From Bogoriella caseilytica (GTDB lineage Bacteria; Actinomycetota; Actinomycetes; Actinomycetales; Actinomycetaceae): DNA of 64,000 nucleotides. This document shows, one piece after another, positions 1-64,000 of the stretch; position 1 is the stretch's first letter; the number at the start of each line of letters is the position of its first letter. The stretch is from positions 930,001 to 994,000 of the forward strand of contig NZ_RKHK01000001.1 of the NCBI RefSeq assembly GCF_003752405.1, in the 5' to 3' direction. The notes below the pieces were generated by a model. That model saw only the letters and a list, made by a program, of their open reading frames with translations, made no database searches and was not told where the DNA came from. The translations under genes were made by a program, and so were the position numbers.

Positions 1-52
1 TGCCCGTGTTCGCTTCAGGCGTGATCGCCTGGGCGGCGGCGCAGTGCCGCCG

Positions 53-478
53 TCACACCTCGAGCAGCAGGGTGACCGGCCCGTCGCCGACCAGTTCGAC
101 CGCCATATCGGCGCCGAAGCTCCCGGTTGCCACCTCCACGCCCAGCTCCCGCAGCGCCACCACGAGCCCGTCGATGAGTGGTTCGGCCACGGCACCTGGG
201 GCGGCGGCGGCCCACGTGGGGCGGCGGCCCTTGCGGGCATCCCCGTAGAGCGTGAACTGCGAGACGACCAGCACGGGGGCGTGGGCGTCGAGCACCGAGC
301 GTTCCTCGCGCAGGATGCGCAGCCCCGCGATCTTGCCGGCCAGCGCCTGCACCTGGGCCGGGCCGTCATCGTGGGTGACCCCGACGAGTGCGAGGATTCC
401 CGGCCGCTCGATGGCCCCGACGACCTCGCCGTCGACCGTGACCGAGGCCCGGGTGACCCGCTGCAGGACCGCCTTCAC
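53..478 (-). CDS. dtd: D-aminoacyl-tRNA deacylase
   Basis: Cytosolic enzyme (141 aa, the usual family length) that removes D-amino acids mischarged onto tRNA. Visible family marks are SQFTLYGD at residues 73-80 followed by the RKGRRPTW stretch, and the C-terminal GPVT motif (133-136) that supplies the cross-subunit cis-proline of the active site. The ATG overlaps the stop of the upstream DUF2516 gene by 4 bp, so the two are probably co-transcribed and translationally coupled. Nothing unusual seen. Confidence 0.96.
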
Positions 479-807
479 CAGCCGTTCCCGGGAGACGACG
501 GGGGGCGCCGCCGGGAGTAAGGAGCCACCGCGGGCCGGACGTCGGCGAGGTAGATCCCGGCAGGGACGACGGCGATGAACATGAAGAATCCGCCGATCTG
601 CGCGACGCCGACCGGCGGGGGCAGGGTGAGGAAGCCGATGACCGCGGCCACGCCGGTCAGGATCAGCCAGAAGGTCTTGGTGCGCTTGCCTGCCGTCACG
701 AAGGCGGAGGCCGGGCGCCGGGCCGCGTCCACCAGGGCCCAGACCTCGACACCGAAGAGTGCCAAGGCCAGGACGAGGAAAATGAGCGTTTGCAGGCCGC
801 CGATCAC
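475..807 (-). CDS. DUF2516 family small membrane protein
   Basis: Predicted membrane protein of 110 aa starting at GTG. A first hydrophobic helix (about residues 5-24) is followed by the DAARRP motif typical of the actinobacterial DUF2516 family, then two more hydrophobic segments (about 45-62 and 68-88) and a positively charged, Arg-rich tail. The function of the family is unknown. It overlaps dtd by 4 bp (ATGA-type coupling). Family assignment is from motif recognition, not from a search. Confidence 0.85.
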
Positions 808-895
808 CCGATGAGCCTACCGGCCAGATGGAACGCTCCGCGGCCTCCCTGGAGCTCCAGGCGCGACCGCAGGAGGGGCCGGGAGCGCCACCACG

Positions 896-1996
896 CTAGA
901 TCGTGCGGCGCCGCAGACCCGCGCCGGGGCGCTCGGCCGGACGGACGTCGGTCACGCCATCGGGGCGGACCACCACCTCCTGGGCCGCAGCGATACCGCT
1001 GACGCTGAGCTCGGCCTCCGGGTCCACATTGCGCTTGATCAGCGCGAGCCCGATCGGCCCGAGCTCCTCGTGCCGCGCCACGGACGTCAGCTTCCCCACG
1101 GTGCGCTCCCCCAGCGTGACCTCGGCGCCGGCCTCGGGGAGCAGGTGGTCCGAGCCGTCGAGGTGCAGGAACACGAGCCGCCGAGGTGGCTTGCCGAGGT
1201 TGACCACCCGAGCGACGGTCTCCTGGCCGCGGTAGCAGCCCTTGTCCAAGTGCACGGCGGTGCGCAGCCAGTCCAGCTCATGCGGGATGGTGCGCTCGTC
1301 CACCTCCCGTGCCACACGCGGGCGGCGCGCCTCGATGCGCAGCGCCTCCCAGGCCCAGACGCCGGCCAAGCGGGCGCCGTCCTGCTGCGCGGCGGCCACC
1401 ACGGCGGTCAGTGCCTCGCGGCGCACCAGGCTGAACGCGCGGTGGAACTCGATGCCGGGATGCTCGGCCTCCTCCGGGCCGTAGCTCGTCGATCCGGCAC
1501 CGACGCGGGGCCACGGATCCTGCCAGGTGAGCAGATGCGCCTCGTGGTCGGTCAGCCGGCTCCAGCCCCCGGCGTGGGTGCCGAGGACGGCGACGTCCTC
1601 CCGCCGGGCGACCTCGACGCGAAGGGTGAAGCGCATGGAGTCCAGGAACGCCGCGAGTGGCTCCGCGCTGGCCGCCTCGGTGATGAGCCAGAGCGTCTCG
1701 CCGTCGTCCTGCACGGCCGGGGCATGCTCGATGTGGCCGTGGACGTCGAGCAGCAGCACCTCGCTGGACACCCCGGGCGCGAGATCCAGCAGCAACTGCG
1801 ACGACAGCGTGTTCAGCCAGGTGATCCGGTCCGCGCCGGCAATGGTCACGACGCCGAGGTGGGAGAGATCGACCAGGCCGTCGCCGCGGGCGAGCGCGCG
1901 CTGCTCGCGCACCGGGTCGCCGTAGTGCAGGGCCACCCCGGCGTCCGGGGCGCCCGCTTCGACGGCTCCCGTGGTGGTCAGCAGTGGCGAGCCCAT
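896..1996 (-). CDS. ygfZ: YgfZ/GcvT-like folate-binding protein
   Basis: Folate-dependent protein of the YgfZ/GcvT fold (366 aa), linked in other bacteria to repair or maturation of Fe-S enzymes and to tRNA modification. The diagnostic KGCYRGQE motif lies at residues 252-259. The N-terminal part resembles the aminomethyltransferase fold (DLSHLGVV near residues 43-50). The start ATG shares one base with the stop of the upstream nitrobindin-like gene (TGATG), so translational coupling is likely. The 20-residue N-terminus before the fold is a little uncertain. Confidence 0.9.
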   Translation of the reverse strand: MGSPLLTTTGAVEAGAPDAGVALHYGDPVREQRALARGDGLVDLSHLGVVTIAGADRITWLNTLSSQLLLDLAPGVSSEVLLLDVHGHIEHAPAVQDDGETLWLITEAASAEPLAAFLDSMRFTLRVEVARREDVAVLGTHAGGWSRLTDHEAHLLTWQDPWPRVGAGSTSYGPEEAEHPGIEFHRAFSLVRREALTAVVAAAQQDGARLAGVWAWEALRIEARRPRVAREVDERTIPHELDWLRTAVHLDKGCYRGQETVARVVNLGKPPRRLVFLHLDGSDHLLPEAGAEVTLGERTVGKLTSVARHEELGPIGLALIKRNVDPEAELSVSGIAAAQEVVVRPDGVTDVRPAERPGAGLRRRTI

Positions 1997-2586
1997 CAGC
2001 CGTCCACCCGGCTCAGGCGCCCTGAGGCGTAGGTCTGCAGTTCATGGCCGAAGGCGGCGAGATCCTGGGCCCACATGAGATCGGACTGCACCAGGCCGTA
2101 CATCATGGTGGCGCCGGTCATCTCGGCCGCCGAGGTGGTCCGCACCACGGCATCGGTGCTCAGATTGATCCGCGGGCCGCGCACCTGGCCGACGTAGACG
2201 CTCACGTGCCCGGCGGGGTTGGCCACCAGGACCTCAAGCTCGGTGGGCGCCGGGCCGTTATCGGATTCCGAGGTCGCCTCGGCGGTGTCCGCTGCCCCGG
2301 GAACCGGACGCCAGTACTGGGTCTCGGAGGACCAGATCTGACCGGCGTCGAGGCCGGCGGCACCCGCAGTGCCACTCTGCTCCGGGTTGACCTCGCCGGT
2401 GGCCACCCGAAGGGTGCTGGAGGCACGCAGGTAAGGCCCGCCGTCGTGATCGAAGACGAGGTCATGCACGAAGGCGGACTCCTCGATGCCGGGATAGGTC
2501 AGCTGGCCGAAACCGCGCCACGTCCCCACGAGCCATGCCAGCGGGTAACACTCGGGTGCCAGGTCATCAGGAATCGTCAAAGCCAC
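1996..2586 (-). CDS. nitrobindin-like heme-binding beta-barrel protein (FABP/DUF1794)
   Basis: Lipocalin-like ten-stranded barrel protein of 196 aa. The GxWxGxG signature of nitrobindins is visible as GTWRGFG at residues 21-27, and a conserved His occurs near the C-terminus (AAFGHEL), the position of the proximal heme ligand in the family. Mycobacterial relatives bind heme b and isomerise peroxynitrite to nitrate. The GTG start at 2586 was chosen because the family begins just before IPDDL. The open frame continues upstream to 2835, but that Arg/Pro-rich part looks non-coding. It is one-base coupled to ygfZ. Confidence 0.88.
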   Translation of the reverse strand: MALTIPDDLAPECYPLAWLVGTWRGFGQLTYPGIEESAFVHDLVFDHDGGPYLRASSTLRVATGEVNPEQSGTAGAAGLDAGQIWSSETQYWRPVPGAADTAEATSESDNGPAPTELEVLVANPAGHVSVYVGQVRGPRINLSTDAVVRTTSAAEMTGATMMYGLVQSDLMWAQDLAAFGHELQTYASGRLSRVDG

Positions 2587-2636
2587 CCCATCAGGGTATC
2601 GGCCGGGCCGGTCTCCAGGAGAGCACCGGCGAGGAC

Positions 2637-3401
2637 TCAGCCGAGGAAACCGAGAAAGCGACCGTCGAGCAGTTCGCCTACGAGGTACACCGGCACCCCG
2701 GGCACCAGCACCAGCACCAGGCCCGCGGCCAGGGCGGCACGGCCGTGACCGGCACCCGGGAACCGGCCGTAGAGCACATGGCAGGCGGCGGTGAGCACTC
2801 CAGTGGCCATACCGATGAGCAGTCCCGGCAGCCAACCGATCTGCTCGAAGGCGAACCCCGCCCCGGCGCCGATGAGGCTACCGGCGACGGCGGCGAGAAT
2901 GCCGGTGAGACCCGCCCCCAGCGGCAGGGAGGTCACCAGTGCCGCCGTGGCGATCGTCGCGGCGGCCAGCACCACCAGTTCACCGTCCGTCTCGGTGGCG
3001 GCCCACCCGGCGGCGGAGATCGCCACCACCGCTCCGGTGACGATCCCGGACAGGGACTCGACCAGGCGCGGCCGGCCATCGCGACGCACCATCTGATGGA
3101 TCACCCCGGCGATCACCGCAAGCGCGATGACGATGGCCAGGTGACTGAACGACAGCACCCGGACCACCACAACGCCCGCGATCGCGCTCAGCGCGATCAC
3201 CACGCTGCCACCGTGCGCGGTGGGGAGGCCGAGCAGTTTGGGCCAGCCGGCCGCGAAGGCCAGCGCCATCAGGAGGACGACCACGCCGATGCCGTGGGCA
3301 CCGAGATAACCGGAGGTGGCCATCGCGGCGGCAGCGACCGCCGTGACGGACGCTCGCGCCACCGCTCCGGTGGTCGTTGAGGGAGCGTCGTCGAGGGCCA
3401 C
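2637..3401 (-). CDS. polytopic membrane protein, function unknown
   Basis: A 254-aa protein that is mostly hydrophobic, with alternating Ala/Val/Gly-rich segments consistent with about seven or eight membrane helices and short loops such as HQMVRRDGRPR. The GTG at 3401 was chosen because the residues beyond it (Arg/Cys-rich) do not look like protein. No enzymatic motif was recognised. It lies upstream of the nitrobindin-like gene on the same strand with a gap of about 50 bp and divergent from glnR. It may form one unit with nitrobindin-ygfZ. Confidence 0.75.
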   Translation of the reverse strand: MALDDAPSTTTGAVARASVTAVAAAAMATSGYLGAHGIGVVVLLMALAFAAGWPKLLGLPTAHGGSVVIALSAIAGVVVVRVLSFSHLAIVIALAVIAGVIHQMVRRDGRPRLVESLSGIVTGAVVAISAAGWAATETDGELVVLAAATIATAALVTSLPLGAGLTGILAAVAGSLIGAGAGFAFEQIGWLPGLLIGMATGVLTAACHVLYGRFPGAGHGRAALAAGLVLVLVPGVPVYLVGELLDGRFLGFLG

Positions 3402-3511
3402 CCGGCGATTCTGGCACGGGCGCCGGTGCCCTCGTGTCTCACCGCAGGGCTGGAGTCGGGCACAGGGCCGGGATCGCATTAGAGTATGGCCACCCGTACG
3501 AAGGGAGTTCC

Positions 3512-4207
3512 GTGTCGGAACTCGTGTTGCTGACCAATGAGCCGGGTGGCACTACCAAGGTGTTGCCCTCGCTGACGTTGCTGGGCCACCACGTGCACGT
3601 GGCGGCCCCGTCAGCCTCCGCGCTCGTGGAACACGAGCACGCCACCGCGGTGGTCCTGGATGCACGCCACGATCTGGTCGGCGCGCGCAGCCTGTGCAAG
3701 ATCCTGGCCGGCCCCGTGCAATCACCTCCAGTCCTCCTCGTCCTCGCTGAGGGTGGATTCACTGCCGTCTCGCGCAGCTGGGGTGCGGCCGACGTCATCC
3801 TGACCTCGGCCGGACCGGCCGAGGTCGAGGCCCGGCTCCGCATGATGGCCGAGTCCACCCGAGAAGAGGCCATCACAGTTCCCGCGCCCGACCGTCTGGA
3901 AGCCGGCGATCTGGTGATCGACGCCCAGGCCTACACCGCCCGGGTGCGCGGGCGGGTTCTGGATCTGACCTACAAGGAATTCGAGCTCCTGAAGCATCTG
4001 GCCACCAATCCCGGCCGGGTGCTCTCGCGCGCTCAGCTGCTCCAGGAGGTCTGGGGCTACGACTACTTCGGCGGCACGCGTACCGTGGACGTCCACGTGC
4101 GGCGTCTGCGGGCCAAGCTGGGCACCGAGCACGACCATCTCATCGGCACGGTGCGCAACGTGGGCTACCGCTTCGATCTGCGCAGCCGCGAGGCCGCCAG
4201 CTCCTGA
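3512..4207 (+). CDS. glnR: GlnR-type orphan OmpR-family response regulator (nitrogen regulation)
   Basis: DNA-binding regulator of 231 aa that in actinobacteria controls glutamine synthetase, ammonium transport and other nitrogen genes. The N-terminal receiver-like domain keeps the Asp at position 50 (VVLDARHDL) but replaces the acidic Mg pocket near residue 9-10 with Asn-Glu, as in atypical, unphosphorylated GlnR. The C-terminal winged helix contains the near-invariant GlnR stretch YDYFGGTRTVDVHVRRLRAK. The start is the GTG at 3512, five bases after an AAGGGAGT ribosome site. No kinase gene is adjacent, as expected for an orphan regulator. Confidence 0.93.
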   Translation: MSELVLLTNEPGGTTKVLPSLTLLGHHVHVAAPSASALVEHEHATAVVLDARHDLVGARSLCKILAGPVQSPPVLLVLAEGGFTAVSRSWGAADVILTSAGPAEVEARLRMMAESTREEAITVPAPDRLEAGDLVIDAQAYTARVRGRVLDLTYKEFELLKHLATNPGRVLSRAQLLQEVWGYDYFGGTRTVDVHVRRLRAKLGTEHDHLIGTVRNVGYRFDLRSREAASS

Positions 4208-4414
4208 TCCCCGCCCGCGGCGCTCAGGGCCCAGGGCTTTGCGAGACCGAAGCACGGGCGTAGACTCGATCACGACGTCGGGCCGAGAATGCCCCGGGCT
4301 CCACCCTCAGCCGCTACGAGCGGCCTACGCGCCGACTGGCGCTTCTCGGCCCGGCGTCCTTGCTTTGCTCAGGGGGCATGCCTGCTGGCCCCGCGCCACG
4401 TCGAAGGGTCCCCC

Positions 4415-4858
4415 ATGTCTCGGCACTACCGGATGGGCCGTCTCGCACTGCCCGCTGTTGCCCTGCTCGCCATCGCTCCGCTGAGTGCCTGCAGCACCGG
4501 GGTCATGGACCTGGAGGTCGGTGATTGCTTTGACGCCTCCGCCCTGGAGGGCGCCGACGAGGTCAGCACGGTCGACACCGTGGACTGCACCGAGGAGCAC
4601 ACGGGCGAGGTCTTCGGCTCCCTGGAGCACGCCGAGAGCGAGACGGCGCCCGCACTGCAGGACTTGTTCGACGAGGCCGACGAGCACTGCTACTACGAGT
4701 TCCAGAGCTTCGTGGGCGTGCCGTACGAAGAGTCCGCGCACGAGTACTACGTGGTCAGCCCCACCCAGGAGTCCTGGGAGAACGCCGACGACCGCACCAG
4801 CCTCTGCCTGCTCGTCAGCGAGCCGGTGAGCGGTTCACTGGAGAACTCCGGCACCTGA
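4415..4858 (+). CDS. lipoprotein with septum-formation-like domain
   Basis: Secreted lipoprotein of 147 aa. It has a basic N-terminus, a hydrophobic segment and lipobox APLSAC (Cys26), followed by a compact acidic domain with several Cys (VGDCFD, TVDCTEEH, EHCYYEF, SLCLLV) that resembles the Septum_form/DUF4190-type domain of actinobacterial exported proteins. The start at 4415 follows GAAGGG about 9 bp upstream; the frame opens earlier, but the upstream part lacks protein character. Function is unknown. It sits between glnR and the convergent pstB. Confidence 0.75.
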   Translation: MSRHYRMGRLALPAVALLAIAPLSACSTGVMDLEVGDCFDASALEGADEVSTVDTVDCTEEHTGEVFGSLEHAESETAPALQDLFDEADEHCYYEFQSFVGVPYEESAHEYYVVSPTQESWENADDRTSLCLLVSEPVSGSLENSGT

Positions 4859-4884
4859 GCGGAGCGAGTAGCGCGCTTTCCCTT

Positions 4885-4942
4885 CGGCCGCCCACGCGGT
4901 CGTTCAGCCGAACGAACGGCCGCACCACCGCCCACGCGGTCG
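4885..4942. repeat. hairpin plus 15-bp direct repeat between convergent genes
   Basis: CCGCCCACGCGGTCG occurs at 4888-4902 and again at 4928-4942. Between them CGTTC/GAACG (4901-4905 and 4910-4914) is nested inside CGGCCG/CGGCCG (4885-4890 and 4917-4922), which can form a stem. The position between the ends of the lipoprotein gene and pstB suits a bidirectional terminator without a T-run. This is an inference. Confidence 0.4.
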
Positions 4943-4973
4943 CTTGCGCGGCCCTTCAGGCAATCCCGGGCAC

Positions 4974-5753
4974 TCAGCCGAACTTCCCGGAGACGTAACG
5001 CTCGGTCTGCTCGTTGGCAGGGTTCGAGAAGATCTTGTCGGTCGCCGCATACTCGATGAGCTTGCCGGGCTTGCCAGTGCCGGCGATATTGAAGAACCCG
5101 GTCTTGTCCGAGACGCGGGCTGCCTGCTGCATGTTGTGGGTGACGATGACGATCGTGTAGTCGTTCTTGAGCTCATAGATCAGGTCCTCGATGGCGAGGG
5201 TGGAGATCGGGTCGAGCGCGGAGCACGGCTCATCCATCAGCACGACGTCGGGCTTGACCGCGATCGCCCGCGCGATACAGAGGCGCTGCTGCTGGCCGCC
5301 GGAGAGGGAGGAGCCGGGGCGGTCGAGCCGGTCCTTGACCTCGTTCCACAGGTTCGCGCCCCGCAGCGAGCGCTCCACCAGGTCCTGCGACTCCTCACGG
5401 CCGAGCCGGCGGTTGTTCAGCTTCACCCCGGCCAGCACGTTGTCGGCAATGGACATGGTCGGGAAGGGATTCGGCCGCTGGAAGACCATCCCGATCTGCC
5501 GCCGCACCTGCACGGGATCCACGCCGGGGCCGTAGAGGTTCTGCCCGTCCATGAGGGCGGCACCGGTCACGCGCGCCCCCGGAATGACCTCGTGCATGCG
5601 GTTCAGGGTGCGCAAGAAGGTGGACTTGCCACAGCCCGATGGCCCGATGAGAGCGGTCACCGAGCAGGGCTCGATCGTCATCGTCACATCCTCCACGGCG
5701 AGGAAGTCGCCGTAGTAGACGTTGAGGTTCCTGACATCGATGCGCTTAGACAC
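4974..5753 (-). CDS. pstB: phosphate ABC transporter ATP-binding protein
   Basis: ATPase subunit (259 aa) of the high-affinity phosphate importer PstSCAB. Walker [10 protein letters not shown] begins near residue 37, the signature LSGGQQQR at 150-157, Walker B VVLMDEP at 170-176 and the switch His at 206. Length and the PNPFPTM motif after the Q-loop are typical of PstB. The start is a GTG at 5753 with GGAGG five bases upstream. It is the last gene of pstC-pstA-pstB, 33 bp after pstA. Confidence 0.97.
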
Positions 5754-5786
5754 GGGTCCTCCAGGTCTGGCGGGGAGCAGAGCAGA

Positions 5787-6869
5787 TCACTTGGCTCCCT
5801 TGGGGGCGAAGTAGGCGCTGATCAGCCGCGCCGTCAGGTTGAGCAGCATCACGATGGCCACCAGCGTCAGCGCTGCCGCCCAGGCGCGTTCGACCCCGAC
5901 GCCACCCTGGACGAAGGAGCGGTAGGCGTAGACCGGGAGGGTGGCCATGCGTCCGTCGAAGGCATCCCAGTTGATGTTGGTGATGAAGCCCACCGTGAGC
6001 AGCAGCGGGGCGGTCTCACCGATCACTCGCGCAATCGCCAGCATGCACCCGGTGGTCACCCCGGCCACGGAGGTGCGCAGGACCACCTTGACGATGGTCA
6101 GCCACTTGGGCACACCGAGGGCGTAGGAGGCCTCGCGCAGCTCGTTCGGCACGAGACGGAGCATCTCCTCGCAAGCACGTACCACCACGGGGGTCATCAG
6201 CACGGAGAGCGCGATGGCGCCCATGAATGCCGAACGGTACTGGGGCGCGTAGGAGGTGAAGAGCACGAAGGCAAACAGGCCGGCGACGATTGAGGGGATT
6301 CCGGTCATCACATCCACCAGCACGGTGATGGCTCGCGCGAGGCGCCCGCGCCCGTACTCCACCAGGTAGATGGCGGTGAAGAGCCCCAGCGGTATCGAGA
6401 ACGCCGCCGTGAGTCCGGTGACGATGATCGTGCCGATGATGGCGTGGAAGGCGCCCCCCTCGCGCATCTGACCGTAGATGCCGCTCATGTCGCTGGTGAG
6501 GAACTCCCAGGACATCATGTCCATCCCCCGCGAGACCACGGTCCACACCAGCGAGATCAGCGGGATGGTGGCGATCACGAAGGCTGCGGTGACCACGGAG
6601 GTGGCTAGGCGGTCGCGGGCCCGGCGCGCTCCCTCGACAGCTCGCGAGGCCGCCCAGGAGCCGGCGATGAAGAACAGTCCGGTGAGCGCCGCCGTGGCCA
6701 CGGGTGTGGGCCGGCCGGCCAGGGTCAGCACGAGCAGGGCGAGAGCGAGGGAGCCGGCGGCGACCGCCCACAGCCCCCACGCCGGGAGCATTCCCTGGTG
6801 GGCCAGTTGCGGGGAGACGCCGGTCCCAGCGCTGCGCGGGCTGGGGTACAGGTCCGTCTTGCTGGCCAT
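5787..6869 (-). CDS. pstA: phosphate ABC transporter permease PstA
   Basis: Inner-membrane permease subunit (360 aa) of the phosphate importer. It has an N-terminal extension with two hydrophobic segments, then the six-helix permease domain with the EAA-type loop EASYALGVPKWLTIVKVVLRTSVAG that contacts PstB (written here only as a recognisable motif; it lies in the C-terminal third). The ATG at 6869 shares a base with the pstC stop (TGATG), which fixes the start. The frame stays open further upstream inside pstC, but that is a shadow. Confidence 0.95.
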   Translation of the reverse strand: MASKTDLYPSPRSAGTGVSPQLAHQGMLPAWGLWAVAAGSLALALLVLTLAGRPTPVATAALTGLFFIAGSWAASRAVEGARRARDRLATSVVTAAFVIATIPLISLVWTVVSRGMDMMSWEFLTSDMSGIYGQMREGGAFHAIIGTIIVTGLTAAFSIPLGLFTAIYLVEYGRGRLARAITVLVDVMTGIPSIVAGLFAFVLFTSYAPQYRSAFMGAIALSVLMTPVVVRACEEMLRLVPNELREASYALGVPKWLTIVKVVLRTSVAGVTTGCMLAIARVIGETAPLLLTVGFITNINWDAFDGRMATLPVYAYRSFVQGGVGVERAWAAALTLVAIVMLLNLTARLISAYFAPKGAK

Positions 6870-7846
6870 CAGTTGGCTCCGGAGAACTCGGCGCGGCGCG
6901 AGATGACCCAGCGGGCGAGGAAATTCACCACGAGGGTGACCGCGAAGAGCGCCAGGCCGGTGGCGATCAGCACGTCGGCACCGAGCCCGTACGCCTCGGG
7001 AAACTGGGCGGCGATATTCGCTGCGATCGACTGGTGCTGGCCGGGCTGAAGGAGGAAGGCGTTGATGGCGAAGCCGGGCGAGAGAATCATCAGCACGGCC
7101 ATGGTCTCCCCCAGTGCCCGCCCCAGGCCGATCATGGATCCGGCGATGATGCCCGAGCGACCGAAGGGGAACACCGCCTGACGGATCATCTCCCAGCGGG
7201 TGGCCCCCAGGGCCAGCGAGGCTTCTTCGTGCAGGCGGGGCGTCTGGAGGAAGACCTCTCGGGTGGTGGCGGTGATGATCGGCAGGATCATCACCGCCAG
7301 CACGACCCCGACGGTCATGATGTTGCGTGCCGGTGCCTGGAATCCGGCGAAGAGCGGGATCATGCCGAGATTCCCCGAGAGCCACGCGAAGAAGGGGTTG
7401 AGCTGCGGCACCAGCCACGCCATACCCCACATGCCGTAGACCACAGAGGGAATCGCTGCAAGCAGGTCGATGAGATAGCCCAGACCCTGCGCGGCGCGCC
7501 GTGGCGCGTAGTGGGAGATGAACAGGGCGATGCCGATGCTCAGCGGCACGGCGATCAGGAGCGCCAGCGCCGAGGAGAGCAGCGTGCCGAAGAGCAGCGG
7601 TGCGATGTACTCGGCCAGCCCCTGCCCACGCATGAAGCCCACAGAGGCGAAGTCTTCACGCGCTGCGGTCAGGGCCGGCCAGGAGCGGTAGAGCAGGAAG
7701 GAAGCCACCGCGGTCAGGACGGCGAGGATGACGATCCCGGCACCGGTGGAGATCCCGGAGAAGACCACGTTGCCCACGCGCCCGGGGGCATCGCGCAGAG
7801 CGGTCACCGGACCGCCACGGCGCGGCTCAGGTGCGGCAGAGGCCAC
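6869..7846 (-). CDS. pstC: phosphate ABC transporter permease PstC
   Basis: Permease partner of PstA (325 aa), with a short cytoplasmic N-terminus, about six membrane helices and an EAA loop (EEASLALGATRWEMIRQ, roughly residues 215-232). It is coupled to pstA by a one-base overlap. Unlike the usual compact pstSCAB order, 182 bp separate it from pstS, and that gap carries a PHO-box-like repeat on the pstC-reading strand, suggesting pstC-A-B has its own phosphate-responsive promoter. Confidence 0.96.
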   Translation of the reverse strand: MASAAPEPRRGGPVTALRDAPGRVGNVVFSGISTGAGIVILAVLTAVASFLLYRSWPALTAAREDFASVGFMRGQGLAEYIAPLLFGTLLSSALALLIAVPLSIGIALFISHYAPRRAAQGLGYLIDLLAAIPSVVYGMWGMAWLVPQLNPFFAWLSGNLGMIPLFAGFQAPARNIMTVGVVLAVMILPIITATTREVFLQTPRLHEEASLALGATRWEMIRQAVFPFGRSGIIAGSMIGLGRALGETMAVLMILSPGFAINAFLLQPGQHQSIAANIAAQFPEAYGLGADVLIATGLALFAVTLVVNFLARWVISRRAEFSGAN

Positions 7847-7955
7847 GGCTCCTCCTCAGGGCAGTTCGGCGGTCACTGGCGGCGAGCGGCGCGGTGGTCA
7901 CGTCATGCGGCCACCCGCGCGCCAGGGAGGGCCGGTACCCATAAGAAAGGCGCAA

Positions 7956-7973
7956 GGTGAACGACGGGTGAAC
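7956..7973 (-). promoter_or_regulatory. PHO-box-like direct repeat upstream of pstC
   Basis: On the minus strand GTTCACC occurs twice with an exact 11-bp period (7973-7967 and 7962-7956). This matches the PhoP/RegX3-type PHO box of actinobacteria, which is built from 11-bp direct repeats with a GTTCACC core. An AT-richer TTCTTAT follows about ten bases downstream. It lies about 110 bp before the pstC start, between pstS and pstC. The repeat is seen; binding by a PhoP-like regulator is inferred. Confidence 0.75.
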
Positions 7974-8028
7974 AACCACTGTTGCGTGCCCCACACCGAG
8001 CACGATCCTGGGCGTCATCCACGGGGAC

Positions 8029-9138
8029 TCAGTCGCCCTCCACCACGTGGATCTGCGCCACCACTTCCAGGACCTGCTCCCGGAGGTTCTCGGTGATGGG
8101 CGCAGAACCCGCCACATCCAGCCTCGCTGCGCGATCCTGAGCCTCCGGTGAGGCCACGTACTCGAGCAGGGTGCGCACGTTGGCGACCTCTCGCTCGGAC
8201 TCGTACGCCGAGCAGGCAATGAGATACGACACGAGCACGATCGGGTAGACCCCGGCCTCGTCCGTGTCCCGGGCGAGATCGAGCGTCAGGCGCAGGTCGC
8301 TCGCCCCCTCGGCAGGCGGCGAGGCGTCGACGACGGCGGCCGCCGCCGCCGCGTCGTAGGACACGAAGCCCTCCCCCACGAGCACCGCCGCCGTCTCGAG
8401 TTCGTCACTGACCAGGGCCGCATCGACGTAGCCGATGGTCCCGTCGGCGGCCTGGATGGTCTGTACGAGCGCACTGGAACCCTGCGCGGACTGCGTTCCC
8501 CCACGCGGCCAGGTCTGGCTGGGCTCGTAGGGCCAGGCTTCGCCACCGGCCGCAGCGAGGTACTCAGTGAAGTTCTGTGTGGTGCCCGAGTCGTCCGAGC
8601 GGTTGACCGGGATGATCGCCAGATCCGGCAGGTCCAGGCCGGGATTCGACTCGGCGATCTCCGGGTGGTCCCAGGCGGTGATCTCGCCGGCGAAGACGGC
8701 GGCCAGCGCCTGGGGGGTGAGCTGTACTTCCTCCTCGACCTCGGGGAGGTTGTACGCCACCGCGATCGGCGAGATGTACAGCGGCAGTTCGATGGGCTCG
8801 GCGCCCGAGCAACGCTGCCTGGCCCGCTCGACCTCGGACTCGTTCAGTGAGGCATCGGAGCCGGCGAAATGGGTGGCGCCCTCGAGGAACATCTCGCGCC
8901 CGGTCCCGGAACCCACCGGGTCGTAGGACAGCAGGAGGTCGGGATGGGAATCGTTCATGCCGGCCACCCAGGCGGTCATCGCCACCTCCTGCGCCGAGGA
9001 TCCGGCGCCGGCGAGCGGCCCCCCGACACCGGACTGCTCGGCCGGCGTGCACGCACCCACCCCGAGCGCGAGGACGACTGCACTCAGCAGTGCGGCCCGG
9101 GATCGGGCAGTGAACGGGAGACGAACGGCAGAACCCAC
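8029..9138 (-). CDS. pstS: phosphate-binding lipoprotein PstS
   Basis: Extracytoplasmic phosphate receptor of the Pst importer (369 aa). Lipobox LGVGAC anchors it at Cys30. The mature part contains the PstS signatures AGSSAQ, DPVGSGTGREMFLEG, AGSDASL and PVNRSDDSGTTQNF, which form the phosphate pocket. The start is a GTG at 9138, only 19 bp after the mutT1 stop, so it is probably read from the ppk-mutT1 transcript. No separate PHO box was seen directly before it. Confidence 0.95.
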   Translation of the reverse strand: MGSAVRLPFTARSRAALLSAVVLALGVGACTPAEQSGVGGPLAGAGSSAQEVAMTAWVAGMNDSHPDLLLSYDPVGSGTGREMFLEGATHFAGSDASLNESEVERARQRCSGAEPIELPLYISPIAVAYNLPEVEEEVQLTPQALAAVFAGEITAWDHPEIAESNPGLDLPDLAIIPVNRSDDSGTTQNFTEYLAAAGGEAWPYEPSQTWPRGGTQSAQGSSALVQTIQAADGTIGYVDAALVSDELETAAVLVGEGFVSYDAAAAAAVVDASPPAEGASDLRLTLDLARDTDEAGVYPIVLVSYLIACSAYESEREVANVRTLLEYVASPEAQDRAARLDVAGSAPITENLREQVLEVVAQIHVVEGD

Positions 9139-9157
9139 GGGCTCACTCTAGGCACAC

Positions 9158-10162
9158 TCAGCGGGGCGAGCGGTGACTCTCCAATGCGACCACAGTGGCA
9201 CCGCGGCCGGTGCGCTGGGCCACGTGCACCACCAGCATCTCCCCGGTCTTGAGATAGGGATCGTCCTGGGGCAGGCGCTTGCGCAGCCGATGCGGGGTGC
9301 GCGCGGCGATCTCCTCGATGAGCGTGGGCAGTACCGGCCGGTGTGTGCAGATGACCACGGGCACATCACGGGTGATCAGCTCATGCCGGATGAGGCGGCG
9401 TGCCAGCTTGGGCCGCGCCTTATGGGCGGCCTCGGTGAGTTCCTCGGCGAGCGAGGCACCCACCCCGGTGGCTTCGAGGAAGGGCCGGACGGTCGCGGCG
9501 CACCGTTCCCATGGCGAGGTGATCACCTCGTTGATGCCATACGACACGAGCAGGGGCACCAGGTGCTGGGCCCGCTGGGAGCCGCCGCCGGTCAACGGCC
9601 GGGTGTCCTCGTCGCCGCGCCAGGCGGATCGCTTCATGGCACGGGAGTGCCGGAGCACCACCAGGGTCCAGGTGCGGAGCTTCTCGTCGCGCCACTGATC
9701 GATGAGGTGTTCCAGCGGCGCCCGATCGTGGGCGTTGGTGAGCATGGACCATGCGGCACGTGCCTCCACCCAGCGGGTCTCGTCGACCTCGGTCAGGTCG
9801 AGTGGGCCGGCCGCGCGGTGGCGTGGTCCGCCAGCGTTCTCGTCGTCCTCGGGACGTTCCGCAGCCTCCGCGGGCGGGGCGGTCTCCTGGGCTGCCCAGT
9901 AGTGGACGACCTTGCGCCGCCCCTCGGCCACCCGGTACCGCACCGCGGGCAGCGGCTGCCCCAGGGCGACGTCGAGACCGGTCTCCTCTGCGATCTCGCG
10001 CACCGCGCACTGCGGCAGGGACTCCCCGGCGTCGAGCTTGCCCTTGGGGAAGGACCAGTCGTCGTACTTGGGACGATGGATCAGCAACACCTCGAGACGG
10101 CGGCCTGAGGTGCGCCAGATGATTCCGCCGGCGGCCTGGACCTCGGAACTCGAACTGCTCAA
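9158..10162 (-). CDS. mutT1: Nudix hydrolase fused to histidine phosphatase domain (MutT1 type)
   Basis: Two-domain protein of 334 aa. The Nudix domain carries the full box GX5EX7REUXEEXGU, running from GKLDAGES to EIAEETG at about residues 42-64. The C-terminal phosphohistidine-phosphatase-like domain has RHSRA and a later THR catalytic His. Mycobacterial MutT1 of this design hydrolyses 8-oxo-dGTP and diadenosine polyphosphates. I chose the TTG at 10162 because a perfect AGGAGG sits seven bases upstream; the alternative GTG at 10189 has no such site. It lies 47 bp after ppk and 19 bp before pstS. Confidence 0.9.
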   Translation of the reverse strand: MSSSSSEVQAAGGIIWRTSGRRLEVLLIHRPKYDDWSFPKGKLDAGESLPQCAVREIAEETGLDVALGQPLPAVRYRVAEGRRKVVHYWAAQETAPPAEAAERPEDDENAGGPRHRAAGPLDLTEVDETRWVEARAAWSMLTNAHDRAPLEHLIDQWRDEKLRTWTLVVLRHSRAMKRSAWRGDEDTRPLTGGGSQRAQHLVPLLVSYGINEVITSPWERCAATVRPFLEATGVGASLAEELTEAAHKARPKLARRLIRHELITRDVPVVICTHRPVLPTLIEEIAARTPHRLRKRLPQDDPYLKTGEMLVVHVAQRTGRGATVVALESHRSPR

Positions 10163-10169
10163 TGCCCTG

Positions 10170-10175
10170 CCTCCT
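10170..10175 (-). promoter_or_regulatory. AGGAGG ribosome-binding site that sets a TTG start for mutT1
   Basis: The minus strand reads AGGAGG, then seven bases, then TTG (10162). This is the best Shine-Dalgarno match near the gene and decides between the TTG and the upstream in-frame GTG at 10189. Confidence 0.75.
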
Positions 10176-10209
10176 CGGCTCGGGTGCACACTCGCGACAT
10201 CACCGTCGA

Positions 10210-12627
10210 TCAGCGCGAGCGGGAGGCCGCCGTGCGCGAACGGGCGCGATCCATGAGCAGTTCCTGCAGGTCATCCAGGCGTTCACCGTCGACGGCGGCA
10301 TGACGCTCCCAGCCCTCGGGCGAGAGGTGCCACGAGGCGGTGGTCTCGGCCATGGACATCTCCATGAGCGTGATCAGCTCGCTCACGTGGGCCGGGTCGC
10401 TCAGCCGGATGAGCGCCTCGACGCGGCGGTCGAGGTTGCGGTGCATGAGGTCGGCCGAACCGATCCACACCTCCGGGAGAAGCTCGGGTTCTTCCGCCGG
10501 CGAGCGCGACCCCTCGGGCACCGTGGCGCCGTTGGCGAAGGCGAAGATCCGGGCGTGCTCGAGGAAGCGCCCCAGGATGGAGCGCACCCGGATGTTCTCG
10601 CTCAATCCGGGTACACCCACCTTGATGGCGCAGATACCGCGCACCACGATGTCCACCGGCACTCCGGCGCGGGAGGCACGATAGAGCGCGTCGATGATCT
10701 TCTCGTCCACGAGGGAATTGATCTTGATCTTCACCCATGCGGGCTGACCCGCGCGGTGGTTCTCCACCTCGCGGTCGATCCGGTCCACCAGGCCGGTGCG
10801 CACCGACTTCGGCGCCACGAGCAACCGGTGGAACTTGGTCGACGGGGCGTAGCCGGAGAGCTGGTTGAACAGCCGGGTCAGATCCTGACCGACGTCGCGG
10901 TGGCAGGTGAGCAGGCCGAGATCCTCGTAGCCGCGCGCGGTCTTGGGGTGGTAGTTGCCGGTGCCCACGTGGCAGTAGCGGCGCAGCCCATCGGTCTCCT
11001 GACGCACCACCAGGCAGAGCTTGGCGTGGGTCTTGAGCCCGACCATGCCGTAGACCACGTGCACGCCGGCCTGCTCCAGCTTGCGGGCCCACGTGATGTT
11101 CGCTTCCTCGTCGAAGCGCGCCTTGATCTCCACCACGGCGAGCACCTGCTTGCCGGCTTCGGCGGCATCGATCAGGGCATCGATGATCGGCGAGTCCCCC
11201 GAGGTGCGGTACAGGGTCTGCTTGATCGCCAGCACATGGGGGTCGGCTGCGGCCTGGGAGATGAACTGCTGGACCGACGTCGAGAACGAGTCGTAGGGGT
11301 GGTGCAGCAGGATGTCGCGTTCACGGATCCGGCCGAAGATGTCCGCAGGGTTGGCGGATTCGACCTCAGCGAGGCCCTTGGCGGTCACACCCACGAACTT
11401 CGGGTACTTCAGCTCAGGGCGGTCGAGATCGTGGATGACGTTCAGACCGGTCAGGTCCAGGGGTTCAGGCAGGTGGAAGACGTCCTGCTCTCCCACGCCG
11501 AGCTCGCGCATGAGCAGGTCGAGCACGTGACTGGAGACGCCGGTGGCGACCTCGAGGCGGACCGCCGGGCCGAAGCGGCGGCGCATGAGCTCCTTCTCCA
11601 GGGCCTTGAGGATGTTCTCTGCGTCGTCCTCCTCCACCTCGACGTCCTCGTTGCGGGTCACACGGAAGGTGTGGTGCTCCACGATCTCCATGCCCGGGAA
11701 GAGCGCGTCGAGGTGGTGGGCGATGATCTCCTCGAGGGGCACATACGCCGTGCGCCCAGCCTTGTCGCTGGGCACGTCCTCGGGACGGTAGGGCTTGCCC
11801 TCGGCGTCCACGGCGATGAAACGCGGCAGCAGGGGCGGGATCTTCACGCGAGCGAAGTGCTCCTTGCCGGTGGCGGGATTGCGCGCCAGCACCGCCAGGT
11901 TCAGTGAGAGTCCCGAGATGTACGGGAAGGGGTGGGCCGGGTCGACGGCGAGTGGAGTCAGCACGGGGAAGATCTGCTTGCGGTAGAACTTCTTCAGCCG
12001 CTCTTGGTCGCTGTGGCCAAGATCGTCCCAGTGCAGGATGTCGATCCCGTGCTCGACGAGCGTCGGCTGGACGTCCTCGGCGAAGGTGCGGGCGTGACGC
12101 TCGACCAGTTCCCGGGCGCGGTGCGAGAGCGCCTCGAGCACTTGGCGCGGGCTCAGCCCCGAGGCGCCGGTGACCGCCATCCCGGCGGCGATCCGGCGCT
12201 TCAGTCCGGCCACGCGCACCATGTAGAACTCGTCGAGGTTCGAGGCGAAGATGGCCAGGAACCACGCGCGCTCCAGGATCGGCAGTGCCGGGTCTTCCGC
12301 CTGCTCGAGCACGCGTTCGTTGAAGGCGAGCCAGCTGAGCTCCCGGTCGGCAAAGCGGTCGTCCGGCAGCTCATCGTCGTGTGGGGCGGCGTCCGGTGAG
12401 GCCGGGGAGGCGATCGGAGCCGCCGCCTGTGGCGTCGCGAGCGGCATCGGGGTCTGTGCCGGGGGTCGTTCCTCGGCTGCTGCCGGCGCCGGGGAGCCGG
12501 TCGCCACGCCGTTGGCGTGGGCGGGGCTGGTGGCGCTGGTGTCCTGCGCCATGGAGCGGGCCTGAGCGGCCAGAGCGTCCTCGTCGCGGGCGTCCGGCTG
12601 GCTGTGGCCGGTGGAGTCAGCGGTCAT
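10210..12627 (-). CDS. ppk: polyphosphate kinase 1
   Basis: Makes inorganic polyphosphate from ATP and can run in reverse. The protein is 805 aa, longer than usual because of about 90 Ala/Pro-rich, probably disordered residues before the catalytic core ([20 protein letters not shown]). The phospholipase-D-like catalytic His is in [13 protein letters not shown], and the second phosphate-binding region follows. A PHO-box-like repeat lies just upstream, and mutT1 and pstS follow on the same strand, linking polyphosphate synthesis to phosphate supply. Confidence 0.96.
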
Positions 12628-12649
12628 GAGGTCATGGTGTCATCCCCAG

Positions 12650-12668
12650 GTGACCAATGAGTGACCAA
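12650..12668 (-). promoter_or_regulatory. PHO-box-like direct repeat upstream of ppk
   Basis: On the minus strand TTGGTCAC is repeated with an exact 11-bp period (12668-12661 and 12657-12650), giving GGTCACT and GGTCACC half sites that fit the actinobacterial PHO-box pattern. It ends 22 bp before the ppk ATG. ppk is a known member of PhoP regulons in Streptomyces, which supports the reading. Binding is inferred. Confidence 0.65.
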
Positions 12669-12718
12669 GCCGGGCCGCGTCGGGCCACCGTGCGTCCTCA
12701 CGATCATCGGACTCTTCG

Positions 12719-13687
12719 TCACGCGAACTGGGTGTCCACTGCTGCGGTGGCGAAGCCCTTGCGCTCGTAGGTGCGGCGCGCGGCGATGTTGTCGGCCTCG
12801 ACGTAGAGCGCCGCGTGCCGCAGGCCACGGGCGGCGAGGCGGGCCAAGGCCAGAGAGGTCAGGCGCGATCCCCATCGCCGCCCCTGCTCCTGCGGATCCA
12901 CTCCCAGCACGTAGATCTCTCCTTCTTGCGGTCCGGCACGATCGGCGCCAGGCTCGATCTTGAGCCACAGGAAGGCCGCAAGCCGGGGGGCCGGGGACCC
13001 CGAAGGCTCAGCTGCGACCTCGAGGGACTCGGCGGGCACCAGCCACAGTTCCCCGGGGTCGAACCACGGCTCCTGCTGCCGGGCGCGCAGATCGGCGAGG
13101 CTCATCCGGCCCTGTTCCGGGTGGGTCGCGAAGGCGCGGGCGTTCAGCTCCAGCAGCGCCTGCGCATCGTCGTCCTCGAAGGTCCGGGCCTGGGGCAGCC
13201 CGTGCGCGGCGGGGCTCGAATCGGCGGGTACACCGGCGACCGCCATGGCTTCGGGCAGGCTCGCGGCGAGCTTGAGCAAGGTGCGCTGCGGCTGCAGGCC
13301 GGCGGAGGCGGCGAGCGCTCGGGCACCGGGCAGGTCACCGTGGGCCCACAGGGCGGCGCGTGGGTCTTCGGTGCGGACGGCGTCGAGCAGGCTACGGCCG
13401 TGGCCCTGCCTGCGGCGTTCCGGGTGCACCGCGAGTTCGCCGGAGTGCCCCGCGACATCGAGCTGGGCATAGCCCACGAGGGCATCGCCTGCGCGCAGGA
13501 GGACGTGTCGTACGCCTTCAGCCTCCGGGGCGGGACCGCCGGTGAGCTGGCTGCGCAGCACCACGCGGCTCTGATCGTTGAACGCACTCACGCCGTCGTG
13601 CTCGTCGATCATCGTGGCCAGCGCCAAGGCGGCGTGGGCATCGGCCCGGCTGAGGTGGTTCTCGATGGTGAGCGTGCCCGCCGGCAT
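12719..13687 (-). CDS. mshD: mycothiol synthase
   Basis: Acetyl-CoA:Cys-GlcN-Ins acetyltransferase that completes mycothiol, the main thiol of actinobacteria (322 aa). It has two tandem GNAT domains: the first carries VHPERRRQGHGRSLL and the second VDPQEQGRRWGSRLTSLALARL, the acetyl-CoA pyrophosphate-binding loops. It starts at an ATG whose A is the last base of the upstream gene stop (TGATG), so it is coupled to the 13687-14322 gene. It lies about 90 bp upstream of ppk. Confidence 0.93.
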   Translation of the reverse strand: MPAGTLTIENHLSRADAHAALALATMIDEHDGVSAFNDQSRVVLRSQLTGGPAPEAEGVRHVLLRAGDALVGYAQLDVAGHSGELAVHPERRRQGHGRSLLDAVRTEDPRAALWAHGDLPGARALAASAGLQPQRTLLKLAASLPEAMAVAGVPADSSPAAHGLPQARTFEDDDAQALLELNARAFATHPEQGRMSLADLRARQQEPWFDPGELWLVPAESLEVAAEPSGSPAPRLAAFLWLKIEPGADRAGPQEGEIYVLGVDPQEQGRRWGSRLTSLALARLAARGLRHAALYVEADNIAARRTYERKGFATAAVDTQFA

Positions 13688-14322
13688 CAGCTGAGCCGGC
13701 CCTGGCGATGCAAGGCCGCTGCTTCTTCCAGTTCCTCGGCGGTGGCCAGGAGGGCACCGGCGCGGCGGGTCACCACGTGGGCGAGATCGTGATCGTCGTC
13801 CTCGATCCAGTCAGCGTCCATGGCCGATCCCGTGGCCAGGACGCGCAGGAAGGCGCCGGCACGTTCGAGGGTGACGGCGAAGTCCCCGTCGTAGACTCCG
13901 GTGAGCACCTGGTCCACGGCGCGGCGGATCTCCTCCGGCCCTGGGGCGTCGGCCACGCCGGCGATCACGCCGGCCACCTCGGCGCGTTCGAGACCGCGAC
14001 GGTAGCGATCAGCCACGATATCCGGTCCGAGCTTGACCCACTCCCGCAGGAGGTACAGCCGCCACAGCGTGCCGGGTAGCGTGGTGTGCGGGCTGCGGGA
14101 CCACAGGGTGGCCACGGCATCGAGACCTTCGGTGTCCACCAGGGTGACGAGCCGCTCGACGATGGCGGCGTCGGAAGCGTTCTGGCGCCCGCCGGTCACC
14201 ATGGCATGGGCAGTGCTGTGCGCGATCTCCGAGCGCACAGCCGGATCCTCATCGCCCTCGATCTGATCGGCCTCGGCCGGATCCAGCATGGCCGGCCGCC
14301 GGTGTCGTCGTTGCTCACTCAT
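13687..14322 (-). CDS. conserved hypothetical protein coupled to mshD
   Basis: Cytosolic, mostly alpha-helical protein of 211 aa with no recognised motif. It has a basic N-terminus (SEQRRHRRPAM), an acidic stretch and a central region rich in Leu/Trp/Arg (TLWRLYLLREWVKLGPD). The start is at 14322, where GAGGAG lies seven bases upstream; the frame is open further up without protein character. Its stop overlaps the mshD start by one base. Function is unknown; the coupling is the only clue. Confidence 0.8.
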   Translation of the reverse strand: MSEQRRHRRPAMLDPAEADQIEGDEDPAVRSEIAHSTAHAMVTGGRQNASDAAIVERLVTLVDTEGLDAVATLWSRSPHTTLPGTLWRLYLLREWVKLGPDIVADRYRRGLERAEVAGVIAGVADAPGPEEIRRAVDQVLTGVYDGDFAVTLERAGAFLRVLATGSAMDADWIEDDDHDLAHVVTRRAGALLATAEELEEAAALHRQGRLS

Positions 14323-14405
14323 GGGGTGCTCCTCACTCGCGTCCTTGCACGGTACTCCCCGCCGCGGACCGGGCGCACTCGGTCCGCGCCCCCTAACCTG
14401 ACAGC

Positions 14406-15215
14406 ATGAGTTCCGAGGGCACATCATCCGCCGGCGAGCGCTCGCCGCAGAGCCGGAAGGCGCAGGCGACCTCAGCTGCCAAGGAGCTCCGGGAAACCTC
14501 ATCCGGCCAGGTTTCACAAGAGCGAGCCGAGGAGCTGCAGGAGCGCTGGGACCGGCGCTTGGTCTGGCCGGTGCTCGGTGCAGCGGTCATTTCCGTACCC
14601 GCCGTCTTCCTCACCCTGCTGGATGAACCCTGGGAGATGATCGGGCACATCGGGCTCTGGATCACCAGTGCTGTGCTGGTGGTCGAGGTCGTGGTGCTCT
14701 TCCTCGTCTCGCCGAAGAAGGTCGACTGGCTCAAGCGCAACTGGTGGCTGGTGGGACTCACCGCACTGGTGATCCTCGGCGTCGTCTTCAGCTTCGGACC
14801 GATGCAGATCCTGCGGCTGGTCCGCAGTGTCGGAGCCCTTCGGGTACTGCGCGCCAAGCAGGTGGCCCGGGCGGGTGAATCCTTGCAGTCCAAGGGCTCC
14901 TCGCCCTGGTTGCCGCTATTGGGCAAGGTGCTGGCCACGGTGGTGGTGGCGGCCTTCGTGATCATTGCCCTGATCGATCCGGAATCGGAGTTCCGAACGT
15001 TCCTGGAGGACCTGGTGGGTGAGGAATTCGCGATCGCCGCCGCCGTCGCGGCCGGCCTCCTGACCATGGGGGCGATGTACCTGATCGTGCGCAGCCCCAA
15101 GGACAAGGACGACGACGAGGGTGACGACGGCGACGGCGACGCTGACGGCGAGAGTGACGGAGCCGACGGTTCCGCCACCGGCACCTCAGCGACGGAGCCA
15201 CGGGCAGACCCTTAG
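14406..15215 (+). CDS. voltage-sensor-like membrane protein without a recognisable pore motif
   Basis: A 269-aa protein. A charged N-terminus (1-50) is followed by hydrophobic segments at about 53-72, 82-101 and 113-131. Next comes an amphipathic stretch with Arg at 137, 140, 146 and 149, spaced like an S4 voltage sensor (QILRLVRSVGALRVLRAKQ). Two more helices follow (about 172-190 and 208-228) and then a very acidic tail. The loop between the last two helices lacks any TVGYGD-type selectivity filter. It could be an ion-transporter relative that has lost, or never had, a K+ filter. Role unknown. Confidence 0.7.
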   Translation: MSSEGTSSAGERSPQSRKAQATSAAKELRETSSGQVSQERAEELQERWDRRLVWPVLGAAVISVPAVFLTLLDEPWEMIGHIGLWITSAVLVVEVVVLFLVSPKKVDWLKRNWWLVGLTALVILGVVFSFGPMQILRLVRSVGALRVLRAKQVARAGESLQSKGSSPWLPLLGKVLATVVVAAFVIIALIDPESEFRTFLEDLVGEEFAIAAAVAAGLLTMGAMYLIVRSPKDKDDDEGDDGDGDADGESDGADGSATGTSATEPRADP

Positions 15216-15225
15216 GATCGTCTGT

Positions 15226-15298
15226 GCCCCTCTAGCTCAGTTGGTAGAGCACCGGACTTTTAATCCGAGGGTCGTGGGTTCGAGTCCCACGGGGGGCA
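15226..15298 (+). tRNA. tRNA-Lys (UUU)
   Basis: Complete cloverleaf of 73 nt. Acceptor GCCCCTC pairs with GGGGGGC, the D-arm is GCTC/GAGC, the anticodon loop CTTTTAA has TTT at 15259-15261, and the T-arm is GTGGG/CCCAC with TTCGAGT. The first anticodon-stem pair is a C-A mismatch. The discriminator is A, and CC (not the full CCA) follows in the genome. Confidence 0.96.
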
Positions 15299-15416
15299 CC
15301 GAAACGTCGCTCTACGCGCGGGCACCCAGGGCGATCCGGACGCCAGACTCGATCACCACTGCTACCAGATTGGAGCTGTGGGAAGGCAGGCAGCCCCGGA
15401 TCCTGGTGACCTCATC

Positions 15417-16349
15417 TCAACTGAGGAAGCGGATACCGGTCAGCCGCTCGGACGTGTTCCAGAGAGCCGTCCCCGTCGCGAGGTCGGTGGCGATGGGCTT
15501 GAACGGTTCGCCGAGGGCATCGGGCGCCGTCTTGGAGCCGACAGGCCCCCAGAAGAGACCTGGGTCGGCATTCGGATGGAGGGCTGCGGTCATGACGCCG
15601 ACGTTGGCGGGGTCAGATTCGCGGCCGATGGCGCGAGCAATGGCGCCGGTCAGGAGTCGAGTGGCGGCCGAGGGGTACGTGGTGTGCAAAGGGGTGCGCG
15701 CCATTCCGGGGTGAGCCGCGAAACTGCGGATGGGACTTCCGGAGGCCGCGAGGCGACGGTTGAGCTCGACCGCGAATACCGCATTGGCGAGCTTGGACCG
15801 AGCGTAGGCGCCACCGGGCGAGTAGTGGCCGGTGGAGGCGAGATCGCCCAGGTCCATCCTGGCCCGCACGTAGAGGGCCGAAGACACCGTCACGACGCGG
15901 GCTGCGGTGCCGCGCCCGAGGGAAGGGAGGAGTCTTCCGGTGAGAGCGAAGTGCCCCAGGTGGTTCGTGGCGAACTGGCTCTCTACTCCGGCGCGATCAT
16001 GTCGGAGAGGGACGCTGCTGATCCCCGCATTGAGGACCAGGAGGTCCACTGAGCGATGTGCCGCGCCAAGGGCGAACTGCCGAATGGACTCAGGGTCGAT
16101 GAGGTCCAGGGGGGCGAGGGCGATCCGCTCGGCGGGTAGACGGTTCTCCTCAAGGAGGCGGTCGCGAACGGTGTTGGCTCGCTCCAGGTCTCGGGCGCCG
16201 ATCAGGACGGTGGCACCGCGGAGCGCGAGGGAGCGCGTGCTGGCCAGCCCGAGGCCGCTGGCACCGCCCGTCACGATGGCATGGCGCCCGGTGAGGTCAG
16301 GTGCGGTGGCGAGAGGATCGGTGAGTCGCATGCGCGTCAACTGGGTCAT
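15417..16349 (-). CDS. short-chain dehydrogenase/reductase, divergent from a MerR regulator
   Basis: NAD(P)-dependent oxidoreductase of 310 aa. It has the TGGASGLG cofactor motif near residue 25, the NAG motif (LNAGISS), the catalytic Ser (VSSALY) and YARSK. The C-terminal part resembles retinol-dehydrogenase/WWOX-like SDRs. The substrate is unknown. The start is the ATG at 16349; the ATG at 16331 is an alternative. It is paralogous to the SDR at 19870-20754. A MerR-type operator sits directly upstream, shared with the divergent merR gene, so expression is probably inducer-controlled. Confidence 0.88.
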   Translation of the reverse strand: MTQLTRMRLTDPLATAPDLTGRHAIVTGGASGLGLASTRSLALRGATVLIGARDLERANTVRDRLLEENRLPAERIALAPLDLIDPESIRQFALGAAHRSVDLLVLNAGISSVPLRHDRAGVESQFATNHLGHFALTGRLLPSLGRGTAARVVTVSSALYVRARMDLGDLASTGHYSPGGAYARSKLANAVFAVELNRRLAASGSPIRSFAAHPGMARTPLHTTYPSAATRLLTGAIARAIGRESDPANVGVMTAALHPNADPGLFWGPVGSKTAPDALGEPFKPIATDLATGTALWNTSERLTGIRFLS

Positions 16350-16366
16350 GCCACGGACCGTATTGT

Positions 16367-16382
16367 TTGACATCAGTGTCAA
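16367..16382. promoter_or_regulatory. MerR-type operator TTGACA-N4-TGTCAA
   Basis: Perfect inverted repeat with 6-bp arms and a 4-bp centre in the 53-bp space between the divergent SDR and merR genes. On the SDR-reading strand a TTGACC -35-like box abuts it, as in promoters where MerR proteins bind a long -35/-10 spacer. The repeat is seen; the regulator assignment is inferred from position. Confidence 0.7.
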
Positions 16383-16402
16383 GGTCAAGGAGTGGGGACG
16401 CC

Positions 16403-16774
16403 ATGCGTATCGGTGAACTGAGTGCGCGAACGGGAGCGAGCCCTCGGTCGTTGCGCTACTACGAGCAGCAGGGACTGCTGTCGTCGGAGCGCCAGTCGAA
16501 TGGCTACCGGGAGTACGGGGCCAATGCGGTGGCCATGGTCCAGACGATCCGGTCGCTGCTCGATATCGGCCTGCCGACCGCATTGGTGAAGGATGTGCTG
16601 CCATGCACGGTGGGAGAGAAGGCCGAGGCGGCATGCCCGGAGCTCCTCGAGCGAATCGCAGTTCTTCGTGACGATGTTCGATCCCGCGCGGCGCGCTTCG
16701 AGTCGATCGACGCATCGCTGACGTCGTATTTGAGCGCCAACGCCCAGGCGTCTCCGGCTGTTTCGACCGAGTGA
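16403..16774 (+). CDS. MerR-family transcriptional regulator
   Basis: DNA-binding activator/repressor of 123 aa. The winged-helix N-terminus has the canonical ASPRSLRYYEQQGLL recognition region and a GYREY wing. A dimerisation coiled coil follows (ELLERIAVLRDDVRSRAARFESID), and two Cys lie just before it (VLPCTV, AACPEL). A GGAGTGGGG ribosome site lies before the ATG at 16403. It is divergent from the SDR at 15417-16349, its likely target, with a perfect inverted repeat between them. Confidence 0.88.
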   Translation: MRIGELSARTGASPRSLRYYEQQGLLSSERQSNGYREYGANAVAMVQTIRSLLDIGLPTALVKDVLPCTVGEKAEAACPELLERIAVLRDDVRSRAARFESIDASLTSYLSANAQASPAVSTE

Positions 16775-16830
16775 GAGCACCCCTAGCGGGGGCACCGCTG
16801 GGCCCTTCCCGCCCGTCACACACTGACCGC

Positions 16831-16861
16831 TTGACCCCGACGCGACGTCATAGTTCTGAAT
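16831..16861 (+). promoter_or_regulatory. possible MerR-type long-spacer promoter of the MFS-merR operon
   Basis: TTGACC (16831-16836) and CTGAAT (16856-16861) are 19 bp apart, the long spacer used by MerR-regulated promoters. GACG-CGA-CGTC (16839-16849) is a small palindrome in the spacer. The ATG of the MFS gene follows 7 bp after the -10-like box, so the transcript could be leaderless. The -10 match is weak. Confidence 0.35.
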
Positions 16862-16868
16862 AGAGGGC

Positions 16869-18104
16869 ATGCGCCGAGTCGTCGTCTTCTATCTCTCTTC
16901 CATCACCCTGGCGGTCCTGGGGCAATCCATCGCCGCGATCGCCCTGCCGCTCATCGTGCTGACCACCACCGGCAGTGTCCTGGGCACCGGTGCGGTGGCG
17001 GCCGCCACCGCTATCCCGGGCCTGTTGGCCGGCCTGTTCATGGGGGTGGTCCTGGATCGGATCAACCGCCGTACGGCCGCCGTCATGTCGGACCTGATCT
17101 CTGCGGCGGCGATCGCCGCGCTGCCGATCATCGACCTCATCACCGGGTTGAACCTCGGCTGGTTCATGCTCTTCGGCGCCTTGTCCGCTCTCGGCGACGG
17201 GCCAGGTGTGACCGCCCGGGAGACCCTGCTGCCGGCGATCGTCCGCCACGGGGGGATCTCCGCTGAGCGACTGATGGGCCTGCGGGAGACCATGACGACG
17301 ATCGCTCTGCTGCTCGGACCTGCCGCGGCGGGCACCTTGATGGGATTCTTCGACGGAACCACGGTCCTGTGGATCACCGCCGCGACGTCCCTGGTCGCGG
17401 CGGTCATGATGCTGATGCTTCCAGCGGTGGTCGGCCGATCCGCTGCCGCAGACGGTGAGATGCCCAAGCTGGCGGGTACCGGATGGTCCCAGCTCAAGGA
17501 CGGGTGGAAGGCGCTGCTGACGAGCCGCTTCCTGGTCGGTGTGACGCTCCTGATGATCGCAGCGCTGGTGACCGTCGCGTCACTGCAGGGCCTGATCCTG
17601 CCCGTCTACTTCACCACGGAGGGCTCGCCGGAGCTGCTCGGCTTCGTGCTCACCTCCCTGGCAGCCGGTTCCCTGCTGGGTGGCCTGACCTACACCGTGA
17701 CCGGGGCGCGAGGCCGGCGCCGTGTCTGGTTCGTTCTCGGCATCTGTGGCAGCGCCGTGGGTCTGATGGTCGTGGCCAGCTTGGCGGAGATCTGGGTGGT
17801 CTTCGTGGGAGCCTTCGTCCTGGGTTTCTTCAACGCCCTGTTCGGAGCGCTGATCTCGGTACTGAACATCGAGCGCATCCCCGACGAGATGCGCGGAAGG
17901 ATCCTGGGAACTCAGAACGCCCTGGTCCCTGCAGCGGCGCCGGCGGGCATTGCCGGGGCTGCGGTGATGGTGGAGTTCCTCAGCCTGGGGGCTGCGGCAT
18001 TGATCATCGTCAGCATCTGGGTGCTCTTCGTGATCTACGGTCTCTTCGCGTCGGCGTTCCGTACGCTGGAGAAATCCCCGCCCGAGGAGCTCCAGGAGGC
18101 TTGA
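16869..18104 (+). CDS. MFS transporter (drug-efflux type)
   Basis: Predicted 12-helix permease of 411 aa. The motif-A-like loop between helices 2 and 3 reads GVVLDRINRRTAA, and a matching loop occurs in the second half (GARGRRRVWFV). The organisation resembles MFS antibiotic exporters of the MFS_3/enterobactin-exporter group. The start is the ATG at 16869. A merR gene follows one base after the stop, so the pair forms an operon in which the regulator probably senses a pump substrate. Confidence 0.88.
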   Translation: MRRVVVFYLSSITLAVLGQSIAAIALPLIVLTTTGSVLGTGAVAAATAIPGLLAGLFMGVVLDRINRRTAAVMSDLISAAAIAALPIIDLITGLNLGWFMLFGALSALGDGPGVTARETLLPAIVRHGGISAERLMGLRETMTTIALLLGPAAAGTLMGFFDGTTVLWITAATSLVAAVMMLMLPAVVGRSAAADGEMPKLAGTGWSQLKDGWKALLTSRFLVGVTLLMIAALVTVASLQGLILPVYFTTEGSPELLGFVLTSLAAGSLLGGLTYTVTGARGRRRVWFVLGICGSAVGLMVVASLAEIWVVFVGAFVLGFFNALFGALISVLNIERIPDEMRGRILGTQNALVPAAAPAGIAGAAVMVEFLSLGAAALIIVSIWVLFVIYGLFASAFRTLEKSPPEELQEA

Positions 18105-18105
18105 G

Positions 18106-18879
18106 ATGCGCAGTGCGGAGCTCGCCCGCCTCGCGGGGATCACCGTGCGCACGCTGCGGCACTACCACCAGGTCGGCGTGCTGATTGAACCCCCGCGTGC
18201 CTCCAACGGGTACCGCGAGTACAGCATCCGCGACCTCGTCCAGGTCCTGCGCATCAGACAGCTCTCCGGGCTGGGGGTGACCTTGGGTCAGATGCCCGCC
18301 CTCCTGGGCGATGGCGATGGCGATGGCGAGAGTGCAGCGCAGCTCCTGGATGAGCTCGACCGGGAACTCGACCGGCAGATCGAGGGCCTCGCCCAGCAGC
18401 GCGAGCTGATCGCCCAGTTGCGCCGTCATGGAGCATCCCCCGACATGCCGACGGAGCTGGCCCCCTTCTTCGGGCTCTTCGCGGTGGCGGGATATCCCCA
18501 GCGCGTGGCCCAGATGGACCGCGACCAGGCAGTGCTGCTCAGTCGTTTCTCCGGTGAGTCAGGGAAGGCCTACCTGTCAGCGCTCTACGAGCAGCTCAGC
18601 CGCCGACCGGATGTGGTCCGCGCCGCCGCAGACTTCTCCCGGCGCTTCGACGCTCTGGGCGAGAACAGTAGCGATGAACAGATCGCGGATCTGGTCGGGG
18701 ACTTCGCGACCGCATTGGCGGACGTGCTCACCGCGCTCACGCCCCAGGGACAGGTCATCGAGTTGGGCAGAGCCGCCGAGCTTCTCGACGAGTACGGCGC
18801 CGAGACGTACACCGAGGCACAGCGTCGGGCGCTGGCCCTGTTGGCCCAGCGCTTCACCGGAAGCCTCAGCGAGCCATGA
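18106..18879 (+). CDS. MerR-family regulator with a large C-terminal domain
   Basis: Regulator of 257 aa. The N-terminal MerR HTH (TVRTLRHYHQVGVL, then GYREYSIRDL) is followed by a GDGDGDG-rich linker, a coiled coil (QLLDELDRELDRQIEGL) and about 130 helical residues, reminiscent of TipA-type effector-binding regions, although no drug-trapping Cys is seen. It starts one base after the MFS stop and is likely autoregulated. Its 3' end overlaps the convergent XRE gene by 14 bp. Confidence 0.88.
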   Translation: MRSAELARLAGITVRTLRHYHQVGVLIEPPRASNGYREYSIRDLVQVLRIRQLSGLGVTLGQMPALLGDGDGDGESAAQLLDELDRELDRQIEGLAQQRELIAQLRRHGASPDMPTELAPFFGLFAVAGYPQRVAQMDRDQAVLLSRFSGESGKAYLSALYEQLSRRPDVVRAAADFSRRFDALGENSSDEQIADLVGDFATALADVLTALTPQGQVIELGRAAELLDEYGAETYTEAQRRALALLAQRFTGSLSEP

Positions 18880-19741
18880 ACCCACCATCGTCGCCCGGTG
18901 CCGCCGCGAACCGGGCCCTGCCGAGCACGGAAAGCAGCGCGAGCTGTTCCTCGGCAGCGCTGCGCGGTGCAGCGGTGAACACCAGGAGAGTCTGCGACTG
19001 GTCCTCGGTCGACAGCGCTTGGCAATCGAGCTCGATCGGGCCGAGTTCGGGGTGGACGAGCACCTTGTGGTCCTCGTAGCGGGTACCGACTTCCTGTAGA
19101 TCCCACAACCGGGAGAACTCCTCACTTCGCCGGCGCAGTTCCTCGGCGAGCTCGGCAGCGGGCGAGGCCGGGCCGCGGCGGCCGACGGTCGCGCGCAGTG
19201 CGGCCACCAGAGCGCGCCCCTGGCGGTTGCGGTCCTGCTCCCGATAGACACGTCGCTCGTGCTCGGACTGGAGGAACCATCGGGCCACCCCGCTACGCTC
19301 CAGCCCGCGGAGCCCCGCCACGTCCCCGAAGAGCGCGGCGGCAAGGTGGTTCTGGCTGAGGGTCTCCGCGAGGTCCGAGAGCACGAGCGCGGGAGTGTCC
19401 GCCAGCCGATTCAGGATGCGCTGCAGTCGTGGCGCCACATGTGCATCGCCCGATGCCCGGTCCGGCGCATGATGCCCGGCCAGACGGTACAGGTAGTCGC
19501 GCTCATCGAGGGAGAGGTGCAGCACGCGAGCCAGTACCGTGAGCATCTGCTGACTCGGCTGGGCGCCCTGTCCTCGTTCGAGACGGCTGTAGTAATCCAC
19601 CGACATCGACGCCAGGTGAGCGACTTCCTCCCGGCGTAGGCCCGCAACGCGGCGGCGAATGCCCGGGCTCAGCCCGACGTCGTTCGGGCGCAGCGCTTCG
19701 CGGCGCACCCGCAGGAAGCTCGCCAGCGCAGATCGGTCCAT
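18866..19741 (-). CDS. XRE-family regulator with MmyB-like ligand-binding domain
   Basis: A 291-aa transcription factor. The N-terminal HTH with RRRVAGLRREEVAHLASMSVDYYSRLE (roughly residues 28-55) is the hallmark of MmyB-like regulators, and the C-terminal PAS-like domain is typical (LPVHPELGPIELDCQ-type ending). The start is placed at the ATG at 19741, ten bases after GGGGAG; the ATG at 19750 is possible but too close to that site. It is divergent from the SDR at 19870, an arrangement often seen for this family. Confidence 0.88.
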   Translation of the reverse strand: MDRSALASFLRVRREALRPNDVGLSPGIRRRVAGLRREEVAHLASMSVDYYSRLERGQGAQPSQQMLTVLARVLHLSLDERDYLYRLAGHHAPDRASGDAHVAPRLQRILNRLADTPALVLSDLAETLSQNHLAAALFGDVAGLRGLERSGVARWFLQSEHERRVYREQDRNRQGRALVAALRATVGRRGPASPAAELAEELRRRSEEFSRLWDLQEVGTRYEDHKVLVHPELGPIELDCQALSTEDQSQTLLVFTAAPRSAAEEQLALLSVLGRARFAAAPGDDGGFMAR

Positions 19742-19778
19742 ACCGGCCATTCTCCCCGCTCGCCCTTTCCGGAAACAG

Positions 19779-19791
19779 GACCTGTCAGGTC
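19779..19791. promoter_or_regulatory. palindrome GACCTG-T-CAGGTC between XRE and SDR genes
   Basis: Perfect 6-1-6 inverted repeat in the divergent intergenic region, about 40 bp from the XRE start and 80 bp from the SDR start. A likely operator for the XRE regulator. No clear -35/-10 pair was identified around it. Confidence 0.5.
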
Positions 19792-19869
19792 ACTGATGAA
19801 CGCGGCCTGGAGGACTGGAGAGACACCGGCGACTCTGGGCATTCCGCACCCTTGAGAGAAAGGCACGTC

Positions 19870-20754
19870 ATGCGCCAGAAGTGGACAGCAGCAGAACTTC
19901 CCGACCTGACCGGCAGCACCTTCATCGTCACCGGCGCCACGGCCGGGCTCGGTGAAGTGACCACCCGCGAACTCGCGCGGGCCGGAGCCCGGGTGGTGAT
20001 GGCGGTTCGCGATGAAGCCAAGGCATCCCGCGTCGTGCACGGCATCGGTCAGACCCGTGGCGTGATCGAGGTGCGCCAGCTCGATCTCTCCCGCCTGGCA
20101 TCAGTCCGCAGGTTCGCACAGGACTGGACCGGACCGGTGGACGTCCTCATCAACAATGCGGGCATCAGCTTGATGCCGTTGCAGTACACCGAAGACGGCT
20201 TCGAACTGCAGATGGCCACCAACTACTTCGGCACCTTCGCACTCACCCAGGCCCTCCTGCCGCACCTCACCGACCGCGTCGTCTCACTCTCCTCACAACT
20301 GCACCGCACCAGCCGCCTGCGGATCGATGACCTGAACTACGCCACGCACCGGTACAGCCCCGCTGCTGCCTATGCCGACTCGAAGCTCGCCGTCGTCCTG
20401 TTCGCCAACGAACTGCAGCGAAGGCTGAGCAACGCGGGCAGCGGGGTCCGATCGATCACGGCCCATCCCGGCATCGCCCGCACCGCGCTCGTCGCCCACG
20501 ATCCATCCATCTTCGGGCGCGTCAACTCCCTCGGCCCGCTGCTCAACGACGTCGAGCACGGCGCGCTACCGACGCTGTTTGCGGCGACCCAGGACGTGCC
20601 CGGCGGGTCCTACGTCGGCCCGGATGGCCTCGGGGGCATCAAAGGTTTCCCGGTCATCGGCCGGGCCTCCGCCGCCGCCCGGGATGCCGGCGGAGCGAAG
20701 GTGCTCTGGGAGGAGACGGCCAGTCTCGTGAGTGGTGTCATGCCTGCGGCGTAG
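19870..20754 (+). CDS. short-chain dehydrogenase/reductase, divergent from an XRE regulator
   Basis: NAD(P)-dependent oxidoreductase of 294 aa with TGATAGLG (cofactor loop), NNAGIS, catalytic SLSSQ and YADSK. It is clearly paralogous to the SDR at 15417-16349: the stretches around MATNYFGTFALTQALLPHL and SITAHPGIARTAL align with corresponding parts there. The ATG at 19870 has AGAAAGG seven bases upstream and is preferred over the TTG at 19852. The substrate is unknown. Probably controlled by the divergent MmyB-type regulator. Confidence 0.88.
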   Translation: MRQKWTAAELPDLTGSTFIVTGATAGLGEVTTRELARAGARVVMAVRDEAKASRVVHGIGQTRGVIEVRQLDLSRLASVRRFAQDWTGPVDVLINNAGISLMPLQYTEDGFELQMATNYFGTFALTQALLPHLTDRVVSLSSQLHRTSRLRIDDLNYATHRYSPAAAYADSKLAVVLFANELQRRLSNAGSGVRSITAHPGIARTALVAHDPSIFGRVNSLGPLLNDVEHGALPTLFAATQDVPGGSYVGPDGLGGIKGFPVIGRASAAARDAGGAKVLWEETASLVSGVMPAA

Positions 20755-20883
20755 GGCGAGATCCTCCTGGCGGTCGATGTGCCGAGACGCTCGCGCTGCC
20801 AGCCTGGAGCTGTGGGGGCGCGAGCGCACCAGCCGCGTGGAAACCCACAGTGACTCCGTCCAGCGACTGATGAGGATTGACCG

Positions 20884-21321
20884 ATGCCCAGCCCGACGAT
20901 CAGCACACCACCCTCCACCCCAGCCGGCAGCAACGCTCGCCGCCTCCTGGGTGCAGCAGCCTGCTTGACCGCCGTGGGCGCGCTCAGCGCATGCAGCCTC
21001 TTCGAGGAGGCGCTGCCGATCACCTATGAGGTCGACGTGGCCGGCGACGTCGATGACGAGCCGGTCCGGGTGGAATACCTCGGGCGGGAGTGGGGCCTGG
21101 GCGACCAGGAGACTGTTGGCGAAACCGTACCCCGAGCCGCCGCTCTTCCCGTGAGCTACGAGACACTCGCCCAATCTGGCGACTCGGTCTCCATCACGGC
21201 AGCAGCCATACCCGGGGCGGTCCTCAGTTGCACGGTGCTCGTCGACGGCGAAGTCGTCGACGAGCAAGAGTCACCAGCTCCGGGCGAGGAGGTCACCTGC
21301 GGGACGACTGTCCAGGAGTAG
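20884..21321 (+). CDS. MmpS-like lipoprotein
   Basis: Exported lipoprotein of 145 aa with lipobox GALSAC (Cys37). The mature beta-rich domain (ITYEVDVAGD, then VEYLGREW, VSITAAAIPGAVLSC, TVLVDGEVVDEQ and VTC) follows the pattern of MmpS proteins, the periplasmic partners of mycobacterial MmpL exporters, including the Cys pair expected to form a disulphide. No MmpL-type RND gene is present nearby, so a partner is not identified. MmpS assignment rests on motif pattern only. Confidence 0.7.
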   Translation: MPSPTISTPPSTPAGSNARRLLGAAACLTAVGALSACSLFEEALPITYEVDVAGDVDDEPVRVEYLGREWGLGDQETVGETVPRAAALPVSYETLAQSGDSVSITAAAIPGAVLSCTVLVDGEVVDEQESPAPGEEVTCGTTVQE

Positions 21322-21356
21322 TCACTGCGCAGGCGAAGCACGCCGGCCAGGCTTCC

Positions 21357-21803
21357 TCACCCCTCCAGCGTGCCGATCTCGAAGTTCTCCAGCTGCCCCT
21401 CGGGCCCTTGACTCCCGCCGTGTTGCTGGGTGAACAGCTCGGTGGCATCCGTACCGCAGAGCTGCTCGATGCGGTCAGCTCCCCCGGGATGCCGGCCGAT
21501 CCAGTCGGTCAGGTCATAGACCGTGCCGTCGATGACGGCCCAGCACGAGTCAGGAGAGTCATTCTCCTCGACCTCCGCGAGCGTGATCGCGCCCTCGTCG
21601 CCGCTCTCTTCCTGGTCGTCGGCGCCGTCCTCGTCGCCGGTTTCGTCCAGGTCGCCGGCGCCGTCCTCCTGCTCGGCGCCGGTGTCCTCGTCGGACTCCG
21701 GGCTCGAACCGGCGTCGTCGGAGCATCCGGCGGCAACCACCAGCGCGGCCGCCATGAGCGGGGCGGTCAGCAGTCGGCGCATACGCGTTTGGGTGCGGGT
21801 CAT
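21357..21803 (-). CDS. cytochrome b5-like heme-binding lipoprotein
   Basis: Exported lipoprotein of 148 aa. Signal peptide with lipobox VAAGC (Cys27), an acidic Asp/Glu-rich linker (about 34-70), then a cytochrome b5 fold. Both axial heme ligands are visible: His105 in the RHPGG core motif and His128 in QQHGG, 23 residues apart as in the family. WIGRHPGG and LCGTDATELF are well conserved. It probably carries electrons outside the membrane. The start ATG follows AAGGAG by six bases. It lies 55 bp after the small membrane protein, and both lie beside the ECF sigma/anti-sigma pair. Confidence 0.85.
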   Translation of the reverse strand: MTRTQTRMRRLLTAPLMAAALVVAAGCSDDAGSSPESDEDTGAEQEDGAGDLDETGDEDGADDQEESGDEGAITLAEVEENDSPDSCWAVIDGTVYDLTDWIGRHPGGADRIEQLCGTDATELFTQQHGGSQGPEGQLENFEIGTLEG

Positions 21804-21826
21804 CAGGTTCTCCTTCGATGGAATGG

Positions 21827-21839
21827 TTGATCGGATCAA
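21827..21839. promoter_or_regulatory. palindrome TTGATC-G-GATCAA upstream of the cytochrome b5-like gene
   Basis: Perfect 6-1-6 inverted repeat in the 55-bp gap between the membrane-protein gene and the b5-like gene. It could be an operator or an RNA hairpin separating the two. No function can be assigned from sequence. Confidence 0.4.
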
Positions 21840-21858
21840 AGGCCGCTGGGCGCCACGC

Positions 21859-22245
21859 TCACTGCGTGGCGGCCGCCGTCCTGTTCGGTGAAGTGAAGGC
21901 CCACACGGCAAGCCCTGTGGCGAGCACGGTCACGACCAGTGCCCCGACCACATGCAGCGCCAGCGTCAGATAGTCCCCCAGCGCCGCTTGCGCGAAGGTC
22001 GCCCCGAACAGGACGATCGCCACCCCGGCCGCGGTACGCCCTGAACCCGTGCGCCAGGCACGCACTGTGAGGAGCGCGGCGAGCAGCCCGGAGGACACGT
22101 GGATCGCGATCGCTCCGATGCCGTGCACATCCAGGCCGCGAGCTTCTTGGACGAGCAGGCCTGCCGAGACGAAGAGCACCCCCACGAAGGCCAGGGTGAG
22201 GATCGCAGCGATCCGGGCGGCAAGCAACAACGAAGCGGGCGTCAT
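21859..22245 (-). CDS. four-helix membrane protein, possible b-type cytochrome partner
   Basis: Predicted integral membrane protein of 128 aa with four hydrophobic helices (about 12-32, 43-62, 72-89 and 93-117). His49 in helix 2 and His98 in helix 4 lie inside the membrane and could ligate a heme; His41 is at the membrane edge. The ATG at 22245 lies seven bases after a -10-like CGTAGT, so the mRNA may be leaderless. The frame extends upstream into the anti-sigma gene, but that part is unlikely to be translated. Heme binding is inferred, not shown. Confidence 0.7.
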   Translation of the reverse strand: MTPASLLLAARIAAILTLAFVGVLFVSAGLLVQEARGLDVHGIGAIAIHVSSGLLAALLTVRAWRTGSGRTAAGVAIVLFGATFAQAALGDYLTLALHVVGALVVTVLATGLAVWAFTSPNRTAAATQ

Positions 22246-22252
22246 GTGAGGT

Positions 22253-22282
22253 ACTACGGGCGAGGTGCCGAAAGAGATTGCC
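22253..22282 (-). promoter_or_regulatory. ECF-type promoter of the membrane protein/cytochrome b5-like operon
   Basis: On the minus strand GGCAATCT (22282-22275) and CGTAGT (22258-22253) are separated by 16 bp. The whole 30-bp block, including most spacer bases, is nearly the same as the block before the sigma gene at 23547-23576. It ends seven bases before the ATG at 22245. Strong candidate for recognition by the neighbouring ECF sigma factor. Confidence 0.8.
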
Positions 22283-22297
22283 GCGGCAGCATGATGG

Positions 22298-22969
22298 TCA
22301 CCAACTCGCCACCGCCCAGACGCGCCCGGCGTCATCGACGAGTTCCAGTGCCGTCAAGGCTCGCTCAGCATCGTCGAGTATCCAGAAGTTGGGTTCGTCG
22401 GCGTAGACCGTCCATTCGGCGAGGATCTCGGTGCTCTGGTCCTCGAAGACTCCGCGGCAGGCAAAGGTCGTGCCGGCGGAGGCATCATCCACCGCGAGGA
22501 TCAGCACAGGCCCCTCGGCGTCGTACCCGGCCGCTGCCCAGCCGACGGTGTCCCCTTCCGTGGTGACCAGATCTGCCGAGCGCTCTGCCTGGGCAGACGG
22601 CTGCGTCGCCTCCTCAGCGTCGCCCAGCCCGTAGGCATACATGCCGACACCGCCCGCCACCACGCCGAGCACCCACACGGCCGCGGCCGCCAGCACAGCA
22701 TGGCGACGCCGGGGCGGCGCGCTGACGGCGGGGGACGCTGACGGTGGGTGCAAGCGTGCGAGCACGCGGGACTCGAATCCCACGGGGGCGGTGGCTTCGG
22801 GGACGGCCGGGAGGAGGCTCTCCAGGGCTGCGGACAGCTCATCGTAGGCCGTGCGGCACGGCCCGCAGGCCCCCAGGTGTCGGATGATCTGGCTGCTGTC
22901 CTGAGCCGAGGCGCGACCAAGGACGACGTCGAGCAGACGGTCCTCGTCGGGATGCAGGTTCTCAGTCAT
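22298..22969 (-). CDS. anti-sigma factor (RskA type) with zinc-binding N-terminus
   Basis: Membrane-anchored anti-sigma factor of 223 aa. The N-terminal ZAS domain has the HX3CX2C zinc motif (His31, Cys35, Cys38), one transmembrane helix follows at about 91-112, and the C-terminal domain of about 110 residues is extracytoplasmic, of the RskA type. The ATG at 22969 overlaps the end of the sigma gene by 8 bp, giving coupled synthesis. It should hold the ECF sigma at the membrane until an external signal triggers release. Confidence 0.9.
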   Translation of the reverse strand: MTENLHPDEDRLLDVVLGRASAQDSSQIIRHLGACGPCRTAYDELSAALESLLPAVPEATAPVGFESRVLARLHPPSASPAVSAPPRRRHAVLAAAAVWVLGVVAGGVGMYAYGLGDAEEATQPSAQAERSADLVTTEGDTVGWAAAGYDAEGPVLILAVDDASAGTTFACRGVFEDQSTEILAEWTVYADEPNFWILDDAERALTALELVDDAGRVWAVASW

Positions 22970-23540
22970 GTGCAGTCTCCAGATGCTGGCGGATCCGGCG
23001 CAGGCCATCACGGATCCGCGTCTTCGCGGTGCCCAGAGGAATCCCTTCGCGGCGGCTGATCTCCGCCGCGGTGCACCCACCCATCGTGGCGAGGACGACG
23101 GCGCGCGCCTGCTCCCGCGAGATCCCCTGCAGGTACCGCAGTGCGGACTGGACCTCGACCCGGTGGACGGCGAGGTCCTCCGTGGTCGTGCTGCCGTCGA
23201 CAGTGGCGTGGAGGAGATGGTCCAGGATCTCGTCCTCGGCCGGGATGAGGCGCCGGGCCCGCATGACGTCAATGGCGGCATTGCGGGTGATGGTCAGCAA
23301 CCAGGTGAGCACCGTGCCGCGCCGCGGGTCGTAGTTCTGCGCCGCCCGCCAGGCACGGACGAAGACTTCCTGGCTGATGTCCTCCGCAATGGCCGTGTCA
23401 CGGATGATCGACAGGGCCAGCCCGTAGACCTTGCCCTGGAAGCGGCGCACGAAGGCTGCCGAGGTGGACTCATCCCCCACGGCGAAGGCAGCCAGAAGCG
23501 CAGCATCGTCTGCTGCATCCGCTCCCATCAAGACCACCAC
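22962..23540 (-). CDS. ECF RNA polymerase sigma factor (SigK-like)
   Basis: Sigma-70 family ECF factor of 192 aa. Region 2 contains AEDISQEVFVRAWRAAQNYDPRRGTVLTWL, and region 4 contains TAAEISRREGIPLGTAKTRIRDGLRRIR; both are typical of the SigK group. The GTG at 23540 lies six bases after a -10-like CGTAAT, suggesting a leaderless start; the ATG at 23528 is the alternative. It overlaps its anti-sigma gene by 8 bp and is apparently autoregulated from the promoter at 23547-23576. Confidence 0.92.
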   Translation of the reverse strand: MVVLMGADAADDAALLAAFAVGDESTSAAFVRRFQGKVYGLALSIIRDTAIAEDISQEVFVRAWRAAQNYDPRRGTVLTWLLTITRNAAIDVMRARRLIPAEDEILDHLLHATVDGSTTTEDLAVHRVEVQSALRYLQGISREQARAVVLATMGGCTAAEISRREGIPLGTAKTRIRDGLRRIRQHLETAHD

Positions 23541-23546
23541 TGAGAC

Positions 23547-23576
23547 ATTACGGGCGGGCAGCCGAAAAGGATTGCC
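23547..23576 (-). promoter_or_regulatory. ECF-type autoregulatory promoter of the sigma gene
   Basis: GGCAATCC (23576-23569), a 16-bp spacer and CGTAAT (23552-23547) on the minus strand. The same elements with the same spacing, and largely the same spacer, precede the membrane-protein gene at 22253-22282. It ends six bases before the GTG start of the sigma gene. Confidence 0.8.
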
Positions 23577-23615
23577 GACCGGTGCGGGAACGTCGCCGTT
23601 CGCAGCGCGGGCGCC

Positions 23616-25502
<1,887 letters not shown>

Positions 25503-25518
25503 GGACGTCTCATCTATA

Positions 25519-26106
25519 TCACGGCGTGCTGCGCAGTACCGCCATCGCAGCGTCGGTCACCGTGCGCTCCAGCCACGGCAAGAGTGGCCCATTGCCCATC
25601 ATCTGGCGAACGGCCACCGTGGGAATCTCGATCAGTGCGAACCGCGCTCTCCCGAGCGTTTCGGCATTGACCACGGCAAACTGTGCGGCAGTGAACCTCA
25701 CCATGGCCCTCCTGACCTCGTCGTTGAGCGAGGCGAGTTCGGGTCCGAGCTCCTCAGGCCACAGTTCGAGGAGATCCTCACGCCGGTACATGGTCAGGAC
25801 CTGGGCCTCGCTGTGGTGGCTCGCGCTCCACTGCAGGGTGTGGGACACCGCTCGGCGGGCGGCATCGACTGGCTCCTCAAGGGCGAGCGCCTCGAGAAAC
25901 CCGCCCTGGAAGCGCCTGACGGTCCGGATCCACAGGGTGGCGAGGATCAGGTCGCGAGAGGCGAACCGGTGGTAGATCGACCCTGACGGTGCGCCGATGC
26001 GCTTCGCGATGGCGACCACGGTGGCCGCCTGGACCCCACCCTCCGCTGTGAGGCCCAGCGCCGCATCGAGAATGTCCTGGTCGGTGTACTTGGCCGTCCG
26101 TCCCAT
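25519..26106 (-). CDS. TetR-family transcriptional regulator
   Basis: Repressor of 195 aa with an N-terminal HTH (TDQDILDAALGLTAEGGVQA, then APSGSIYHRFASRDLIL) and a helical ligand-binding C-terminus. The ATG at 26106 follows the upstream stop by one base (TGAGATG), showing operon structure with the SRPBCC-like gene. The 24-bp palindrome upstream of that operon (26733-26756) is its probable operator, which would make the operon autoregulated. Confidence 0.9.
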   Translation of the reverse strand: MGRTAKYTDQDILDAALGLTAEGGVQAATVVAIAKRIGAPSGSIYHRFASRDLILATLWIRTVRRFQGGFLEALALEEPVDAARRAVSHTLQWSASHHSEAQVLTMYRREDLLELWPEELGPELASLNDEVRRAMVRFTAAQFAVVNAETLGRARFALIEIPTVAVRQMMGNGPLLPWLERTVTDAAMAVLRSTP

Positions 26107-26107
26107 C

Positions 26108-26707
26108 TCAGCTGTCACGCCGCTTGTGGTGCGCGAGAGGAGCACCCGCGAATGGTTCGTGTTCGGCGAGCCGGCGGAGGACATGGAGTTGTTTGCGCAT
26201 CATCAGCACGTCGCCCCAGGCCAGCAGATACCTTCGCAGGCGGCCGAACCCATGCCCGCTCAGCGGCAACCACAGCACCACATTGAGCTGAGAGAGGGAT
26301 CTGCCCACCTGCGTGATCCGGTACGTCACGGCAAGGTCACCGAAGACCCGCCGGGGCCAGCCCGGGTTCATCCGCAGAGTCAACGCCCAGCCCGGCTCGT
26401 ACGCCGTGAGCGTGAAGATCGTCATGAACTCCTGGCCGATCGCCAGATCCTGCATCTCCGGGTCCGCCTGGCGGGGACTGCGCCGCCCGAAGTTGTCGAT
26501 CCAGTCATAGCTGTAGGGGGCGCGCCGCAACTGACACAACCAGAGAAACAGCGCCGAGGGCTCGGCACCGGTGACCACCGCACGTGTTGCCCGGCGCACC
26601 TCACGGCCACCCATGGGCTCGGTGACGGCGAGCGCCTCGGCCGCCACGGGCGCGCCCCACACCCACGGCAGACGGCCGGCGCGCTCTTGTGCCTCGCTGG
26701 AGAACAT
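26108..26707 (-). CDS. SRPBCC-like hypothetical protein
   Basis: Cytosolic protein of 199 aa. The region from about residue 40 onward, with FLWLCQLRRAPYSYDWIDNFGRRSPR and a mixed beta/alpha pattern, resembles the START/SRPBCC (polyketide cyclase-like) fold used to bind hydrophobic ligands. No catalytic residues can be assigned. The start is the ATG at 26707 with GGGAGGGG upstream. It is first in an operon with tetR and is preceded by an AT-rich promoter containing a long palindrome. Confidence 0.75.
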   Translation of the reverse strand: MFSSEAQERAGRLPWVWGAPVAAEALAVTEPMGGREVRRATRAVVTGAEPSALFLWLCQLRRAPYSYDWIDNFGRRSPRQADPEMQDLAIGQEFMTIFTLTAYEPGWALTLRMNPGWPRRVFGDLAVTYRITQVGRSLSQLNVVLWLPLSGHGFGRLRRYLLAWGDVLMMRKQLHVLRRLAEHEPFAGAPLAHHKRRDS

Positions 26708-26732
26708 GGGCCCCTCCCGGACTACACCACAA

Positions 26733-26756
26733 TAATAGAGACTTCTCTCTACTATA
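26733..26756. promoter_or_regulatory. 24-bp TetR-type operator palindrome
   Basis: Inverted repeat ATA-n-TAGAGA, centre CTTC, TCTCTA-n-TAT: nine of ten paired positions match. It is conspicuously AT-rich for this genome and lies 26 bp before the SRPBCC-like start codon. The most likely ligand is the TetR protein encoded in the same operon. Inferred from position and symmetry. Confidence 0.75.
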
Positions 26757-26825
26757 ACCTGACGCCCCGGATCACCCGTGTCGGCAGTACCGGCCCGCCC
26801 CCTCGGAGCGGCCAGGCCCGCGCTC

Positions 26826-28247
26826 TCATTCCCCGGTGACCGCCTCGTACTCATCGACCAGCCGCTGGCTGACCGTGAGCGTCGGGTACAGCACGGCCAG
26901 GGCCACCGCGGCGGCGACACCGAGATAGAGCACGGAGAGCCCCCAGGCCTCGGCGACCACTCCGCCGACCAGCGCGCCGGCCGGCGCGAGCCCGGACCCG
27001 AGCGTGCTCAGCGCACCCATCACCCGGCCCAGCACACGCTGAGGGGTGAGCCGCTGGAGGATCGTCATGAAGGTGATGTTGCCGACCATGTTGCCGAAGG
27101 CGAGGAAGGCCAGACTCATGGCCATCACGTACCACGTGGGCCAGAGCACTTGCGCCACGACCGCGACCGACAGTGAACCCCAGCCCAGGTAGGCCAAGGG
27201 CACCTCGGAGATGACCTGCTTCAGCCTGCCCACCGACAGCGCTCCCGCAACTGCACCCACGGCCTGCGCCGTGAGAAAGAAGGGGAATTGCGCCGCCGTC
27301 ACGCCGACCGGCGACTCCGGCCCCACCATCCAGAGCACGAAGACAGCCAGGTAGGCACTGGAAGCGAAGTTCGCAATCATCGCCATGATGATCACGGGCC
27401 GCAGCGCACGGTGGGTGAGCACGAAGCGGAAGCCGGAAGTCAGCGTGGCCCACCGTGATTCCGTGCCGACCTCCTCCGAGGGCGGCACCCGGAAGTCACG
27501 GCCGCGCAAGCCCAGCCACAGCACGAGCGCCCCCGCGAGGGTCAGCGCGGCAGGCACACCCAGCAGCCAGACCGAACCGAGCAGCACCAGCGCCGCAGCA
27601 ATCGGCGCCCCCACGAACTCGGCGAAGGCCAGCCCGACGGCTTCCTCACGGCTGTTCGCCCGCGCCAGGTGCTCGCGGCGGACCAGCTGCGGGGTGATGG
27701 TCCGCGCCGCGGTGGTGGAGAGTTCAGAGATGGTGCCGAAGGCGAAGGCGAAGAGCACGAGCACCCAGATGCTCAACCCTCCCACCAGGGCCAGCACCGC
27801 GCCGCCGAACAGCAGCACCGACCGCGCGACCAGCGCCACGAGACGGGCGCGGCGCCGATCCGTGCGATCCACGATCAATCCGATCACCACACCGAAGAGG
27901 AGTGCGGGGAGCGCCATGGCCGTGCGGATCCAGGAGATCTCCTGCGGGGAGTCGGTCAGCGAGGCCGCAATCAGCGGCACCCCCGCGATGAAGACGCCCA
28001 TCGCCGCCGCGGTGAAGGCGAAGGAGCTGAGCGAGACCCGGAACGGGCGCCCCAGCGGCCCGCCGTCGTCGACCTTCCCGGCCGTAGCGGAGGTCGTGGC
28101 GATCTCCGGCTCAGCGGGACCGGGGAGTCTCTGCGCGTCCGCGCTCATGCTGCCACCACCGGCGCCCGCCGCCACATCGAGCGCCGCACCCCCGTGCGCT
28201 CCGGACCGTGAGCCACCGTGCGGCGGCCGCTGTTCCTGCTTTCCCAT
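26826..28247 (-). CDS. MFS transporter, divergent from an ArsR-like regulator
   Basis: Predicted 12-helix MFS exporter of 473 aa with a Gly/Ala-rich, probably disordered N-terminus of about 65 residues. The motif-A region reads GLIVDRTDRRRARL. MFS_3-type drug exporters are the closest recognisable group. The start ATG at 28247 has GGGAG eight bases upstream. The divergent winged-helix gene at 28422 and three TGCAAAG boxes between them suggest that the pump is the regulator's target. Confidence 0.88.
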   Translation of the reverse strand: MGKQEQRPPHGGSRSGAHGGAALDVAAGAGGGSMSADAQRLPGPAEPEIATTSATAGKVDDGGPLGRPFRVSLSSFAFTAAAMGVFIAGVPLIAASLTDSPQEISWIRTAMALPALLFGVVIGLIVDRTDRRRARLVALVARSVLLFGGAVLALVGGLSIWVLVLFAFAFGTISELSTTAARTITPQLVRREHLARANSREEAVGLAFAEFVGAPIAAALVLLGSVWLLGVPAALTLAGALVLWLGLRGRDFRVPPSEEVGTESRWATLTSGFRFVLTHRALRPVIIMAMIANFASSAYLAVFVLWMVGPESPVGVTAAQFPFFLTAQAVGAVAGALSVGRLKQVISEVPLAYLGWGSLSVAVVAQVLWPTWYVMAMSLAFLAFGNMVGNITFMTILQRLTPQRVLGRVMGALSTLGSGLAPAGALVGGVVAEAWGLSVLYLGVAAAVALAVLYPTLTVSQRLVDEYEAVTGE

Positions 28248-28301
28248 GCCGCGACTCCCTCCGTCGACGCGGCGACGCCGCGATCGCTACCAAGAACTAG
28301 T

Positions 28302-28383
28302 TGCAAAGCAATCTCTGTATGCATGTTGCAAAGATAGCTTTGCAGATCAGTCTTGGCAAGGGGGTTGGGTACACTCTGCAAAG
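28302..28383. promoter_or_regulatory. TGCAAAG operator boxes between MFS and ArsR-like genes
   Basis: TGCAAAG occurs at 28302-28308, 28327-28333 and 28377-28383, and its inverse CTTTGCA at 28338-28344. The middle pair forms a perfect TGCAAAG-N4-CTTTGCA palindrome. The start-to-start distances on one strand are 25 and 50 bp. The AT-rich boxes stand out in a GC-rich region and lie between the divergent start codons, so they probably bind the ArsR-like regulator. Confidence 0.75.
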
Positions 28384-28421
28384 AATGCTCTGGAAACCTT
28401 GCTCGGGAGAGTGGCCCTGAC

Positions 28422-29123
28422 ATGACCGGTGACGTCACCCCCGCCCCCTCGGACGCACCGCCCCCTGGGGCGAGCCCATCCGATACAGCACGTCGGCGGC
28501 GATCGGAGCCGCTCGCGCCCACCCTCGATGCGCAGAGCTTGAAAGCGCTGACACACCCGTTGCGCCAGGAGATCATCCGCTACCTCACCGACCACGAGGA
28601 GGCGACGTCCACCACCCTCGCCAAGGAGCTGGGTGAGTCCACCGGGCAGACGTCCTACCACCTGCGACAGCTCGCCAGACACGGCGTCATCACCGAGATC
28701 GAGGGCCGAGGCACCGGCCGCGAGCGCTGGTGGAAGATGGTCGGGTTCAGCACCACGCCGGAGTCCGTGCCCTCACTGGCACGCGACCCGTCGTTCCAGA
28801 TCATGGCGCACCAGTCGATCGCGAACCGCGCACTGGGCCTGCAGGACCTCCTCGAGCGGATCAGCGACGAGCCCGTCGCCTGGGCCCAGGCCACTCGCAT
28901 GAGCATGCTCTCGGCCCACTTGACCGTCGAGGAGATGGCCGCGATGTCCGAAGAGCTGACTGCGGTGGCCGAACGCCACATCGATGCGGCCCGCGACAAA
29001 CGGGCAGCGGGCGAGACCGACGGCCGGCGGCGCGTCCGGGCCCACATCGACGTCTTCCCGTTGCGCCGCGAACCCGGCGACGACCCCGGTGGAACCGCAG
29101 AGACTGGGACGGAGCCTCAGTAG
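28422..29123 (+). CDS. ArsR-like winged-helix transcriptional regulator
   Basis: Regulator of 233 aa. A disordered, Pro-rich N-terminus (about 35 residues) is followed by an ArsR-type winged helix (LKALTHPLRQEIIRYL, then STTLAKELGESTGQTSYHLRQLARHGVI) and a helical C-terminal domain of about 120 residues that may sense a ligand. No metal-binding Cys cluster is visible, so this is not a typical metalloregulator. It is divergent from the MFS gene with shared TGCAAAG boxes. The last 7 bp overlap the convergent PPOX gene. Confidence 0.87.
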   Translation: MTGDVTPAPSDAPPPGASPSDTARRRRSEPLAPTLDAQSLKALTHPLRQEIIRYLTDHEEATSTTLAKELGESTGQTSYHLRQLARHGVITEIEGRGTGRERWWKMVGFSTTPESVPSLARDPSFQIMAHQSIANRALGLQDLLERISDEPVAWAQATRMSMLSAHLTVEEMAAMSEELTAVAERHIDAARDKRAAGETDGRRRVRAHIDVFPLRREPGDDPGGTAETGTEPQ

Positions 29124-29503
29124 CTCGCACGCATCGCACGATCGGGCCGCACGAGAAAGGCGACCCGATCGGTGCGCAGGGGATACGGGCCGCCCAGGTA
29201 CTTCTGGGCAATCCGATCGATCACGGCCCAACCCGCCGCACCGTCCACCCTCTCGACAACCGTGCCGCGCACCATGACCATCGTTGCGGCATCGCGGGGG
29301 TCGGTCGCAGAGATCGCCACCCGCGGTTCAGCGGCGATGTTGACGGCTTTCTGCGATCCCGGGGCCGTCAGGAATGCCAGGTACTCACCTTCGAGGCCGA
29401 CCCAGAGCGGCACACTGTGGGGCGCGCCGTCCGGCATGACCGTGGCCAGCGCCGCAATCACCGGCTGCTCAAGAACTCGCCGGACGTCGCTCGGCAGAGT
29501 CAT
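29117..29503 (-). CDS. PPOX-class F420-dependent oxidoreductase
   Basis: Small split-barrel flavin/deazaflavin protein of 128 aa with the family pattern IAALATVMPDGAPHSVPLW near the N-terminus and TAPGSQKAVNIAAEPRVAIS in the middle. Actinobacterial relatives use coenzyme F420 to reduce diverse substrates. It is the last gene of a three-gene operon and overlaps the YciI-like gene by 4 bp. The substrate is unknown, and F420 rather than FMN dependence is inferred from the family. Confidence 0.85.
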   Translation of the reverse strand: MTLPSDVRRVLEQPVIAALATVMPDGAPHSVPLWVGLEGEYLAFLTAPGSQKAVNIAAEPRVAISATDPRDAATMVMVRGTVVERVDGAAGWAVIDRIAQKYLGGPYPLRTDRVAFLVRPDRAMRASY

Positions 29504-29847
29504 CCGTCCATCGCCGGGCGCACCTCGATGCTGCCGTACTCGGCGGTCGGCATGTTCCGCGCGAGCGCCACGGCCGCCTCGTCACTCTCGACGGCGATGG
29601 CATGGACGGCAAAGAGGATCTCCTCGCCCGGAGCCCAGGCTCGCTCGCCATCGGGGCCCACGGCCGCCCCGACCAGGACGCCGCGATCCGCGATGGCGTA
29701 TCCGCCGACCAGAACGCCGGAGCTCCGGAGCTCGGCATCGACCGCCGCCCACTGCCGCATCTCCTCCTCGTGCTCGGCACTGCCCGGCTGCGGCCCCGTA
29801 CCGGGGCGGTAGCGGTGGATGAGGAGGTGGGTCGCTTCAGTCATCAT
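29500..29847 (-). CDS. YCII-related (DGPF-type) protein
   Basis: Small ferredoxin-like-fold protein of 115 aa. The pattern of an early hydrophobic strand (HLLIHRYRPG), a short helix (MRQWAAVDAELRSSG), VLVGGYAIADRG and a C-terminal IEVRPAMDG strand fits YciI/DGPFAETKE-type proteins found next to sigma or HxlR regulators. Function is unknown. It overlaps both neighbours by 4 bp, so the three genes are tightly coupled. Confidence 0.85.
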   Translation of the reverse strand: MMTEATHLLIHRYRPGTGPQPGSAEHEEEMRQWAAVDAELRSSGVLVGGYAIADRGVLVGAAVGPDGERAWAPGEEILFAVHAIAVESDEAAVALARNMPTAEYGSIEVRPAMDG

Positions 29848-30377
29848 CGTCCTTCCGTGCGGTAGTGCAGGGTGATGAGGTCGCCGTGACGGCTGACGTC
29901 GGTGAGGTGGAGGTTGTGGCGGCCGGTGGCGCCGCGGAATCGCACGCCGTCACCGAGCAGGACCGGTGCGATGTGCACGACGATCTCGTCGATCAGGCCT
30001 GCCTCCAGGCACTGCCGGGCGACGTCGGCACCGATGAGGAGCACGCCGTGCCCCGCAGCGGCGCGACGCGCCTCGGCAATCACCGGGCGCACGTCGCCGG
30101 AGCGGACCGCGATGGTCTCCGGGACCTCGACTGGCCGATGGGTGAGCAGGAACTGCGGGCCGGACCACGCGCCGTCGAGTACATCGCGGCCATCGCGGCT
30201 GCCCACCTCGAAGCTCCGTCGTCCGGCGACCACGGCGCCCGTCCGCTCCCCCACGCCGTCACCACCCGGATCCGACGCGTCGACGAAGTCGAAGACCCAG
30301 CTCATGTCATCACCGGGTGCGGCAATGTACCCATCGAGCGACATGGTCACGTGCCACAGCACGGGAGAGTGAGACAT
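29844..30377 (-). CDS. dihydrofolate reductase-like (RibD C-terminal) protein
   Basis: NADPH-dependent reductase fold of 177 aa, with MSLDGYIAAPGDDMSWV at the start, a central GRRSFE loop and GVLLIGADVARQCLEAGLIDEIVVHIAPVLLG, all typical of the DHFR-like RibD_C family. These proteins are not true folate reductases, and the substrate is unknown. It is the first gene of the operon with the YciI-like and PPOX genes, divergent from hxlR. Confidence 0.88.
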   Translation of the reverse strand: MSHSPVLWHVTMSLDGYIAAPGDDMSWVFDFVDASDPGGDGVGERTGAVVAGRRSFEVGSRDGRDVLDGAWSGPQFLLTHRPVEVPETIAVRSGDVRPVIAEARRAAAGHGVLLIGADVARQCLEAGLIDEIVVHIAPVLLGDGVRFRGATGRHNLHLTDVSRHGDLITLHYRTEGR

Positions 30378-30406
30378 CGGAACTCCTGAGGGACGTCACG
30401 GTAAGA

Positions 30407-30421
30407 CGGACGAGCCGTCCG
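30407..30421. promoter_or_regulatory. palindrome CGGACG-AGC-CGTCCG
   Basis: Perfect 6-3-6 inverted repeat about 30 bp upstream of the DHFR-like start and 156 bp upstream of the hxlR start. Could be an operator or an RNA hairpin in the leader. Confidence 0.4.
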
Positions 30422-30446
30422 CATCAACCCATCGACTGATTGCGTT

Positions 30447-30498
30447 ATGCAACTGGTTTCAGCACCATAGCGCTCACCGGAGGTAGAATGCAACTGGT
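30447..30498. promoter_or_regulatory. direct repeats ATGCAACTGGT upstream of hxlR
   Basis: The 11-mer ATGCAACTGGT occurs at 30447-30457 and 30488-30498, 41 bp apart (about four helical turns, same face), followed both times by T/C-T. It is AT-richer than its surroundings and sits between the divergent hxlR and DHFR-like genes. Likely HxlR binding sites. Confidence 0.6.
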
Positions 30499-30562
30499 CT
30501 GGCCGGCAGGGAGCCACGGGGAGGCGGCCCTTCCGGCAGCACCTTCTAGTCAGGAGAAGGAC

Positions 30563-31051
30563 GTGGCAGCAATGCAGCGCTCAGGGTGCCCGATCAATCT
30601 CTCCCTCGAGGTCATCGGCGACACCTGGTCCCTGCTCGTCATCCGTGACGTCATGTTCGGCAACCGCCGGCACTTCCGCGAACTCCTCACCGCCTCCGAG
30701 GAAGGCATCGCCTCGAACATCCTCACCGACCGCCTGCGCCGCCTGCAGTCCGCCGGGTTGCTGTCGAAGGCGCCCGACCCTCGCCATCGCCAGCGCCAGA
30801 TCTACAGCCTCACCGAAGCCTCGATCCAGCTCGTGCCGGTACTGGCAGCCCTGGGAGCCTGGGGGGCCGCACATCTACCGGCCACTCCCGAGCTGAGCAT
30901 CCGGGCGACCATCCTGGGCGCAGGCGGGCCATCCATGTGGGCGGACTTCATGGATGAGCTGCGCGAGCTGCACCTGGGGATCGCCCGGCCGGAGGGAGCC
31001 GGTTCTGTCATGGAGCAACTCGAAGCCGCCTACCAGGCCGCTCTCTCCTGA
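30563..31051 (+). CDS. HxlR-family transcriptional regulator
   Basis: Winged-helix regulator of 162 aa. It has the conserved Cys near the N-terminus (RSGCPINLSLEVIGDTWSLLVIRD) that acts as a redox or electrophile sensor in HxlR/HypR/QorR proteins, then FRELLTASEEGIASNILTDRLRRLQSAGLL as the HTH. The GTG at 30563 was chosen because AGGAGA lies five bases upstream; the ATG at 30572 is possible. It probably controls the divergent three-gene reductase operon. Confidence 0.87.
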   Translation: MAAMQRSGCPINLSLEVIGDTWSLLVIRDVMFGNRRHFRELLTASEEGIASNILTDRLRRLQSAGLLSKAPDPRHRQRQIYSLTEASIQLVPVLAALGAWGAAHLPATPELSIRATILGAGGPSMWADFMDELRELHLGIARPEGAGSVMEQLEAAYQAALS

Positions 31052-31074
31052 CTTTCCGAACGGGCACCGAGCCC

Positions 31075-31113
31075 AGCCACTCGGAGCAGCCACTCGGAGC
31101 AGCCACTCGGAGC
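31075..31113. repeat. three tandem copies of a 13-bp unit
   Basis: AGCCACTCGGAGC is repeated three times without gaps (31075-31087, 31088-31100, 31101-31113) just after the hxlR stop. Intergenic; no function can be assigned. Confidence 0.8.
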
Positions 31114-31145
31114 TCCCGCCCGCCACGACCCCGACACGCCTCAGC

Positions 31146-31184
31146 GGGGAGACAAAGTGGCGCCTGGTGACACTTTGTCTCCCC
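31146..31184. repeat. perfect 14-bp inverted repeat (hairpin) before the DUF1353 gene
   Basis: GGGGAGACAAAGTG (31146-31159) pairs perfectly with 31171-31184, leaving an 11-nt loop. It lies between hxlR and the DUF1353 gene and could terminate hxlR, although no T-run follows, or be a small mobile palindrome (REP/MITE-like). Confidence 0.7.
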
Positions 31185-31218
31185 AATCAGCCGGGCTCGA
31201 CCTCGTAGGCTCGGAGAC

Positions 31219-31977
31219 ATGCCTCGGGGGAGCTTCTACGACATCGGCGACGGCGGACCTCTGCGTGTGGAGCTGCAGAGCGTGGACGGCCGGGACTTCA
31301 CCATGCTCCGCCCCTTTGCCTATCGCAGCGCCGATTTCGCCGAACCCTGGGTCATCCCGGACGACCTCGCCACCTTCAGCACCGATCTGGCGTCGGTACC
31401 CAAGATCTTCACCTGGCTGGTTCCGAGAGCGGGGATCTTCACTCCGGCAGCTCTCCTGCATGACGCACACGTGGGAGGCCACTACCGCGGCCCACGAATC
31501 GAGCGCATCGAGTCCGACCAGATCTTCCGCGAGGCCATGATCGTGCTCGGAACCGGCCGCGTGCGCGCCTGGATGATGTGGGCCGCCGTGGTCATGGCGA
31601 CCATGTGGACTTCCCGCCGCTGGGGCTGGCGCCTCCCGCTCGTGGGGGTGCTCGCGACCATCGGTACGCTGGGCACGCTGTCCACACTGGATCTCCTGGG
31701 CGTCACCAGTCTGCTGCCCTGGCTGGGGCAGCAGCACCTCTGGACCGATCTGCTGATCGGGGCCGGCGCCGCCATCGTCATTCCGGCACTCCTGTCCTTG
31801 ACCTGGGGGCGGCTCTGGGCGGCCGGCGCCATCACCGGCATCGCCTTCGCCTTCCTGCTGCACGTGACCGTGCTCCTCGCGGTGCTGACTGCGCTGTACT
31901 TGCTCGCCGAACGCCTCGTCAGTGGACCTCGAGCGGCGAGGGAAGGCCGCGCCCCGGCGAGCCCACCGGCGCACTGA
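31219..31977 (+). CDS. DUF1353 domain protein with C-terminal membrane helices
   Basis: A 252-aa protein. The first about 110 residues form a DUF1353 domain, with the signature STDLASVPKIFTWLVPRAG and the His-Asp in ALLHDAHVGG; this domain is best known from phage proteins and resembles a hydrolase-like pocket. Four or five hydrophobic helices follow (about 117-235) with a charged tail. The combination with a membrane region is unusual. The ATG at 31219 was taken as the first plausible start. No phage genes are adjacent. Confidence 0.75.
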   Translation: MPRGSFYDIGDGGPLRVELQSVDGRDFTMLRPFAYRSADFAEPWVIPDDLATFSTDLASVPKIFTWLVPRAGIFTPAALLHDAHVGGHYRGPRIERIESDQIFREAMIVLGTGRVRAWMMWAAVVMATMWTSRRWGWRLPLVGVLATIGTLGTLSTLDLLGVTSLLPWLGQQHLWTDLLIGAGAAIVIPALLSLTWGRLWAAGAITGIAFAFLLHVTVLLAVLTALYLLAERLVSGPRAAREGRAPASPPAH

Positions 31978-32008
31978 CCCGGTGCGGGCATGCCTTAGGT
32001 TGTCGGGC

Positions 32009-33226
32009 ATGCCCCGTGCGCCTGACGACGAGCCTGCCCGGCCACACGAGGGCGCCACTCCCCCGGTCCGATCTGTCCCAGGGCTCGCCGCCGCCATGGC
32101 GGTGGCCATGGGAGCGGGCCCCCTGATCGTCTACTCGATCTCCACACTCAGCCCGGTGCTGGTGCGCGACCTCGGCCTGAGCAGCACTCAGTACGGCGCG
32201 CTGGCCACGATCAACTTCGCCGCCGCCGCCCTCGCCTCACGTCAAGCAGGACGCATCGTGGACACCACCGGCGTCCGGGTCATCATGTGGTGGCTCATCC
32301 TCGGAGCAGCCGGCGCGGTCCTGGCTGCGGCCGCCGCGCCCGGCTACGCCGTCCTGCTCATGGCCGTGACCGCCTCCGGCATCCTGACGGCCCTGTCCAA
32401 CCCGGTGACCAACCGCCTGGCGGCCCACCGGATCCCGTTGCCGCATCGCGGCATGGTCATGGGGGTCAAACAATCCGGCGTGCAGATGTCACAGGCCGCC
32501 GCGGGACTCGCACTCCCGGCCCTGGCCGTCCTGGCGGGATGGCGCGGAGCCTTCGCCGTCATCGCGGGCGGCTGCCTGCTCATCGGCGTGCTACTGGTGG
32601 CGCGCTACGTCCCGCATGAAGCTCCGGCCGCGCGCCTCCCGAAGTCGGCCGGGACCCACGTGCCCGCCCCGGTGTGGTGGCTGACCGCCTTCCTCTTCCT
32701 CACCGGCGCCGCGCTGCAGGGCGTGAACTTCTACCTCCCGCTCTACGGCTATCAGCAACTCGGTCTCCCACTGGGCACTGCGGGTCTGCTCGCCGCCGTG
32801 GTGGGCACCGTCGGAGTGATCGCCCGCATCGGCTGGGGTGCGCTCTCCTCGCGCCTGAGCGGCACGACGGCACTGGTGATCGTCTCCCTCGGCGGCGCTG
32901 TCTCGATGTCGTTGATCCTCCTCGCCCAGCACATCCATCCCGGTCTGGTCTGGGCCGGGGCGATCCTGCTCGGTGCCACGGGCATCTCCGCGAACGTCGT
33001 GGTGATGGTCGACGTGCTGCGGGTCGTCGGCCCGGAGGCCGTCGGTCGCGCCTCAGGCCTGGTGGCCCTCGGGATGTACCTCGGCTTCGCGATGGGGCCG
33101 GTGAGCGTCGGCGCGATCGTCGACGCTCTTGGCAGTTACACCTGGGCGTGGGCGGCACTGGTCGCGCTGTACGTCCTGGCGGCGGCCACCGCCGGAGGCC
33201 GGGCCCGCTCCGCCCGGGCGGCGTAA
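32009..33226 (+). CDS. MFS transporter (CynX/NarK-like group)
   Basis: Predicted 12-helix permease of 405 aa. The first half contains RQAGRIVDTTGVRVIMWW in the motif-A position and the GVKQSGVQMSQAAAGLALP helix typical of cyanate/nitrate-type MFS carriers. The substrate is unknown. The start ATG at 32009 follows an intergenic gap of 31 bp from the DUF1353 gene, so the two may share a transcript. Confidence 0.87.
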   Translation: MPRAPDDEPARPHEGATPPVRSVPGLAAAMAVAMGAGPLIVYSISTLSPVLVRDLGLSSTQYGALATINFAAAALASRQAGRIVDTTGVRVIMWWLILGAAGAVLAAAAAPGYAVLLMAVTASGILTALSNPVTNRLAAHRIPLPHRGMVMGVKQSGVQMSQAAAGLALPALAVLAGWRGAFAVIAGGCLLIGVLLVARYVPHEAPAARLPKSAGTHVPAPVWWLTAFLFLTGAALQGVNFYLPLYGYQQLGLPLGTAGLLAAVVGTVGVIARIGWGALSSRLSGTTALVIVSLGGAVSMSLILLAQHIHPGLVWAGAILLGATGISANVVVMVDVLRVVGPEAVGRASGLVALGMYLGFAMGPVSVGAIVDALGSYTWAWAALVALYVLAAATAGGRARSARAA

Positions 33227-33378
33227 GGGCTTCTGGCTGGCACTCTCGCGAACGCGCCACGAACTCGTGAGCACGCCACTCACGGGCACCCACCAGTAGC
33301 GCCATAGCGAGTAAGTGGCACGGTCGGCGGAAGCACTCGCCCCTCCTTGACTTCCCTCCGGACCCGGGTGCACTCTTA

Positions 33379-33390
33379 GTAAGCGCTTAC
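33379..33390. promoter_or_regulatory. LacI-type operator GTAAGCGCTTAC
   Basis: Perfect 12-bp palindrome with the central CG that marks LacI/GalR-family operators, 34 bp before the start of the substrate-binding protein gene. A TTGACT -35-like box is at 33347-33352. The lacI gene at 36278-37315, just beyond this ABC operon, is the obvious candidate regulator. Confidence 0.8.
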
Positions 33391-33423
33391 CGAACGCCCA
33401 ACTCACCCCTTTGGGAGAACGCA

Positions 33424-34500
<1,077 letters not shown>

Positions 34501-34514
34501 GAGAGCCTCAACCC

Positions 34515-35462
34515 ATGAACGCCAACCCCTCGACGACGAGGGCCGAGAGCATCTGGCAGCGCCGGCTGGCGCGTTCCGCGAAGCGGCTACCCGCCTGGGA
34601 GACTGTGGCCGCTCTGGCCGTCGGTGCCGTGCTGTGGGTGATCCTCGCCCACGTCACCCCGCCCTTCGTCCTGCCGCAGCTGGATGTCGCCATCGCCCGC
34701 GTCATCGAAGTCTTCACCGATGCTGACCAGCGGTGGAACTGGCTTGTGACGATTGGCCGGGTCATGCTCGGCCTGGTCTCGGCCTTCGTCGTCGGGGTGG
34801 TCGGCGGCTTGTTGATGGCACAGTCCAAGCGGCTGACCAATATCCTTATGCCCTACCTGCAGATTATCCAGGGCATCCCTTCTCTGGCCTGGGTGCTCAT
34901 CGCCGCTACGTGGTTCACCGAGGCGGAGGTGCGCATCTGGTTCCTCATGTTGATGGTGACCCTGCCCGGCTTCGTCTTCCAGACGCGCGACTCCTATCAG
35001 GCCATCCCGCAGGAGTTGCGCGATATGGCGAAGTCATTGCGGCCGCGCCGCTCCCGGCTCGACATGTTCCGCACGCTGACCCTGCCTGCCATCACTCCCG
35101 GCCTGCTCACCGCCTGGCGCGTGAACCTCGGCCTGGGAACGCGCGTGGTGATCATCGCCGAGTACGCCGGAACCACCATCGGAGTCGGCATCCAGATGCG
35201 CAGCGAGCAGGCGCTCCTGCGCATGGACGGCATCCTCGCGTGGACGGCCTCGCTGGTGATCTTCGTGCTCATCATCCAGTGGCTGATCGAGCGCGTGGAA
35301 CGGCACCTGCTGCGCTACCGCCCCGGTGCGAACACGGCCACCGCCACCGACGCGGACCAGCCGGACCAGCCGCTCCAGCCCGTGGGTGGCCCGGCCGGTT
35401 CGGATGCCGGCACGCCAGACCGCACCTCGCCCACCACCTTCGGCGGCGGGAGCTCGCGATGA
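34515..35462 (+). CDS. ABC transporter permease (SsuC/TauC-like)
   Basis: Membrane permease of 315 aa with about six helices, the BPD_transp_1 fold and an EAA-type loop (IPQELRDMAKSLRPRRSRLDMFRTLTLP) in the second half. The C-terminal about 45 residues are hydrophilic and Pro/Asp/Gly-rich, an extension not usual in the family. It starts 14 bp after the binding-protein gene and overlaps the ATPase gene by 4 bp (ATGA). Confidence 0.9.
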   Translation: MNANPSTTRAESIWQRRLARSAKRLPAWETVAALAVGAVLWVILAHVTPPFVLPQLDVAIARVIEVFTDADQRWNWLVTIGRVMLGLVSAFVVGVVGGLLMAQSKRLTNILMPYLQIIQGIPSLAWVLIAATWFTEAEVRIWFLMLMVTLPGFVFQTRDSYQAIPQELRDMAKSLRPRRSRLDMFRTLTLPAITPGLLTAWRVNLGLGTRVVIIAEYAGTTIGVGIQMRSEQALLRMDGILAWTASLVIFVLIIQWLIERVERHLLRYRPGANTATATDADQPDQPLQPVGGPAGSDAGTPDRTSPTTFGGGSSR

Positions 35463-36256
35463 GCACCCTGCACGACTACCAGGAGACGCCGGTGACCCGC
35501 TCAGCATCCGAGCCCTCGATCATCTTCGAGAACGTGTCCAAGACCTTCATCACCCGCCAGGGTGAGAAGGTGCGTGCCGTGCAGGGCCTCAATCTCACGG
35601 TGGCGCGCGGCGAGATGCTGGCGATCGTCGGGCAGACCGGTTGCGGGAAGTCGACCGCCTTCAACATGCTCCTCGGTCTCTACGACGCCACGTCCGGCAC
35701 GGTCTCCGTGCAGGGCATGGACCCGCACAAGGACTTCGAGGCCCTCAAGGGACGCATCGCCGTGGTCTTCCAGGACGGCCGGTTGCTTCCGTGGCGCACC
35801 GCCGAGCAGAACGCCGCGCTCGGCCTGGAGTACCTGGGCGTACCCAAGGCCGAACGTCTCGAGCGGGCCCGCGAATGGCTGGCCCGCATGGGGCTGGAAG
35901 GCCGCGAGAAGGCTTACCCCTACGAACTTTCCGGCGGCATGCGCCAGCGTGTGGGCATCGCCCGTTGCTTCGCCCTGAACCCGGACATCATCCTCTGCGA
36001 CGAGTCCTTCTCCGCGCTCGACGAACTCACGGCGGATCGCCTCCGCAGCGAGTTCGCCTCCATCGTGAAGGAGGAGGGGAAGACCGGTGTCTTCATCACC
36101 CACTCCATCGAGGAAGCCGTCACCGTGGGCGACCGCGTGGCCGTCTTCCGCGCCCCGGGGCACGTGGCCAAGGAGTTCGACGTGCGAGGCGATCTGAACG
36201 AGGCACAGTCCAGCGAGTACCGGCAAGCCATCCGCAACGTGATGTCGGGGGTCTGA
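35459..36256 (+). CDS. ABC transporter ATP-binding protein (SsuB-like)
   Basis: ATPase of 265 aa energising the importer. Walker A GQTGCGKST is near residue 59, the signature ELSGGMRQRVGIAR near 158, and the switch His is in FITHSIEEA. Walker B reads IILCDES, with Ser where most relatives have Pro (DEP), followed by the D-loop SALDE. Catalytic Glu is retained, so activity is expected. The start overlaps the permease stop. Confidence 0.92.
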   Translation: MSTLHDYQETPVTRSASEPSIIFENVSKTFITRQGEKVRAVQGLNLTVARGEMLAIVGQTGCGKSTAFNMLLGLYDATSGTVSVQGMDPHKDFEALKGRIAVVFQDGRLLPWRTAEQNAALGLEYLGVPKAERLERAREWLARMGLEGREKAYPYELSGGMRQRVGIARCFALNPDIILCDESFSALDELTADRLRSEFASIVKEEGKTGVFITHSIEEAVTVGDRVAVFRAPGHVAKEFDVRGDLNEAQSSEYRQAIRNVMSGV

Positions 36257-36258
36257 CT

Positions 36259-36299
36259 CGCTGCACCGCGGGAACGCTCAGCGCTCCCGCGGTGCAGCG
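36259..36299. terminator. bidirectional terminator hairpin inside the lacI 3' end
   Basis: Perfect 15-bp inverted repeat (36259-36273 with 36285-36299) and an 11-nt loop. The ABC operon stops at 36256 and the convergent lacI stops at 36278, inside the loop, so one arm is coding for lacI. No long T-run, as is common in high-GC actinobacteria. Confidence 0.7.
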
Positions 36300-37315
36300 G
36301 TGCTCTGGCGGAGCAGGACCTCGGGCTCGACTGTCACGAGCTGACGGTCGCCCTCGGTGAGCAGAGCCAGTTCCACAGCGCGTCGCCCGATGTCCTCCAA
36401 TGGCAGACGCACGGTCGTCAGCGCCGGGGTCATGTCCGCCGCCGGCGGTACGTCACCGAAGCCCGCCACCGAGACCTGATCCGGAACCACGATCCCTGCC
36501 TGGGTCAGCCCACCCACCAACCCGGCTGCGATCAGATCGAAGGTACCGAAGACACAGGTAGGCACCTGCGCTCCCGCCGCACGCGCCGCCGCGAACCGCT
36601 CGGCAGCCTGCCGGCCGGTCTCTCGGGTGGGCTCGCCGTAATGCACCGCGGATTCGCCCAGTTCAACGCCACGTTCGGAGAGCCCCTGGCGGAATCCCTC
36701 GACGCGGTCCGCCACGGTGTTCATCGCAGCCGACCCGGTCACCACCGCAAACTCACGGTGGCCCAAATCGCACAACGAGTGCGCAAGCCTCCGCGCCCCG
36801 TCGTGGTTCCCCACATCAATACTGTGCCCGGCGTGCTGGGTGCCCAGTGCGACCACCACCCCGCCGGAAGCCTCGAACTGCTTCAACTCAGCAAGGATCG
36901 GTTCAGCGGCCTCGCCGCGGAACCCGGAGCCCGCCACGATGATGGCGCGCGGGCGCTGGGCGCGGAGCAGACGCAGGTACTTGGTCTCCTGTTCCGGGTC
37001 GCGATAGGTGTTCACGATTGTGACAAAGAGACCGTGCTCCTCGGCCGCACTGACCACCGCCCCGGCCACCAGGGCGAAGTAGGCGTCGCGCACGTCGTGG
37101 ACCACCAGGCCGATGGTCATGGAGGCCGAGCCGGCGAGTGCCCGGGCGTGATGGTTGGGCTCGTAACCGAGTTGCTCCGCCGCCTCGAGCACCCGGGCGC
37201 GCAAATCGGCGCGCACTCCGTACGGGCGCGAGGAGTTCAACACGCGCGACGCGGTGGCCAACGAGACGCCGGCTTGCTCGGCAACGTCGACGAGCCGTAC
37301 CGCAGCTCTGCTCAC
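36278..37315 (-). CDS. LacI-family transcriptional regulator
   Basis: Repressor of 345 aa. N-terminal HTH VRLVDVAEQAGVSLATASRVLNSSRPYGV and hinge ALAGSAS (linker to the sugar-binding-like core), then a periplasmic-binding-like effector domain (TIGLVVHDVRDAYFALVAGAV). The start is a GTG at 37315 with GGAG about eight bases upstream. It is convergent with the ABC operon whose promoter has a LacI-type operator, so it probably represses that importer in response to its substrate. Confidence 0.92.
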   Translation of the reverse strand: MSRAAVRLVDVAEQAGVSLATASRVLNSSRPYGVRADLRARVLEAAEQLGYEPNHHARALAGSASMTIGLVVHDVRDAYFALVAGAVVSAAEEHGLFVTIVNTYRDPEQETKYLRLLRAQRPRAIIVAGSGFRGEAAEPILAELKQFEASGGVVVALGTQHAGHSIDVGNHDGARRLAHSLCDLGHREFAVVTGSAAMNTVADRVEGFRQGLSERGVELGESAVHYGEPTRETGRQAAERFAAARAAGAQVPTCVFGTFDLIAAGLVGGLTQAGIVVPDQVSVAGFGDVPPAADMTPALTTVRLPLEDIGRRAVELALLTEGDRQLVTVEPEVLLRQSTAAPRER

Positions 37316-37517
37316 ATCAGCTCCACTCCTTCACCACTTTGCCAAATCGTAACCTGTGGGACGCCTCGCCCCGGGCGTGTCCACGGGCCGGTCGGCCACC
37401 TCGCCCACGCGGCTGGTCGGCGGCCACTGTGCCGCCCCAGATGCGGCGTGCGTCACGGTCCCGTCTACTGGTGGAGAGCCACACCCGAACCCGAACGAGG
37501 GATGTGAGGACGCACCG

Positions 37518-38828
37518 ATGACCGATATGCCGGCCATTGCCGCCACCGATGCCACACGCGCCATCGCCAAGATCCTGCTCCCCATGGCTGCCGGGGGCGC
37601 GATCGCCCGGCGCCCGACGATGATGCGCATGGTGGACCGGCTCAACCTCGACGCCGGCGCCATCGACGAGATGCGCCGCTTACGGAGCAAGTACGGGCCC
37701 GGGCCGGTGCAGATCACCCCGGGACGCCGCCTGGCACTCGTCCTCGACCCGGACGACGTCCACCACATCCTGAACAACACGCCCGAGCCGTTCCGGCCGG
37801 ACACCAAGGAGAAGCGCGGCGCGCTCGAGCACTTCCAGCCCGAGGGAGTGCTGATCTCCACCCCCGAAGAGCGCCTCAAGCGGCGGCCGTTGAACGAAGC
37901 GGCACTGCAGACACGCCAGCCCGTGCACGACCATGCCGCCACCATGAGCGCGGCGATCGAGGCCGAGACCGAGGCGCTCCTGGGGCACGTGGACTTCGCC
38001 GGCGGGCTGAGCTGGCGGCCCTTCGCGATCGCCTGGTGGCGCATGGTCCGCCAGATCACCCTGGGCGCCTCTGCCCGGGACGACACCGCCACCACCGACG
38101 GGCTGCTTCGCCTGCGCCAGGACGCCAACACGAGCTATCTGAAGCCCACACGCAAGAAGCTGCGCGCCAGGGTGCTCGCCTCGATCCAGGACTACGTCGA
38201 GCGTGCCGAGCCAGGGAGCCTGGCGCAGATGGTGGCCACGGTTCCGGCGGAGCCGGGGGTGGAGAGGCACCAGCAGGTGCCGCAATGGCTCTTCGCCTTC
38301 GACGCCGCCGCCTGGGCGACCATGCGTGCTCTCGCCCTGGTCTCGAACAGCCCGGAGGTCGTGACGCAGCTACGCGAGGAACTGGCCGGGGCCGATCAGG
38401 GCCGGCCGGACCTGCCCTACTCGCGCGCGGTCATCCTGGAGTCGCTGCGGTTGTTCTCCACCACGCCCCTGGTGCTCCGCGAGACCACCACGGAGACCGA
38501 GTGGGCCTCGGGCACCCTGCCGCCGCAGTCATCCCTGGTGATCTTCGCGCCCTTCTTCCATCGCGATCCGGACCACCTCGCCGAGGCCGACTCCTTCGCC
38601 CCGGAGTTGTGGATGCGCGAGCGCACCGACGCCGATTGGCCCCTGGTGCCCTTCTCGGGCGGGCCGGGGATGTGCCCGGGACGCAACGTGGTGCTGATGG
38701 TCTCCTCCCTGGTGCTGAGCCGGCTGGTCTCCGGTCACGACTTCAGCGGCCGGGAGTTCCCCGCGCAGCGCATCCCGCCCTCGCTGGATCCCTTCTCGCT
38801 GAGGTTCCGCGCCACCCGGCGCGCCTAG
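37518..38828 (+). CDS. divergent cytochrome P450
   Basis: Heme-thiolate enzyme of 436 aa. The proximal loop FSGGPGMCPGR gives the cysteine ligand Cys386, and ExxR is Glu308-Arg311 (ESLRLF). The I-helix region FAFDAAAWATMRAL lacks the usual acid-Thr pair (AGxxTT), so oxygen activation may differ from standard P450s or use peroxide. No ferredoxin or reductase gene is adjacent. The ATG at 37518 follows GAGG by about eight bases. Substrate unknown. Confidence 0.85.
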   Translation: MTDMPAIAATDATRAIAKILLPMAAGGAIARRPTMMRMVDRLNLDAGAIDEMRRLRSKYGPGPVQITPGRRLALVLDPDDVHHILNNTPEPFRPDTKEKRGALEHFQPEGVLISTPEERLKRRPLNEAALQTRQPVHDHAATMSAAIEAETEALLGHVDFAGGLSWRPFAIAWWRMVRQITLGASARDDTATTDGLLRLRQDANTSYLKPTRKKLRARVLASIQDYVERAEPGSLAQMVATVPAEPGVERHQQVPQWLFAFDAAAWATMRALALVSNSPEVVTQLREELAGADQGRPDLPYSRAVILESLRLFSTTPLVLRETTTETEWASGTLPPQSSLVIFAPFFHRDPDHLAEADSFAPELWMRERTDADWPLVPFSGGPGMCPGRNVVLMVSSLVLSRLVSGHDFSGREFPAQRIPPSLDPFSLRFRATRRA

Positions 38829-38967
38829 CCGACTGACGGGCCACACGCATCTCGGCTGATCGGCACGCTCCGGGTGGTACCGGATGCGCGCGCACCCAGC
38901 CCATGCCACGCTGCGGAGCACTGAGCGCAAGCGCGCTTGAGATCTCACCATCGACGGAAGGACCACC

Positions 38968-39222
38968 GTGGGAACGTTCATCGGACTCGTCATCCTGGGC
39001 GCCATCTTCGGAGCGCTCGCACGCCTATTCATGAAGGGCTCTCAGCCCATCGGCATCATCTGGACGATCGTCCTCGGAGCACTGGGGGCGCTGGCCGGCG
39101 GGTGGATCGCTGAGCAGCTCTTCGACGGCTCCACCCTCGTGATGTGGATCGTCGGCATCCTGCTTGCCGTCCTGTTCATCTCGATCTACGTGGGTGCCTT
39201 CGGCCGCAAGTCCCGGGTCTGA
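38968..39222 (+). CDS. GlsB/YeaQ/YmgE family stress membrane protein
   Basis: Small membrane protein of 84 aa with three hydrophobic helices and the family Gly pattern (FIGLVILGAIFGALARL, then IIWTIVLGALGALAGGWIAEQL). Relatives are stress-induced (transglycosylase-associated protein family). GTG start at 38968 with GGAAGG upstream. A GC-rich hairpin follows the stop. Confidence 0.88.
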   Translation: MGTFIGLVILGAIFGALARLFMKGSQPIGIIWTIVLGALGALAGGWIAEQLFDGSTLVMWIVGILLAVLFISIYVGAFGRKSRV

Positions 39223-39238
39223 CAGACCACCGCGCATA

Positions 39239-39272
39239 CAGGGAGGTCCCGCCCGAGGGCGGGGCCTCCCTG
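39239..39272 (+). terminator. GC-rich intrinsic terminator hairpin
   Basis: CAGGGAGG pairs with CCTCCCTG, and CCCGCCC with GGGCGGG inside it, with one T-G mismatch and a 2-nt loop. It lies 17 bp after the GlsB-type stop. No clear T-run follows. Confidence 0.65.
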
Positions 39273-39354
39273 CGTGCGTGTACGCCACGATCTCCGGTGA
39301 CCTGCCTCGGCTGGTCGAGCTTCACCTCCCTGCAGCGGTGAGCGGCGCGGTACC

Positions 39355-41382
39355 GTGCAGGGCGTGAAGACTTGGAGCACAGCTGCGCCCCTTCTGGCGG
39401 CCGTGGTCGGCCTCTCCGCGGGAGTGCTCCTGGCGGCACCGGCTGCTGCCGACGTCAACGACGATGTGGTGCGCTCCCTGGAGATCGAGGCCGAGCTCGA
39501 CCCCACCGGATCGCTGCACATCACCGAGACCTACGCATGGGACTTCGGTGACCGGGATGGGCTGGGCTTCTACCGCAACATCCTGCAGCGGATGGACTGG
39601 GAGCCCGAGCCCTCGATGGTGCGCGTGCTCGACATCGAGGAGATCACCGTCTCCTCACCCTCACAGGCGCCGGCACAGTGGTGGGTCGAACGCGACGACG
39701 AGTACCTCGAACTGGTCATCGGTGCCCCCGACGGGTCAGAGGAGACGCGCAGCGGCGTGCAGACCTACGTGCTCAGCTACACGATCGACGGCGCCGTGAA
39801 CGCCATCCGTGACCAGGACGTGTCCGATCAGGACGAGCTCTACTGGAACGCCACCGGTCACGAGACGCTCGTGACCATGGAGGAGGTCAGCGTCTCCGTC
39901 ACCGGGCCCGAGGAAGTCACCTCCGCCGCGTGCTTCAGCGGCCCCATCGGCTCCGAGCAGGAATGCTCCACACACGATGAGGCCGGTGCCACCGTCACCT
40001 TCGCCGACGGTCCACTCGAGCCCGGCGCCGGGCTCACCGTCGCGCTCGCCTACCCGCCGGGCACCTTCACCGACCCAGGCCCGATCCTGCAGGACAGGGT
40101 GATCGCGAGCCTGGGCGGGGATCGCGAACTCACCGCCACGCAGCAGTCCGTGGCCCGCGTGACCGATCCGGTGGTCTCCGCGCTGGTGACCTTCTGGCCG
40201 CTGACGTTGATCGCCGTCCTCGCTGCCATGGCCGCCGGCGTGTGGAGCCGTCGCCACCTCCACCGGGACTACCAGTTCTCCGGCCTTACCCCGGGTGTCA
40301 TCCCCCCGGCCGGTCAGCAGGACCAACACCCCTCCGAGCGCCTCAGCCGCGAGCTCCCGCCCACGGTGGCCTTCACGCCACCGGATGGTCTGAGCCCGGC
40401 GGAGGTCAGCTATCTCTGGCACAAGGGTGAACGCAGCGAGCAGCTCTCAGCCACGCTCACCGATCTCGCCACCCGGGGTCACCTGGTCATCTCCGAGGCG
40501 GAGGCGGACAGCCGAGGTCGCGCGAGCGACTGGACCTTGACCCGGGCCACGCCGCCAGGGCAGGACGCCGCGGCACTCAAGGCGCACGAGGAGCACCTGC
40601 TGCACGCCCTCTTCACCACGGTCACCACGGACGAGGAGCCCACCGGCGAGGGCCCGGCCCGCCGCGCGGAGGGCACGGTGGCCCTGTCCAGCCTGGACGA
40701 GGAGTTCGCGGAGGAGGCGCTGGCCTTCAACGAGCGGGTGAGCTCCCTCGTCACCGACCGGGGGCTCCTGTCCGGCGCCGCCCATGTCAGTGCGCGCGAG
40801 AGCGGTCTGGCCTCGGCCGCCAAGCTGTTCGCGCCGGCCATCGCCCTGCTGCTGTTGCTCGCCGCCGTCAACCTGGCTGCACCGGTGATCCCGCCCTCGG
40901 CGGTCGCCTTGGCTATCGCGACGGCGGCTCTCCTGGGGCTGTGGCTGGTGATCCACCTCCTCGTCACGGTCACGGCGAGTCCGCGAACGCCGGTGGGGCG
41001 TGCCCTGTACGAGCAGGCGCGCGGCTTCAAGCTCTACCTCGAGACCGCGGAAGCGGAGCAGATCCGCTTCGAGGAGGGCATCGACGTCTTCTCCCGCTAC
41101 CTGCCCTACGCCATGGTCTTCGGTCTCGCCGAACGGTGGGCCGGCATCTTCGAGCGACTCCAGGCCGAAGGCCGGTACGAACCCGACACCTCCTGGTACG
41201 TCGCTCGCCAGACCGGCGGCACGTTACCCCTGGCGGTTCTGGCCACGAGCATGTCGAGCTTCTCCGACTCCGCCGGATCCACCTTGACCTCCACCCCGGG
41301 AGGCTCTGGAGGCTCGGCTTTCTCCAGTGGGGGTGGCTTCTCCGGAGGCGGCGTCGGCGGCGGGGGCGTGGGCGGCCGCTGA
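39355..41382 (+). CDS. DUF2207 domain membrane protein (first of a tandem pair)
   Basis: A 675-aa exported membrane protein. The signal peptide (about 1-33) leads to an extracellular DUF2207 beta domain, then a membrane helix near 275-295, a cytoplasmic or linker region with winged-helix-like stretches (LSATLTDLATRGHLVI), two more helices (about 495-540) and a Gly/Ser-rich tail ending GGGVGGGGVGGR, typical of DUF2207 proteins. Function unknown. Start GTG at 39355; GTG at 39364 is possible. About 75 bp before its paralogue. Confidence 0.85.
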   Translation: MQGVKTWSTAAPLLAAVVGLSAGVLLAAPAAADVNDDVVRSLEIEAELDPTGSLHITETYAWDFGDRDGLGFYRNILQRMDWEPEPSMVRVLDIEEITVSSPSQAPAQWWVERDDEYLELVIGAPDGSEETRSGVQTYVLSYTIDGAVNAIRDQDVSDQDELYWNATGHETLVTMEEVSVSVTGPEEVTSAACFSGPIGSEQECSTHDEAGATVTFADGPLEPGAGLTVALAYPPGTFTDPGPILQDRVIASLGGDRELTATQQSVARVTDPVVSALVTFWPLTLIAVLAAMAAGVWSRRHLHRDYQFSGLTPGVIPPAGQQDQHPSERLSRELPPTVAFTPPDGLSPAEVSYLWHKGERSEQLSATLTDLATRGHLVISEAEADSRGRASDWTLTRATPPGQDAAALKAHEEHLLHALFTTVTTDEEPTGEGPARRAEGTVALSSLDEEFAEEALAFNERVSSLVTDRGLLSGAAHVSARESGLASAAKLFAPAIALLLLLAAVNLAAPVIPPSAVALAIATAALLGLWLVIHLLVTVTASPRTPVGRALYEQARGFKLYLETAEAEQIRFEEGIDVFSRYLPYAMVFGLAERWAGIFERLQAEGRYEPDTSWYVARQTGGTLPLAVLATSMSSFSDSAGSTLTSTPGGSGGSAFSSGGGFSGGGVGGGGVGGR

Positions 41383-41458
41383 CCGCACCGCCCACTCTGG
41401 GACGGTCGTGGGACGGGGAGTTTCTCCGGCTACGGTAATCCGCATGAGGGGGACATCC

Positions 41459-43390
41459 ATGACTTTCGCTCGAGCCTCGGCCGCCGGCATCATCGCGCTG
41501 GGCACCACCGCCATTGCTGCATTCCCGGCTGCGGCCAATCCGTCGGACGACGTCCTGCGTAGCCTGAGCATCGAGGCGGTACTCGCGGCCGATGGTTCCA
41601 TCCGGGTCACCGAGACCCTGGAGTGGGATTTCGGTTCCCGCGATGGCCTGGGCCTGTTCCGCAGTATCGAGCAGTGGATGGCCTGGGAGCACGACGACGA
41701 CATGATGCGCGTGATGGAGGTCTCCGACTACGAGGTCTCCAGCCCCTCCGGCGCACCGGCCGAGGTCTGGGTGGAGGAAGACGGGCAGTTCCTGCAGCTC
41801 GCCATCGGCGCACCGGACGGATCGGATGACACTCGCAGCGGCATGCAGACCTACGTTCTGAGCTACACCATCGATGGCCTGGTCAATCCCATCCGCGACG
41901 AGCCGGACGTACCCGATCAGGACGAGCTCTACTGGAACGTGACCGGCCACGACTGGGAGGTCAGGATCGACCAGGTCGACGTGACCGTCACCGGGCCGGC
42001 GCCGGTCGAGGACCTGCTGTGCTGGGAGGGGCCGTTCGGATCGACGACGTCGTGCGAGTCATCCGGAGCGAACGCGAACACTGCTGAGTTCTCCGCCGCC
42101 GATCTCGCCCCCGGCGAGGGGCTGACCATCAGCGTCGCCTTCCCCGAGGGCTCCGTGCCCGGCGCGGAGATCATGCTCGAGCCCGACGAGACCTCGACAC
42201 CCGGAGGGCCGGGGGTCTCAGGGCTGATCGCCCGGGTCACCGATCCGCTGGTGCGTTACTGGCCCGGGTTGGTGGTTCTGGCCGTCGGCGCCATCGTGGC
42301 CGACCTGGTGCGCCGGCGCCGCACCGGACGCGACCTCCATTTCGTGGGCCTGCCGCCCGGCAGCTTCCCCCCGGCGCAGGAGGCAGAGACGTTCCCGGTG
42401 GCTCCGCTCACGCGAGAGCCCACCGCGACGGTCGCCTTCACACCGCCACCGGGGCTCTCGCCCGCGGAACTGGGCTTCCTGGTGGACAGAAAGCCAGCCC
42501 CCCAGCACCTGTCGGCCACTGTGGTGGATCTGGCGGTGCGCGGATTCCTCCGGATCTCGGAGGCCGCGCACTCCCGCCGCGGCGAACCCCAGGACTGGTC
42601 GCTGCAGCTCGCCTCGAACGCCCGTGAGCGCTCCGGGGAACTACGCGAACACGAGCAACAGCTGCTACGGGCCCTCTTCGCCACAGGACCTGAGGTCCGG
42701 CTCAAGGCTCTGAAGAACTCGTTTGCCAGCCACGCACGGGCCTTCGGGAAGGCTTCTCGCCGCGGGGTGATGCGGCGCGGGCTCTTTGCGCGGGTGCGGC
42801 CCGAGCAGCCTGACGTCACGCCCAGGAGCGGGATCACCCTGCCCACCGTGGTCATGCTCGTTGCGGGCATCGTGGCCACGAGCGAGGGCTTCGGCGCACT
42901 TCCTCCCTCAGCAGTACGGCTCGCCGCCCTGGTCACCGGGGCCGCCCTCCTCTGGGCCTTCCTCCGCCAGTCGACCGTCACGTGGACCAAGCCGCGTTCC
43001 GCCGCCGGCCGGGCACTGTACGAGCAATCCCGCGGGTTCCAGCTCTACATCGCCACCGCCGAGGCCGAACAGATCCGCTTCGAGGAAGGCATCGACGTCT
43101 TCTCGCGGTACCTGCCCTACGCCATGATCTACGGCGAGGCCGAGCGATGGTCGGGGATCTTCGACCAGCTGCAAGCCGAGGGTCGCTACCGTGCGAACAC
43201 TGCCTGGTACGTCGGCAGTCACCACACCGGCAATCAGCCAGGCCTGGGCCAGCTCGGCCGGAGCCTGTCCGGGTTCAACACGGCTGCGGGCAGGAGTCTC
43301 ACCTCGACACCGGGCGGCTCGGGTGGCTCCGGCTTCAGCGGCGGATCCTCCGGGGGCGGCGCCGGAGGTGGGGGTGGCGGAGGCCGCTAG
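41459..43390 (+). CDS. DUF2207 domain membrane protein (second of a tandem pair)
   Basis: Paralogue of the preceding gene (643 aa) with the same plan: signal peptide, DUF2207 domain (WDFGSRDGLGLFRSIEQWM matches WDFGDRDGLGFYRNILQRM of the first), membrane helices and a Gly-rich tail. The blocks EAEQIRFEEGIDVFSRYLPYAM and TSTPGGSGGS are shared. The ATG at 41459 was chosen because GAGGGGG lies five bases upstream. The last 4 bp overlap the convergent AEC gene. Confidence 0.85.
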   Translation: MTFARASAAGIIALGTTAIAAFPAAANPSDDVLRSLSIEAVLAADGSIRVTETLEWDFGSRDGLGLFRSIEQWMAWEHDDDMMRVMEVSDYEVSSPSGAPAEVWVEEDGQFLQLAIGAPDGSDDTRSGMQTYVLSYTIDGLVNPIRDEPDVPDQDELYWNVTGHDWEVRIDQVDVTVTGPAPVEDLLCWEGPFGSTTSCESSGANANTAEFSAADLAPGEGLTISVAFPEGSVPGAEIMLEPDETSTPGGPGVSGLIARVTDPLVRYWPGLVVLAVGAIVADLVRRRRTGRDLHFVGLPPGSFPPAQEAETFPVAPLTREPTATVAFTPPPGLSPAELGFLVDRKPAPQHLSATVVDLAVRGFLRISEAAHSRRGEPQDWSLQLASNARERSGELREHEQQLLRALFATGPEVRLKALKNSFASHARAFGKASRRGVMRRGLFARVRPEQPDVTPRSGITLPTVVMLVAGIVATSEGFGALPPSAVRLAALVTGAALLWAFLRQSTVTWTKPRSAAGRALYEQSRGFQLYIATAEAEQIRFEEGIDVFSRYLPYAMIYGEAERWSGIFDQLQAEGRYRANTAWYVGSHHTGNQPGLGQLGRSLSGFNTAAGRSLTSTPGGSGGSGFSGGSSGGGAGGGGGGGR

Positions 43391-44313
43391 GTGCCGATGA
43401 CCGCGACGAGCGTCATCACCACGGGAACCGAGACGAGAGTGCTCACCAAGATGGTGTCGCGCACCATGGGCACGGCCCTCCCGTAACGCATCGCGTACAC
43501 GAAGACGTTCTGCGCCGTGGGCAGCGAAGCCACGACCACGGGGCCGAGGAGTTCCGCACCGGCGAGGTCGAAGATCTGGGTGCCGATGGTCCAGGCGATG
43601 AGCGGTGCCCCCACTCCGCGCGCTGCGACGGCGGCCCACATGGGCGCCCGCACCTCGCCCTGACCCGGGAGCGGCGCTCCGCGCAGCGAGAAGCCGAAGG
43701 CGATCAGCATGATCGGCACCGCCATGTCAGCGAGCAGGTGAACCGGTGACATCACCGGAGCCGGTAGCCGGACGCCCGCAGCGGTGACCAGGAGACCGAG
43801 CGCCACCGCGATCACCAACGGATTCCGGAGCGGGGTGAGCAGGATCTTGCCGATCGACATCACCGAGCGTCCGGTCTGCCGGTCCAGGACCGCAAAGCCC
43901 ACCGGGACCATGACCAGCAGCTGGAGCAGCACGATCGGGGCGATGTCGGCCGCATGCCCGACCGCGACCACCAGCAGCGGGATGCCCAGGTTTCCCGCGT
44001 TCACATAGCTGGCTGAGAGGGCGCCGAGCGTGAGTTCTGCCCCGCGCAGCGAACTGAACAGCCGCGCCCCCACGCAGTACAGCACCAGCAGGAGGAGCGC
44101 CGTGGAGACCGAGACAACGGCTCGTTCGGAGAAGATCTCGGCCACATCGGCCGAGGCCATCGTGCGGAAGAGCAGCGCGGGCGTGGCAGCGTAGAAGGTC
44201 AGCCGCGCCAGCGTGACGTCCGCACCGGAGGGCAGTGCCTCCCAGCGCGCCAGGGCATAGCCGATGGCGACCACGACCCCGAGGCCGACGAAGCCAGCGA
44301 GGACCTCGGTCAT
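43387..44313 (-). CDS. AEC-family (auxin efflux carrier-like) transporter
   Basis: Predicted ten-helix permease of 308 aa. The pattern YVNAGNLGIPLLVVAVG in helix 4 and SLPTAQNVFVYAMRYG in the last third is typical of AEC/PIN-like bacterial carriers such as malate or other organic-anion exporters. No regulator is adjacent. It lies 10 bp downstream of msrB, probably in the same operon. Confidence 0.9.
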   Translation of the reverse strand: MTEVLAGFVGLGVVVAIGYALARWEALPSGADVTLARLTFYAATPALLFRTMASADVAEIFSERAVVSVSTALLLLVLYCVGARLFSSLRGAELTLGALSASYVNAGNLGIPLLVVAVGHAADIAPIVLLQLLVMVPVGFAVLDRQTGRSVMSIGKILLTPLRNPLVIAVALGLLVTAAGVRLPAPVMSPVHLLADMAVPIMLIAFGFSLRGAPLPGQGEVRAPMWAAVAARGVGAPLIAWTIGTQIFDLAGAELLGPVVVASLPTAQNVFVYAMRYGRAVPMVRDTILVSTLVSVPVVMTLVAVIGT

Positions 44314-44323
44314 TCGCGCAGGT

Positions 44324-44743
44324 TCAGTCTTGAGCTGGCTCGAAGCTCAGGGCCACCGAGTTCATGCAGTAGCGGTCGCCGGTGGGTGTCTGCGGCGCAT
44401 CGGGGAAGATGTGGCCCAGGTGGGAGTCGCACCGCGCGCAGCGCACTTCGGTGCGGAGCATGCCGTGTGAGCGATCCTCGATCAGGGTGACCGCCTCAGA
44501 ATCCTGGGGGGCGAAGAACGACGGCCAGCCGCAGTGCGAATCGAACTTGGTCGCTGAGCGGAAGAGCTCAGCAGAGCACGCCCGGCAGCGATAAACGCCC
44601 TCTCGGTTCTCCTCGAGCAGTTCCCCGGTGAAGGGGCGCTCGGTTCCTGCCTGACGCAGTACCTGGAACTCCATGGGGTTCAGGAGCTGTGCCCATTCCT
44701 GCTCGGTCTTGACGACCTTGGTCGATGACTGCGAAGTCCTCAT
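44324..44743 (-). CDS. msrB: peptide methionine-R-sulfoxide reductase
   Basis: Repairs methionine-R-sulfoxide in proteins (139 aa). Two CxxC pairs (YRCRACSAELF and VRCARCDSHLG) bind structural zinc, GWPSF is present, and the catalytic Cys is residue 126 (RYCMNSV). Start ATG at 44743. Likely co-transcribed with the AEC carrier 10 bp downstream. Confidence 0.96.
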   Translation of the reverse strand: MRTSQSSTKVVKTEQEWAQLLNPMEFQVLRQAGTERPFTGELLEENREGVYRCRACSAELFRSATKFDSHCGWPSFFAPQDSEAVTLIEDRSHGMLRTEVRCARCDSHLGHIFPDAPQTPTGDRYCMNSVALSFEPAQD

Positions 44744-44817
44744 GCCGCCATAGTGCTCCTGATGGGGCCATCCGCGCCACTCGCCCGCCTCGGCCGGGCT
44801 CCCGAGTGGGCGAAAGC

Positions 44818-46323
44818 TCAGGCGGTGGGCTTCCCGGTGCCCTCGCCGCGCTCCTCGGCAGTGCGCGGCTCGACGGCGGGGATGGTCTGAGTCTCGCCGT
44901 CGTTGGGCTGGTCTGTGAGCCCGATGCGGGTGCTGCTCGCCTGGGGCCTGTCATAGGCGTCCTCGAAGACCGACTCCGTGGCGCGCCGTTCGGCTTCTTC
45001 CTCGCGTTCGGCCTGCGCCTCGTCATCCGGGCCGGTGAAGTTCTCCGCGCGACGTTCGTTCTCGGCGCTGCCGGTGTACAGCGCCGAGGGCTCAGCGAAC
45101 ATCTCTTCCGGCCCGAGGACGCGTGTCTCCTCCTGGGCGGTCGGGCGCGGGGGTCGCTTGACGGCCCCTCTTCCTCCCATGGGGCGCACCGGCCGTGAGT
45201 CGAATGCCTGCTCGTCGGTGACACCACGCAGACTCTCCACGTCGGCGAACTCTCCTTCGATGCGGGTGCGCGGCAGTGAATGCGGCGCCTCGCGCTTGAC
45301 CCACTTCACCAGTTCCTCGCGGAGGAAGTACCGCAGATCGACCAGCGTGGGGGCGTCCTTGGCTGAGACCAGCGCGCGCACGCGCACCATGCCGCCGGTG
45401 GCCTCGAGGACCTGGAACAGGCCTACCCGCTCATCCCACAGGTCGCCCGCCTTGCTCTCCAGCAGCCGGTCCATCTCGGCGCGCATCGCGTCGATCGGCA
45501 CACGCCAGTCGAGGTCGAACTCGACCGAGTCGAGCATCTCGGAGCTCCGCCGCGTCCAGTTCTCGAAGGGCGTGGTGGTGAAGTAGGTGGACGGCATGAC
45601 GATGCGCCGGCCATCCCAGACATGGACCACCACATAGGTCAGGGTGAGTTCCTCCACCAATCCGAACTCGCCCTCGACGAAGACCGCGTCGCCCACGCGT
45701 AGGGAGTCCGTCATCGCGATCTGCAGGCCGGCAAAGACCGAGCCCAGTGTGGACTGTGCCGCCAGCCCGGCCACCACCGAGGCGATGCCCGCTGACGCCA
45801 GCAGCGAGGCGCCGGCGGTGCGCGCCTCGGGGAAGGTGAACAGTGCCGAGGCGAAACCGATGATCACGATGACCGCTACAACCAGCCGGCGCAGAATCTG
45901 CGCCTGCGTCACAACGCGGCGCCCGTGACGCGACTCGAGGTCCTGGCCAGGCCGGTTCAGCACGATGTCCTCGCCGGCCCGCACCAGCGAGGTGGCGATC
46001 CAGACGGCCACCAGAATCATGAGGATGACCACGCCGTGCTGTGCGATCCCGCGCCAGCCGGGCTGGTCCTCATCCAGGGTCTGCGGCGTTCCAGCCACGA
46101 AGCCGATCCAGCCGCAGACCAGTGCACCCATCACCAGCAGCGATGTGCGCAACCGTCGTTCGATGAACTCGATAGGCCGCCGACGTCGCCCGACGACGCG
46201 GGCCACCGCCAGGATGACGGTCACCCCCACGATGCCGATGGCCAGGCCGAGGCCCGTCCACAAGAGAATGGAGGCGAGTTCGAAGGTCGCCTCCACCGTC
46301 TGCTCTACACCACCATCTTCCAT
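44818..46323 (-). CDS. MscS-family mechanosensitive channel with long C-terminal tail
   Basis: Membrane protein of 501 aa. About four or five N-terminal helices end in a pore-lining helix with ASAGIASVVAGLAAQSTLGSVFAGLQIA, then the beta domain (RVGDAVFVEGEFGLVEELTLTYVVV) and MscS fold. About 150 residues of charged, low-complexity tail follow (PPRPTAQEETRVLGPEEMF, etc.), longer than classic MscS and probably cytoplasmic. It should relieve hypo-osmotic stress. Start ATG at 46323. Confidence 0.88.
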   Translation of the reverse strand: MEDGGVEQTVEATFELASILLWTGLGLAIGIVGVTVILAVARVVGRRRRPIEFIERRLRTSLLVMGALVCGWIGFVAGTPQTLDEDQPGWRGIAQHGVVILMILVAVWIATSLVRAGEDIVLNRPGQDLESRHGRRVVTQAQILRRLVVAVIVIIGFASALFTFPEARTAGASLLASAGIASVVAGLAAQSTLGSVFAGLQIAMTDSLRVGDAVFVEGEFGLVEELTLTYVVVHVWDGRRIVMPSTYFTTTPFENWTRRSSEMLDSVEFDLDWRVPIDAMRAEMDRLLESKAGDLWDERVGLFQVLEATGGMVRVRALVSAKDAPTLVDLRYFLREELVKWVKREAPHSLPRTRIEGEFADVESLRGVTDEQAFDSRPVRPMGGRGAVKRPPRPTAQEETRVLGPEEMFAEPSALYTGSAENERRAENFTGPDDEAQAEREEEAERRATESVFEDAYDRPQASSTRIGLTDQPNDGETQTIPAVEPRTAEERGEGTGKPTA

Positions 46324-46371
46324 GGAAGTCGACCTTACGGGCGAAGCGGCGGCGACGCGATGCTTCGTCGG

Positions 46372-46746
46372 TCAGGCCCAGCCAAGGTCGTGGAGCCGTT
46401 GATCGTCGATGCCGAAGTGGTGCGCGATCTCGTGCACCACGGTGACCGCGACCTCCTCCACGACCTCCTGCGGCGTCTGACACATGCGCAGGGTCGGGCC
46501 ACGGAAGATCGTGATCCGATCGGGCAGCGATCCCGCCTCCCACCAGGAGTCCCGCTCGGTCAGCGGGGTGCCCTCGTAGATGCCGAGCAGGCCATGGGCC
46601 GGGTCCGCGCCATCGAGCTGCTCCGCCGTGGGCTCGTCCTCGACGAGGACCACCACGTTGTCCATCCGGGCGGTGAGCTCCTCGGGGACCAGATCGAGCC
46701 CTTCGGAGACGGCGTCCTCGAACTCCTCGCGCGTCATCTCCACCAT
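46372..46746 (-). CDS. small zincin-like metalloprotease (DUF1025/MtfA-like group)
   Basis: Protein of 124 aa with the zinc-protease core HEIAHHFGIDD, that is HExxHxxGxxD, near the C-terminus, and an N-terminal acidic helix (REEFEDAVSEGLDLVPEEL) typical of the actinobacterial metallopeptidase family with unknown substrate. GGAGG lies near the start; ATG 46746 is adopted, while ATG 46737 has better spacing to that site. Confidence 0.85.
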   Translation of the reverse strand: MVEMTREEFEDAVSEGLDLVPEELTARMDNVVVLVEDEPTAEQLDGADPAHGLLGIYEGTPLTERDSWWEAGSLPDRITIFRGPTLRMCQTPQEVVEEVAVTVVHEIAHHFGIDDQRLHDLGWA

Positions 46747-46924
46747 GCCTCCATGGTGCCTCACCCGAGCGATTCCACCGAGGCCCACTAGCAGCAGCCG
46801 AGGGCGTGACCGCGCGAGGCTGGCGTGACAAGGCGCACAGGATCCGGCTTTGCCCAGCGGCGCGCTGAGGCCGTATGCTGACTGAGGTTCTGGGGCGCTC
46901 CGGCGTCGCGGGCGTCCTTCACCG

Positions 46925-46997
46925 GCCCCCATCGTCTAGCGGCCTAGGACCCCGGCCTTTCACGCCGGTAGCACGGGTTCGAATCCCGTTGGGGGTA
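46925..46997 (+). tRNA. tRNA-Glu (UUC)
   Basis: Complete cloverleaf of 73 nt. Acceptor GCCCCCA pairs with TGGGGGT (one G-U), the anticodon loop CTTTCAC has TTC at 46959-46961, and the T-arm loop reads TTCGAAT. The discriminator is A; CCA is not encoded. First of three clustered tRNAs. Confidence 0.96.
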
Positions 46998-47049
46998 CTG
47001 CTCCGGCAGACTCACACGGTTCGTCGTGAGAGAATGTGGAGCACAGCAA

Positions 47050-47123
47050 GGCCCTGTAGCGCAGTTGGTCAGCGCGCCGCCCTGTCACGGCGGAGGTCGC
47101 GGGTTCAAGTCCCGTCAGGGTCG
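47050..47123 (+). tRNA. tRNA-Asp (GUC)
   Basis: Complete cloverleaf of 74 nt. Acceptor GGCCCTG/CAGGGTC, anticodon loop CTGTCAC with GTC at 47084-47086, T-loop TTCAAGT, discriminator G. Separated by 52 bp from tRNA-Glu and 49 bp from tRNA-Phe. Confidence 0.96.
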
Positions 47124-47172
47124 CGGTATGCAGTCGCCCGGTCATTCGGATATGACCGGGCGTCTGTGTCAC

Positions 47173-47245
47173 GGCTCTGTAGCTCAGTTGGTAGAGCGTT
47201 CGACTGAAAATCGAAAGGTCGCCGGTTCGACCCCGGCCGGAGCCA
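47173..47245 (+). tRNA. tRNA-Phe (GAA)
   Basis: Complete cloverleaf of 73 nt. Acceptor GGCTCTG/CGGAGCC, anticodon loop CTGAAAA with GAA at 47206-47208, T-loop TTCGACC, discriminator A. Last of the Glu-Asp-Phe cluster; a strong hairpin follows. Confidence 0.96.
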
Positions 47246-47251
47246 CCATCA

Positions 47252-47278
47252 CGCCCCAGGTTCTTCGGACCTGGGGCG
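47252..47278 (+). terminator. terminator of the tRNA cluster
   Basis: CGCCCCAGGT (47252-47261) pairs perfectly with ACCTGGGGCG (47269-47278), loop TCTTCGG, followed by TTCGACATT. It starts seven bases after tRNA-Phe. Confidence 0.85.
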
Positions 47279-47434
47279 TTCGACATTCTCCCGACGGAGA
47301 CGCAGGGTCAGGTCCGCGACCCGGCTCCAGCGGCAGCGCATCACGACTCGGGTTAGCGTTCTGCGCGAGAAGTGGCAGGCTAGAGACCTCACGGGCGCTT
47401 GACCGTGCCTGGACCGACGCAAGGAGGAAACGCC

Positions 47435-47848
47435 GTGACCACCTCGCCCCAGGGCTCCCCGCCCCCGCAACGCGAGCGCACCTTCGGTGAACTTCTTTCC
47501 GACCTCTCCGCCCAGGTGACCAACCTGATCAAGGCCGAGATCGCACTGGCGATCGCCCAGGCCAAGGCCAAGGGCCAGCGCATGGGAATGGGCATCGGAC
47601 TCTTCGCCGGAGCCGGCGTCCTCGCGCTGTACCTGCTCGGCGTCCTGCTCGCCGCAGCCATCCTCGTCCTGGCGATCTGGCTACCCGCGTGGGCCTCTGC
47701 GCTCATCGTGGCGGGCGTCCTGCTGCTCATCATCGGGGTACTCGCCCTGATCGGGCGAGCCCAGCTGAAGGCCTCCAAGCAGTACGAGATCACGCTCCAA
47801 GAGGACCTGAAGGACGACGTCGAGGCCGTGAAGAAGGGACTGCAGTGA
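47435..47848 (+). CDS. holin-X-like (phage-holin superfamily III) membrane protein
   Basis: Protein of 137 aa. A soluble N-terminus (about 45 residues, with the amphipathic helix FGELLSDLSAQVTNLIKAEIALA) is followed by two hydrophobic hairpin helices (about 52-75 and 83-107) and a charged C-terminus. This matches the actinobacterial holin-X/DUF1469 family, which is chromosomal and not evidence of a prophage. The GTG at 47435 has AAGGAGGAAA just upstream. It overlaps the DUF3618 gene by 4 bp, a standard pairing. Confidence 0.87.
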   Translation: MTTSPQGSPPPQRERTFGELLSDLSAQVTNLIKAEIALAIAQAKAKGQRMGMGIGLFAGAGVLALYLLGVLLAAAILVLAIWLPAWASALIVAGVLLLIIGVLALIGRAQLKASKQYEITLQEDLKDDVEAVKKGLQ

Positions 47849-48123
47849 GCGCGAAGACAAAGAACTCCCAGCCCTCCATCGATGAACTCAAGGCGCGGAT
47901 CCTTCGCGCCCGGCTCGAGATGACGGCGACCGTGGACGAGGCCAGTGATCGCGTCAACCCCAAGGTGCAGGTGGCCAAGGCGAAGGCTTCCGCGCAACTC
48001 AAAGCCAAACACTTCACCGACGACCTCAAGGCTGGCAAGCCCGGCCCCATCGCCGTCGTCGCCGGTGGCCTCGCTCTCATCGGCGGGGGGATCGCCCTGG
48101 CCGTCCTGTCCGCCCGCCGCTGA
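47845..48123 (+). CDS. DUF3618 family protein
   Basis: Small protein of 92 aa. The pattern IDELKARILRARLEMTATVDE near the N-terminus is the DUF3618 signature, and the C-terminal hydrophobic helix (about 69-88) is probably a membrane anchor. GTG start overlaps the holin-X-like stop (GTGA). Function unknown; usually found with the upstream family. Confidence 0.87.
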   Translation: MSAKTKNSQPSIDELKARILRARLEMTATVDEASDRVNPKVQVAKAKASAQLKAKHFTDDLKAGKPGPIAVVAGGLALIGGGIALAVLSARR

Positions 48124-48306
48124 AATCAACCGTTCGGACGTGCTGTTTCTGAGAAGCTGGTTCAGGGGCTGAGACGTCTGTCATGGGGCGTCGGATAGCT
48201 CCGGTAGCCGCAGACGTTGTACGGTGGAACCACGACACACATTGACCACATACGGGGCCGCGCCGCAAGGTGCCCGCCCCGGTTCTAGTTGGAGGGGGTC
48301 GACGCC

Positions 48307-48495
48307 ATGGGGCGCGGCCGTCAGAAGGCCAAGCAGACTAAGGTCGCTCGGAAGCTTAAGTACTCCACGCCGGAGACAGATCTCCAGGCGCTGGAGCGCG
48401 AGTTGGCGTCCGGAGGCGGGCCTCGCCCGCTCGAGGACTATGAGCCTGCTGCGGTAGAGATCCCTCCGGCCACCGACGACGACGACTGGCGCTGA
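48307..48495 (+). CDS. DUF3073 family protein
   Basis: Small cytosolic protein of 62 aa with a highly basic N-terminus (GRGRQKAKQTKVARKLKY) and an acidic C-terminus (TDDDDWR), characteristic of the actinobacterial DUF3073 family. GGAGGGGG lies nine bases before the ATG. Function unknown. Convergent with purM, as often seen near purine genes. Confidence 0.88.
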   Translation: MGRGRQKAKQTKVARKLKYSTPETDLQALERELASGGGPRPLEDYEPAAVEIPPATDDDDWR

Positions 48496-48577
48496 ACCCA
48501 GTTCCTCGCGTGGTCGCAGCGTGGTCGCAGGCCCGCCTGGGCATGGTCGCGGATCCGGTGAGTCCCAGGCCCGGCGA

Positions 48578-49714
48578 TCAGATCCGGTAGCGCCCGGTGA
48601 GTTCGACCGCGCCGGCGTGCACACCTTTGGTGCCGCGCACCAGATCACGGTCGGCGTCTGCGGCGAGTTCACCGGTGTCGGCGCGCACCGCGCCCAGCAC
48701 CCATGAGTCCATGCCGCACGCGCGAACCGTGGCCATGGCTGCGTCGGCCTGATCGGCCGGCACCAGGGCCACCATGCCGACGCCAAGATTCAGGGTGTTC
48801 TCCACGTCGTGCCAGGGCACGGCCCCGAGCCGGCGCACCAGGTCGAACACCGGTGGCACTGTCCACGAACCACGGTCGACCGTGGCCACCAAGCCGGCGG
48901 GCAGCACGCGCGCGAGGTTCGCGGCCAGGCCGCCGCCCGTGACGTGGGTGAAGGCGTGAACATCCAGCTCGGCAATCAGGTCCAAGCACACCGTGGTGTA
49001 GAGGCGGGTGGGCTCGAGCAGTTCCTCTCCCACGGTGCGTCCCAGTTCCGCCACGTGCGCGTCGAGGCCGAGACCGGCGACCTCCAGCACCCGCCGCACC
49101 AGGGAATAGCCATTGGAGTGGAGCCCGGAGGAGGCCATGGCGATGGCGACATCGCCCTCGCGCACCCGATCGGCCCCGAGGACGGCGTCGGCCTCGACCA
49201 CACCGGTGGCAGCGCCGGCGACGTCGTACTCACCGGCCTCGAGAAGGCCGGGATGCTCCGCCGTCTCCCCGCCGAGCAGCGGAACCCCGATGGCGGCGCA
49301 GGCCTCAGCGATGCCGCGCACGATGTCGGCAATGCGCTCGGGCACCACCTTGCCGGTGGCGATGTAGTCGGTCATCAGCAGCGGCTTCGCTCCGACGACG
49401 ACAATGTCGTCCACCACCATGCCGACCAGGTCCTGGCCGATGGTGTGGTGGATGTCGAGGGCTTGGGCGATGGCGACCTTGGTGCCGACGCCATCGGTGG
49501 ATGTGGCCAGCAGGGGCCGTCGGTAGTCCTTCAACGCCGAGACATCGACCATGCCGGCGAATCCGCCGACACCTCCGACGACGAGTGTGCCGTGCGTGGC
49601 CCGCACGGCCTCCTTCATCAGCTCAACGGCCTTGTCACCGGCCTCGGTGTCCACCCCGGCCGAGGAGTAGGTCACGGGGCTGCTCGAGGCCTGCGGCGGC
49701 GTGGTATCACTCAT
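48578..49714 (-). CDS. purM: phosphoribosylformylglycinamidine cyclo-ligase
   Basis: AIR synthetase, step 5 of purine synthesis (378 aa). ATP-binding motif LATSTDGVGTKVAIA (about residues 68-82), GGETAEHPG and the C-terminal HVTGGGLAANLARVLP are typical. The ATG at 49714 overlaps the purF stop by 4 bp (ATGA). Confidence 0.96.
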   Translation of the reverse strand: MSDTTPPQASSSPVTYSSAGVDTEAGDKAVELMKEAVRATHGTLVVGGVGGFAGMVDVSALKDYRRPLLATSTDGVGTKVAIAQALDIHHTIGQDLVGMVVDDIVVVGAKPLLMTDYIATGKVVPERIADIVRGIAEACAAIGVPLLGGETAEHPGLLEAGEYDVAGAATGVVEADAVLGADRVREGDVAIAMASSGLHSNGYSLVRRVLEVAGLGLDAHVAELGRTVGEELLEPTRLYTTVCLDLIAELDVHAFTHVTGGGLAANLARVLPAGLVATVDRGSWTVPPVFDLVRRLGAVPWHDVENTLNLGVGMVALVPADQADAAMATVRACGMDSWVLGAVRADTGELAADADRDLVRGTKGVHAGAVELTGRYRI

Positions 49715-51231
49715 CGGCGGGCTTCCGATCCGGTCGCGGTCAGGGCTGGCGGCGGGATCTGGGCCGGCGCGGGGTGCGCACTGGTCGGGTCGGCTTGCAC
49801 ACGCTCCCTGGGGATCGGGTAGTTCCCGGTGAAGCACGCGGTGCACAGGCGGTCCTCGGGCACCGTGGTGGCGGCGACCATGCCCTCCACCGAGATATAG
49901 CTCAGCGAGTCCGCTCCCAGGTTGTCCCGGATCTCCTCGACGCTCATGCCGTTCGCCAGGAGCTCGGCGCGCGTGGCGAAGTCGATGCCGTAGAAGCAGG
50001 GCCACTGCACCGGCGGCGAGGAGATCCGCACGTGCACCTCGGCCGCGCCGGCCTCGCGCAGCATGCGCACCAGCGCGCGCTGGGTGTTGCCCCGCACGAT
50101 GGAGTCGTCGATGACCACCAGTCGCTGACCGGCGATGACCTCGCGCAGCGGATTGAGCTTGAGCCGGATACCGAGCTGGCGGATGGTGTCGGTGGGCTGG
50201 ATGAAGGTCCGCCCCACGTAGGAGTTCTTCACCAAACCCTGAGCGAAGGGGATACCGGATTCCTGGGCGTACCCGATCGCCGCGGGCGTGCCGGATTCTG
50301 GGGTGGGGATCACCAGATCAGCCTCGGCGGGGGCCTCGCGTGCCAGCACCCGGCCCATCTCGGTCCGTGCGGCATTGACCGGAACATCCGCGATCTTGGT
50401 GTCAGGCCGGGCCAGGTAGACGTACTCGAAGACGCAGCCGCGCGGCGTCGCCTCGGCGAAGCGATGGGAGCGCATGCCTGCGGCATCGATGACGATCATC
50501 TCGCCGGGCTCGACCTCACGGACGTAGGTGGCGCCGACGATGTCGAGAGCGGCAGTCTCCGAAGCCACCACCCAGCCTTTCTCGAGGCGGCCCAGGACGA
50601 GCGGCCGGATCCCATGCCGGTCCCGAGCGGCATAGAGCGAGCCCTCGTCCATGAACACCAGGGAGAAGGCCCCCTCCAGGTGGGGGAAGAGCCGCATGGC
50701 GAGGTCTTCCAGGGGCTCGTCCTCACCACCGATCGCTCCCAGCAGCGCGGTGACCACGGCGGTGTCGGAGGAGGAACCGCGCCCCATCTCTCCAGTGAGA
50801 TCCTGGCCGGAGATCTCCCGGACCCAGGCCACAAGATCGGCCGTGTTGGTCAGGTTCCCGTTGTGGGCCAGCGCCACGGTGCCCGCGGCCGTGGGCCCCA
50901 GGGTGGGTTGCGCGTTGATCCACTCGGAGGATCCGGTGGTGGAGTATCGCGTGTGACCGACCGCGATGTGCCCGCGCAGCGACTCCAGGGCGCGATCATC
51001 GAAGACCTGGGACACCAGACCCATGTCCTTGTAGATCAGGATCTGCTCGCCGTTGGAGGTGGCGATGCCCGCCGACTCCTGGCCACGATGCTGCAGGGCG
51101 TAGATCCCGAAGTAGGTCAGCCGGGAGACGTCCTCTCCGGGTGCCCAGACGCCGAAGACCCCACATTCGTCCTGGGGTCCTCGCTCCTCGGGAAAGGTCT
51201 CATGAGTCAGGCGTCCGTCTCCGCGTGCCAC
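49711..51231 (-). CDS. purF: amidophosphoribosyltransferase
   Basis: First committed step of purine synthesis, PRPP + glutamine to phosphoribosylamine (506 aa). A short leader precedes the catalytic Cys23 (DECGVFGVW), which would become the N-terminus after cleavage, as in the B. subtilis-type enzyme. The PRPP site VVIDDSIVRGNTQ and the Cys residues CVFEYVYLARPD and CFTGNYP fit the Fe-S form. Start ATG at 51231; translationally coupled to purM. Confidence 0.96.
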   Translation of the reverse strand: MARGDGRLTHETFPEERGPQDECGVFGVWAPGEDVSRLTYFGIYALQHRGQESAGIATSNGEQILIYKDMGLVSQVFDDRALESLRGHIAVGHTRYSTTGSSEWINAQPTLGPTAAGTVALAHNGNLTNTADLVAWVREISGQDLTGEMGRGSSSDTAVVTALLGAIGGEDEPLEDLAMRLFPHLEGAFSLVFMDEGSLYAARDRHGIRPLVLGRLEKGWVVASETAALDIVGATYVREVEPGEMIVIDAAGMRSHRFAEATPRGCVFEYVYLARPDTKIADVPVNAARTEMGRVLAREAPAEADLVIPTPESGTPAAIGYAQESGIPFAQGLVKNSYVGRTFIQPTDTIRQLGIRLKLNPLREVIAGQRLVVIDDSIVRGNTQRALVRMLREAGAAEVHVRISSPPVQWPCFYGIDFATRAELLANGMSVEEIRDNLGADSLSYISVEGMVAATTVPEDRLCTACFTGNYPIPRERVQADPTSAHPAPAQIPPPALTATGSEARR

Positions 51232-51309
51232 TGCCTCATCTTCCCACAGTCGAAGGGCCAGAGATCTCCCTGGCGATGTGACGCTCTCGGAGCGCCTCGC
51301 GCGGTGTGC

Positions 51310-51687
51310 TCATTCTCCCGGGGGCCGCACCTCGCGCATGCGCCGCCTGAGCCGGCGCAGGGAGAGCCGGTCGAGAGCGACGGCCACAATGGCGCCGAGC
51401 ACGCCGCCGACGACGCCGAGGGTGGCGAGCAAGATCAGGAACAGGGTGCCGCGGGCAAGGTGGACGCCCTGGTCGATGGCCACCTGTGACGGTGGGAAAC
51501 CCGAGAGGATGAAGGCGGCCACGGCAGCGAGTACGACGCCGAGGAAGATGAACGTGCTGTAGCGCGGCGCGCGGCGTACGGTCCGTCGATCGACGGCCTC
51601 GTGGAGCGGCACCTCCGAGGGTGCGGACCCGGTGCTGCTCACGCCTGCGGCCTGCTCGGCAGCGCTGGTCTCTTCGGGGGTACTCAC
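51310..51687 (-). CDS. small membrane protein upstream of purF
   Basis: Protein of 125 aa with a disordered, acidic N-terminus and two membrane helices (about 46-64 and 81-105), ending in a very basic tail (LRRLRRRMREVRPP). GTG at 51687 is chosen because the residues before it look non-coding. Function is unknown. It lies about 78 bp upstream of purF on the same strand. Confidence 0.7.
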   Translation of the reverse strand: MSTPEETSAAEQAAGVSSTGSAPSEVPLHEAVDRRTVRRAPRYSTFIFLGVVLAAVAAFILSGFPPSQVAIDQGVHLARGTLFLILLATLGVVGGVLGAIVAVALDRLSLRRLRRRMREVRPPGE

Positions 51688-51746
51688 ACCTGCGACGGTA
51701 CCGGACCCGCGCAGAGACAGCGGAAATGGCCACCCCCGCAACCGCT

Positions 51747-51828
51747 ACTCAAGTCGTAGCCATGGCAATACTTGAGTCTTGCGTAAACACTACTCAGGTC
51801 TTAAGCCGCTCCTGAGCAAGCCTTGAGC
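51747..51828. promoter_or_regulatory. cluster of five ACTCAAG/CTTGAGT-type half sites before the glycosyltransferase gene
   Basis: Related boxes: ACTCAAG (51747-51753), ACTTGAGT (51770-51777), ACTCAGGT (51792-51799), CCTGAG (51811-51816) and CCTTGAGC (51821-51828). The first three are 23 and 22 bp apart, about two helical turns. They end about 50 bp before the glycosyltransferase ATG. A likely multi-site operator or activator region. Confidence 0.6.
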
Positions 51829-51877
51829 ATCGAGCTCCACAGTTCTCTTGGCACCGTCCTCGAGAAGGAGAACCCTC

Positions 51878-53491
51878 ATGCCTGGCATCACCCTCAACCT
51901 GACCTGGCCCGGTCGGCACGCCGGCCAGACCACCACCGCCGAGGCCGCAGCGGTCGCCGCCACGGTTCCCGTCGCTCCCGCAGTGGCAGCACTCGGCCAG
52001 CCTGCCCAGGCGCCGCGCGCCGGCTACGGCGGCACGACGTCCCCCACGCACCCACCGCTCAGCAGCAGCCCGGACTCGGCCGTGCTCGCGAGCGAGTCAC
52101 GCGCCCTGACCACGTCGCCCCTCCACGCCACGGCCTACCCCCTGGCCACCCGCGATCTCGTGGTGCCCGAGCTCGGGACCGTGGGCTGCATCATCCCGGC
52201 CTACAACGAGGGCGCCACCATAGCGGGCACCCTGGACTCCTTGCTGGAGCAGTCCCGGCCGCCCGAGTCCATCTACGTGATCGTGAACAACTCCACCGAT
52301 GACACCTTCTGGCAGGCCAAGCGCTACGAGGGCTCTCACGTCACGCTGCACCAGGACACCGAGCACGTGGTGGAGGTCCACGTGGTGGATATCGGCAAGA
52401 ACTCCGCCAAGAAGGTGGGGGCGTTGAACAAGGGCTGGGAACTGGCACGCGAGCACGACTTCATCTTCGGCGTTGACGGTGACGTGCGGCTCGACCAGCG
52501 GTGCCTGGAGTACCTGCGCGCGGAAATGATGGACGACAGCCGGATCGGCGGCATCTCGGCCATCTACTCGATCGATGCCCACCAGGCCTCCGGGCCGATG
52601 GCATGGTTCCTGCTCTCCGCCCAGCGCAACCAGTTCGCCGGTTTCAACATGGACAACCTGCTGCGCAACCGCAACATGGCCGTGCTCGGCGGGCAGGCCT
52701 CGCTGTTCCGTGGACGCGCCCTGGATGCCTTGATGAGCCGCTATCACCAGTCCCACCCCTGGACCACGGACTCCGAGGTCGAGGACTCACTCCTCTCCCT
52801 CCAGGTCCGCGACGTGGGCTTCTCCACCAAGATCTCCGCCCTGGCACGCGCCTACGTGGGCGGCATGGCCACCGGCGCCTCGCTCTACGCCCAGCAGGTG
52901 AAGTGGACGGCCGGCGGCATCGAGCTCATGCGGCAGCGCCCCTTCCATCCGAATCTGCGACTGCGGTGGCGCGAGAACATCGCGATGCTCTTCAACATCA
53001 TCGTCCGCATCATGTTCGCGCTCCTGCTGGCGGGCTCGCTGGCCATGGCGGCCTTCGCCCCGCACCCGATCTGGCTGGTGCCACCCATCACGGCGCTCGC
53101 GCTCAACCTCCGCATCACCGCGGCCATGAAGGACCGCACCTGGCGGGACTGGCTCTTTGCCGGCCTCTTCTTCCCCACCGAGGCGTACATGTGGATGCGC
53201 GGGCTCTACTTCGTCGTCTCGTGGTGGCAGGTCATGAACAAGGTCGAGAAGGACAACTGGTCCGCGCAGGCGAAGGCCGAGTCGGGCGGCGGCAGCGCCG
53301 GATGGATCTGGGTGGTGCTGGGAATCGGCGCCATCGGCGGGCTGGCCTGGTTCACCTGGACGAACCTCTCCGACGCAGTGCGCTCAGACCTACTCACGTG
53401 GGGCTGGCTGTCACTGGCGATCCTGTCCATCCTGCTCACTCTCGGGATGCTGAAGAAGCTCGTGCGCAAGCACCGCGGATTCCATGCATGA
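51878..53491 (+). CDS. processive family-2 glycosyltransferase (surface polysaccharide synthase-like)
   Basis: Membrane synthase of 537 aa. About 100 Ala/Pro-rich N-terminal residues, then a GT2 core: IIPAYNEGATI, DGD at residues 200-202 for UDP-sugar/metal, the ED base in TDSEVEDSLLS and QQVKW (339-343) in the QxxRW position, with Lys for Arg. Four or five helices follow (about 375-540). The layout resembles cellulose/hyaluronan/N-acetylglucosamine synthases. Start ATG at 51878 with AAGGAG eight bases upstream. It ends 40 bp before a convergent response regulator gene. Confidence 0.88.
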   Translation: MPGITLNLTWPGRHAGQTTTAEAAAVAATVPVAPAVAALGQPAQAPRAGYGGTTSPTHPPLSSSPDSAVLASESRALTTSPLHATAYPLATRDLVVPELGTVGCIIPAYNEGATIAGTLDSLLEQSRPPESIYVIVNNSTDDTFWQAKRYEGSHVTLHQDTEHVVEVHVVDIGKNSAKKVGALNKGWELAREHDFIFGVDGDVRLDQRCLEYLRAEMMDDSRIGGISAIYSIDAHQASGPMAWFLLSAQRNQFAGFNMDNLLRNRNMAVLGGQASLFRGRALDALMSRYHQSHPWTTDSEVEDSLLSLQVRDVGFSTKISALARAYVGGMATGASLYAQQVKWTAGGIELMRQRPFHPNLRLRWRENIAMLFNIIVRIMFALLLAGSLAMAAFAPHPIWLVPPITALALNLRITAAMKDRTWRDWLFAGLFFPTEAYMWMRGLYFVVSWWQVMNKVEKDNWSAQAKAESGGGSAGWIWVVLGIGAIGGLAWFTWTNLSDAVRSDLLTWGWLSLAILSILLTLGMLKKLVRKHRGFHA

Positions 53492-53531
53492 GCGACCGGC
53501 CGAAGACGCCGGCCGGCCCGATGCCGCTGGC

Positions 53532-54323
53532 TCAGCTCAACCGGGCAAGCCGGTAACCGACGCCGCGGACCGTCTCGACATAGCGAGGCACGGCGGGATC
53601 ATCCCTGAGCTTTCGCCGCACGTTGGCGATGTGGACCTCCACGGAACGCCGCTCGGCGGGCCCGATGGCGAGATGATCGCCACCCAGAGCACGCCGCGCG
53701 AGGGCCTCCTTGGTGAGAACCCGCCGGGGGGCTTCGAGGATCGCCACGAGCAGCTCGAACTCCGTGCGCGTGAGATCGACGACGACCCCGCCCACTTCGG
53801 CGGTGCGGCAAGCGACGTCCACCACCAGGTCACCGTGCACGAGGGTCCGGTGACCGGCGACGTCACCGGACACGGCGACGTCGCCACCGAGGGCGGCCGG
53901 GGGCGTGCGAAGCTCGGTCCCACTACTGGCGGCACCGGGAGCGGCGATGCGATCACGCGGACGGCGCAACATCGCCTCGATACGGGCCCGCAGCTCCCGC
54001 GGCCGGAAGGGCTTGGTGACGTAGTCATCCGCGCCAGCTTCCAAGCCGAGCAGCGTGTCAATTTCTTCGGCCCGGCCGGTGAGCATCACCAAGTAGGTCC
54101 CCGAGAAGGCACGGAGCTGGCGGGCCACCTCGAACCCGTCAATATCTGGCAAAGCGATATCCAAGGTGGTCACGGTAGGGTCGATGGTTCGGACGAGGGC
54201 GATCCCCTCGCGACCGCTGCCCGCCGAATGCACCACAAATCCTGCTTGGGAAAGGGTCGTTTCGAGCAGCCGTCGAATATCCGCCTCGTCCTCGATCACG
54301 ACGGCACTTCGTTGCTCGGCCAT
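53532..54323 (-). CDS. OmpR-family response regulator
   Basis: Regulator of 263 aa. The receiver has acidic residues Glu11/Asp12, the phosphoacceptor Asp55 (TTLDIALPDIDGF) and a Lys in VTKPFRPREL. A linker of about 40 residues, rich in Ala/Gly, then a winged helix (RTEFELLVAILEAPRRVLTKEAL, ending VRGVGYRLARL). It is divergent from the histidine kinase at 54363 and convergent with the glycosyltransferase. The kinase is its probable partner, and the glycosyltransferase promoter region is a possible target. Confidence 0.93.
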   Translation of the reverse strand: MAEQRSAVVIEDEADIRRLLETTLSQAGFVVHSAGSGREGIALVRTIDPTVTTLDIALPDIDGFEVARQLRAFSGTYLVMLTGRAEEIDTLLGLEAGADDYVTKPFRPRELRARIEAMLRRPRDRIAAPGAASSGTELRTPPAALGGDVAVSGDVAGHRTLVHGDLVVDVACRTAEVGGVVVDLTRTEFELLVAILEAPRRVLTKEALARRALGGDHLAIGPAERRSVEVHIANVRRKLRDDPAVPRYVETVRGVGYRLARLS

Positions 54324-54345
54324 AACGCCGATTTTACGCACTACT

Positions 54346-54359
54346 GGCACTACAGTGCC
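54346..54359. promoter_or_regulatory. palindrome GGCACT-AC-AGTGCC between kinase and regulator genes
   Basis: Perfect 6-2-6 inverted repeat in the 39-bp gap between the two divergent start codons. It ends three bases before the kinase ATG. Possible autoregulatory site; it could also occlude the kinase ribosome site. Confidence 0.5.
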
Positions 54360-54362
54360 GAC

Positions 54363-56033
54363 ATGCCTTTCCGCCGCTCGGCAGCCCTGCGCCGCAGGGC
54401 ACGGCGGTCCCGATTCTCCGGGTCTGCCCAGGGGATGCCGCAAGGTCCCGTCACGATCTTCGGGCATCACCTTCCTTTTGGTGCGGTGATTTTCGCGGTC
54501 CTGCTTGGCACCTTGTTTGCCGATCTGTCGATGCTCGGCAACCGCTACTTCTTCGCCGCCATGGTGTTGGCAGTGATGACCACCGGGCTCTCCGCGATCC
54601 TGCCGTGGGGCCGGCTCCCATCGTGGTGCCCGGCCCTGCTCGCGCTCAGCGACATGGCGGTCGTCGCACTGCTGGAGATCGCCGGGAACTCCTTTGCCGT
54701 GCTGCTCGTGTTGCCTGCTCTGTGGCTCTCGATGACCTACGGCGCAGCGGGCGCGATCCTCGCGACCGGAGTGGGAGCACTGGCCGCCTGGGGGCCGGAG
54801 CTCATCAACTGGACCGCGCCGGCAACACCGGCATCCTTCGAGGTCAGGCACCTGCTCATCCCGCTGGTGCTCGCCGCCACCAGTCTCTACACCTGGTACT
54901 TGGAACGCCGCTCCCACGCCCGCAGCGCACTCCTGGCACGGCAGAGCTCTCTGGTGCAGGAAGCTCTGGAGGCCATCGATGACCGAGAAACCTTGCTCCG
55001 CGGCATTCTGAACACCATCGACGTCGGCGTGATCGCCCTGAACGCCGAGGGCCGCGTAACCCACATGAACCGCAGGATGAACGAGATCCTGGGCGGGTCC
55101 GTGCGCCAGGGTGACTACGCCGAAAAGCTCGAGGATCCTGGCTCGGGCCACGCACGTCGCAGCCACCACCTCGCGCCGTCATGCCCGGTCGTGCGGGTCA
55201 GCAGAGGTGAGGAGATCCACCGGGAGCTCGCCGAGGTGGAGGGAGCAGGCCCGACTCCGCGCATCATGCGTGTCTCCGGAACGCAGATCTACGACGAGGG
55301 CGGTGAACGGAGCGGCGCCGTCGTGGCCTACCAGGACGTCACCACGGAGAACAACGCGTTGGCCCAGCGGGAGGAGTTCGTCTCGGCGGTCTCCCACGAA
55401 CTCCGGACTCCCCTGACCTCGATCCTGGGCTACCTCGAGCTCGCCAGTACTGACCCGTCAGTACCGAACCTCCCGCGCTCCTACCTGGCCGTGGCCTCCC
55501 GGAACGCCGACCGGCTCGAACGACTGATCAATGACCTCCTCACCGCGGGCTCGGGCGAGCTCGAGGTGACCAGGACGGCTATCGACCTGCGGGAGGTGAC
55601 CACCGAAGCGGTGGCCACCCATCAGCTGCGCGCCAAGGAACGGGGCATCACCGTGGATTTCGACGCGCCTGAACCCTGCATCGTGCGCGGCGACCGCATC
55701 CGGCTGGCCCAGGTGTGCGACAACCTGCTGTCCAATGCGGTGAAGTACTCCCGAGACGGCGGACGGGTCGAGGTCACCCTCGAATCCACGCACGGGCACG
55801 CTGTGCTCACGGTGGCCGACGACGGCATCGGCATCGCCGCCGAGGAGCAGGGCCAGATCTTCGATCGCTTCTATCGCACCTCCGCTGCACGCCAGAGCTC
55901 AGTGCCCGGCACCGGCCTGGGGCTGCACATCAGCCGACGGCTCGTTCAGGCGCAGCACGGCACGTTGACATTCCGCAGCTCGGAGGACTCCGGTTCCACC
56001 TTCATCGTCACACTTCCCCAGGAGGTCTCGTGA
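54363..56033 (+). CDS. membrane histidine kinase with PAS domain
   Basis: Sensor kinase of 556 aa. An N-terminal region of about five helices (roughly 30-185), a coiled coil, a PAS domain (GILNTIDVGVIALNAEGRVTHMNRRMNEILG to about residue 330), the HisKA phosphoacceptor His345 in SHELRTPL, and the ATPase with N box (NLLSNAVKYS), G1 DDGIGI and G2 GTGLGL. Several extracellular loops are short, so a membrane or intramembrane signal is likely. It is divergent from the response regulator and overlaps the next gene by 3 bp. Confidence 0.93.
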   Translation: MPFRRSAALRRRARRSRFSGSAQGMPQGPVTIFGHHLPFGAVIFAVLLGTLFADLSMLGNRYFFAAMVLAVMTTGLSAILPWGRLPSWCPALLALSDMAVVALLEIAGNSFAVLLVLPALWLSMTYGAAGAILATGVGALAAWGPELINWTAPATPASFEVRHLLIPLVLAATSLYTWYLERRSHARSALLARQSSLVQEALEAIDDRETLLRGILNTIDVGVIALNAEGRVTHMNRRMNEILGGSVRQGDYAEKLEDPGSGHARRSHHLAPSCPVVRVSRGEEIHRELAEVEGAGPTPRIMRVSGTQIYDEGGERSGAVVAYQDVTTENNALAQREEFVSAVSHELRTPLTSILGYLELASTDPSVPNLPRSYLAVASRNADRLERLINDLLTAGSGELEVTRTAIDLREVTTEAVATHQLRAKERGITVDFDAPEPCIVRGDRIRLAQVCDNLLSNAVKYSRDGGRVEVTLESTHGHAVLTVADDGIGIAAEEQGQIFDRFYRTSAARQSSVPGTGLGLHISRRLVQAQHGTLTFRSSEDSGSTFIVTLPQEVS

Positions 56034-57187
56034 TCGCACTCGATCCACTCACCGTGCTGCTGTTCAGTGCGCTGGTGGTGGTTGTCACGTCGGCGCTCTT
56101 CCTGGCGGACGCCTGGGGTCCGGACCTCTCGCTCGCCGAGCGCTTGTGGTGCACCGCCTTCGCCAGTTCGCTGCTGGCGTGCGTGCTGCTGGCTCCCGTG
56201 GAGTTGCTGCCAGAAGCCCGCACCCCGCTGGTATTACTGGCCAACTGCCTCCTTGTCCTTGCTCCGAGCGCGGCATGGAATGGCCTGCGAGCGCATGCGG
56301 GTCGTCGGGCCATGCTGCCGGTGACCGCGGGATTGGTGTCACTCACCGCGTTCGCCGCCGTGGTCGAACCGCACGACTACCCGTGGGAGGGGATGATCGG
56401 ATACCTCAGCGCAATGATCCTGGCGCTGAGTCTGCTGGTCTGGGAAGCGGTGCGCGATGACCGCGGCCACCTGCGCACGGTCATTGCCTTCGCGGTGATC
56501 ATGGGCTTCCTGGCGGCCTACTACGTGATGCGCCTCGTCGTGTTCGTCTTTCTCGGCCCGGACTCCGACTTCTTCGCCACCTACGCCTCCACCCAGGTCA
56601 CGGGGATCCTCGCCTCACTGGGTGTGCTGGTCACCGCTCTGGCGCTGATCGTGCTCCGTCATGACCACCAGCACGCTGCGCGGGCGGGAAGCAGGAACTT
56701 CGACCCGATGACCGGCGCGCGGACCACCGCCTCGTTCACCTCCCGCGCCAGCGAACTACTGAGGGACCTCGCAGCCGACGGTACCCCCTTGTCACTCGTG
56801 GTCTTCGAGCCGGAGAGCGATCGGGAGATCGCTGCGGCCTTCGGCCGCGAGGATGCCGACCGGGCGCTGGTGGCCATCGGGGAGACCGTGATCAGCTTGC
56901 TCCCCACCGGGGCGATCGTGGGCCGCGATGGCGCAGCGGGCCGCAGCTTCGAGGTCCTGTTGCCGGGGAGCGTCGAGGACGAGGCGGCCCAGTGGGCTGA
57001 GACGGTCCGTGTGGCCATCCTCTCCGGGGTCTTCGAGACCGATTCGACCCCCCTGCGCCTCCCCGTGGCCCTCGGGATCTCGAGCACACAGCGTCAGGGA
57101 TATGGACTCGCAACGCTTCAGGCTGCGGCACACGAGGCCGCGGCCGTAGCCATCGCCGCGCGCGAGACCCGGGCAGGGAGCATCTGA
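56030..57187 (+). CDS. membrane protein with degenerate GGDEF domain
   Basis: A 385-aa protein. Seven hydrophobic segments fill about residues 5-207, and a GGDEF-like domain occupies the rest: DPMTGARTTASF matches the DxLTGLxNRR start, but the active-site loop reads VGRDGAAGRSFEVLLPG, without GG(D/E)EF. It therefore cannot be expected to make c-di-GMP and could be a sensor or nucleotide-binding effector. GTG start at 56030 overlaps the kinase stop (GTGA), with AGGAGGT upstream, so it is coupled to the kinase. Confidence 0.8.
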   Translation: MIALDPLTVLLFSALVVVVTSALFLADAWGPDLSLAERLWCTAFASSLLACVLLAPVELLPEARTPLVLLANCLLVLAPSAAWNGLRAHAGRRAMLPVTAGLVSLTAFAAVVEPHDYPWEGMIGYLSAMILALSLLVWEAVRDDRGHLRTVIAFAVIMGFLAAYYVMRLVVFVFLGPDSDFFATYASTQVTGILASLGVLVTALALIVLRHDHQHAARAGSRNFDPMTGARTTASFTSRASELLRDLAADGTPLSLVVFEPESDREIAAAFGREDADRALVAIGETVISLLPTGAIVGRDGAAGRSFEVLLPGSVEDEAAQWAETVRVAILSGVFETDSTPLRLPVALGISSTQRQGYGLATLQAAAHEAAAVAIAARETRAGSI

Positions 57188-57242
57188 GCTCGTCGATGAT
57201 CTCGACCCCAGCTCATCCGGGCAGAGGTGGTAGACCAGAGCG

Positions 57243-58688
57243 GTGAGCTCAGCCCCCCACGCCGCGGAGATGCCCGCGCGCGCCCGCTGGAGCGCCTTCG
57301 TCATCTGCCTCGGCGCCGGATTCATGGCACTCCTCGACGTCTCGATCGTCAATGTCGCCCTGCCCTCGATCGAGCGGGCCCTTGAGCCCAGCCCGAGTCA
57401 ACTGCAGTGGGTGGTTGCCGGCTACGGGCTCACCTTCGGGTTGGTGCTCGTGCCTGCTGGGCGCTTGGGTGACGTCTTGTCCCGGCGCTGGGTGTTCGTG
57501 TTGGGGTTGAGTGGTTTCGTGCTCGCTGCCGCCGCCTGCGGCTTCGCCCCCACGCCCGAGGTGCTCGTCGGCCTGCGCCTGCTGCAGGGGGTCTTCGCCG
57601 GCGTGCTGAACCCGCAGGTGATCGGGTTGATCCAGGAACTCTTCCGCGGCCCGGAGCGCGGACGGGCCTTCGGCTACTTCGGGGCCACCATCGGTATCTC
57701 CACAGCGCTCGGGCCGCTCGTGGGTGGGTTGCTGATCGCCGCCTTCGGGCCCGAGGAAGGATGGCGGGCCGTCTTCCTGGTCAATGTGCCCCTGGGTCTG
57801 ATTCTTGTGCCCCTGGCACTGCGCTATCTGCCCCGCACGGCACCCCAGGCCACCCAGGCACGTATCGACGTCGTCGGGATGCTGCTGATCGCCGCCGCAG
57901 TGCTGTGCATCATGTTCCCTTTCGCCTCGGCCAGTGATGCCGAAGCGAACGACGTGCCGTGGTGGCTGCTGGGCGTCGCGACTGTGCTCATCGCCGCCTT
58001 CGTGCTCTGGGAGCGGCGCCTGGAGCGCGCTGGAGGATCTCCGGTGGTGAGTTCAGAGCTGATGCGCACCCCCTCCTTCGTGCTGGGTGCTGCCGTGGCC
58101 GCGGCCTACTTCGCCGGCTTCACCGGCATGTTCCTCGCCGGCACGCTCTACCTGCAGCAGGGCCTGGGACTCAGTGCTCTCCAGGCCGGACTGACCCTGA
58201 CGAGCTTCGCCCTGATGGGCGCGATCTCCGCAGCACTCTCCGGCAGGCTGGTGCAGCGCTTCGGGCGGTGGACCGTGGTCACCGGCATCGCTCTGACCGG
58301 GATCGGGATGGCCGGAGTGGCCTCCACGGCTGCCACGACCGATGGTCCGCAGACGGCACTCGTGCTGGCCTGCTGGCTCGCGATCGCCGGGCTGGGCAAT
58401 GGGGCGGTGATTTCCCCGAACCAGGCGCTCACCCTGGCGGACGTGCCCGTCACCCGCGGTGGCTCCGCTGGTGGTGTGCTCCAGACGGGCCAGCGCATGG
58501 GCGCCGCCATCGGTATCGCGATCGCAGCGGCGGTCTTCTTCTCCCGCCTCGAGCAGGCGGGCAGCGGCGCGCTGGCCGGTGGCTATGGCCCCGCCATGCG
58601 CGCGACCATGGTCGTTGCCCTGACGGCGATGAGTGTCGCCTTCCTCCTCGCACTCACAGACGCGCTACGTCGACGCACCCATCACTAG
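57243..58688 (+). CDS. MFS transporter, DHA2 (EmrB/QacA) type
   Basis: Predicted 14-helix drug:H+ antiporter of 481 aa. Motif C-like and motif A regions (PAGRLGDVLSRRWVFVLGLSGF) and FMALLDVSIVNVALPSI near the N-terminus are classic for the group. GTG start at 57243. It may form the end of the kinase transcript or be independent (gap about 55 bp). The substrate is unknown. Confidence 0.9.
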   Translation: MSSAPHAAEMPARARWSAFVICLGAGFMALLDVSIVNVALPSIERALEPSPSQLQWVVAGYGLTFGLVLVPAGRLGDVLSRRWVFVLGLSGFVLAAAACGFAPTPEVLVGLRLLQGVFAGVLNPQVIGLIQELFRGPERGRAFGYFGATIGISTALGPLVGGLLIAAFGPEEGWRAVFLVNVPLGLILVPLALRYLPRTAPQATQARIDVVGMLLIAAAVLCIMFPFASASDAEANDVPWWLLGVATVLIAAFVLWERRLERAGGSPVVSSELMRTPSFVLGAAVAAAYFAGFTGMFLAGTLYLQQGLGLSALQAGLTLTSFALMGAISAALSGRLVQRFGRWTVVTGIALTGIGMAGVASTAATTDGPQTALVLACWLAIAGLGNGAVISPNQALTLADVPVTRGGSAGGVLQTGQRMGAAIGIAIAAAVFFSRLEQAGSGALAGGYGPAMRATMVVALTAMSVAFLLALTDALRRRTHH

Positions 58689-58690
58689 CC

Positions 58691-58735
58691 AGCTCCCCCA
58701 GCTCCCCCAGCTCCCCCAGCTCCCCCAGCTCCCCC
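58691..58735. repeat. five tandem 9-bp AGCTCCCCC repeats
   Basis: Five perfect, gapless copies immediately after the MFS stop. This begins a repeat-rich intergenic block of about 290 bp between the MFS and purL genes. Confidence 0.9.
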
Positions 58736-58738
58736 AGA

Positions 58739-58810
58739 CGATTGTGCTCACTCGACGTCGCTATGACACACCGTCGGGCGGCTGAGAACGACGTTTCCTG
58801 AGCACAATCG
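58739..58810. repeat. 72-bp imperfect palindrome with perfect 12-bp ends
   Basis: CGATTGTGCTCA (58739-58750) and its inverse at 58799-58810 are perfect. Inside, ACGTCG and CGACGT extend the pairing imperfectly around a central loop. It resembles a REP/MITE-type element, or a long RNA hairpin. No transposase is nearby. Confidence 0.75.
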
Positions 58811-58814
58811 CCCC

Positions 58815-58894
58815 AGGAAGCCCACGCCCCAGGAAGCCCACGCCCCAGGAAGCCCACGCCCCAGGAAGCCCACGCCCCAGAAGGCCGACGCCCC
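58815..58894. repeat. 16-bp tandem repeats (four perfect, one degenerate)
   Basis: AGGAAGCCCACGCCCC is repeated at 58815, 58831, 58847 and 58863, with a diverged fifth copy at 58879-58894. Further GGTGTCC-like pieces follow up to the purL stop at 58978. The unit is not coding in any convincing frame. Confidence 0.85.
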
Positions 58895-58977
58895 GGGGGT
58901 CGGACGGTCGGCCCATCCCGTCCCGAGGTGTCCCGGCTAGGGGTGTCCCGTCCGGAGGTGTCCTAGCCGGCCGGGGA

Positions 58978-61308
58978 TTAGCCGAAGTACTGCGGGAGGG
59001 TCGCCTCGGCGCTGCGGCGGAGTTCGGCCAGGGGAAGGTCCAACGAGGGCGCATCGAGGCCGTCCAGTCCGTCGATCTGCACGCTCTCCCCCCCACTGAC
59101 GCCGATCCGGGTGATCGGGACGCCGTGCTCGGCCGCCAAAGCCACCAGCTCCCCGCCCTGACCGTCCCGCACGGCGACCAACGCTCGAGCGCCGCTCTCG
59201 GCGAAGAGCACGGCGGTGGCGTTCACCCCGTCGCGCTCGCCCACCTCAGCGAGGTCGATCTGCGCGCCGATCCCGAAGCGCAGTGCCATGTCCACCACGG
59301 CCTGGGCGAGCCCGCCGGTGGACAGGTCGTGGGCGGCGTGAGCGATGTCGCCGGCCGCGCCCACCAGAACCTCGGCGAGGCGCTTCTCTGCGGCCAGGTC
59401 CAGGCGCGGCGGCAGTCCGCCCAGGTGGTCGTGAATGCCGCGGGCCCACTCGCTGCCGTCGAGTTCCTCGGCCGTCACGCCCAGCAGGTAGATCTCCCGG
59501 CCGTCCTCGGTCCAGCCCGACGGCGTGACCGTGGCGACGTCGTCGAGGACCCCGAGCACACCCACGACCGGGGTGGGGTTGATGGAGGAGTCGATCTGAC
59601 CGGGCTCGCCGGTGCCGTTGTACAGGGAGACGTTGCCTCCGGTGACCGGCACACCGAGCTCCTGGCAGGCGTCGGCCAGGCCGCCGATGGCCTCGACCAA
59701 CTGCCACATCGCATCCGGGTCCTCCGGGGATCCGAAGTTCAGGCAGTCGGTGACCGCCAGGGGACGCGCCCCGACGGTGGCCACGTTGCGGTAGGCCTCG
59801 GCCAGCGCGTGGCCGGCGCCGGTACGCGGATCGAGCTTGGCGAAGCGCCCATTGGCGTCGGTGGCGATCGCGACTCCGCGGCCGGTGGCCTCGTCCACGC
59901 GGATCACGCCGGCATCGTCGGGCTGGGCCAGCGCGGTATTGCCCTGCACGTACCGGTCGTACTGGTCGGTGATCCACGAGGCCGAGGCCAGGTTGGGTGA
60001 TCCCACGAGCTGCAGCACCTGGTCGCGTAGCTCCGCGGCGCTGGCGGCGCGCGGGAGGTGGCGGGCCGCTGCGGCGTCGTCGTTGAGTTGGTCCTGCCAG
60101 GCGGGCCGGGCAAAGGGGCGCTGGTAGACAGGGCCGTCGTGCGCCACGGTCTTGGGATCGACGTCCACGATCCGGTGTCCGTGGTGATCGATGGTCAGGC
60201 GCCCGTCTCCGGTGACCTCACCGATGACGGCGGTCTCCACGTCCCACTTGCTGGTGATCGCCAGGAAGCGCTCCAGCTTCTCGGGGGTGACCACCGCCAT
60301 CATGCGTTCCTGGGACTCACTCATCAGGATCTCGCCCGCGGTCAGCGAGGGGTCACGCAGCAGCACGTTCTCCAGGTCCACGTGCATGCCGGAGTCGCCG
60401 TTGGAGGCCAGCTCCGAGGTGGCGCAGGAGATCCCGGCGGCGCCGAGGTCCTGGATCGCCTCCACCAGGTTCGCGGCGTAGAGCTCCATGCAGCACTCGA
60501 TGAGCACCTTCTCCATGAAGGGGTCACCGACCTGCACGCTGGGCCGCTTGGCCGGCACGCCGTCCTCGAAGGTCTCCGAGGCCAGGATTGAGGCGCCACC
60601 GATGCCATCACCGCCGGTGCGCGCGCCGAAGAGCACGATCTTGTTGCCCACGCCTGAGGCGTTGGCCAGATGGATGTCCTCGTGCCGCAGCACCCCCAGG
60701 CACAGGGCGTTGACCAGGGGGTTGCCCTGGTAGGAGGCGTCGAACTCGGTCTCGCCGCCGATGTTGGGCAGGCCCAGGCAGTTGCCGTAGCCGCCCACGC
60801 CACCCACCACGCCGTGGACGACGCGGGCGGTGTCCGGGTGGTCCACCGCACCGAAGCGCAACTGGTCCATCACGGCCACCGGGCGAGCACCCATGGCGAT
60901 GATGTCGCGCACGATGCCGCCGACGCCGGTGGCCGCGCCCTGATAGGGCTCCACGAAACTGGGGTGGTTGTGCGACTCCACCTTGAAGGTCACGGCCCAG
61001 CCGTCGCCGATATCGACCACGCCGGCGTTCTGCCCGATGCCCACCAGGAGGTGCTCGCGCATCTCCTCGGTGGTTTTGTCCCCGAACTGCTTGAGGTGCA
61101 CCTTGGAGGACTTGTACGAGCAGTGCTCGGACCACATCACGGAGTACATCGCCAACTCGGCAGCCGTGGGGCGGCGGCCGAGGATGTCGACGATGCGCTG
61201 GTACTCGTTGTCCTTCAGCCCGAGTTCGGCGAAGGGGAGCGTGTCATCCGGGGTGGCGGCGGCGTTGTCCACCGTGTCCGGGAGGGCCTGGTGCGGGGCG
61301 GCAGTCAC
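58978..61308 (-). CDS. purL: phosphoribosylformylglycinamidine synthase subunit II
   Basis: FGAM synthase large subunit of the small-PurL type (776 aa), which works with separate PurS and PurQ (not in this window). ATP-grasp-like PurM fold repeated twice: [36 protein letters not shown] and, in the second half, [15 protein letters not shown] at 61308 is chosen because it gives the usual family N-terminus; the frame runs 24 bp further. Essential purine step 4. Confidence 0.95.
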
Positions 61309-61395
61309 CCGGCGGATTCTACCGGCCCGCACCGATCACCGGAGCGCGACCCAGGGCGCCGATGAGGGCCCAGCGCTCCGGGCTACCCCGCCCGC

Positions 61396-63555
61396 TCAGT
61401 CCTTGGCCTGCTTCAGCGACTTCTCGTCCACCGGCTCCTCACCCGTGGCGCGGCGGCGCCGCAGGTAGGCACGGGCCTCCTCCTGGCGCTCCCCTTCCAC
61501 GCCGGTGGCGATCTGCGCGCGCAGGTGCTCCTCGCGATAGCCGAAGGCGTCCACCAGATCCCGGGCGTGCGGCCGCAGACGCGCCAGCAAACGCTCGACG
61601 TAGCTGGTGACAGTGCGTGCGCGGTGGCCGGAGATGCGCCCGTGGATCAGGTACCAGGCCAGGTCCTTCTCGATGAGGGTGAGCCCGAAGAGGTCCCGCA
61701 CGGTGGTGAGCACCTCGCGCGTGCCCGGGTCGCGCACCTCGCGGAGCGCCGCGGTGAAGGCCTCCCATTGCAGGAGTTCGGCGTGGGCCCGCGCCGCCTC
61801 GATCAACCGGTGCTGGTGGGCATCGAAGATCGCTGCGGCCTCGGCGGGCGGCGCCTTGCGTGCCGGGCGCAGGGCGAGTGCCACCTCTTCGACCATGGTC
61901 TCGACCCGGTCCTCGAGCAGCTCCCGCTGGGTGTCGGCCTCGCGCAGATGCCCGGCCGAGCGCGCCTTGGATCCGGAGTCGCGGATGCTCTGGGCTGCGC
62001 GGCGCAGCGGGGTGCGGTGCATGGTCATGTCCGCAGCGCGGTCGGCCACCCAGCGCACCGCGCCGGCGACGTCCACCTGAGCCATTTCACGCCCGTAGTC
62101 GGTGAGCAGGCGCTTGCCCACCAGCTGCAGCAACACGGTGTTGTCACCCTCGAAGGTGGCGTAGACGTCCATGTCCTGACGCAGTCCGGTCAGGCGGTTC
62201 TCCGCAATATAGCCCGCGCCGCCACAGGCCTCGCGCGCCTCCTGCAGCACGTCCAGGGCCAGCCAGGTGTTCACCGGCTTCGCGGCAGCGGCGAGCGTTT
62301 CGAGGTCCTGACGGTCCTCGTCAGTGTCGTGCTGCCCGGAGAAGACCCCGTCGAAGCGCTCGAGCAGCTCGTTCTGCGCGAAGGCTGCGGCGTAGGTCCG
62401 TGCGAGGAGCGGGAGCAGGCGCCGCTGATGTCGGGGATAGTCGAGCAACACGCGTTCACTCTTGGGATCCTCAGCGGTGAACTGGCGCCGCTCGGTGCCG
62501 TAGCGCACGGCGATGGCGAGCGCCATCTTCGCCGAGACCACTGCCGCCCCGGAGAGGGAGACCCGGCCTTGCACCAGGGTGGAGAGCATGGTGAAGAAGC
62601 GGCGCCCCGGGCTCTCGATGGGCGAGGTGTAGCTGCCGTCGGGTTCGACGTGGCCGTAGCGGTCGAGCAGGTGGGTCCGCGGCACGCGCACGTGGTCGAA
62701 CCACAGCCGGCCGTTGTCCACCCCGTTGAGCCCACCCTTGTGCCCGTCGTCCTCCCCGCCGATCCCGGGCAGGAAGCGCAGCTCGCCATCCTCATCGTGC
62801 TCGCGGATCGGTACGTAGAAGGCGTGCACACCGTGCCCGACGCCCCGGCTGATGAGCTGCGCGAAGACCACCGCAGCCAGGCCGTGCTGGCCGGCGTTAC
62901 CGATGTACTCCTTCCGCGCGGCCCGCACGGGGGTGTTGATGACGAAGGACTCGGTCTCGGCGTCGTAGGTCGCCGTCGTCAGGACCGAGGCGACGTCGGA
63001 GCCGTGGCCGATCTCTGTCATGGCGAAGCAGCCCGGCACGCTCAGGTCCATGGCTCCGGGCAGCCACTGGCGGTGGTGCTCCTCGGTGCCCAAGTGCAGG
63101 ATCGCCGCACCGAAGAGCCCCCACTGCACGCCGGCCTTGATCTGCAGGGACGGGTCGGCGACGACGAGTTCCTCGAAGGTCGCGAGGTTGCCGCCCGGAT
63201 CCTCCCCACCACCGAACTCGACGGGGAAGGCCAGGTGCGGGCGCCCCCGCTCGACCAGCTCACCGAGCTGACGGAAGACGCGGTCGCGATGCTCGGAGGC
63301 CGGGAGCCCTTCGATCTTGCGCATGCCCTCGTCGCAGGCGAGATCGCGCGAATCGCGGCGGAAGTGCGCCCATCGCCCGTCCAGCAGCCGGTTCAGCGCC
63401 GTGACATCGATGCGGGGCGCGGCGCCATCGCGGCGCTCGGAGCGGGCGGGCGCCGGGCTCGCCGCGCTGACCGGCTTCGCGGCCTGATCCGGGCTCGGCA
63501 CGGCGGTGGAGGCGGGGGACTGGTTCTGGTGACTTACGGGTGTTGCGGCCATCAT
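61396..63555 (-). CDS. acyl-CoA dehydrogenase/oxidase (ACOX-like)
   Basis: FAD-dependent enzyme of 719 aa, the length of acyl-CoA oxidases rather than short dehydrogenases. FAD/substrate motif CFAMTEIGHGSDV, and the catalytic Glu context YATFEGDNTVLLQLVGKRLL; the first 50 residues are Ala/Pro-rich and disordered. It introduces the alpha-beta double bond of acyl-CoA in beta-oxidation, possibly using O2. Start at 63555 (ATG ATG; 63552 possible). Coupled to the TetR-type gene by a 4-bp overlap. Confidence 0.9.
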   Translation of the reverse strand: MMAATPVSHQNQSPASTAVPSPDQAAKPVSAASPAPARSERRDGAAPRIDVTALNRLLDGRWAHFRRDSRDLACDEGMRKIEGLPASEHRDRVFRQLGELVERGRPHLAFPVEFGGGEDPGGNLATFEELVVADPSLQIKAGVQWGLFGAAILHLGTEEHHRQWLPGAMDLSVPGCFAMTEIGHGSDVASVLTTATYDAETESFVINTPVRAARKEYIGNAGQHGLAAVVFAQLISRGVGHGVHAFYVPIREHDEDGELRFLPGIGGEDDGHKGGLNGVDNGRLWFDHVRVPRTHLLDRYGHVEPDGSYTSPIESPGRRFFTMLSTLVQGRVSLSGAAVVSAKMALAIAVRYGTERRQFTAEDPKSERVLLDYPRHQRRLLPLLARTYAAAFAQNELLERFDGVFSGQHDTDEDRQDLETLAAAAKPVNTWLALDVLQEAREACGGAGYIAENRLTGLRQDMDVYATFEGDNTVLLQLVGKRLLTDYGREMAQVDVAGAVRWVADRAADMTMHRTPLRRAAQSIRDSGSKARSAGHLREADTQRELLEDRVETMVEEVALALRPARKAPPAEAAAIFDAHQHRLIEAARAHAELLQWEAFTAALREVRDPGTREVLTTVRDLFGLTLIEKDLAWYLIHGRISGHRARTVTSYVERLLARLRPHARDLVDAFGYREEHLRAQIATGVEGERQEEARAYLRRRRATGEEPVDEKSLKQAKD

Positions 63556-64000
63556 TCACTCCGGTTCTCTTCGAGGCCAGCGCCATTGCGGGCCCGGCGT
63601 AGGAGGCCAGCGGCGCCGTCCCACAGCCAGGTGGTCAGTTGCCCGGCCACGTCCTCACGCTGGAGCGCGCCGGGATGGTTCAGCCACTCCTCCACCGCCC
63701 CGCGGACCAGCCCGACCACGCCGGCCGCCCAGGGCCGCAGGCGTTCGTCCAGGCTGGAATCCTCATCGGGCAAGGCGGGCCGGACGGCGTCGATCACGAG
63801 ATCGACTACCTCGCCGACGAAACTGCCGAGTTCGCTGTCGCGCACCACGAAGGCATAGACGTTCGGCGAGGCGTTCGCCATCTCCAGATAGACCTCGACC
63901 ATGCCGGCGATGCGCTCCCGCGGGCCGGACGCACTGGTGGCGGCCTGCTCCAGGCCGTCGTGCATGCGCCGCAGGACCGCACGGCCGACCGCGTCGCGCA
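63552..64000 (-). CDS. TetR-family regulator, truncated by the window edge
   Basis: C-terminal part only (about 149 residues seen); the N-terminal DNA-binding domain lies beyond position 64000, as the frame stays open to the edge. Ligand-domain helices such as SPNVYAFVVRDSELGSFVGEVVDLVIDAV and WAAGVVGLVRGAVEEWL resemble TetR regulators of fatty-acid genes. It overlaps the acyl-CoA oxidase start by 4 bp, so it probably controls that gene. Confidence 0.75.
   Translation of the reverse strand, partial: RDAVGRAVLRRMHDGLEQAATSASGPRERIAGMVEVYLEMANASPNVYAFVVRDSELGSFVGEVVDLVIDAVRPALPDEDSSLDERLRPWAAGVVGLVRGAVEEWLNHPGALQREDVAGQLTTWLWDGAAGLLRRARNGAGLEENRSE

Follow-up and report, generated by a model that had tools for sequence, protein, structure and literature searches.

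Organization of the locus

Does an ECF sigma factor encoded beside its anti-sigma factor also control the two genes that follow, and do the products of these genes form an electron route in the cell envelope? The question is raised by a locus of Bogoriella caseilytica within a stretch of 64,000 nucleotides (contig NZ_RKHK01000001.1, positions 930,001 to 994,000), which we refer to as the window. The genes for the sigma factor, the anti-sigma factor, a four-helix membrane protein and a cytochrome b5 lipoprotein lie in series on the minus strand (Table 1). Their places and products are as described in the initial annotation, and the histidines that it listed at positions 49 and 98 of the membrane protein and 105 and 128 of the lipoprotein are present. 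The final 8 nt of the sigma gene are shared with the anti-sigma gene. An ECF factor by itself is ordinary here, because the genome, a single contig of 3,235,396 bases, has 13 matches to sigma-70 region 2.

Table 1. Features of the four-gene locus; positions are counted from the first nucleotide of the window.
Feature	Position	Strand	Characteristics
Promoter element 5' of sigma gene	23546..23576	-	CGTA to GTG start, 8 nt
ECF sigma factor, SigK-like, 192 aa	22962..23540	-	Sigma70_r2 and Sigma70_r4_2
Anti-sigma factor, 223 aa, outer C-terminal domain	22298..22969	-	HX3CX2C motif
Promoter element, second copy	22252..22282	-	CGTA to membrane-protein ATG, 9 nt
Four-helix membrane protein, 128 aa	21859..22245	-	H41, H98 and Q86 invariant in family
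Exported lipoprotein with cytochrome b5 domain, 148 aa	21357..21803	-	Ligands H105/H128, Cys pair C87/C116

The sigma and anti-sigma factors

The sigma factor matches Sigma70_r2 (PF04542, 70.4 bits) and Sigma70_r4_2 (PF08281, 31.8 bits), both above the curated cut-offs. Its best NCBIfam model is SigK (NF007228), so the description "SigK-like" given earlier is a fair one; the name SigK itself is unwarranted because the score of 139 bits falls well short of the cut-off, 226. The promoter of SigK in Mycobacterium tuberculosis is CCATCC/CCGAAT-like. As in the SigK-RskA system, the gene of an ECF factor whose top NCBIfam match is the SigK subfamily adjoins that of a membrane anti-sigma factor. Orthology to SigK was nevertheless rejected on the score below cut-off together with the single cysteine (C156) of the window protein, in contrast to the conserved pair at 133 and 183 described for M. 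tuberculosis SigK (PMC7509140).

The protein encoded beside the sigma factor carries the motif H31-X3-C35-X2-C38 and, judged by eye, a single membrane helix. Its matches to zf-HC2 (14.4 bits, cut-off 22.2) and to NCBIfam NF052375 (55.1 bits, cut-off 100) are below threshold. The motif and the overlap of the two genes agree with the earlier proposal of a zinc-type (ZAS) anti-sigma factor, which we retain as the probable assignment. In this respect the protein differs from RskA, which is described as independent of a zinc motif (PMC7406223).

A promoter element shared by two operons

The element GCAATC-N17-CGTA, of the ECF promoter type, stands 5' of the sigma gene, where the sequence reads GGCAATC-CTTTTCGGCTGCCCGCC-CGTAATG, and again 5' of the membrane-protein gene, where it reads GGCAATC-TCTTTCGGCACCTCGCC-CGTAGTA. 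Throughout the 3.2 Mb genome, the core GCAATC-N17/18-CGTA has 3 exact sites, 2 of which are at this locus, and the reversed control gave 1. A pattern built from the pair matched these two sites alone in the window and nothing in 100 shuffles, a test that is after the fact because the pattern was derived from the pair itself. Further promoter-like matches in the genome (two with 2 mismatches and one exact) were rejected as targets, since they show no excess over the reversed control (5 and 1) and their neighbours, judged by eye, are unrelated.

Both messages may be leaderless, because CGTA is only 8 or 9 nt from the start codon. The lipoprotein gene has no element of its own, and its ATG lies 55 nt past the membrane-protein stop, after AAGGAGAA; given this gap and the lack of an element, the gene is probably cotranscribed with that of the membrane protein. 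No sigma-70 promoter-like site was found between 20700 and 23700. That region has a single terminator-like site (22279-22291, against 0.5 expected), and it overlaps the second element at its edge. Among the papers listed in literature searches, no title or beginning of an abstract describes the gene set or the promoter element.

Orthologous loci in other Actinomycetota

At E 1e-25, 35 of 149 related genomes, counting its own, contain a match to the sigma factor, and seven besides its own have an orthologue above 120 bits (54-65% identity; the next best match scores 106 bits). A second set of 19 orthologue loci (L074-L092, 47-64% identity) was taken from the best 80 loci of a wider scan, with the boundary drawn where identity falls to 37-39%. 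The window, the seven and the nineteen make up 27 orthologue loci, and the rest of the best 80 are 61 other ECF loci; these counts include the near-copies L070/L071 and L075/L077. An element was recorded when the core, allowing one mismatch, lay in the roughly 200 bases preceding the sigma gene or, on the opposite strand, in roughly 300 bases; the spacing range was set after the first relatives had been viewed. By this rule, the sigma side carries the element at 22 of the 27 orthologue loci (the 27 include L073, whose sequence ends inside the sigma gene) and at 2 of the 61 other ECF loci among the best 80 listed. On the divergent side, the corresponding frequencies are 18/27 and, again among the best 80 listed, 0/61. 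Reversed controls at the 27 orthologue loci gave 0 on the sigma side and 1 on the divergent side.

The neighbours of the sigma gene were searched at 26 orthologue loci, each family being represented by one or two query sequences. A PF03640 lipoprotein is encoded at 15 of them and a cupredoxin at 5, so that 18 have either carrier, and these are exactly the 18 loci with a divergent element. DUF2231 occurs at 3/26, DUF6529 at 2/26 and a flavoprotein reductase at 3/26. L073, on a short contig, has the flavoprotein alone among the searched families, and seven loci, all among the more divergent (L084 and L086-L091), have none of them. Family names were checked by profile on examples, with L085 left out: PF03640 (L067), cupredoxin (L068, L079), DUF2231 (L082), and DUF6529 and Pyr_redox_2 (both L068) scored above the Pfam cut-offs, and the cupredoxin assignment at L092 stayed below them (20.3 bits, cut-off 27; 17.9 bits, cut-off 21.2). 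Anti-sigma homologues adjoin the sigma orthologues, and HX3CX2C is present in those that were read.

The loci with PF03640 or cupredoxin genes, from Streptomyces, Cellulomonas, Tessaracoccus, Aeromicrobium, Pseudactinotalea and others, therefore resemble the window in their orthologous sigma factor, their HX3CX2C anti-sigma factor, the element, and a target that is an exported carrier, in some cases with a small membrane partner. They differ in that the target is mostly divergent from the sigma gene, whereas that of the window is on the same strand, and in that the carrier is not a cytochrome b5 and the membrane partner belongs to another family. Because a rare element precedes both operons and orthologous loci pair the sigma factor with the same element and with exported carriers, we consider that the sigma factor very probably drives the membrane-protein/cytochrome operon, as the initial annotation had supposed.

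The spacers of the two window elements also have 12 of their 17 bases in common, and one element may therefore have arisen by local duplication of the other. Such similarity is what would be expected of a recent copy, and, as no other searched genome showed the same combination of genes, the second element could be a leftover and the four genes mere neighbours. We regard this as highly improbable: the second element retains the conserved core at 9 nt from a start codon, the genome has just one other exact core site, and in Pseudactinotalea terrae (L079) a further element occupies the equivalent position, behind the anti-sigma gene and before the cupredoxin gene. This element also precedes a gene for a membrane-type protein of 149 aa that matches no Pfam family.

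When the sigma factor, the membrane protein and the b5 lipoprotein were each searched in the 149 relatives, no genome but their own had close matches to all three. Neither a cytochrome b5 nor a window-type four-helix homologue was found at any of the 26 orthologue loci, so the exact set is seen solely here, while the kind of module recurs. The co-occurrence of the four genes, on which the initial annotation had placed weight, thus failed for the exact set and held for this kind of module with other carriers. The genomes listed include no other member of the window's genus, and close relatives could therefore still share the set. In one genome (G086), a sigma orthologue and a DUF2231-b5 fusion are encoded on different contigs.

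PF03640 was found in 6 of the 7 orthologue genomes, the seventh (G118) being 88% complete, and was not found in the window genome or in any of 14 control genomes; DUF2231 was not found in the window genome either. A tree was built from the window sigma, those of 6 of the 7 and all 19 orthologue loci and, from the other ECF loci, 14 of the 61; it has many weak forks and some very long outgroup branches. In it, the window sigma groups with those of L067 and L079 (support 99/89), both PF03640-bearing, and the carrier-bearing loci are not one clade (3 changes). The simplest reading would be a carrier swap on the lineage of the window.

A flavoprotein reductase gene adjoins the sigma pair or the carrier genes at L068 (Pyr_redox_2), L072 and L073 (the last two by similarity), and its product is a candidate electron donor for the carrier at these loci.

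The cytochrome b5 lipoprotein

The lipoprotein matches Cyt-b5 (PF00173) with 70.2 bits, above the cut-off, over residues 74-146. By eye, this domain is preceded by a signal peptide with lipobox Cys27 and then by an acidic linker. The axial histidines H105 and H128 align with those of cytochrome b2 in 3KS0. All 43 b5 domains that were chosen by similarity to the window domain, from 36 loci, retain both histidines and the Cys pair C87/C116. A disulfide between C87 and C116 would fit an exported site. The earlier description as an exported b5-like lipoprotein with both heme ligands accords with these residues and with the export signal, and we are confident, from its sequence, that the protein would bind heme.

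The closest solved relative of the domain is 1CXY (E 3e-12), which we take to be the b5-type cytochrome of Ectothiorhodospira and which has Cys at both aligned positions. It differs in being a 90-aa entry with neither linker nor membrane partner, and its second heme His lies two columns off in the local alignment. Matches in G021, G034 and G132 were rejected as cytochrome b5, because they rest on the lipoprotein's N-terminal, acidic part.

A comparable arrangement exists in a single polypeptide: of 40 exported actinobacterial b5 ORFs, 16 also encode a DUF2231-like four-helix part, confirmed by Pfam in two. Like the window pair, these fusions join a four-helix membrane module to an exported b5 with the same His and Cys pairs; unlike it, they are one protein, their membrane part is DUF2231, and no sigma orthologue lies within 1.5 kb. 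Across the 36 b5 loci, neither a sigma factor, an anti-sigma factor nor a window-type membrane protein was found within about 1.5 kb.

Small-genome actinobacteria encode another type of exported protein, of about 280-360 aa and ending in a cytochrome b5 domain (L191, L192, L196, L197, L199, L201, L205, L208, L209 and L212). Its N-terminal part, in L191 and L197, matches no Pfam family above cut-off.

The four-helix membrane protein

The membrane protein has no Pfam or NCBIfam match above cut-off and no convincing one among PDB sequences; Frag1, DUF6113 and DUF6220 were rejected as too weak (E 0.0079, 0.25 and 0.016). Among 30 aligned family members, the window included, H41, H98, Q86 and G29 are invariant, and H49 is kept in 19 and replaced in 11. 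Alignment A3 leaves out L170 for a frame error. The ligand pair H49/H98 that had been proposed must accordingly give way to H41/H98 as the conserved pair. The proposal of a di-heme protein fared no better: with just one invariant His pair, at most one heme is suggested, and no curated family or solved structure matches. In a model predicted from the single sequence, which is poor (pLDDT 64), H41 and H98 are close to the starts of helices 2 and 4, and any matching membrane depth of the pair depends on this model. That one heme is bound is plausible, with the balance of sequence evidence falling somewhat short of favouring it.

The family occurs in 5 of the 149 close genomes and in 54 of the 394 genomes of the class (own included in both). 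Neither at five loci read by eye nor at 29 loci searched is there a sigma, anti-sigma or b5 gene within 1.5 kb of the four-helix homologue. This wide distribution apart from b5 and regulator, and the lack of a match to any known cytochrome above cut-off, are what one would expect if the sigma factor controlled the operon and its products formed no electron chain. The b5 protein would then be a stand-alone redox or heme buffer of the envelope, and the four-helix protein an anchor, a signal input to the anti-sigma factor or the site of some other membrane chemistry. We hold this to be rather unlikely in view of the invariant H41/H98 near the predicted helix starts, in the low-confidence model, and of the repeated association of exported carriers with small membrane proteins.

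At five loci of one actinobacterial family, f35 (L164, L166, L167, L169 and L171), the four-helix homologue adjoins a gene for a UbiA-type prenyltransferase, which is PF01040 at L164 and L166 and was judged by eye at the other three; it looks like heme O synthase. A stretch Q-x3-G-...-H is weakly similar to heme A synthase (CtaA/COX15), with an hhalign probability of 25% in a comparison built from 14 of 20 CtaA loci, a value too weak to use for an origin of the protein from half of CtaA.

These two observations would suit a pair that works on heme and not on electrons, inserting, storing or relaying it on the outside of the membrane. We consider such heme handling distinctly unlikely, given that bis-His b5 domains bind heme tightly and that the cupredoxins or PF03640 proteins of the orthologous loci suit electrons better than heme.

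Proposed mechanism and its implications

The reading that we prefer, and judge moderately probable, is that the ECF sigma/anti-sigma pair forms a switch that amplifies itself and serves a single redox module of the envelope. A signal in the envelope would release the sigma factor from its membrane-bound, putatively zinc-type anti-sigma factor, and the released sigma factor would transcribe its own operon and the two-gene membrane-protein/cytochrome operon. The four-helix protein would hold one b heme through H41/H98 near the outer face and would pass electrons from the membrane to the exported b5 lipoprotein, which would in turn reduce an acceptor in the envelope. The hand-over between the two proteins, taken as a separate step, is about evenly balanced on the sequence evidence, with a slight lean against it; the four-gene cluster encodes no electron donor. 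From the earlier interpretation, this mechanism keeps the regulation and the ligands and export of the b5 protein, and abandons the di-heme centre at H49/H98 and the co-occurrence of the exact set.

Because relatives pair the switch and promoter with other exported carriers, the set has the look of an exchangeable, jointly controlled module for electron transfer at the cell surface. It is conceivable, though on balance we lean against it, that in Actinomycetota one sigma/anti-sigma/promoter cassette drives a plug-in slot for envelope electron carriers that is filled interchangeably. PF03640, cupredoxin and cytochrome b5 might then replace one another, several of them accompanied by a dedicated small membrane protein (DUF2231, DUF6529 or the window's four-helix family), a proposal that we hold with the same reserve. 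If true, PF03640, DUF2231, DUF6529 and the four-helix family of the window would belong to one undescribed electron-export pathway.

Dedicated sigma/anti-sigma pairs are common, and their targets and signals are often not known; an element that can be read from sequence names likely targets in several actinobacterial families. The one described here points to a shared envelope redox role, and gives a first testable function for PF03640, DUF2231, DUF6529 and the four-helix family, which are catalogued without a function. Of these, the b5 variant lends itself best to an assay, since spectroscopy reports on its heme.

Features flanking the locus

Convergent with the b5 gene, an ORF on the plus strand (20884-21321) encodes an exported lipoprotein-like protein of 145 aa, for which neither Pfam nor NCBIfam gave a match at E up to 1. 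On the other side, a TPP riboswitch on the minus strand (25405-25510, 72.8 bits) lies upstream of a large minus-strand ORF (23616-25421), which presumably resembles thiC. The true start of this ORF is probably further downstream, because the listed start falls within the riboswitch.
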